This document shows positions 1-22,513 of a stretch of DNA of 22,513 bases, in pieces. The first letter of the stretch is position 1. Every line of letters starts with the position of its first letter. The DNA is from a virus. Location: positions 1 to 22,513 of IMG/VR virus record IMGVR_UViG_3300042934_000188. One strand, given 5' to 3'. The notes below the pieces were generated by a model. That model was given only the letters and a program-made list of their open reading frames with translations, was not told the origin of the DNA and made no database searches. The position numbers were made by a program, and so were the translations under genes.

Positions 1-138
1 CCCGGCAAAGTACCGCCGGGGAGGTCGAAAAAGCGCCAGGCAGGTTCAAACATTGCTCAGGCCCCTCGTTTCGTAGGGGTGTTCGATTGTTCGTCGTCCG
101 CGTGACGCGGCGCAGCGTGATGCTGAGGACGTGGAGAT
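1..138. promoter_or_regulatory. Left-end non-coding region, possibly cos-proximal, with three small dyads
   Basis: No gene is visible before the small terminase. The region holds three inverted repeats: CCCGGC (1-6) with GCCGGG (15-20), CCCCT (62-66) with AGGGG (75-79), and CCGCG-TGA-CGCGG (98-110). Terminase small subunit genes of cos-type actinophages usually start within a few hundred bases of the genome end, and terminase binds sites near cos, so this may be the cos-proximal end. That is inference; the physical end cannot be proven from one window. A promoter is not clearly recognisable. Confidence 0.35.
98..110. repeat. 13-bp palindromic intergenic repeat, copy 1
   Basis: CCGCGTGACGCGG is a perfect dyad (5-bp arms, TGA centre), 28 bp upstream of the small terminase start. 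An identical copy lies at 4732-4744, in the only other head-region gap with strong secondary structure. A shared regulatory or terminase-binding role is possible but unproven. Confidence 0.5.
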
Positions 139-594
139 ATGACCAGTGGTGGTGCTCGGGCTCGTAGTGGCCCTGCTCCTGACCCGAATGCGCTTCGGCG
201 TGATCGGAAGGACGATAAGGATTGGGTTTCCCTTCCCGCTGAGGGGTTTGCGGGTGATGTGCCGGCGTTTCCGTTGGCTGAAGCGCTCGAGGCGGAGGTT
301 GCACTGTGGGGTGCGCTGTGGGTGAAGCCGCAGGCGTTCATGTGGTCGCAGCTCGGGCTCGAGAATCAGGTCGCGACGTACGTCCGCAACTTCCTGAGGG
401 CGACGGCGCATGATGCCGCTGTCGGGTGGATGACGCCTGTGCTGCGGCAGGAAGCCGAACTAGGGCTGTCGACCATTGGTATGGGTCAGCTTCGGTGGAA
501 GATTGCTGTTGACGAGCTCGCTGCGCACCGGGAGGAGCCTCAGCGGTCGTCGTCTATGAAGAACCGGTTGAAGGCCGTCAATGGAGACGGTTGA
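139..594 (+). CDS. terS: Terminase small subunit (P27-like)
   Basis: A 151-aa protein at the head of the packaging operon. In this phage type the small subunit binds the packaging start site and brings DNA to the large subunit. The N-terminus has the basic, proline-rich GPAPDPNALRR pattern seen in actinophage small terminases (residues 11-21), followed by a helical region of acidic and hydrophobic residues. I see no obvious canonical HTH, which is usual for this divergent family. The ATG follows GGAG at 131-134 (GTGGAGAT) with good spacing. The 3' end overlaps the large terminase start by 14 bases, implying translational coupling. The call rests mostly on position next to a clear large terminase plus the N-terminal pattern. 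Confidence 0.8.
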   Translation: MTSGGARARSGPAPDPNALRRDRKDDKDWVSLPAEGFAGDVPAFPLAEALEAEVALWGALWVKPQAFMWSQLGLENQVATYVRNFLRATAHDAAVGWMTPVLRQEAELGLSTIGMGQLRWKIAVDELAAHREEPQRSSSMKNRLKAVNGDG

Positions 595-2230
595 CACTCT
601 TGGGGTTGTTGCGGCGTGGATTGAGGCTCACTGTGTCATCCCGGATGGTGATGATGTTGGGCGTCCGTTCGAGTTGGGTTCGGAGCAGTTCGCGTTTGTA
701 GCGAATCATTACCGGGTTCGGGCGGATGTTGAGCGCCGCCGGGTCGTGAAGCCGGTTGATGCGTTTGTGTATCGCCGGTCGCAGCTTGTGCGGGCGCAGA
801 AGTGGGGCAAGTCTCCGCTGGTTGCGTCGTTTGTGTGTGCTGAGGGTGTTGGGCCGACCGTGTTTGATCGTCGCGCTGACGGTGGCGAGATTTACGACTG
901 TCGCGTGTTCGGTTGCGGGTGTGGCTGGGGGACGTCCAAGGGCGTGTTCGAGCCGTATGAGTATGACCGGGGCGAGCCGATGGGGCGACCTTGGGCGACG
1001 CCGCTCATTCAGATCACGGCGACGACTGAGGATCAGACGGACAACACGTATGACGCGTTGCGGCCGATGATCGACAAGGGGCCGCTGGCGGATCTCATCA
1101 CGAAGACGGGCGAGGAGTTCATTCGTCTGCCGGGTGGTGGCCGTATTGACGCGGTGACGTCGAAGGCTACGTCGCGCCTTGGTCAGCGCATCACTTTTGC
1201 CGCGCAGGACGAGACGGGTCTGTGGTTGGAGACCAACGGGGGTCACAAGCTCTCGAGGACTCAGCGTCGTGGTCTGGCCGGCATGGGTGGGCGTTCGATT
1301 GAGACGACGAACTCGTGGAATCCGGCTGAGAACTCGACTGCGCAGCAGACCTACGAGTCCAAGGCGAAGGACATCAACAAGGATTTCCAGCAGCCGCCGG
1401 CTGATCTGGATTTCAAGAAGAAGTCTGAGCGGTTGAAGATCTTCGCGTTCAACTATCGCGCGGCGCCGTGGGTGTCGGTCAACGCGATCGAGGCGGAGGC
1501 TGCGGAACTTCTCGAGACGGACCCTGCTGATGCGGAACGGTTCTTTGGTAACCGTGTCGTGTCTGGGTCGGGTTCGTGGATGGAGATGCCGAAGTGGGAC
1601 GCCCGTACGGCTGACCCGCCAATCACGGTTGCCCCTCGGACGAAGGTGTGTCTCGGGTTCGATGGGTCGGACAATGACGACTTCACCGGTATCCGTCTGG
1701 AGACGTTGGATAAGCACCAGTTCACGCCTGTGTATGGCGAGAAGCGTTTGGCGACGTTGTGGGAGCCAGCCGATTGGAACGGGCGTATCCCTCGCGCTGA
1801 GGTGAATGCGGCGGTTGGTGAGCTCGCGTCTGAGTTCGAGATTGTGCGTGGTTATTGCGACCCCTTGTTTTGGGAGTCGGAGATTGACGAGTGGGCGTCG
1901 AAGTACGGCGAGAAGGTGTTCGTCAAGTGGGCGACGAACCGGATTACGCAGATGCATGCCGCGTTGGATCGTTTTCAGACGGACGTGTACAACGCGGAGT
2001 CGGGTTTCTCGCATGACGGTGACGTTCGTGTGGGTAACCACATTCGTAACGCGATTGTCCGTGCTCGAGCCCTGAACCCGCTTACGAAGCAGCGGCAGTA
2101 CATCCTCGGGAAGCCCGAAGAGCACCAAAAGATCGACTTCACCATGTCCTCCGTGCTTGCGCATGAGGCCGTGATGGATGCGATTGCTGACGGTGCTCTG
2201 ACGACATCGGACAACTTCATTTACTACTGA
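581..2230 (+). CDS. terL: Terminase large subunit (ATPase and nuclease)
   Basis: A 549-aa DNA packaging motor, full length for the family. It hydrolyses ATP to drive DNA into the prohead and cuts concatemers. ATPase half: Walker A RAQKWGKS at 71-78, Walker B ITFAAQDE at 204-211 (catalytic E211), and a TTN-type coupling motif in ETTNSWNP at 241-248. RNase H-like nuclease half: first acidic motif around D361 (GFDGSDNDDF), second around D427 (GYCDPLFWESE), and C-terminal acidic residues near D533/D537. The ATG at 581 has GAAGG at 570-574 and overlaps terS. It acts at the portal vertex and must engage the portal protein encoded next. A long antisense reading frame across it is a codon-bias shadow. 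Confidence 0.95.
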   Translation: METVDTLGVVAAWIEAHCVIPDGDDVGRPFELGSEQFAFVANHYRVRADVERRRVVKPVDAFVYRRSQLVRAQKWGKSPLVASFVCAEGVGPTVFDRRADGGEIYDCRVFGCGCGWGTSKGVFEPYEYDRGEPMGRPWATPLIQITATTEDQTDNTYDALRPMIDKGPLADLITKTGEEFIRLPGGGRIDAVTSKATSRLGQRITFAAQDETGLWLETNGGHKLSRTQRRGLAGMGGRSIETTNSWNPAENSTAQQTYESKAKDINKDFQQPPADLDFKKKSERLKIFAFNYRAAPWVSVNAIEAEAAELLETDPADAERFFGNRVVSGSGSWMEMPKWDARTADPPITVAPRTKVCLGFDGSDNDDFTGIRLETLDKHQFTPVYGEKRLATLWEPADWNGRIPRAEVNAAVGELASEFEIVRGYCDPLFWESEIDEWASKYGEKVFVKWATNRITQMHAALDRFQTDVYNAESGFSHDGDVRVGNHIRNAIVRARALNPLTKQRQYILGKPEEHQKIDFTMSSVLAHEAVMDAIADGALTTSDNFIYY

Positions 2231-2245
2231 CCCTTTGGAGGGCGC

Positions 2246-3706
2246 ATGGACGCGGATGACGCCCGGAAACTGACTCAGCGGATTTACACGCGTCTGAACA
2301 ATCGTCGGCCTGACATTGAGCGGGCGGAGTCGTATTACGAGGGGGATCAGCCTCTCAACTTTGCGACGGATGAGTGGAAGAAGGCGAACGCGTCCCGGTA
2401 TGCGGATTTCTCCGACAACTGGTGTGGGACGGTTGTGAATGCTGAGGCGGAGCGTCTGAAGCCGATCGGTGTCACGAATATGCCGAAGACTGCGGCGTCG
2501 AAGCTGTGGGATTCGTTGCAGATGAACGAGTTTGATGCGCAGTTCTCGCAGGGTGCGGTGACGGCGTTGACGGCGAAGCGTTGTTACGTGATTGTGTGGG
2601 GTGACTCTTCGGGGGAGCCGATTGTCACGTTTGAGCACCCGTCGTCGGTGGAGATTGAGTACGACTGGGAGAATCCGCGTCTGCGTACTGCGGCTCTGAA
2701 GACGTGGGTGGATGAGTCTGATGAGTACGCGACTCTGTACACGCCTGAGTGGGTGTTCAAGTGGATTCGTCCGCGGGTGACGCCGGCGAATGAGCTTGAG
2801 TCGATGTCGGAGCAGCAGCGGGAAGAGTACGCCGCTTCAGGTGGGTGGAAGGAACGCGACGGCGCCTCGGATGACTCCTGGCCGGTGAAGAACCCGCTCG
2901 GCGTGGTGCCGGTTGTGGAGATCGCGAACCGTCCGACGCTCAAGGGTGATCCGCTGTCGGAGATTCAGGGTGTCATGCCCATGCAGGATGCGATTAACCT
3001 GCTGTGGGCGTACCTGTTCCTCGCTGCGGACTACGCGTCTATGGACGCCCGCGTGATGCTCGGCACGACCCCGCCGACGATTCCCGTTCTCGACGCGGAC
3101 GGCAAGATCATCGGATCACGCCCGGTGGACATGAAGGATCTGCGGGAGAAGCGTCTCCTGACGATCACGGGCGACAACGCGAAGATCGATTCGTGGTCCG
3201 CCGCGCAGCTCAACATCTTCACGGACACGATTGAGATTGCGGTTGGGCATATTGCGGCGCAGACCCGCACGCCCCCGCACTACCTTGTGGCGAACAAGGG
3301 GATCTCGAATCTGTCGGGTGATGCGTTGAAGTCGGCTGAGATCGGTCTGAACAAGAAGGCTGGCGAGTTCATCACATTCACTGACCCGCAGTTGCGGGAG
3401 GTGCTGCGTCTGGTGGCGTTGGTGAAGGGTGACCAGAAGGCCGCGGAGGCGACACGCCTGGCGAAGATCGTTTGGGAGTCGCCCGAGATCCGGTCGGAGG
3501 CGCAGCTTGCGGATGCTCTGCTGAAGAAGTCTCAGATGGGTTACCCGTTTGAGTATCTGCTGGAGTTGGATGGGCGTTCGCCGGCTGACATTCGCCGCAT
3601 CATGAAGATGCGTGAGAAGGAACTCGACGACGCGCTGGGCGCGGGTGTTCAGGCTGCGGTGCAGGGCGAAATGGGTCAGGTTGATCCTGATGTCGACGCT
3701 GCGTGA
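2246..3706 (+). CDS. Portal protein (SPP1 Gp6-like)
   Basis: A 486-aa portal subunit. Twelve copies form the DNA channel at one capsid vertex, docking terminase during packaging and the neck proteins afterwards. The N-terminal stretch with YYEGDQPLNF and DNWCGTVVNAEAERLKP is the hallmark of the Gp6-type portal family in actinophages, and the C-terminal part is rich in charged helices (crown). The start is fixed by GGAGGG at 2237-2242 just before ATG 2246. Position directly after the large terminase and before a MuF-like gene is the standard order. The last 17 bases overlap the next gene, suggesting coupled translation. Confidence 0.93.
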   Translation: MDADDARKLTQRIYTRLNNRRPDIERAESYYEGDQPLNFATDEWKKANASRYADFSDNWCGTVVNAEAERLKPIGVTNMPKTAASKLWDSLQMNEFDAQFSQGAVTALTAKRCYVIVWGDSSGEPIVTFEHPSSVEIEYDWENPRLRTAALKTWVDESDEYATLYTPEWVFKWIRPRVTPANELESMSEQQREEYAASGGWKERDGASDDSWPVKNPLGVVPVVEIANRPTLKGDPLSEIQGVMPMQDAINLLWAYLFLAADYASMDARVMLGTTPPTIPVLDADGKIIGSRPVDMKDLREKRLLTITGDNAKIDSWSAAQLNIFTDTIEIAVGHIAAQTRTPPHYLVANKGISNLSGDALKSAEIGLNKKAGEFITFTDPQLREVLRLVALVKGDQKAAEATRLAKIVWESPEIRSEAQLADALLKKSQMGYPFEYLLELDGRSPADIRRIMKMREKELDDALGAGVQAAVQGEMGQVDPDVDAA

Positions 3707-4724
3707 TGCTGCGGTTGAGCATCAGCGGCGCCGGGACGCGCTAGCGGACAAAACTTCGCGGCAGGCGTTGCGGCTGTGGCGGGCGATCGACCCTGCCGCG
3801 ATCGACGCCGGGTGGGACCGGGTAGCACCGCTCCTGACCGGTGTTGTGACGGCGGCGCAGGTCACGGCGGCTCGTCAGGCTGTCCCGTACACGAATGCCG
3901 TCATGGATGCCACGGATGTGGATCGTGGTGGGCCGTTGCTGGTGCCGGAGGCGTTCGGTGGGGTGTCTCGTGAGGGGCGTTCTGTGGCCCCGGAGATGTT
4001 CGCGGCGGTCACGACAACGAAGCGGCTGATATCGCACGGCAGCGGGGTTCCTGCGGCGTTCCGTGCGGGCGCGACGGTCATGTCGATCATCGCGAAGACG
4101 CTCGTGACGGACGCTGGGCGGTCTGCTGACAAGACTCTCTCCACGGGGAAGGGATACACGCTCTCCGTGAGGGTCGTGTCGGCTGGTGCGTGCTCGAGGT
4201 GCGCGATTCTCGCTGGTGTGACCGGGTACCGGACGGATTTCGACCGTCACCCGAACTGCCGGTGCACGTCTATGCCAATCCTGGACAACACCCCGCCTGA
4301 AGGCTTCTACGCGTCACCTTCGGACTACTTCGAGTCGCTTACTGCCGCTGAGCAGGAGCGGGTGTTCACGAAGGCGGGCGCGGAGGCGATTCGCGCTGGT
4401 GCTGACCCGGTGAAGGTGGTCAACGCGCGCCGTGGGGCGCTCAAGTCCACGAAGCGTCCTGACGGGTCGTATTCGCGGGCGTCGTTGCGTCCGATGCAGA
4501 TCGGTCGGAAGGCTGATGGGTCGCCGCTCATGGTCTATGCGACCCCGGAGGGTACCACGGCGCGTTCCTCGTGGGCTCGTGCGCAGAACGACCTGTACAG
4601 GCAAGGCGACCAGCGGTACAGGCGGACGCGGACGCTGCGGCTGATGCCTGAGCAGATCATGTCGCAGGCTTCGACGCCTGAACGTGCTGTCGAACTGCTC
4701 GAGCGGTACGGCTACCTCTACTAA
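3690..4724 (+). CDS. MuF-like capsid maturation / minor head protein
   Basis: A 344-aa head protein. The recognisable part is the Cys/His cluster CSRCAILAG followed by RHPNCRC, the C-x2-C ... H-x2-C-x-C pattern of the MuF domain, at roughly residues 196-221. MuF-type proteins are minor capsid components that bind near the portal and can be ejected with DNA; what this one does chemically is not visible. An upstream in-frame ATG at 3612 exists, but it would overlap the portal by 95 bases and give an implausible basic leader. I chose ATG 3690, which overlaps the portal by 17 bases; its Shine-Dalgarno is weak (CAGG). The C-terminal RYGYLY end is followed by a gap full of hairpins. Confidence 0.85.
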   Translation: MSTLRDAAVEHQRRRDALADKTSRQALRLWRAIDPAAIDAGWDRVAPLLTGVVTAAQVTAARQAVPYTNAVMDATDVDRGGPLLVPEAFGGVSREGRSVAPEMFAAVTTTKRLISHGSGVPAAFRAGATVMSIIAKTLVTDAGRSADKTLSTGKGYTLSVRVVSAGACSRCAILAGVTGYRTDFDRHPNCRCTSMPILDNTPPEGFYASPSDYFESLTAAEQERVFTKAGAEAIRAGADPVKVVNARRGALKSTKRPDGSYSRASLRPMQIGRKADGSPLMVYATPEGTTARSSWARAQNDLYRQGDQRYRRTRTLRLMPEQIMSQASTPERAVELLERYGYLY

Positions 4725-4731
4725 CAACTTC

Positions 4732-4744
4732 CCGCGTGACGCGG
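4732..4744. repeat. 13-bp palindromic intergenic repeat, copy 2
   Basis: Identical to the dyad at 98-110 (CCGCGTGACGCGG). It begins 7 bases after the MuF-like stop codon and overlaps a second palindrome, GGTGA-A-TCACC (4743-4753). Both copies are intergenic. Confidence 0.5.
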
Positions 4745-4750
4745 TGAATC

Positions 4751-4796
4751 ACCCCGCATGGGGTGCCAATCAAGGCCCCGCGATGGGGCCTTTTTT
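4751..4796 (+). terminator. Intrinsic terminator between MuF-like gene and scaffold
   Basis: Two consecutive hairpins. The first is ACCCC-gcat-GGGGT (4751-4764). The second is AAGGCCCC (4772-4779), loop GCGAT, GGGGCCTT (4785-4792), followed by more T (4791-4796 is six T in all), a textbook intrinsic terminator. It separates packaging genes from scaffold and capsid genes and may tune their relative expression through read-through. Confidence 0.85.
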
Positions 4797-4821
4797 CATC
4801 CCCAACGAGGAGTGATTCCTT

Positions 4822-5451
4822 ATGTCCACAGTGGACCCGGCCGCGACGGTCGACCCTGAACTGACCGATCCCGTAGACCCGGTTGACCCCGAGGTGCCAG
4901 TTGAGCCGACTCCGGAAACGGACAAGCCCGAGCTGGTGAAGGATCTGGTCGAACAGCGCAAGGCGCTCCGCGCCGAGAAGGCTGCCCTGAAGTCACGACT
5001 CGAAGCTCTCGAGGCTGAAGTTGCGAACAAGGACAAGCCCGCTGAAGAACAGGCCCTCGAAAATGCACGCCGCGAGGCACGCCAGGAAGCGCAGACCGCT
5101 TTCAACCAGCGTCTCGTGCAGGCGGAACTGAAGGCCGCTCTCGCAGGCAAGGTTTCTGATACCTCGCTCGCGCTCAAGGTCATCGACACGTCAGTGATTG
5201 ACGTCGGCGACGACGGTGAGGTTGACCCGCAGTCCGTGACGGACGCGATCGAAACCGCCCTCAAGGACTACCCGGTTCTGAAGCCCGCCGATGTGAAGAA
5301 GTTCGGTGGGACCGCAGACCAGGGGTCGAAGGGTAAGGCCACACGCCCTCACCAACTCTCCCGAGAAGAACTCTCAGCACTTTCCCCCGAGGCGCGAATC
5401 CAGGCCCATGAAGCGGGCCAGCTCGACGACCTCCTTGCGGGGAAGGGCTAA
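4822..5451 (+). CDS. Capsid scaffolding protein
   Basis: A 209-aa acidic, highly helical protein directly upstream of the major capsid gene, the standard position for a scaffold. The N-terminus (1-30) is a Pro/Glu/Asp/Val-rich disordered tail. Residues about 35-100 are a heptad-like coiled coil (EQRKALRAEKAALKSRLEAL), and the C-terminal end has basic residues followed by a helical EELSALSPEARIQAHEAGQ segment, which could be the coat-binding end. Scaffolds guide coat assembly and leave or are degraded before maturation. The start is fixed by GAGGAG at 4807-4812. No protease motif is visible in it. Confidence 0.88.
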   Translation: MSTVDPAATVDPELTDPVDPVDPEVPVEPTPETDKPELVKDLVEQRKALRAEKAALKSRLEALEAEVANKDKPAEEQALENARREARQEAQTAFNQRLVQAELKAALAGKVSDTSLALKVIDTSVIDVGDDGEVDPQSVTDAIETALKDYPVLKPADVKKFGGTADQGSKGKATRPHQLSREELSALSPEARIQAHEAGQLDDLLAGKG

Positions 5452-5472
5452 CCAACCTAAGGAAGGCCACTC

Positions 5473-6333
5473 ATGGCAATCGCAAATTTCATCCCGGAGC
5501 TTTGGACGGCGAAGATCCTCGTCGCGCTCCGCAAGAAGGCCGTCGCTGGCGGTCTCGTCAACCGTGACTACGAGGGCGAGATCAAGCGTGCCGGCGACAC
5601 CGTCAACATCACGTCGATCTCGGACGTGACGATCGGTTCGTACACGAAGCACACCAACATCACCTGGGAAGACATCGACGACGCCACGCGTGCGCTCGTG
5701 ATCGACCAGCAGAAGTACTTCGCGTTCGAGCTCGACGACATTGAGCGTGCACAGTCGGTCAACGGTGGTGCTGTCCTCGCTCAGGCGCTCGACAACGCCA
5801 CCTACCAGCTTCGGGACACGTCTGACGCGTTCCTGCTCGCTGCGATGAACACGGCCATCCAGGGCACCGGCAACGACCTCGGTACCAAGGCGATCCACAC
5901 GACCGCGCAGAATCTGTACGACGCGTTCGTTGACCTTGCGGTCACGCTCGACGAGGACAACGTTCCCGAAGAGGGCCGTTGGGCTGTCGTGTCTCCGTCG
6001 CTTCACGGTCGCCTGCTGAAGCTTGACACGTTCATCAAGCCTGGCGACGACGCGGCTCCGGCTGCGCGTCGCAACGGTTTCATCGGTTCCATCGCGGGCC
6101 TTGAGCTGTACAAGTCGAACAACCTCCCGGCCGTCACCGACGTCGCGGCCACTGGTGGTATCGCGATTGCTGGTCACAGCATGGCGACCACGTTCGCTGA
6201 GCAGATCACGTCGGTTGAGGCTGTGCGCCTCGAGAACCGGTTCGCGGATGGCCTCAAGGGCCTCCACGTCTACGGCGCGAAGGTGGTCCGTCCGACCGCT
6301 CTTGCCGTGGTCGAGTTCGACGCCACCGCGTAA
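5473..6333 (+). CDS. Major capsid protein
   Basis: A 286-aa coat protein that should form the icosahedral shell. The N-terminus (FIPELWTAKILVALRKKAVAGGLVNRDYEGEI) and the following GDTVNITSI segment are the familiar start of an actinophage coat family with the HK97 fold, related to P22-type coat proteins. There is no long N-terminal delta domain, consistent with the separate scaffold gene upstream. A strong Shine-Dalgarno (AAGGAAGG, 5459-5466) precedes ATG 5473, as expected for the most abundant virion protein. Codon use is noticeably more C-ending (GAC, AAC, ATC) than in neighbouring genes, which also fits high expression. Confidence 0.93.
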   Translation: MAIANFIPELWTAKILVALRKKAVAGGLVNRDYEGEIKRAGDTVNITSISDVTIGSYTKHTNITWEDIDDATRALVIDQQKYFAFELDDIERAQSVNGGAVLAQALDNATYQLRDTSDAFLLAAMNTAIQGTGNDLGTKAIHTTAQNLYDAFVDLAVTLDEDNVPEEGRWAVVSPSLHGRLLKLDTFIKPGDDAAPAARRNGFIGSIAGLELYKSNNLPAVTDVAATGGIAIAGHSMATTFAEQITSVEAVRLENRFADGLKGLHVYGAKVVRPTALAVVEFDATA

Positions 6334-6352
6334 GTCATCTAGGGGGTAAATC

Positions 6353-6913
6353 GTGGTTGCGTTCACCAACTCTGACGCTGTCGCCGCTCGTCTGAAACGT
6401 ACTTTTACGAGTGCGGAGGATGAGTGGGTCACCACACTGTTGGTGGACGCTTCCGCGTACCTTCGGTCGGTTATCGGGCAGGACGTTTACCCGACGACTC
6501 AGTCGACGTTCACGGCATGGCCGGATGCTGGGCGGGTTGATCTGCCTCAGTATCCGGTCGTGTCCGTGGACGCGGTCGAGCGGGACGCGGTTGCGGTGGA
6601 CTACACATACCGGCCCGGGTATATCACCGTGTCGTGCGATGACCCGCTGGATGTGACGTTCACCTGGGGTGTTGCCACGGCGCCACCTGTGCTGGTGTCG
6701 TTCTCCGCTGTTCTGGTTTCGCAGGCGATCCTTGCGGTCGAGACGGGGGCGGGGCTCACGTTTGGTGGGCTGTCGTCGGTTGCGCTGGATGACTTCAAGG
6801 CCGCGTTCGCTGACGGTGGTGCACAGTCTGGAATGGTGCTCCCTGAGCCGCAGCAGGCGCTTATCCGGCGTCAGTTTGGGCGTGGGGACGTGACGGTGGT
6901 GGAGACCCGGTGA
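6353..6913 (+). CDS. Head-tail connector (adaptor) protein
   Basis: A 186-aa protein immediately after the capsid gene, where the adaptor ring that sits under the portal is normally encoded. The N-terminal half is helical (about residues 5-45, ending in LRSVIGQDVYP), followed by a beta-rich middle with VDLPQYPVVSVDAVERD, a pattern common in gp15/gp6-type adaptors of actinophages. It starts at GTG 6353 after AGGGGG (6341-6346). The last codons overlap the next gene by 4 bases (GTGA). Family assignment is by pattern and position. Confidence 0.75.
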   Translation: MVAFTNSDAVAARLKRTFTSAEDEWVTTLLVDASAYLRSVIGQDVYPTTQSTFTAWPDAGRVDLPQYPVVSVDAVERDAVAVDYTYRPGYITVSCDDPLDVTFTWGVATAPPVLVSFSAVLVSQAILAVETGAGLTFGGLSSVALDDFKAAFADGGAQSGMVLPEPQQALIRRQFGRGDVTVVETR

Positions 6914-7308
6914 GCATCCTTAGTGGGGCGCTGGGTATGGGTCGTGCGCAGGCTGAGGCGCGGTTCACGGAGACGTTCAAGGCGTACACGATCAGTCGTA
7001 CTGGGCCGGATGCTGACGGGCTGTACACCGATACCGAGGTGACGGTCTACGCGGCTGTTCCGGGTCGGGTGAAGTACCCGACTCTGACGGTGTCTGAACG
7101 GGAGCAGGGGTCACAAGTCCCTGCCGTTCAGGATGTCCAGGTTCATGTTGCGGTGGGTTCGACGCCGAATGTGGTGGTGAACGTGTTGTGGCGGGTGACT
7201 GCGTCTACGGCTGACGCGTCGCTTGTGGGCCGGGTGTTCCGCACGAAGGGTGAGGCGCAGGCGGGGCAGGTTACGGCGTCCCGGTATCCGGTTGAACGGG
7301 TGACCTGA
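6910..7308 (+). CDS. Head closure / stopper protein (DUF6093-like)
   Basis: A 132-aa protein starting at a GTG that overlaps the previous stop (GTGA). MSILSGALGMGRAQAEARFTE at the N-terminus and the VGRVFRTKGEAQAGQVTASRYPVE ending match my memory of the DUF6093 family of actinophage neck proteins. The body is mostly beta-strand, as in SPP1 gp16-type stoppers that close the DNA exit after packaging. It lies between adaptor and tail-completion genes, the usual stopper slot. Its stop overlaps the next start by one base. Confidence 0.7.
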   Translation: MSILSGALGMGRAQAEARFTETFKAYTISRTGPDADGLYTDTEVTVYAAVPGRVKYPTLTVSEREQGSQVPAVQDVQVHVAVGSTPNVVVNVLWRVTASTADASLVGRVFRTKGEAQAGQVTASRYPVERVT

Positions 7309-7733
7309 TGGCGGACGGGATCACGTTCAATTTCGATGATCTGAACCGTCTCGCGGCGGATCTTGAGTCGGTTCCGAAGAACATTGGGCCGTTCCTTGAG
7401 TCTGCGATCAAGTTCACGTCGGTGCGCATCAAGCGTGGTGCGGCGCGGAAGGTCAGTCGGCGTCGGCATTTCAAGCAGGCGGCGGCTGCGATCGACTTTG
7501 ACGTGAAGCATTTCAAGGGGTTCGGGGCCGAGGTTGTCCAGTCGGAGATTGGGTACAACAAGGACAAGGACCCCGGGCGTCTCGGCAACCTTGTGGAGTT
7601 CGGCGCCCCCGGTTCACCGAACGCGCTGACACCCGGTAGCGAGCTCGTGACGACCCTCCATGAGGAGGAAGCGGACTTCATCCGTGGCATTGAGCGGGCT
7701 GTGGACGACGCGCATAAGAAGGCGGGTCTCTGA
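7308..7733 (+). CDS. Neck / tail-completion protein (HK97 gp10-like position)
   Basis: A 141-aa protein between the stopper and the tail terminator. It begins with a helical FNFDDLNRLAADLESVPKNIG segment and contains a very basic stretch (RIKRGAARKVSRRRHFKQ, about 43-60) and an EFGAPGSPNALTPGSEL loop, typical of HK97 gp10-type tail-completion proteins. Such proteins sit at the neck where head and tail join. ATG 7308 overlaps the previous stop codon by one base, and its own stop overlaps the next ATG. No enzyme motif is seen. Confidence 0.68.
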   Translation: MADGITFNFDDLNRLAADLESVPKNIGPFLESAIKFTSVRIKRGAARKVSRRRHFKQAAAAIDFDVKHFKGFGAEVVQSEIGYNKDKDPGRLGNLVEFGAPGSPNALTPGSELVTTLHEEEADFIRGIERAVDDAHKKAGL

Positions 7734-8158
7734 TGTCGAAGAAGCACACTGACGCGTTGAAGGCGAAGACGCAGGAACTCGTTGCGTTCGCGACGAAGAC
7801 GTTCATCACGCTCGCCCAGTACCCGAACAGTACAACGAAGCCGGCGCCGCCGTACATGGTGTGGCATCCGGCGCAGGGCCAGAACGAGCAGACGGGTATT
7901 ACGGGGCCGCGGTCTCGGAAGAATCCGCGGTTCACGGGTCACTTGGTGGGTCGTGACGCGGATGAGGTTCAGGTGCTCCTGGATCTGCTCGAGGCGAAGC
8001 TGTTTCCGGGCGGTATCGGGGTCACTCTGACGGTGGCGGGTGAGCGGTCGAAGCCGCTCTGGTTCTCGTCGCCTTTGCCTATTCAGGTGCAGACGGACCC
8101 GCAGCCGACGATCGTGTTCGCGGTTGTTGAGGTGGGTTGGTCGGCCGATCCCGAATGA
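7733..8158 (+). CDS. Tail terminator protein
   Basis: A 141-aa protein in the slot immediately before the tail tube gene, where siphophages encode the tail terminator that caps the finished tube and joins it to the neck. The N-terminus is one long helix (ALKAKTQELVAFATKTF). The rest is beta-rich with a GHLVGRDADEVQVLLDLLEAKLFP segment and an IVFAVVEVGW end, typical of terminator folds (lambda gpU or SPP1 gp17 type). It is translationally coupled to the previous gene. The function is inferred from position, size and predicted fold rather than a catalytic motif. Confidence 0.7.
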   Translation: MSKKHTDALKAKTQELVAFATKTFITLAQYPNSTTKPAPPYMVWHPAQGQNEQTGITGPRSRKNPRFTGHLVGRDADEVQVLLDLLEAKLFPGGIGVTLTVAGERSKPLWFSSPLPIQVQTDPQPTIVFAVVEVGWSADPE

Positions 8159-8173
8159 CCACTAGTTCGCAGG

Positions 8174-8196
8174 AGCCCTCGCCGTGTGCGGGGGCT
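8174..8196 (+). terminator. Hairpin between tail terminator gene and next gene
   Basis: AGCCCTCGC (8174-8182), loop CGTGT, GCGGGGGCT (8188-8196) form a 9-bp stem with one G-U pair. Only a short pyrimidine run (TCTCC) follows, so it is a weak terminator or an mRNA processing/attenuation stem in front of the tail genes. Confidence 0.5.
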
Positions 8197-8217
8197 TCTC
8201 CAGTTAAGGGGGTCCGC

Positions 8218-8424
8218 ATGGCGAAGCGTAAGCAGCCGGCGAAACCGGCCGCATCGGGTCACATCGTGCTCGAGGACGCGCACGGAACCCGGGTGACGGT
8301 GACCGAAGCGCATTGGCGTCGCTGGATGGCGGCGCTCTCACAAACCTTCCGCCCCGTGGCGGAGACACCGGACACATCCGTGTCCATTGAGCCGCCCACG
8401 GGCGACAAGACAGAGGAGAACTGA
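8218..8424 (+). CDS. Small hypothetical tail-region protein
   Basis: A 68-aa protein just before the major tail gene. It has a Lys/Pro/Ala-rich start (MAKRKQPAKPAASGH), a short strand-helix core (IVLEDAHGTRVTVTEAHWRRWMAALSQTF) and an acidic tail (PPTGDKTEEN). The core resembles small proteins found before the tube gene in other actinophages, but I cannot name a function. The start is set by AAGGGGG at 8206-8212 in front of ATG 8218; an upstream in-frame ATG at 8137 would run through the hairpin and the previous gene's end and is less likely. It ends one base before the next ATG. Confidence 0.7.
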   Translation: MAKRKQPAKPAASGHIVLEDAHGTRVTVTEAHWRRWMAALSQTFRPVAETPDTSVSIEPPTGDKTEEN

Positions 8425-8425
8425 C

Positions 8426-8908
8426 ATGGCTCTTGAGGACGTTCCCCAGTCCGTGAACTGGGACGACAACCTTCGCATCACATGGACTGCGGAGGCCGAC
8501 GACCCGAAGTCCGCGGCGGACCTCATTGCGGGCGTCGACCTGACGTACTCGCTGAAGACGCTCACGCGCACGATCAACGAGGCCCGGATCGAAGACCCGC
8601 GGCTGACGCTGAAGCAGATCCTTGAGCGTCCCGGCAAGATCACGGAGACCGTCGAGGTGCAGTACGTGTTCGGTGACGACGCGGATGTTGCTGCGGCGAC
8701 GCTGATTCAGGGCACGAAGGGTCATCTGACGCTTCGGTACTCGCTTCCGAACTCGACGGTTTGGGCTGCGGCGCAGGTTGTCGATGTCATCACCGTTGAG
8801 TGTGGCAAGCAGCGTAAGGACTCGCCCGTTGAGAACGGTGTGCAGACCCTGACGCAGACGCTGTTCGTGATCGACATCACTGAGGACGACGTCGCGATCG
8901 CTGCGTGA
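8426..8908 (+). CDS. Major tail (tube) protein
   Basis: A 160-aa protein placed between the tail terminator and the frameshifted chaperones, the standard position for the tube subunit. The sequence is beta-rich with one central helix (DPRLTLKQILERPGKITE), as in gpV-type tube folds; the hexamer stacks along the tape measure to make the tail. ATG 8426 has a strong GAGGAG site (8413-8418). It is followed directly by a strong hairpin, a frequent arrangement that limits read-through into the chaperones. It is shorter than many tube proteins and lacks an Ig-like add-on domain. Confidence 0.82.
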   Translation: MALEDVPQSVNWDDNLRITWTAEADDPKSAADLIAGVDLTYSLKTLTRTINEARIEDPRLTLKQILERPGKITETVEVQYVFGDDADVAAATLIQGTKGHLTLRYSLPNSTVWAAAQVVDVITVECGKQRKDSPVENGVQTLTQTLFVIDITEDDVAIAA

Positions 8909-8913
8909 TTGAT

Positions 8914-8951
8914 CCGGCATGGGTGGGTTCTCCACCGTCCACCCATGCCGG
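8914..8951 (+). terminator. Strong hairpin terminator after the tail tube gene
   Basis: CCGGCATGGGTGG (8914-8926) and CCACCCATGCCGG (8939-8951) form a perfect 13-bp stem with a 12-base loop. The following CTTCATT is only modestly T-rich. It probably reduces transcription after the highly expressed tube gene. Confidence 0.75.
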
Positions 8952-8998
8952 CTTCATTCCCGGTGGAGAGTTCCAGACGACGACGAGGAACCTTCAAC

Positions 8999-9316
8999 AT
9001 GTATGTACGCACAGGAGAACGGCACGGCTATTCACAGGCCGACGCAACTCACCCCGAGAACCAATTCGCCTTCACCGTCTCGCCTCTCCCGGTTCGGGAC
9101 TGGGCAGACACAGCGCTGAAGGCAGCGCAGGACGCCTATTTCGCTGAATGGCCGGAGGAGCGCAAGCGTGCCTCCTCGCTGCTGTGGCGCATCGAGAAGG
9201 TCGGCGGGTACGAAGACCCGACCCTCAGCATCGCTATCGGCCACAACAGTCTGGATGCCCAGGCTGTCTCTGACGCGGCGATGAAGGCGCTCCGCCGAAA
9301 CATCCGGGGGGCGTGA
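8999..9316 (+). CDS. Stand-alone copy of the tail chaperone T-domain
   Basis: A 105-aa protein. Residues about 9-70 (HGYSQADATHPENQFAF ... RDWADTALKAAQDAY ... LLWRIEK) align with the extreme C-terminus of the frameshifted chaperone encoded downstream (HGYTVAEATDPDNQFAF ... QDWAMRAMNQARAAY ... LVWDVQK), with roughly 27 identities over about 58 positions counted by hand. So this is a paralogue of the part of the chaperone normally made only by frameshifting. A role in tail assembly is inferred from that and from its place between the tube and chaperone genes. ATG 8999 follows GAGGAA (8985-8990); an upstream ATG at 8909 would cross the terminator hairpin. Its stop overlaps the next ATG. Confidence 0.75.
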   Translation: MYVRTGERHGYSQADATHPENQFAFTVSPLPVRDWADTALKAAQDAYFAEWPEERKRASSLLWRIEKVGGYEDPTLSIAIGHNSLDAQAVSDAAMKALRRNIRGA

Positions 9317-9732
9317 TGAGCATTCAGGAACTGATTGAGAAGGCCCGGGCGGAGGCGGCTACACCCGTCACCGACTCGGCGAACGTGGTTGTTGGCGGCG
9401 AGATGGTCGCGCTGACATTCACGAAACTGCTGGGTGCGGAGTGGTCCGCGATCACTGCTATCAACCCGCCCCGCAAGGGTGCACAGCTCGACTCGAACCT
9501 GGGTTACAACCTCGACGCTGCGGCTGGTGCTTACCCAGTCGACAAGCTGACGGTAGCGGGTGAGCATCCCACCGCAGCGGAGTGGGTTGAACTGTACGGG
9601 CTTCTGGACTCCCCGTGGCGGGAGACCATCGCCCTGAAACTGTGGGGACTGAACCAGCAGGGGCCTGCGGCGAAGATTCTTACACTGGGAAAAGCTTCCT
9701 CGGGGGCCGGTTCCAGGAAGAAGCGGAACTAG
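9316..9732 (+). CDS. Tail assembly chaperone G
   Basis: A 138-aa unshifted product of the chaperone pair. These proteins coat the tape measure and recruit tube subunits during tail building; they are not in the finished virion. It is a compact alpha/beta protein with a C-terminal Lys/Arg-rich tail (GAGSRKKRN) that is reached only when no frameshift occurs. The start is ATG 9316 (GTG 9313 is adjacent and in frame) after a G-rich site at 9306-9311. The slippery heptamer lies near its end, at codons 125-126. Position before the tape measure gene supports the call. Confidence 0.85.
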   Translation: MSIQELIEKARAEAATPVTDSANVVVGGEMVALTFTKLLGAEWSAITAINPPRKGAQLDSNLGYNLDAAAGAYPVDKLTVAGEHPTAAEWVELYGLLDSPWRETIALKLWGLNQQGPAAKILTLGKASSGAGSRKKRN

Positions 9733-10091
9733 CCCTCGAGATAGGTGTCTCACCGCGCCGGCTGTCTGGTTGGGAACCGGCCGAGGTGACGACTTACGAG
9801 TACGACGGTGACCGTCTGGTGAGTTCGGTGACGATCCGTGAGGCGGAGTTCTCGCCCCTGGATGTTGCTGCGTTGCTTGAGGCGCGTCGTCGTGCACGGG
9901 TTCGGCGTGGCCCGCACGGGTACACGGTCGCGGAGGCGACTGACCCGGACAACCAGTTCGCGTTTGTGGCTAAGCCGCGTCAGGACTGGGCGATGCGTGC
10001 GATGAATCAGGCGCGTGCGGCTTACGAAGCGGAGAACCCGAAGGCTACCGATCTGGGTTCGCTGGTGTGGGACGTGCAGAAACGATCGTGA
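9316..10091 (+). CDS. Tail assembly chaperone G-T, -1 frameshift fusion
   Basis: The fusion is read 9316-9692, then re-read from base 9690 in the -1 frame to 10091, giving about 258 aa. The added T part starts SFLGGRFQEEAELALEIGVSP and carries GWEPAEVTTYEYDGDRL, a conserved feature of actinophage T extensions. The shift site G-GGA-AAA (9687-9693) is in the correct phase. The last about 60 residues are the domain duplicated as the separate gene at 8999-9316. As in lambda gpGT, the minor fusion form would bridge tape measure and tube protein. The end overlaps an antisense small membrane gene by 47 bases. Confidence 0.85.
9687..9720 (+). other. Programmed -1 ribosomal frameshift site
   Basis: GGGAAAA at 9687-9693 is read in the zero frame as ctG-GGA-AAA, exactly the X-XXY-YYZ arrangement. 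A stem CTTCCT (9695-9700) with AGGAAG (9715-9720) begins one base later and may stimulate slippage, although the spacing is shorter than the usual 5-9 bases. The -1 frame is open through 10091 while the zero frame stops at 9732. Confidence 0.85.
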
Positions 10092-10239
10092 ACACACCGA
10101 TGACCAGCAGCACCCATGAGGGCGTGTAGAGCCACAGGGTTCGTAGCAGGTCCAGTCCGAGGGTCATGTAGACCGTCACGCCGGCGAGCAGCACGGCGAC
10201 CGCTATTAGTGCTGCGCCCGTGACGGTCTTTGCCCTCAT
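10045..10239 (-). CDS. Small two-TM membrane protein on the opposite strand
   Basis: A 64-aa protein with two hydrophobic segments, about 8-28 (TGAALIAVAVLLAGVTVYMTL) and 38-54 (LYTPSWVLLVIGVFTIV), and a short polar C-terminus. It fills the 198-base gap between the chaperone stop and the tape measure start and overlaps the chaperone end by 47 bases, antisense to all its neighbours. No clear Shine-Dalgarno is seen; a -10-like TACTGT ends 9 bases before the ATG on the minus strand, so a near-leaderless mRNA is possible. It could be a lysogeny-expressed or superinfection-exclusion protein, but no family is recognised. The hydrophobic pattern in an otherwise unexplained gap is the main support. 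Confidence 0.5.
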   Translation of the reverse strand: MRAKTVTGAALIAVAVLLAGVTVYMTLGLDLLRTLWLYTPSWVLLVIGVFTIVSARPTPANPDR

Positions 10240-10289
10240 GCAACCGAACAGTACCGGACTGCCGGTCGAGATACATCCCTGGAGGGTGC

Positions 10290-12971
10290 ATGACTAGGCA
10301 GGTCAAGGCAGAACTTTCGATCGGGTACCAGCAGTACGTCGATGGGATGAACAAGGCCGCGAAGGCGACCCGTGAGACGGCTACTGAGGCTCAGAAGCTT
10401 GCGGAGCAGCGGGAGGCGTTCACGCTCCTTGGTCGCACTGCGCTGGCGTCGGGTGCGGTTATCGCGGCCGGGCTGGGTGTTGCGGTCGCGAAGTTCGGAG
10501 AGTTCGACCAGGCGATGTCGAACGTTGCGGCGACTGGTGAGGATGCGCGCGACAACATTGAGGGTCTGCGTGATGCGGCGCTTGAGGCTGGCGCTACGAC
10601 GGTGTTCTCTGCCACGGAGTCGGCGAACGCGATCGAGGAACTGGCGAAGGCTGGTCTTGGGGCGTCGGAGATCCTGGGTGGTGCGCTGACGGGGTCTCTG
10701 GACCTTGCTGCGGCTGCTGGTATCGGTGTGGCGGAGGCCGCGGAGATCGCTGCCACTACCCTTCAGCAGTTCAACCTTGACGGTAGTGACGCGACGCATG
10801 TTGCTGACCTTCTGGCTGCGGGTGCGGGCAAGGCTATGGGTGACGTGGGCGACATGTCGCAGGCGCTCGCGCAGGCCGGCCTCGTCTCCGATCAGTTCGG
10901 TGTGTCCGTTGAGGAGACGGTGGGTTCTCTGTCGGCGTTCGCGTCTGCCGGCCTGCTGGGTTCTGACGCTGGTACGTCGTTCCGGACGATGCTTCTGCGT
11001 CTCGCGAACCCGACTGATGAGGTCCGCGATCTCATGAAGGAGATCGGGTTCGAGGCGTACAACGCGCAGGGCCAGTTCATTGGACTGGCGGGTCTGGCCG
11101 GCGAGCTCGAGACGTCCCTTGAGGGGATGACGGACGAGCAGAAGCAGACCACTCTGGCGATGATCTTCGGGCAGGACGCGATCCGTGGTGCGACGGTTCT
11201 CTACGAAGAGGGCGCGGAGGGTATCAAGGACTGGACTGAGAAGGTTGACGATGCGGGGTATGCGGCGGAGACTGCGGCGACCAAGCTCGACAACCTGAAG
11301 GGCGACTGGGAGGCGCTGAACGGCGCCGTCGACACTGCTCTGATTTCGATGGGTGAGGCGGCGGATGGACCCCTGCGGTTCTTCACGCAGGGTCTCACGA
11401 CCCTCGTGGACAAGTTCAACGAGATGCCTGCGGCGGGTCAGCAGGCCGTGTTCTGGCTTGGTGCTGTCGGTAGTGCGGCGGGTATCGCGTATGGCGCGTA
11501 TCTGCTGCTGATCCCGAAGGTTGCTGAGTTCAACGCGGCGCTCGAGCTGATGAGCCCGCGCACTCAGTCTGTCGCGAAGGGTCTCAGCACGATTGCGAAG
11601 ATCGGTGGCGGGGCGATTGCTGGTCTCGCGGTCGGCGTTGTGGCCTTGGATGCTCTCACTCAGGCGCTGAAGGACATCGGACCGGAGGCGGAGGAAGTCG
11701 ATAACAAGGTGACGTCCGCCAGGAACGCGGTGGATCTTCTGGCTTCCTCTGCTGGCAAGTTCGGCGGGTCCGGGATTGAACTCGCCACGAAGCAACTCGA
11801 AGAGCTGGGTGCTGTGCTGGAACGCGGCGGCGCTACCGGTGCAGGCGACATCATCGGGAACTCGACGATCTCGAATCTGCAACTGCTGGGTACCGAGCTC
11901 GGGAAGATCGCTGATTCGGACCTTCCTGCGGCGCAGCGGCAGTTCCGCCTTCTTGCGGATGCGGCGAACCTGACTGAGAAGCAGCAGTTGCTTCTGTTGG
12001 ATCAGATGCCCGCATACAAGTCGGCTCTGACCGAGCAGGCGACCGCTGCGGGTGTCGCGGCTGATGGTCAGGAGCTTCTTGACCTTGCTCTTGGTCAGTC
12101 TGAAGAGTCCACCAAGGAGAACGAGGACGCGCTGCGTGCGCTTGCTGGTCAGGCTCAACTTACGGGCGAAGAGGTTGACGGGCTCGCGGACCAGATCCGC
12201 AATTTCGGGTCCGCAACGATCAGTGTCAAAGAGGCTCAGTCGCAGTTGCAGCAGTCTCTTGATGACCTGACGGCGTCGGTGGCGGAGAACGGTGCGACGC
12301 TCGATCTGAACGAGCAGGCCGGTCGGGATAACCAGGCTGCGCTGATTGATCTTTCGGAGGCTTCTAAGGAACTTGCGGCGTCTACATATGAGCTCACGGG
12401 TTCTGAGGAAGAGGCCAAGCGGGTTGTTCAGGAGGGCCGTGAGGAACTGATCCGACAGTTGGAACAGTTTGGTCTTACGGGGCAGGCTGCGGAGGACTAT
12501 GCGGATGAGCTCGGGCTGATTCCGGAGAACATCGAGACGTTCGTCAATGTGCACACGGAGGCGGCGTCCACGAAGTTGAACGATTGGTTGCGGTCGTTTA
12601 ATGGCCGTCAGGTCACGTTCAGTGCGGCGGTTACGGGGCAGTCGGCTCCGGTTGGTACGGGGACGGTTCTGCTTCCGGGTCGTGCTGGTGGTGGTGCGAT
12701 ATCTGGTCCTGGCGGGCCGACGGACGACGGCGCCGGGGTGTATGCCCTGTCGAACGGTGAGCACGTGATGACTGCGGCGGATGTGGCCGCGATGGGTGGT
12801 CAGCATGCAGTTTACGCGTGGCGCGACTCCCTGCATTCAGGCGGCGGTGGCGGGGCGGCACGGACCGTACAGCCGATCACGCAGAACATCTATCCGCAGC
12901 CGGGGATGAGTGAAGAGCAGATCGGGCGTGCCGCGGCGCGAAGCCTCGAGTTCGAGATGAGGAGCTCATGA
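10290..12971 (+). CDS. Tape measure protein
   Basis: An 893-aa protein, the largest here. It sets tail length and is ejected during infection. The N-terminal region has a helix-rich segment, then a TP901-type tail-tape core (about 65-330) with FGEFDQAMSNVAATGEDARDN, ATTVFSATESANAIEELAKAGL and GTSFRTMLLRLANP. Hydrophobic segments lie near 50-68, 382-405 and 435-455, which could enter the host membrane. The C-terminal region has a GGG-rich linker and an ITQNIYPQPGMSEEQIGRAAARSL ending. The start is ATG 10290 after GGAGGG (10281-10286), not the upstream ATG 10230. At the general ratio of about 0.15 nm per residue the tail would be near 130 nm. It overlaps the next gene by ATGA. Confidence 0.93.
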   Translation: MTRQVKAELSIGYQQYVDGMNKAAKATRETATEAQKLAEQREAFTLLGRTALASGAVIAAGLGVAVAKFGEFDQAMSNVAATGEDARDNIEGLRDAALEAGATTVFSATESANAIEELAKAGLGASEILGGALTGSLDLAAAAGIGVAEAAEIAATTLQQFNLDGSDATHVADLLAAGAGKAMGDVGDMSQALAQAGLVSDQFGVSVEETVGSLSAFASAGLLGSDAGTSFRTMLLRLANPTDEVRDLMKEIGFEAYNAQGQFIGLAGLAGELETSLEGMTDEQKQTTLAMIFGQDAIRGATVLYEEGAEGIKDWTEKVDDAGYAAETAATKLDNLKGDWEALNGAVDTALISMGEAADGPLRFFTQGLTTLVDKFNEMPAAGQQAVFWLGAVGSAAGIAYGAYLLLIPKVAEFNAALELMSPRTQSVAKGLSTIAKIGGGAIAGLAVGVVALDALTQALKDIGPEAEEVDNKVTSARNAVDLLASSAGKFGGSGIELATKQLEELGAVLERGGATGAGDIIGNSTISNLQLLGTELGKIADSDLPAAQRQFRLLADAANLTEKQQLLLLDQMPAYKSALTEQATAAGVAADGQELLDLALGQSEESTKENEDALRALAGQAQLTGEEVDGLADQIRNFGSATISVKEAQSQLQQSLDDLTASVAENGATLDLNEQAGRDNQAALIDLSEASKELAASTYELTGSEEEAKRVVQEGREELIRQLEQFGLTGQAAEDYADELGLIPENIETFVNVHTEAASTKLNDWLRSFNGRQVTFSAAVTGQSAPVGTGTVLLPGRAGGGAISGPGGPTDDGAGVYALSNGEHVMTAADVAAMGGQHAVYAWRDSLHSGGGGGAARTVQPITQNIYPQPGMSEEQIGRAAARSLEFEMRSS

Positions 12972-13402
12972 GCATCACGGCGACGGTTGGGGGTTTGACG
13001 TTTCAGGCTGGTGGTGCTGCGGCGACGTACACGATCGCAGAGAACGGGCTTGAGGGCTGGTTCGTGGGTGGTACGTCGATGCGTCGTGAGTATGTGGACC
13101 GCCCCAACCATCCCGGGCAGTTCGCGACACCGGGTTACCTGTCGGGTCGTATCGTCATCCTCTCCGGGAAGGTGCTGGGGACTGGTGATGAGGAGGCGTT
13201 TGAGGACGCCCTGGATGCTCTCGATGGGCTTCTGGCGGATGGGGGTTCGGACACTCTGACGGTGACGACTCCGAAGGGTGCGAAGACGGCGACGGTGTTC
13301 CGGTATGGGGAGCCGCAGTTGCGGATTGTCGTGTACGGGTCGGTTGCTGAGTATCAGATCCAGTTGTGGGCGCCTGATCCGGAGAAGGTGGTTGTTCCGT
13401 GA
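12968..13402 (+). CDS. Distal tail protein (Dit-like)
   Basis: A 144-aa protein encoded immediately after the tape measure (ATGA overlap), the usual place for Dit, the hub joining tube and tail tip. The sequence is almost entirely beta-strand (SITATVGGLTFQAGG ... YLSGRIVILSGKVLG ... RIVVYGSVAEYQIQLWAPDPEK), matching the N-terminal domain shape of Dit proteins, including the GYLSGRIVILSGKV strand pair and the LWAPDP ending common in actinophage tail proteins. Its own stop overlaps the next GTG. Only the core domain appears to be present; there is no obvious carbohydrate-binding insertion. Confidence 0.75.
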   Translation: MSITATVGGLTFQAGGAAATYTIAENGLEGWFVGGTSMRREYVDRPNHPGQFATPGYLSGRIVILSGKVLGTGDEEAFEDALDALDGLLADGGSDTLTVTTPKGAKTATVFRYGEPQLRIVVYGSVAEYQIQLWAPDPEKVVVP

Positions 13403-14499
13403 CGTGGTCTTACTGGTTTTGCGACACGTTGACGGGTGAGAAGCAGCTTGAGGTTGAGCCGGCGTCGGGTTCGTGGTCGCGCCGGCTGAATGTGACCCAG
13501 TCGGGGTCGCACGTGTTCTCGCTGGGTGATCGTGCGTTGTCTCGGGCGACGTGGCGTGCGTTGACGGAGACGTGGAACCGGGTTCTGGTGCAGTGCTGGG
13601 ATGACGTTCCGGTGTATGCGGGTGTTGTGACGGGGCGCCCGTATGACCGTGATACGCAGATGTTGACGGTGCAGCACACGGATATCCGGTCGTGGTTTTC
13701 GTACCGGTACCCCTTCGGTGTGGCGGGGTATTCGGATGTGTCGCTGGTTCCGGGGAATCTGACGATCACGTCTAAGTCGTTGGTGTCGGCGGTTGGTCTG
13801 GTGTTGGACGCGGGGTTGAAGGGGCCGATTGGTGCCCCGTATGCCATCTACCCACTGCCTATCACGCTTCCGTCGCTGGTGGAGTCTGGGTCGTTCTCTG
13901 CGGTGTATGAGAACTACAACTTTCAGCGGGTGGCGGACATTCTTGACGATTTGCAGGGGTTGGATGGTGGGCCGGATGTGGAGTTCGCTCCGCAATGGTC
14001 TGGTTCGGACACGCTCGAGTGGGTGACGCGTGCTGGTGCGTTGACTGGTGGCACGTTCGACTTTGATTTGACGTCTGCGGATTCGCCTGTGTCGTCGTAC
14101 AGGTCGTCTGAGGACGGGTTGAAGCAGGTTACGGGTGTGTTCGGTATCGGTCAGGGTTACGGGTTGACGATGGCTGTTGGTGGTACGGCGAATGCGTTGC
14201 CGTATGTGATTCCGGCTCGGGATACGACGTATCCGGTGAAGATGGCGACTACTCCGGGTCAGGCTGGGGATTTGGCGTTTGCGCGGGTGCAGAAGTACAA
14301 GTACGCGACGGTTCAGCCGGAGCTCACTGTGCTTGCGACGGAGGTGTCTCCTACGGATCTTGTGCTGGGTTCGACGATCACGGTGACGGATTCGGATGAC
14401 CCGTTCCTTCTTGATGGGCCTACGGATTTCCGGCTCATCGGGTTGTCGGGTGGGGTGGGCGATTCTTTGACTCTCACTATCGAGGAGGAGTTTGTCTGA
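13399..14499 (+). CDS. Minor tail protein, tail-tip hub (gp27/Gp37-like)
   Basis: A 366-aa protein following Dit, starting at GTG 13399 that overlaps the previous stop. It begins MTWSYWFCDTLTGEKQLEVEPASGSW, has many short beta-strands, and includes an RAGALTGGTFDFDLTSADSPVSSY region and a C-terminal DLVLGSTITVTDSDDPFLLDGPTDFRLIG segment. This layout resembles the tail-associated hub proteins (ReqiPepy6 Gp37-like / gp27-like) that follow Dit in actinophages. No peptidase or glycosidase motif is visible, so cell-wall digestion is not claimed. Wobble T is frequent here compared with the C-rich capsid gene. Confidence 0.72.
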   Translation: MTWSYWFCDTLTGEKQLEVEPASGSWSRRLNVTQSGSHVFSLGDRALSRATWRALTETWNRVLVQCWDDVPVYAGVVTGRPYDRDTQMLTVQHTDIRSWFSYRYPFGVAGYSDVSLVPGNLTITSKSLVSAVGLVLDAGLKGPIGAPYAIYPLPITLPSLVESGSFSAVYENYNFQRVADILDDLQGLDGGPDVEFAPQWSGSDTLEWVTRAGALTGGTFDFDLTSADSPVSSYRSSEDGLKQVTGVFGIGQGYGLTMAVGGTANALPYVIPARDTTYPVKMATTPGQAGDLAFARVQKYKYATVQPELTVLATEVSPTDLVLGSTITVTDSDDPFLLDGPTDFRLIGLSGGVGDSLTLTIEEEFV

Positions 14500-15113
14500 T
14501 GGTTGCCTACGACAATCCGGGTAGTGAGATGGCTGACCTGATGCGGCGTGTCCGGTTTTTGGAGACGCAGTCGGGTGCGGATGGGGCGGGGTTTGACAGC
14601 GACCATCCGGGTTCCGGATCTAATTCGGTTCAGTTGGGACCGGATGACGCTAGTGCTTCTGGTACTAACGCGGTGGCTATCGGGCGTGCGGCGGATGCGT
14701 CTGGGTATGACTCGGTTGCTGTTGGGCGTGTTGCGCAGGCTACCGGTTCCGACTTTGCGACCGCTGTTGGTGCGTTTTCGTACGCGGATGCGGAGAACGC
14801 GACCGCCCTGGGTGCTTCCACGTCTGTTGAGGGTGTGGATGGTACGGCGGTGGGTTTCCACACGATCATCCCGTTTGGGATGTCGCATTCGTCCGCGTTT
14901 GGTGCGGATGCTCAGCCGACTAAGTCGAATCAGGTGCGGCTGGGTGATTCGACGGATGAGGTGTCGGTGGCGGGTCGGTTGAACGTGACTACGCGTACCC
15001 CTTCGAGCTCGGCGGATACGCAGGGCACTACCCGCGATATTGCGTGGGATGACAACTACATCTATGTGAAGACGTCGGCGGGTTGGAAACGATCCGCCCT
15101 GTCCACGTTCTAA
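14499..15113 (+). CDS. Tail protein with YadA-like head repeats
   Basis: A 204-aa protein. After a short helical start (SEMADLMRRVRFLETQ) there are successive about 14-residue repeats of the form NAVAIGRAADASGYDSVAVG, RVAQATGSDFATAVG, AFSYADAENATALG (about residues 62-120). This is the AxG/xAxA/SGxxS signature of trimeric autotransporter (YadA) heads, which fold as a left-handed beta-roll trimer. The C-terminal part (DNYIYVKTSAGWKRSALSTF) resembles an end cap. In a phage tail it is most likely a trimeric fibre or receptor-contact part. ATG 14499 has GAGGAGGAG (14482-14490) and shares one base with the previous stop. Confidence 0.78.
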   Translation: MVAYDNPGSEMADLMRRVRFLETQSGADGAGFDSDHPGSGSNSVQLGPDDASASGTNAVAIGRAADASGYDSVAVGRVAQATGSDFATAVGAFSYADAENATALGASTSVEGVDGTAVGFHTIIPFGMSHSSAFGADAQPTKSNQVRLGDSTDEVSVAGRLNVTTRTPSSSADTQGTTRDIAWDDNYIYVKTSAGWKRSALSTF

Positions 15114-15132
15114 GCCTGTTGAGGGGACTGTA

Positions 15133-15486
15133 ATGGCTGAACTGGCCCAACTGCCGGGGGTGTTGGATCTGCGCATCTACCGGGGTGATGACTCGAACTT
15201 TCAGGTGACGATGACGGATACGGAGTCTGGTGACCCTTTGGTGTTGCCGACGACGGGGTGGCGTGCACAGGTGCGTCTGGACACGGCCGCTACGAGTGAG
15301 ATCCTGTTTTCGTTGACGGTTGACGCGTCGGATGCTGCGACGGGTGTCATTGGTCTGTCGGTCGTGGGTACGGATACGGCTGAGATCGAGGGGCCGGTGT
15401 ACTGGGATCTGGAGAACACGGACCTGGACCGCACGTACCTCGCGGGGAAGATCAAACTGTCGGGGCAGGTGAGCCGCGATGAGTGA
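15133..15486 (+). CDS. Small tail-tip beta-sandwich protein (LtfC/BppU-N-like)
   Basis: A 117-aa protein with the pattern LDLRIYRGDDSNFQVTMTDTESGDPLVLPTTGWRAQVRL, a recurring N-terminal domain of phage baseplate or long-tail-fibre attachment proteins (LtfC or BppU-N type). The end IEGPVYWDLENTD...YLAGKIKLSGQVSRDE fits the same beta-sandwich. It likely connects the fibre encoded next to the tail tip. GAGGGG (15121-15126) precedes ATG 15133, and the end overlaps the fibre gene by 8 bases. The family assignment is from pattern recall. Confidence 0.7.
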   Translation: MAELAQLPGVLDLRIYRGDDSNFQVTMTDTESGDPLVLPTTGWRAQVRLDTAATSEILFSLTVDASDAATGVIGLSVVGTDTAEIEGPVYWDLENTDLDRTYLAGKIKLSGQVSRDE

Positions 15487-16195
15487 TATCACCGTTTCGG
15501 TTGTCGCGCAGCCGTCTATCGACGTGGAAGTGACGAACGCTGGGGCTACCGGGCCGGAGGGTCCAGTCGGCCCCGCCGCTGTCTCTGCGGATGACGGCAA
15601 CATTGCGGTCCTTGGCACTGATGACCTGATCTTTGTTCCGGAGTCGGGTGGTGGCGGGGCGGTTGATTCCGTCGCGGGCAAGACCGGTGTTGTGGTTCTT
15701 GAGAAGGCTGATGTTGGTCTCGGGAATGTGGACAACACGGCGGACGCGGATAAGCCTGTTAGCACGGCTACAGCGACCGCTCTGGCGGGTAAGTCGGCCA
15801 CTGGGCACACTCACGCGCAGTCGGACGTTACGGGGCTTACGGCGGCGCTGAGCGCGAAGGCTGATTCCGCCACTGTGACGACTGCGTTGGCAGGGAAGTC
15901 CGACGTCGGGCACACGCACGCACAGTCGGATGTCACAGGGCTGGCTGCGGCGTTGGCTGGGAAGTCGGATACGGGTCACACGCACACGGCGTCGAACGTG
16001 ACGGACTTCAACGCGGCTGCGGATGCGCGTGTCGCGGCGGGCATCATCGTCGCCGGTACTGCGAACAACCCGCACACCACGCAGGGCGCGGCACGGAACA
16101 GTGCGCTTCCTAAGAACTTCTGGCAGTACACGGGCACTGAGGGTGTCGACGACCCGACGAACGCGATCTCTGGCGACGAATGGATTAGCGCATGA
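15479..16195 (+). CDS. Tail fibre with GHTH repeats and a C-terminal tip module
   Basis: A 238-aa fibre. Order: beta-rich start, a short collagen-like GATGPEGPVGPA (22-33), the phage fibre motif KADVGLGNVDNTADADKPVSTAT (76-98), three GHTH blocks (GHTH at 109-112, 144-147, 166-169) each near SDVTGL or SNVTDF, then a tip module from N197 to W235 with NPHTTQ, LPKNFWQYTGTEG and GDEW. HxH motifs in trimeric fibres such as T4 gp37 hold metal ions; that is a plausible role here. The tip module recurs at the C-terminus of the minus-strand gene at 19540-19851. The start overlaps the previous gene by 8 bases and the end overlaps the next by ATGA. Receptor binding is inferred. Confidence 0.85.
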   Translation: MSDITVSVVAQPSIDVEVTNAGATGPEGPVGPAAVSADDGNIAVLGTDDLIFVPESGGGGAVDSVAGKTGVVVLEKADVGLGNVDNTADADKPVSTATATALAGKSATGHTHAQSDVTGLTAALSAKADSATVTTALAGKSDVGHTHAQSDVTGLAAALAGKSDTGHTHTASNVTDFNAAADARVAAGIIVAGTANNPHTTQGAARNSALPKNFWQYTGTEGVDDPTNAISGDEWISA

Positions 16196-17130
16196 CGTAC
16201 TGGGAAGAGACGATCCCCGCCGACGCGAACCCGGGACCGCTGGTTCACACCGCTTTGGCGACGAAGCTGCTGGCGCAGGGGTGGACGCTCGAGGACACCG
16301 TGGTGATCGGTGCTCGCACGCACAAGGTGTACAAGTCTGCCGCTGCGGGGAACACCTACGCGCTTGACTGGTTCCTTGACGTCTCGTACCCGACAACGGG
16401 TATCGCGACGGGGCTCATGCTGGCACCGTTCGAGGGGTACACGGCCGGAAGTGATGTTGCCACGCGCGGCCCGTTCAGCGCGTCAAGTGCGGTTCTCGAC
16501 GGGAGCACCTATTCCCGGTTTGGTGCGACGACTTCTGCGCTGGAGACGAGCTGGGTGAATAGCAGCACCTACACGGCCATGGACACGCCACTGTCGACGT
16601 CCGCGTTCGTCATCAACGTGTCGGTGACCCGCAATCGGGTGATTCTCCTTTCCAGCACCGAGCCGACGCAGGTTTCCTACTGCGGGTTCTTCACTCCCAC
16701 GAGTGCACACATCGCGCACGCTGGGGCCGCGCTCTTCCCGCTGGTCACGGTACGCCTGAACGGTTCCGCGGATCGGACGGCTTCTGCAACGGCCGGTAGT
16801 GTCTCTGCCGCGCTGACGCGAGTTCCGAAGGCGTCGATCATCAACTGGGGTACCCATTGCATCGTCAGCCCGAACACCATGCGGATGAACGGTCGCATCG
16901 GCGGTGCGGCGGCGGAAGGTGACAATCAGATCACGACCGTCCCGTTCCTCGTAGGTATGGGCGCCACGTCATGGTCCGTGGGCACAACCCAGATCGGTGA
17001 GCTTGACGGGGTGCAGTGTGGATGGGCAGACGCCGCGGTCGCGCGCGGTGACGTTGTGACGGTCGACGGGGACGTGTTCACGCTCTCCACTGTGACGGGT
17101 AACGCCACCGCCTGCATCGAGCAGGTGTGA
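16192..17130 (+). CDS. Minor tail protein, probable receptor-binding component
   Basis: A 312-aa protein coupled by ATGA to the fibre gene. It begins MTYWEETIPADANPGPLVHTALATKLLAQGW and is predicted to be mainly beta-strand with many Thr, Ser, Ala and Gly residues and a few isolated Cys (SYCGF, THCIV, VQCGW, TACIE). The N-terminal 60 residues, with a KVYKSAAAGNTYALDWFLDV segment, look like a small docking domain, and the remainder like a jelly-roll type receptor-binding body. I do not recognise a named family; position after the fibre and before lysis suggests host recognition. No enzymatic motif is visible. Confidence 0.65.
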   Translation: MTYWEETIPADANPGPLVHTALATKLLAQGWTLEDTVVIGARTHKVYKSAAAGNTYALDWFLDVSYPTTGIATGLMLAPFEGYTAGSDVATRGPFSASSAVLDGSTYSRFGATTSALETSWVNSSTYTAMDTPLSTSAFVINVSVTRNRVILLSSTEPTQVSYCGFFTPTSAHIAHAGAALFPLVTVRLNGSADRTASATAGSVSAALTRVPKASIINWGTHCIVSPNTMRMNGRIGGAAAEGDNQITTVPFLVGMGATSWSVGTTQIGELDGVQCGWADAAVARGDVVTVDGDVFTLSTVTGNATACIEQV

Positions 17131-17131
17131 C

Positions 17132-17278
17132 ATGGCCGACCGTGGAACAGCAACGTTCAAGCCGACTCCGGCGTTCAACATCGTCACCGACTACGACCCG
17201 ATCACCCGAGGTTCGGGTGACACGGTTGACCCGAAGCGTTACCTGCTGACCGCTGGCGGTTGGGTTCCGATCCAGTAG
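17132..17278 (+). CDS. Small hypothetical protein at the end of the tail operon
   Basis: A 48-aa protein beginning one base after the previous stop. It reads MADRGTATFKPTPAFNIVTDYD, then PITRGSGDTVDPKRYLLTAGGWVPIQ. The length and the WVPIQ end look like a small beta-hairpin virion protein or tail-fibre accessory. AGCAGG upstream is a weak ribosome site, and close coupling to the gene before is likely. It is followed by a regulatory gap, so this is probably the last gene of the tail transcript. No function can be given. Confidence 0.6.
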   Translation: MADRGTATFKPTPAFNIVTDYDPITRGSGDTVDPKRYLLTAGGWVPIQ

Positions 17279-17280
17279 GT

Positions 17281-17335
17281 GTGTATCACCGGTTGATACG
17301 GTCCCTCTTGCACACTGTATCAACCAGTGACACAG
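17281..17335. promoter_or_regulatory. Double dyad operator overlapping a predicted promoter
   Basis: Two 17-bp sites, GTATCA-CCGGT-TGATAC (17283-17299, perfect 6-bp arms) and GTATCA-ACCAG-TGACAC (17317-17333), are inverted relative to each other. Together they make a 14-bp inverted repeat (13 of 14 matches; arms 17286-17299 and 17317-17330) around a 17-base centre. TTGATA at 17293-17298 is a good -35. The -10 would be TGTATC at 17316-17321 (17-base spacing) or TATCAA at 17318-17323 (19-base spacing), so a protein on both dyads would cover the promoter. No T-run follows, arguing against a terminator. A repressor site is inferred, and the HTH protein just downstream is a candidate ligand. Confidence 0.6.
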
Positions 17336-17343
17336 TGAAGGGC

Positions 17344-17490
17344 ATGACAATGACCACCACAACCACCTACCCGGTCGGCGCACTCCACCTCGACGACGAC
17401 ACCGAATGCACGTCACCCGACGTGTGCGGTCGAACCGTCTACTGGGTGGGCGGTGCCCCACTGCACGAGTTCCCTACACTGGGCGAGTGA
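17344..17490 (+). CDS. Small hypothetical protein, first gene after the double dyad
   Basis: A 48-aa protein: Thr-rich start (MTMTTTTTYPVGALHLDDDTE), then CTSPDVCGRTVYWVGGAPLHEFPTLGE with two Cys six residues apart. The spacing and a single His do not make a recognisable zinc site. GAAGGG (17336-17341 region) precedes ATG 17344; a second ATG at 17350 is possible. It is the first gene downstream of the predicted operator and overlaps the next gene by GTGA, so the two are probably co-translated. Function unknown. Confidence 0.6.
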   Translation: MTMTTTTTYPVGALHLDDDTECTSPDVCGRTVYWVGGAPLHEFPTLGE

Positions 17491-17681
17491 CAGTCCGGGG
17501 CACCGTTCCCTCGAAGCATCAGGCCGCGATCAGGCGTGCCGAGGTGGCGAAGGAACGTGCTGACCGGGCGTACCGGGATGCGATTGCCGCAGCCGCGAAC
17601 GACGACGCGTCGATCCGTGAGCTCGCCGCGTTCACCGGGCTCGCCCCGAACACTGTCCGCAAGATCATCGACGGCAACTAA
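17487..17681 (+). CDS. Small HTH DNA-binding protein
   Basis: A 64-aa basic protein starting at GTG 17487, which overlaps the previous stop by 4 bases. The first half is a charged helix (SKHQAAIRRAEVAKERADRAYRDAI) and the second half is a compact helix-turn-helix, SIRELAAFTGLAPNTVRKII at about residues 43-62, with the expected A-x3-G-x5-V spacing. This is a DNA-binding protein by pattern. Given the operator-like dyads 150 bases upstream, autoregulation or control of the lysis genes that follow is a reasonable inference. The gene is closed by an intrinsic terminator at 17701-17728. An ATG at 17406 in the same frame is inside the previous gene and less likely. Confidence 0.72.
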   Translation: MTVRGTVPSKHQAAIRRAEVAKERADRAYRDAIAAAANDDASIRELAAFTGLAPNTVRKIIDGN

Positions 17682-17700
17682 CCCGCCCCGATCAACCACG

Positions 17701-17728
17701 AAAGCCTCCGCATGTCGGGGGCTTTTTT
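17701..17728 (+). terminator. Intrinsic terminator after the HTH gene
   Basis: AAAGCCTCCG (17701-17710), loop CATGT, CGGGGGCTTT (17716-17725), followed by TTT, giving a 10-bp stem with one G-U pair and a T-run. It separates the regulatory pair from the lysis cassette, so lysin expression depends on read-through or its own promoter. Confidence 0.85.
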
Positions 17729-17746
17729 GCATGCCTGGAGGTACCA

Positions 17747-18736
17747 ATGGGCGGTCTAGCACCAGCACGGATCTACGTCCGACCCATCCCCGACTACCCC
17801 GACGACAAGTGGCGTTCAACGTTCCGGGCACACACCCGACGCAACCCGCCCAGCCGTGAACCGGGCGTGGACTACTACTGCCCCATCGGGACGGTGCTTG
17901 TGTCGATCGGTGACGGGTACGTGTCCGAGGTTGGTGGCGGCATCATGCCGGCCACGGGTCGGTATGTGAAGGTCAACCTCGACAACGGGCAAAGCTTCCG
18001 GCTACTCCACCTGGGGCCGCGTCACTCCCTCATCCCGCGTGGCGGGCGGGTCCGGATGGGACAGCCGCTTGCAATCTCGGGCGCCTCGGGTTACGGGTCC
18101 GAATACTTCGGCGCATCGAGACCCAATGACGCGCAGATGATCCTCAACACGGGCGGGCCACACACACACGCGACCCTCTTCCCGACGCACAACTACAACA
18201 ACTTCGCCGGGCTCCTCGACATGGAGCAGTGGGTCATGGACTCAGCAACCGCAGGTGGCAGTGCCACGCCTCTGCCGAACATGGAGGGATCCGACATGCC
18301 GCTCTACATCCGCAACACGGCCCGTGGCGATTACGCCGTGGTTCCGGGCAAGGTGAAGCACTGCTCCAACCAGAGCGTGTTCAACGAGCTCGCGAAGCTC
18401 AATCCCGACGCGTTCAAGTTCATCGAGGTCATGGATCAGAACCTTGATGCCGTTCTTGGTGGCATCGGTGGCATCACGCCGGAAGAGATCGCCGTACTTC
18501 CGCCCAACGGCCTCTGGGTCGACCAGAAGCTCATCTCCAACCCGTGGATCAACTTCGGCGACTCGCGACACACGCAGGAGGTTTCGGATCGCTCGATGCA
18601 CGTGAAGCTCGACGCGCTTCTCGGACCCGAACGCGCCGCCCAGATCGCCGCGGCAGTGAATGCCGAACTCGCCGACGAGTTCGAGGCGATTCCCGGTGAG
18701 GTCCGCGACGAGTTCAAGAATCGTCCCCTCTCATGA
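17747..18736 (+). CDS. Lysin with an M23-like N-terminal domain
   Basis: A 329-aa protein opening the lysis cassette. Residues about 35-145 follow the M23 (LasA/lysostaphin) metallopeptidase plan: EPGVDYYCPIGTVLVSIGDGYV (D42), YVKVNLDNGQSFRLLHLGP (H88), RVRMGQPLAISGASG, and HTH at 139-141. The first zinc His, expected where E38 is (HxxxD), is missing; H29 is further upstream. The C-terminal half (about 180-329), with a GLWVDQKLISNPWINFG segment and a helical end, has no match I recognise and may bind the wall. It is probably the endolysin, cutting peptide bridges. ATG 17747 has GGAGG (17737-17741). It overlaps the next gene by ATGA. Confidence 0.75.
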   Translation: MGGLAPARIYVRPIPDYPDDKWRSTFRAHTRRNPPSREPGVDYYCPIGTVLVSIGDGYVSEVGGGIMPATGRYVKVNLDNGQSFRLLHLGPRHSLIPRGGRVRMGQPLAISGASGYGSEYFGASRPNDAQMILNTGGPHTHATLFPTHNYNNFAGLLDMEQWVMDSATAGGSATPLPNMEGSDMPLYIRNTARGDYAVVPGKVKHCSNQSVFNELAKLNPDAFKFIEVMDQNLDAVLGGIGGITPEEIAVLPPNGLWVDQKLISNPWINFGDSRHTQEVSDRSMHVKLDALLGPERAAQIAAAVNAELADEFEAIPGEVRDEFKNRPLS

Positions 18737-18957
18737 CCGAGGGGGTAGCAATCGCCCTCATCTCCGTCATCGGCGGAGGAATGCTGACCGCGTTCATCGC
18801 ATGGCTCACCCGCCTGTCCGGGCGCCTGGGTCGCCTCGAGCGGCGCGACAAACTCTCCTGGCTGTACATCCGGTCACTCATCGACCATGCGTACAAGCAC
18901 GCCCCTGGAGTCCCGTTGCCTGAGCCGCCTGACGGCTGGCTCGACGAAATCGAATGA
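18733..18957 (+). CDS. Single-TM lysis-cassette membrane protein
   Basis: A 74-aa protein coupled by ATGA to the lysin gene. It has one clear N-terminal membrane helix (VAIALISVIGGGMLTAFIAWL, about 5-25), then a basic stretch (RLSGRLGRLERRDK) and a soluble end with PPDGWLDEIE. Position between lysin and a two-TM holin-like protein fits a holin partner or antiholin. With no lipobox and no second helix, a spanin is not supported. Two in-frame upstream options do not exist, so the ATGA start is firm. Confidence 0.7.
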   Translation: MTEGVAIALISVIGGGMLTAFIAWLTRLSGRLGRLERRDKLSWLYIRSLIDHAYKHAPGVPLPEPPDGWLDEIE

Positions 18958-18971
18958 CCACTGGAGGAACC

Positions 18972-19208
18972 ATGTCTGACATTCCCAACGCCGCGCAGCT
19001 CGGTGTGATCGTGAAGAACGCGAAAGCACGCGCCGCCATCTACGGCACCTACGTGGTTGCGATCATTGTGGCCGGCGCCGCACAGGTCGCGTTCGCGTCG
19101 CTCGAGCTCGGACAGCCTGACATCCTTGTCGCGGCTGTTGCGGTGCTCGCCTACCTGGGTGTCCCCGTCGGCACACTCGCCGTCGCGAACACGAACAGCG
19201 CCAGTTGA
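18972..19208 (+). CDS. Holin (two membrane helices)
   Basis: A 78-aa protein with two hydrophobic segments, about 23-45 (AIYGTYVVAIIVAGAAQVAFA) and 53-72 (VAAVAVLAYLGVPVGTLAVA), and polar ends. Size, topology and position after the lysin are those of a phage holin that opens the membrane so lysin can reach the wall. I selected ATG 18972 because GGAGGA (18963-18968) precedes it; an ATGA-coupled ATG at 18954 in the same frame would add six residues and could give a dual-start pair. It is followed by a large hairpin. Confidence 0.75.
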   Translation: MSDIPNAAQLGVIVKNAKARAAIYGTYVVAIIVAGAAQVAFASLELGQPDILVAAVAVLAYLGVPVGTLAVANTNSAS

Positions 19209-19539
19209 TCCGGCACACACCGTTCAAGGGGAACTCGATCCGCCTCGTCTTCGGGTTCCTGTTCCACTGGTTCTAAACACTCACGCCCCCGGGCCTGTCA
19301 CTTCGGTGTCAGGTCCGGGGGCGCTTTCGTGTTAGTACTGAAACGGTATCGTCCGCCAGTACACGAGTCGCAGGTGTGAGCATGGGCCGGGGGAGTCACA
19401 CGGGGAGTCGTCGTCAGCATGGTAGGGGATACCTGGGGGAGTGATCTCGGTGGCTGGTGTGATGGTGGGGCGACGTGTGTCCATACCCCACGGGAGGACG
19501 GTAAACGCTCCCCTGATACATCACCGCTCACGGAAAAAG
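19209..19539. other. Non-coding convergent gap between lysis genes and minus operon
   Basis: 331 bases with no convincing gene. The left part carries the strong terminator hairpin at 19284-19323. The right part is G-rich on the + strand, with three GGGGAGT copies (19390-19396, 19402-19408, 19436-19442). A 40-codon minus reading frame with a CDSC motif (stop near 19298) overlaps the terminator stem and lacks a ribosome site. I see no promoter here. Confidence 0.6.
19284..19323. terminator. Strong UUCG-loop hairpin, probably bidirectional terminator
   Basis: An 18-position stem (19284-19301 with 19306-19323; one G-U pair and one T-T mismatch) closed by TTCG at 19302-19305. The flanks are modestly T-rich on both strands. 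It sits between the converging lysis operon and minus-strand operon and would stop both. Confidence 0.85.
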
Positions 19540-19851
19540 TCAGACGCGGTCCCAGTGGTCGCCATCCTCCGCATCCGTGGGCCCCTCGTCCCCGAAGTAG
19601 GACCAATAGTTGACGGGTAGGCGGGGGTTGCGGGGCGCGTCGCGGCTCGTGTGCGGGTTGAATACCGAACCCTTGGGCAGGTCCAACCATCTCCTAAGGG
19701 CGGCTTCAAGGTTCGCCGCGTCGAAGTGCCCGTCGATGATAAGGACGTCACCGTCGATGTTCCAGAAGACGGACGCGTGCGGTTCAGACTTGCTTAGCAC
19801 CTCCACGAGGCGGTCGATGTTGGGCGTCGGCGGAAGGGCAGACTCGCTCAT
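19540..19851 (-). CDS. Hypothetical protein ending in a copy of the phage fibre-tip module
   Basis: A 103-aa protein, last in the minus operon. Residues 1-64 (NIDRLVEVLSKS ... VFWNIDGDVLIIDGHFDAANLEAALRRWL) are an alpha/beta domain I cannot assign. Residues 65-100 read NPHTSRDAPRN, LPVNYWSYFGDEGPTD, GDHW and align with the last 42 residues of the tail fibre (NPHTTQGAARN, LPKNFWQYTGTEGVDD, GDEW), with about 19 identities over 36 positions by hand. The start is ATG 19851 after GAGGAA (7-base spacing); GTG 19857 is only one base from that site. There is no signal peptide or TM, so it is cytoplasmic as written. It could be a fibre-module binder, decoy or chaperone; this is inference. Confidence 0.7.
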   Translation of the reverse strand: MSESALPPTPNIDRLVEVLSKSEPHASVFWNIDGDVLIIDGHFDAANLEAALRRWLDLPKGSVFNPHTSRDAPRNPRLPVNYWSYFGDEGPTDAEDGDHWDRV

Positions 19852-19853
19852 GT

Positions 19854-20009
19854 TCACATTCCTCGGGTGTACTTGCGTAGGTAGTCCACGATGACGTCGG
19901 TGAGGCTCCGACCCTCCGACGCAGCTTTCTCCTTGGCCTTCGCCTTCAGGTCCGGGGGGATACGGAAGTTCGACACCGGAGTAGCACCCTCACCCTTAGC
20001 CCTAGCCAT
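19854..20009 (-). CDS. Ribbon-helix-helix protein, 51 aa
   Basis: A 51-aa gene below common ORF cut-offs. The translation has a short basic arm (MARAKGEGATPV), a beta-strand SNFRIPPDLK, then helix-turn-helix segments AKAKEKAASEGRSLTDVIVDYLRKYTRG. This is the ribbon-helix-helix (Arc/CopG) plan: strand, helix A, G turn, helix B with V-x2-Y-L. Such proteins are dimeric DNA-binding repressors or antitoxins. It overlaps the preceding gene's end by 8 bases and ends just before the next start, so it is translated by coupling (no Shine-Dalgarno). No toxin is obvious; the neighbouring 66-aa protein is one candidate partner. It could repress its own promoter at 20990-21018. Confidence 0.78.
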   Translation of the reverse strand: MARAKGEGATPVSNFRIPPDLKAKAKEKAASEGRSLTDVIVDYLRKYTRGM

Positions 20010-20202
20010 GGTCTGCGGCGGGGACGCACAACGCGGCGTTCCACGAGACGATGTCGCCCTCGTCGGTGAGGATCATTACGGTGGGCTGATCGATGTACGC
20101 GATTACCCGGCCGGTCACGTGAACGCCGCGAGGCGCCACCGCATACACGCCGTTCACCCGCTGGCCGTCGCGAACCCACTTCTCATAGACGCCCATCACC
20201 AT
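20002..20202 (-). CDS. Small beta-rich hypothetical protein
   Basis: A 66-aa protein. It starts with a helical MVMGVYEKWVRDGQRVNG stretch and then a series of short strands (VYAVAPRGVHVTGRVIAYI, PTVMILTDEGDIVSWNAAL), which looks like a small SH3-like barrel. No family is recognised. A good GGGAGG site precedes the start; ATG 20202 is 3-4 bases away and ATG 20196 is better spaced, so the true start may be either. It is embedded in the minus operon and overlaps both neighbours, which argues for a real gene. Confidence 0.68.
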   Translation of the reverse strand: MVMGVYEKWVRDGQRVNGVYAVAPRGVHVTGRVIAYIDQPTVMILTDEGDIVSWNAALCVPAADHG

Positions 20203-20519
20203 TCACCTCCCGCGACCCATGCTTCACCGGAACGCTCGGCTTGCTTGTAGGTGAGGCGCCACGTGGACGGATGCTCGAGCATCACGAGACCGCGACGGTA
20301 CACGTTGTAGCCGATCCAGGAGCTCGTGATCTTATACGACCGCAGCGACCAAGGGGTCCACTCTCCTACCGGGTGGCCGTCTTCCGCCGGGGGATGGGTT
20401 ATCGGCAGGACGGGGACATGGCGGGCGCGAGCGGAGGTGAGCGACATATCTGCAACTCGCGGCGCTGTCGCGATGGCGAGCAGCAGGCGAGAGGCGCGCA
20501 TCCTGACCGCCCCCTTCAT
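20196..20519 (-). CDS. Hypothetical protein of the minus operon
   Basis: A 107-aa protein (or 83 aa if it starts at the internal Met at 20447). The first 25 residues are Ala/Arg/Leu-rich. The conserved-looking part is WTPWSLRSYKITSSWIGYNVYRRGLVMLEHPSTWRLTYKQAERSG, with many Trp and Tyr residues, suggesting a small beta-sheet domain with an aromatic surface. No catalytic motif or membrane helix is seen. ATG 20519 overlaps the previous stop as ATGA. Function unknown. Confidence 0.6.
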   Translation of the reverse strand: MKGAVRMRASRLLLAIATAPRVADMSLTSARARHVPVLPITHPPAEDGHPVGEWTPWSLRSYKITSSWIGYNVYRRGLVMLEHPSTWRLTYKQAERSGEAWVAGGEW

Positions 20520-20833
20520 GTCCCGCTCCTATCATCGCCAGTCCACCATGTCGGCTGGGGCACGAGTCGCCCGTGCGGTCCCTGGTGCCCGTCGTAGAAG
20601 ATGCACCGGTAAGCGAGATCGCCCACGTGCTGCTCGGCCCGACAGTTCGACCAGAACTCGGCGCGCTCGGCATCCACTACCGGCGCCGCACCCGAGCCGA
20701 GGACCATCACCTCGTCCGCCGAGCCAGGCCACGCCCGGACGAACCGCAGATACCTGGTCTCCGAGTAGTCGCGCCGCCAGCGGGGCTTCTGGTTGCGCCG
20801 CCGATGCCACGCTGGCTTCCTAGTGCTTGTCAC
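20516..20833 (-). CDS. Basic protein with a Cys/His cluster, possible zinc binder
   Basis: A 105-aa protein. The N-terminal 30 residues are strongly basic and aromatic (RKPAWHRRRNQKPRWRRDY). The second half has CRAEQH, then RCIFYDGHQGPHGRL: C64-x4-H69, C77-x5-H83-x3-H87 by my count. This arrangement could bind a metal, although it is not a named zinc finger I can identify. The start is GTG 20833 with an excellent AAGGAG site five to six bases upstream. It is the second gene of the minus operon, 18 bases after the 43-aa membrane gene. Confidence 0.7.
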   Translation of the reverse strand: MTSTRKPAWHRRRNQKPRWRRDYSETRYLRFVRAWPGSADEVMVLGSGAAPVVDAERAEFWSNCRAEQHVGDLAYRCIFYDGHQGPHGRLVPQPTWWTGDDRSGT

Positions 20834-20851
20834 GTCAACTCCTTTTGCTTG

Positions 20852-20983
20852 TCAGCCGCAATCGCCTGGGAACAGCGAAAGGAAGATAATCATCACGGCC
20901 GGGACTGACGCCACCAACGCGACCGCGAGCCCTGCGAAGAAAGCCCACACGACGCGGACCGTGTTGTCGGGTGTCCATCTCAT
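20852..20983 (-). CDS. 43-aa single-TM membrane protein, first gene of the minus operon
   Basis: A short gene I found by translating the gap between the GTG gene and the promoter. Sequence: MRWTPDNTVRVV, then a 25-residue hydrophobic stretch (WAFFAGLAVALVASVPAV, continuing MIIFLSLF), ending PGDCG. It has one membrane helix, possibly bent at the Pro. The ATG lies 6 bases after a -10 element, so the mRNA would be leaderless, common in actinobacteria. It starts the operon that contains the ribbon-helix-helix and fibre-tip genes. A competing 62-aa reading frame in another phase is rich in Arg and lacks any ribosome site. Superinfection exclusion is one possibility; not shown. Confidence 0.62.
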   Translation of the reverse strand: MRWTPDNTVRVVWAFFAGLAVALVASVPAVMIIFLSLFPGDCG

Positions 20984-20989
20984 GCCTGG

Positions 20990-21022
20990 AGTCTACCAGG
21001 CGTAAAGACAGATGTAAAGACA
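20990..21022 (-). promoter_or_regulatory. Leaderless promoter with tandem 9-bp repeats
   Basis: On the minus strand: -35 TTTACA (21018-21013), 17-base spacer, extended -10 TGG-TAGACT (hexamer 20995-20990), then ATG 6 bases later. On the + strand two exact copies of GTAAAGACA (21002-21010 and 21014-21022, 12-base period) overlap the -35 and spacer, so a protein on them would control the promoter. Being next to attP, they could also be excisionase sites. Confidence 0.62.
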
Positions 21023-21100
21023 AACCGAGGTGAGACTACGCCCGCCCCGTAGTATCGGATGCGATAACCCGGTGGCGGTTTAGTGGCTGTTTTCAGAAGC

Positions 21101-21170
21101 TACCTGGAACTCCCTGTGGCTACCGTCCCGCAGAATCACGGGAAACGGTAGAGGGAAGTAGGCCCAGGTA
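21101..21170. repeat. Extended imperfect inverted repeat within attP
   Basis: Nested complementary arms: TACCTGG (21101-21107) with CCAGGTA (21164-21170); TCCCT (21111-21115) with AGGGA (21152-21156); CTACCGT (21120-21126) with ACGGTAG (21145-21151); CCCG with CGGG around an 8-base loop. It could be protein-binding DNA of the P arm or a structured transcript. Confidence 0.5.
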
Positions 21171-21190
21171 ACCGCGACTGCATACCAGAC

Positions 21191-21230
21191 TGCTCAGCAT
21201 TCGGGGGTTCGAATCCCTCACTCGCCACCA
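21191..21230 (+). other. tRNA 3'-end sequence (attP core), class II type possible
   Basis: GGGGG-TTCGAAT-CCCTC (21203-21219) is a T arm, followed by ACTCGCC, discriminator A and CCA (ending 21230). No 5' acceptor GGCGAGT or D arm is found upstream, so this is only the tRNA end that the phage carries to rebuild the host gene. The preceding CTCAGCATTC could be a long variable arm; tRNA-Tyr is my weak guess. Confidence 0.75.
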
Positions 21231-21258
21231 GCCCCACATGCCCGGAAAATCAACGAAA

Positions 21259-21290
21259 CCGCCCCGCCAGTCTCCGGACAGGCGGGGCGG
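21259..21290 (-). terminator. Terminator of the integrase transcript
   Basis: A perfect 10-bp stem (CCGCCCCGCC 21259-21268 and GGCGGGGCGG 21281-21290) with a 12-base loop. On the minus strand it is followed by TTTCGTTGATTTT. It lies 9 bases beyond the integrase stop codon and prevents transcription into the attP core. Confidence 0.8.
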
Positions 21291-21299
21291 ATTTCTGCG

Positions 21300-22466
21300 C
21301 TAGTGGCTATTTAGTGGCGGTTTTGCCGACAGGAGTTTCTGAACCGTCTCCGCCGACGCCGGCCCACGCGACGCCTGCTCCACGTAATGCCGCAGATTCC
21401 CGAAACCCGTATGCCCAAGCTGGTCACGCGCCGCCTCAACACCCAGATCCTCAGCCAGCAGCGTCGCCACAGCCTTACGAAACGCCCCAGGAGTCACCGA
21501 CGCGTAACCACTCCCCTCTAGAGCGGCCCGCCAATCCCTGCGGAGGTTGTCAGGCCACCTCGGGGTTCCGGCCGCAGAGGGGAACACTAGATCCGAGTAC
21601 GCACCTGCCGCACGTGCCACGAGCATCGGAACAACGAACACGGGCAACTCGAGCTCACGCCGCGACTTGTCCGTCTTCAGCGTCTCCTTCACGACAAGCT
21701 TCCCGTCGATGCTCCGCGCAACGGTTCCGTTGATCGTGACCGTGGGTGGCATCGAGTCGAAGTTGAAGTCGGACCACCGCAACGCCAGAACCTCGGACGT
21801 GCGGGCGCCGGTTGCGGCGTACATGTCCATCGTGTCCCGCAGGCTTCCGTTCCGTGGACGGTTGTACCGGTCGGACCCGGCATCCCACACCTCCAACAGT
21901 CCGCGAATCGCAGCGATGTCAGCCGCACGCAACGCCTTCACCTTCGGCTTCGTCCGCGTCACCGCCTTCGTCTCCGGAACCGGGTTCGAGTCGACCGCAC
22001 CCGCATACACGGCATACGCCATCATGTGCTTCAACACGATCCGAACCGTCCGCGCCTGCCCGGGAGTCTTCTTCGCCACCGCCTGAATGTAACGGTTCAG
22101 TTTCGCGGGGGTAGCCTCCCCAACCCGAACCCCAGACAAACCCCGCAGAACAGCCTTCAACGCCTCCTGGTAGGTGAGTTTCGTCCCGTCCGCCAGGTTC
22201 GTGTCCGCCAGCATCTCCGCCTTCCACGCATCCGCCAACTGCTGAAGTGTGGAGTCACGTGTGATGAGATCCCCGGCCGGCGCCAGACGATCCCGCAGAG
22301 CCTCCTTGAGCGCGTTGACCGCGAGGGCCTTAGTCCGCCCAGTCCGCATCATCCGACGCGTCTCACCGTCACTGTCGCGGTAGTAGGCGCTGGCCGCAGG
22401 CTTCCCGTTGTGAGTGAACGTACGGATCGTCCCGTACGTCTCCAGGGGGAGCGGTGGCCTAGCCAT
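21300..22466 (-). CDS. int: Tyrosine recombinase integrase
   Basis: A 388-aa site-specific integrase. Residues 1-65 form an arm-binding-type N-terminal domain, about 70-165 a SAM-like core-binding domain (STLQQLADAWKAEM ... LTYQEALKAVLRGL), and about 175-388 the catalytic domain. Catalytic residues: R222 (ATGARTSEVLALRW), K264 or K267 (TLKTDKSRRE), R330, H352 (LGHTGF) and nucleophile Y361 (RHYVEQ). The HxxR box reads GAFR: Gly at 327 replaces the usual His. It is next to a matching attP, so it probably integrates the phage into a tRNA gene. ATG 22466 has AGGA upstream. A -10-like TACAAT lies 31 bases upstream. Confidence 0.93.
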   Translation of the reverse strand: MARPPLPLETYGTIRTFTHNGKPAASAYYRDSDGETRRMMRTGRTKALAVNALKEALRDRLAPAGDLITRDSTLQQLADAWKAEMLADTNLADGTKLTYQEALKAVLRGLSGVRVGEATPAKLNRYIQAVAKKTPGQARTVRIVLKHMMAYAVYAGAVDSNPVPETKAVTRTKPKVKALRAADIAAIRGLLEVWDAGSDRYNRPRNGSLRDTMDMYAATGARTSEVLALRWSDFNFDSMPPTVTINGTVARSIDGKLVVKETLKTDKSRRELELPVFVVPMLVARAAGAYSDLVFPSAAGTPRWPDNLRRDWRAALEGSGYASVTPGAFRKAVATLLAEDLGVEAARDQLGHTGFGNLRHYVEQASRGPASAETVQKLLSAKPPLNSH

Positions 22467-22497
22467 GACGTCCTACTCGCCGCGCTTCCATCGGCTG

Positions 22498-22503
22498 ATT
22501 GTA
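22498..22503 (-). promoter_or_regulatory. Putative -10 element of the integrase promoter
   Basis: On the minus strand TACAAT (22503-22498) matches TATAAT at 5 of 6 positions and lies 31 bases upstream of the integrase ATG. The matching -35 would be beyond the end of the window, so this is provisional. Confidence 0.4.
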
Positions 22504-22513
22504 TTGGTCGACA

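Follow-up and report, generated by a model that had tools for sequence, protein, structure and literature searches.

The locus at 19540-19851 raises a simple question: why does a small minus-strand gene, positioned between the lysis genes and attP, end in a piece that resembles the tip of the phage's tail fibre, and could this piece have a role there in superinfection exclusion or in fibre folding, as the original prediction suggested? The window, i.e. the whole stretch of DNA analysed, is a complete virus record of 22,513 bases with siphophage head, tail, lysis and integrase genes. Its relevant features are collected in Table 1.

Table 1. Features of the window discussed in the text (L009 and L027 are related phage contigs)
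Feature	Coordinates	Strand	Remarks
Tail fibre, 238 aa	15479..16195	+	Shaft collagen-like, with Pfam 'phage tail repeat' (PF12789)
Fibre C-terminal tip module	16055..16192	+	Conserved in 25 related phage contigs
Downstream gene, 312 aa	16192..17130	+	Overlaps fibre stop; unrelated genes in its place in relatives
Mosaic accessory cassette, ~1.5 kb	19523..21025	-	Absent from four relatives (empty site)
Small accessory gene	19540..19851	-	103 aa; unique N-terminal ~60 aa and C-terminal fibre-tip module
Fibre-tip module of small gene	19540..19671	-	GSVFNPHTSRDAPRNPRLPVNYWSYFGDEGPTDAEDGDHWDRV; C-terminal ~43 residues
Arc-like ribbon-helix-helix gene	19854..20009	-	Directly upstream of small gene; 88% identical homologue in L027
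66-aa operon gene	20002..20202	-	L009 homologue fused to C-terminus of 105-aa protein
107-aa operon gene	20196..20519	-	N-terminus (~residues 7-56) joined to tip module in L009
105-aa operon gene	20516..20833	-	Cys/His-rich C-terminus; halves in two separate L009 genes
43-aa probable membrane protein	20852..20983	-	First ORF of operon; start ~6 nt past -10-like box
Promoter-like site	20990..21018	-	TTTACA-17-TAGACT, TG before -10 (extended -10); similar sequence in L027
attP-like region, conserved	21026..21299	.	tRNA 3'-end-like sequence ~21190-21230, next to integrase

Homology between the small gene and the fibre tip

The local alignment of fibre residues 193-235 with the small product obtained a score of 117, compared with a maximum of 62 in 5000 composition-preserving shuffles, and a search of the record with the small product reported the fibre as the only other match (E-value 5.3e-10, 52% identity). 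The alignment comprises 22 identities in ~44 columns, with one 3-residue gap. Judging from the sequences, the C-terminal ~43 residues of the small protein are homologous to the last ~43 of the fibre; the gene, its coordinates, the opposite strands and the tip similarity were all as originally described. At the DNA level the homology is visible as 12 identical bases at the NPHT motif, and the two tip copies form an inverted repeat of 34 nt (74% identical). The codon use does differ between the two genes, as had been claimed: the small gene has a GC3 of 0.83, the fibre one of 0.70, and 7 of the 22 identical residues are encoded by different codons. All residues common to the tips (G, N, H, A.RN, L, N.W.Y.G, P and GD.W) are present in the small gene. 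With a tip profile in which both minus-strand copies were included, the window gene scored 82 bits and the L009 gene 75 bits against a background of at most 8.4. Chance similarity is untenable because L009 provides an independent second case (see below).

The ATG at 19851, with GAGG ~9 nt upstream, is the start that matches the original end coordinate of the gene; the alternative GTG at 19857 overlaps the Arc stop and would yield a product of 105 aa. The N-terminal ~60 residues matched neither the fibre nor any related locus, which agrees with the claim that this part is unrelated to the fibre. No signal peptide, lipobox or membrane segment was predicted (the maximum 19-residue mean hydropathy is 0.69), nor does the N-terminus contain a hydrophobic stretch. 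Searches of PADLOC (2023), Pfam, PHROG and NCBIfam with the small protein returned no match above the cut-off, and a Pfam SPR1 match (E-value 0.019), which lies below it, was taken as noise. Structure prediction, one of the checks proposed originally, gave an AlphaFold model of the small protein that has low confidence overall (pLDDT 64); its tip part is better (pLDDT ~74-85) and forms a short two-stranded element. When the tip was searched against PDB and PHROG, nothing meaningful was obtained.

In IMG/VR we identified 25 further contigs with a fibre ending in the tip module; 24 of them come from two metagenomes, the other from record 2838243717. The same contig population, and nothing besides, was recovered with a degenerate DNA pattern for the module. 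The tip-bearing relatives constitute one group of phages only. Among cultured phages there was no homologue of the small protein and none of the tip beyond noise, direct scans with the small protein as a single query gave no match, and GTDB genomes yielded no relative by either the small protein or the tip profile; the GTDB scans need conserved 8-residue peptides, so that distant forms could escape.

A second minus-strand copy of the module

L009 (IMGVR_UViG_3300042923_000479) carries both a fibre tip and a minus-strand tip gene near the integrase, beside attP, and is the only one of the 25 related contigs with two tip copies; with the window, this makes two known instances of minus-strand tip genes. 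The original prediction had proposed to look for such a pair in related phages: the arrangement does recur, but in this one contig only and with a different N-terminus. In L009 the minus-strand tip is preceded by the N-terminal part of a homologue of the 107-aa operon protein (70% identity over 50 residues), in the window by the unique N-terminus described above. The same module on different N-termini bears out recombination (gene fusion), which had been considered as a possible origin.

The two minus-strand modules share SRDAPRNP and VNYWSY as well as a 94-bp DNA block that is 85% identical (window 19579-19672, L009 13907-14000), and in a tree calculated from 49 columns only they are separated from the 25 fibre tips with support of 97/95. 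Both are ~50% identical to every fibre tip (the window copy is 51% identical to its own fibre and up to 53% to others). Since the minus-strand copies form a lineage of their own, neither is a recent copy of the fibre of its own phage, and the notion of a recent self-copy is not supported. The C-terminus of the small gene is a diverged paralogue of the conserved fibre C-terminal module of this phage group; the sequences suggest that the module reached the accessory locus a single time, and that it diverged and changed N-termini afterwards.

Between the two minus-strand copies, the NG86 method gave dN of 0.33 and dS of 0.32 over 46 codons, values that fit weak constraint as well as none and cannot distinguish between them. 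The mismatches in the core fall on the three codon positions as 6/3/5, i.e. third positions are not enriched, and on both grounds constraint at the protein level is not demonstrated. The similar dN and dS would also be expected from neutral domain capture, in which the 3' end of a fibre gene recombined onto small ORFs in a fast-shuffling attP-side locus and the tip has no role there. Against this stands the 31-codon core of the module, which is in frame and free of stops and indels in both minus-strand proteins, despite substantial divergence, and so does the coding-like GC3 of the small gene.

A mosaic accessory locus at the prophage end

The flanks of the cassette (19200-19526 and 21026-21300) are conserved in many relatives, mostly at 86-96% identity, while the interior varies: it measures ~280 bp in L003 and L028, ~410 bp in L006, ~970 bp in L009 and ~950 bp in L027, and in L004, L010, L012 and L029 the two flanks are joined directly. 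In L027 the Arc-like gene is the last cassette gene and the tip gene is cleanly missing (~320 bases). The tip gene therefore comes and goes as a single-gene cassette. Its presence in one phage and precise absence from close relatives identify it as a moron, i.e. an accessory gene, within a mosaic operon on the minus strand at the end of the prophage. The right flank is probably attP, to judge from its sequence; no tRNA gene was called in this region. The accessory position near attP, as originally described, is supported by the cassette between the lysis genes and the attP-like region and by the empty sites.

The promoter-like site at the head of the operon occurs once, with 0.4 such sites expected, and downstream of the small gene there are a GC-rich stem (19284-19323) and a minus-strand terminator-like site (19216-19198). 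Expression of the small gene in the lysogen is plausible, considering its position and the promoter-like site. The locus resembles phage moron or lysogenic-conversion loci in its variable cassette, empty sites, promoter-like site of its own and dispensable genes, but differs from the usual ones in that one cargo gene bears a module of the phage's structural fibre.

The mosaicism extends throughout the operon and, together with the empty and short cassettes of the relatives, argues for neutral capture: parts of the 105-, 107- and 66-aa proteins are re-joined differently in L009, where the homologue of the 66-aa protein is joined with the C-terminal part of the 105-aa one. Taking both sides together, we consider neutral capture nearly as likely as the explanation preferred below. 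Within L009 13443-14319, the operon proteins are re-joined at domain borders, suggesting frequent exchange of C-terminal modules.

The gene of the Arc-like repressor adjoins the small gene or overlaps with it, which could indicate a toxin-antitoxin pair. However, L027 has the Arc homologue without the tip gene, and in L009, which has the tip gene, no Arc homologue was found. The pairing is thus not conserved, a type II toxin-antitoxin pair was rejected, and we regard this explanation as highly improbable.

Three other elements were noted in the window. The 43-aa probable membrane protein (20852-20983, minus strand) is possibly leaderless and is itself a candidate exclusion protein. A 62-aa minus-strand ORF (MYQGSVYRPP...CDSPGPCS...YWRT; window 19332-19521), which starts at the cassette boundary, is intact in L003, L004, L006, L009, L010, L012, L027, L028 and L029, the empty-site phages included, and frameshifted in the window (35 aa, with a possible restart giving 50 aa). 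Window 17282-17334 contains two near-palindromic, operator-like 19-bp sites, TGTATCACCGGTTGATACG and TGTATCAACCAGTGACACA, 15 bp apart, with 5 matches in the window (both strands counted) vs 0.37 expected; similar palindromes are present in L010 and L031.

The fibre tip and the gene that follows it

In the window fibre and those of the 25 related contigs (26 fibres) the tip is the invariant end, while the shafts vary. Members of the 312-aa family directly follow the fibre in most phages of the group; unrelated genes take this place in L008, in L012/L021/L029 and in L030/L031, with at least four unrelated types in all. The correlation between tip identity and downstream-gene identity is 0.04. 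Because the tip is constant and the downstream gene is exchanged, we infer that the swapped gene rather than the tip is likely to be the host-range determinant. The simple reading, in which the downstream adhesin docks onto the tip, was rejected, as the same tip is followed by at least four unrelated genes and the identities are uncorrelated. The exchange of gene types after the tip makes this a likely site of adhesin swapping, with the tip module as its boundary.

The model of the 312-aa protein (pLDDT 69) resembles JBD30 baseplate chains (E-value 2.8e-7, TM ~0.5); its matches in PDB 8rk3 are chains G and K, with 13% identity. These chains are probably the paired JBD30 fibre proteins gp47 and gp48, since gp47 and gp48 are reported to fold alike (PMC11445458). 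The modelled similarity is consistent with a fibre or adhesin role of the 312-aa protein (PMC11445458), and the likeness to the JBD30 baseplate fibre proteins (PDB 8rk3; PMC11445458) concerns this neighbour of the fibre, not the minus-strand gene.

The derivation of the module from a fibre C-terminus is what would be expected of a protein that masks the receptor and excludes superinfecting phages at the surface, as the original prediction proposed. Yet the small protein has neither a signal peptide nor a membrane segment, and receptor specificity is unlikely to reside in a tip that does not change when the adhesin gene is exchanged; occupation of the receptor is disfavoured, and its chances appear slim indeed. 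The inverted orientation of the two tip copies and their inverted repeat would also suit an invertible fibre-tip cassette with switching of the Mu/P1 type. The tips are only ~50% identical, the adhesin and lysis genes lie between them and the integrase is the only recombinase recognised, for which reasons such a cassette was rejected as implausible, and we consider its probability negligible.

Possible functions of the tip-bearing protein

Our preferred explanation, put forward tentatively as possible rather than probable, is that the small protein may be an intracellular decoy or poison of fibre assembly in related superinfecting phages. It would be made in the lysogen, stay in the cytosol and act on the fibre pathway of related phages infecting that lysogen. 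There its tip module would pair with the fibre tip's partners, or compete for them, while the fibres fold, trimerise or attach, and the progeny phages would then bear defective fibres; the N-terminal part, which differs between the two known cases, would provide bulk or an anchor. The superinfection idea thus survives in a putative intracellular form only.

Several observations argue for assembly interference. The homology is well above chance, and the module is used twice, in frame near the C-terminus, behind unrelated N-termini in the same operon; the common lineage of the minus-strand copies indicates that it has persisted in this locus. The locus is dispensable, as seen from the single-gene absence in L027 and the four empty sites, and the coding-like GC3 and the promoter-like site are further points in favour of this explanation. 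The target would be common, since all 26 fibres share the conserved tip although the adhesin downstream of it varies. There is also precedent in the prophage proteins Tai and Tab: according to PMC11364771, Tab blocks tail assembly and Tai acts on the central tail fibre, the Tai versions tested acting on the central tail fibre or the tail needle. On the other hand, the phage shares the tip, so that self-poisoning would be a risk when the prophage is induced; a counter-gene, such as phi80 carries in the Tai case (PMC11364771), was not identified here. Only two instances are known, and the low-confidence model of the small protein also counts against assembly interference. The similar dN and dS of the two copies and the readiness with which the locus shuffles fragments likewise speak against a function.

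Like Tai and Tab, the small gene is an accessory gene of the prophage or satellite kind that would act intracellularly on tail or fibre assembly, but in the section of PMC11364771 concerned Tai is not presented as fibre-derived. The comparison is one of proposed mode of action only and not of sequence, and in view of the database results given above we do not file the small protein as a Tai or Tab member.

Proteins of the HK97 gp15 type and P22 SieA are membrane proteins that stop DNA entry, unlike the small tip protein with its lack of a membrane segment. They share with it the status of prophage-encoded accessory genes, and as superinfection-exclusion proteins they limit superinfection (PMC11364771; PMC10883804).

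Two further roles were weighed. The shared tip module could mean homotypic contact between two proteins encoded by one phage, so that the small protein might serve the phage's own fibre as a chaperone or help in its assembly, an alternative already raised in the original prediction. However, L004, L010, L012 and L029 have highly similar fibre tips and an empty site, and the opposite strand and lysogeny-side position of the gene also speak against it, which makes this role very unlikely. The small protein could instead be a sponge that shields the phage's fibres from tip-recognising proteins of the host or of rivals. The module retains the residues common to all tips, and there are documented defences in which tail fibres are recognised (Tai, Septu and the ISG15-like system; PMC11364771), but no such defence was identified in these hosts and the position of the gene points to lysogenic, not lytic, expression; we consider a sponge quite unlikely.

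Implications

Independent of function, a module of a structural protein is documented here moving into accessory genes, and its function is made testable by a natural comparison between empty sites, a cassette lacking this one gene and the two different fusions. We speculate, while regarding it as rather unlikely, that this phage group may have converted part of its own conserved fibre tip into a C-terminal targeting module that can be swapped among proteins expressed in the lysogen. Such proteins would act as poisons or decoys in the fibre assembly of any related superinfecting phage, whatever its adhesin type. If the module has the same action in the accessory protein as in the fibre, a part of a phage structural protein would serve as an exclusion factor, and the conserved tip would then be a target common to the whole group, whichever adhesin its members carry.
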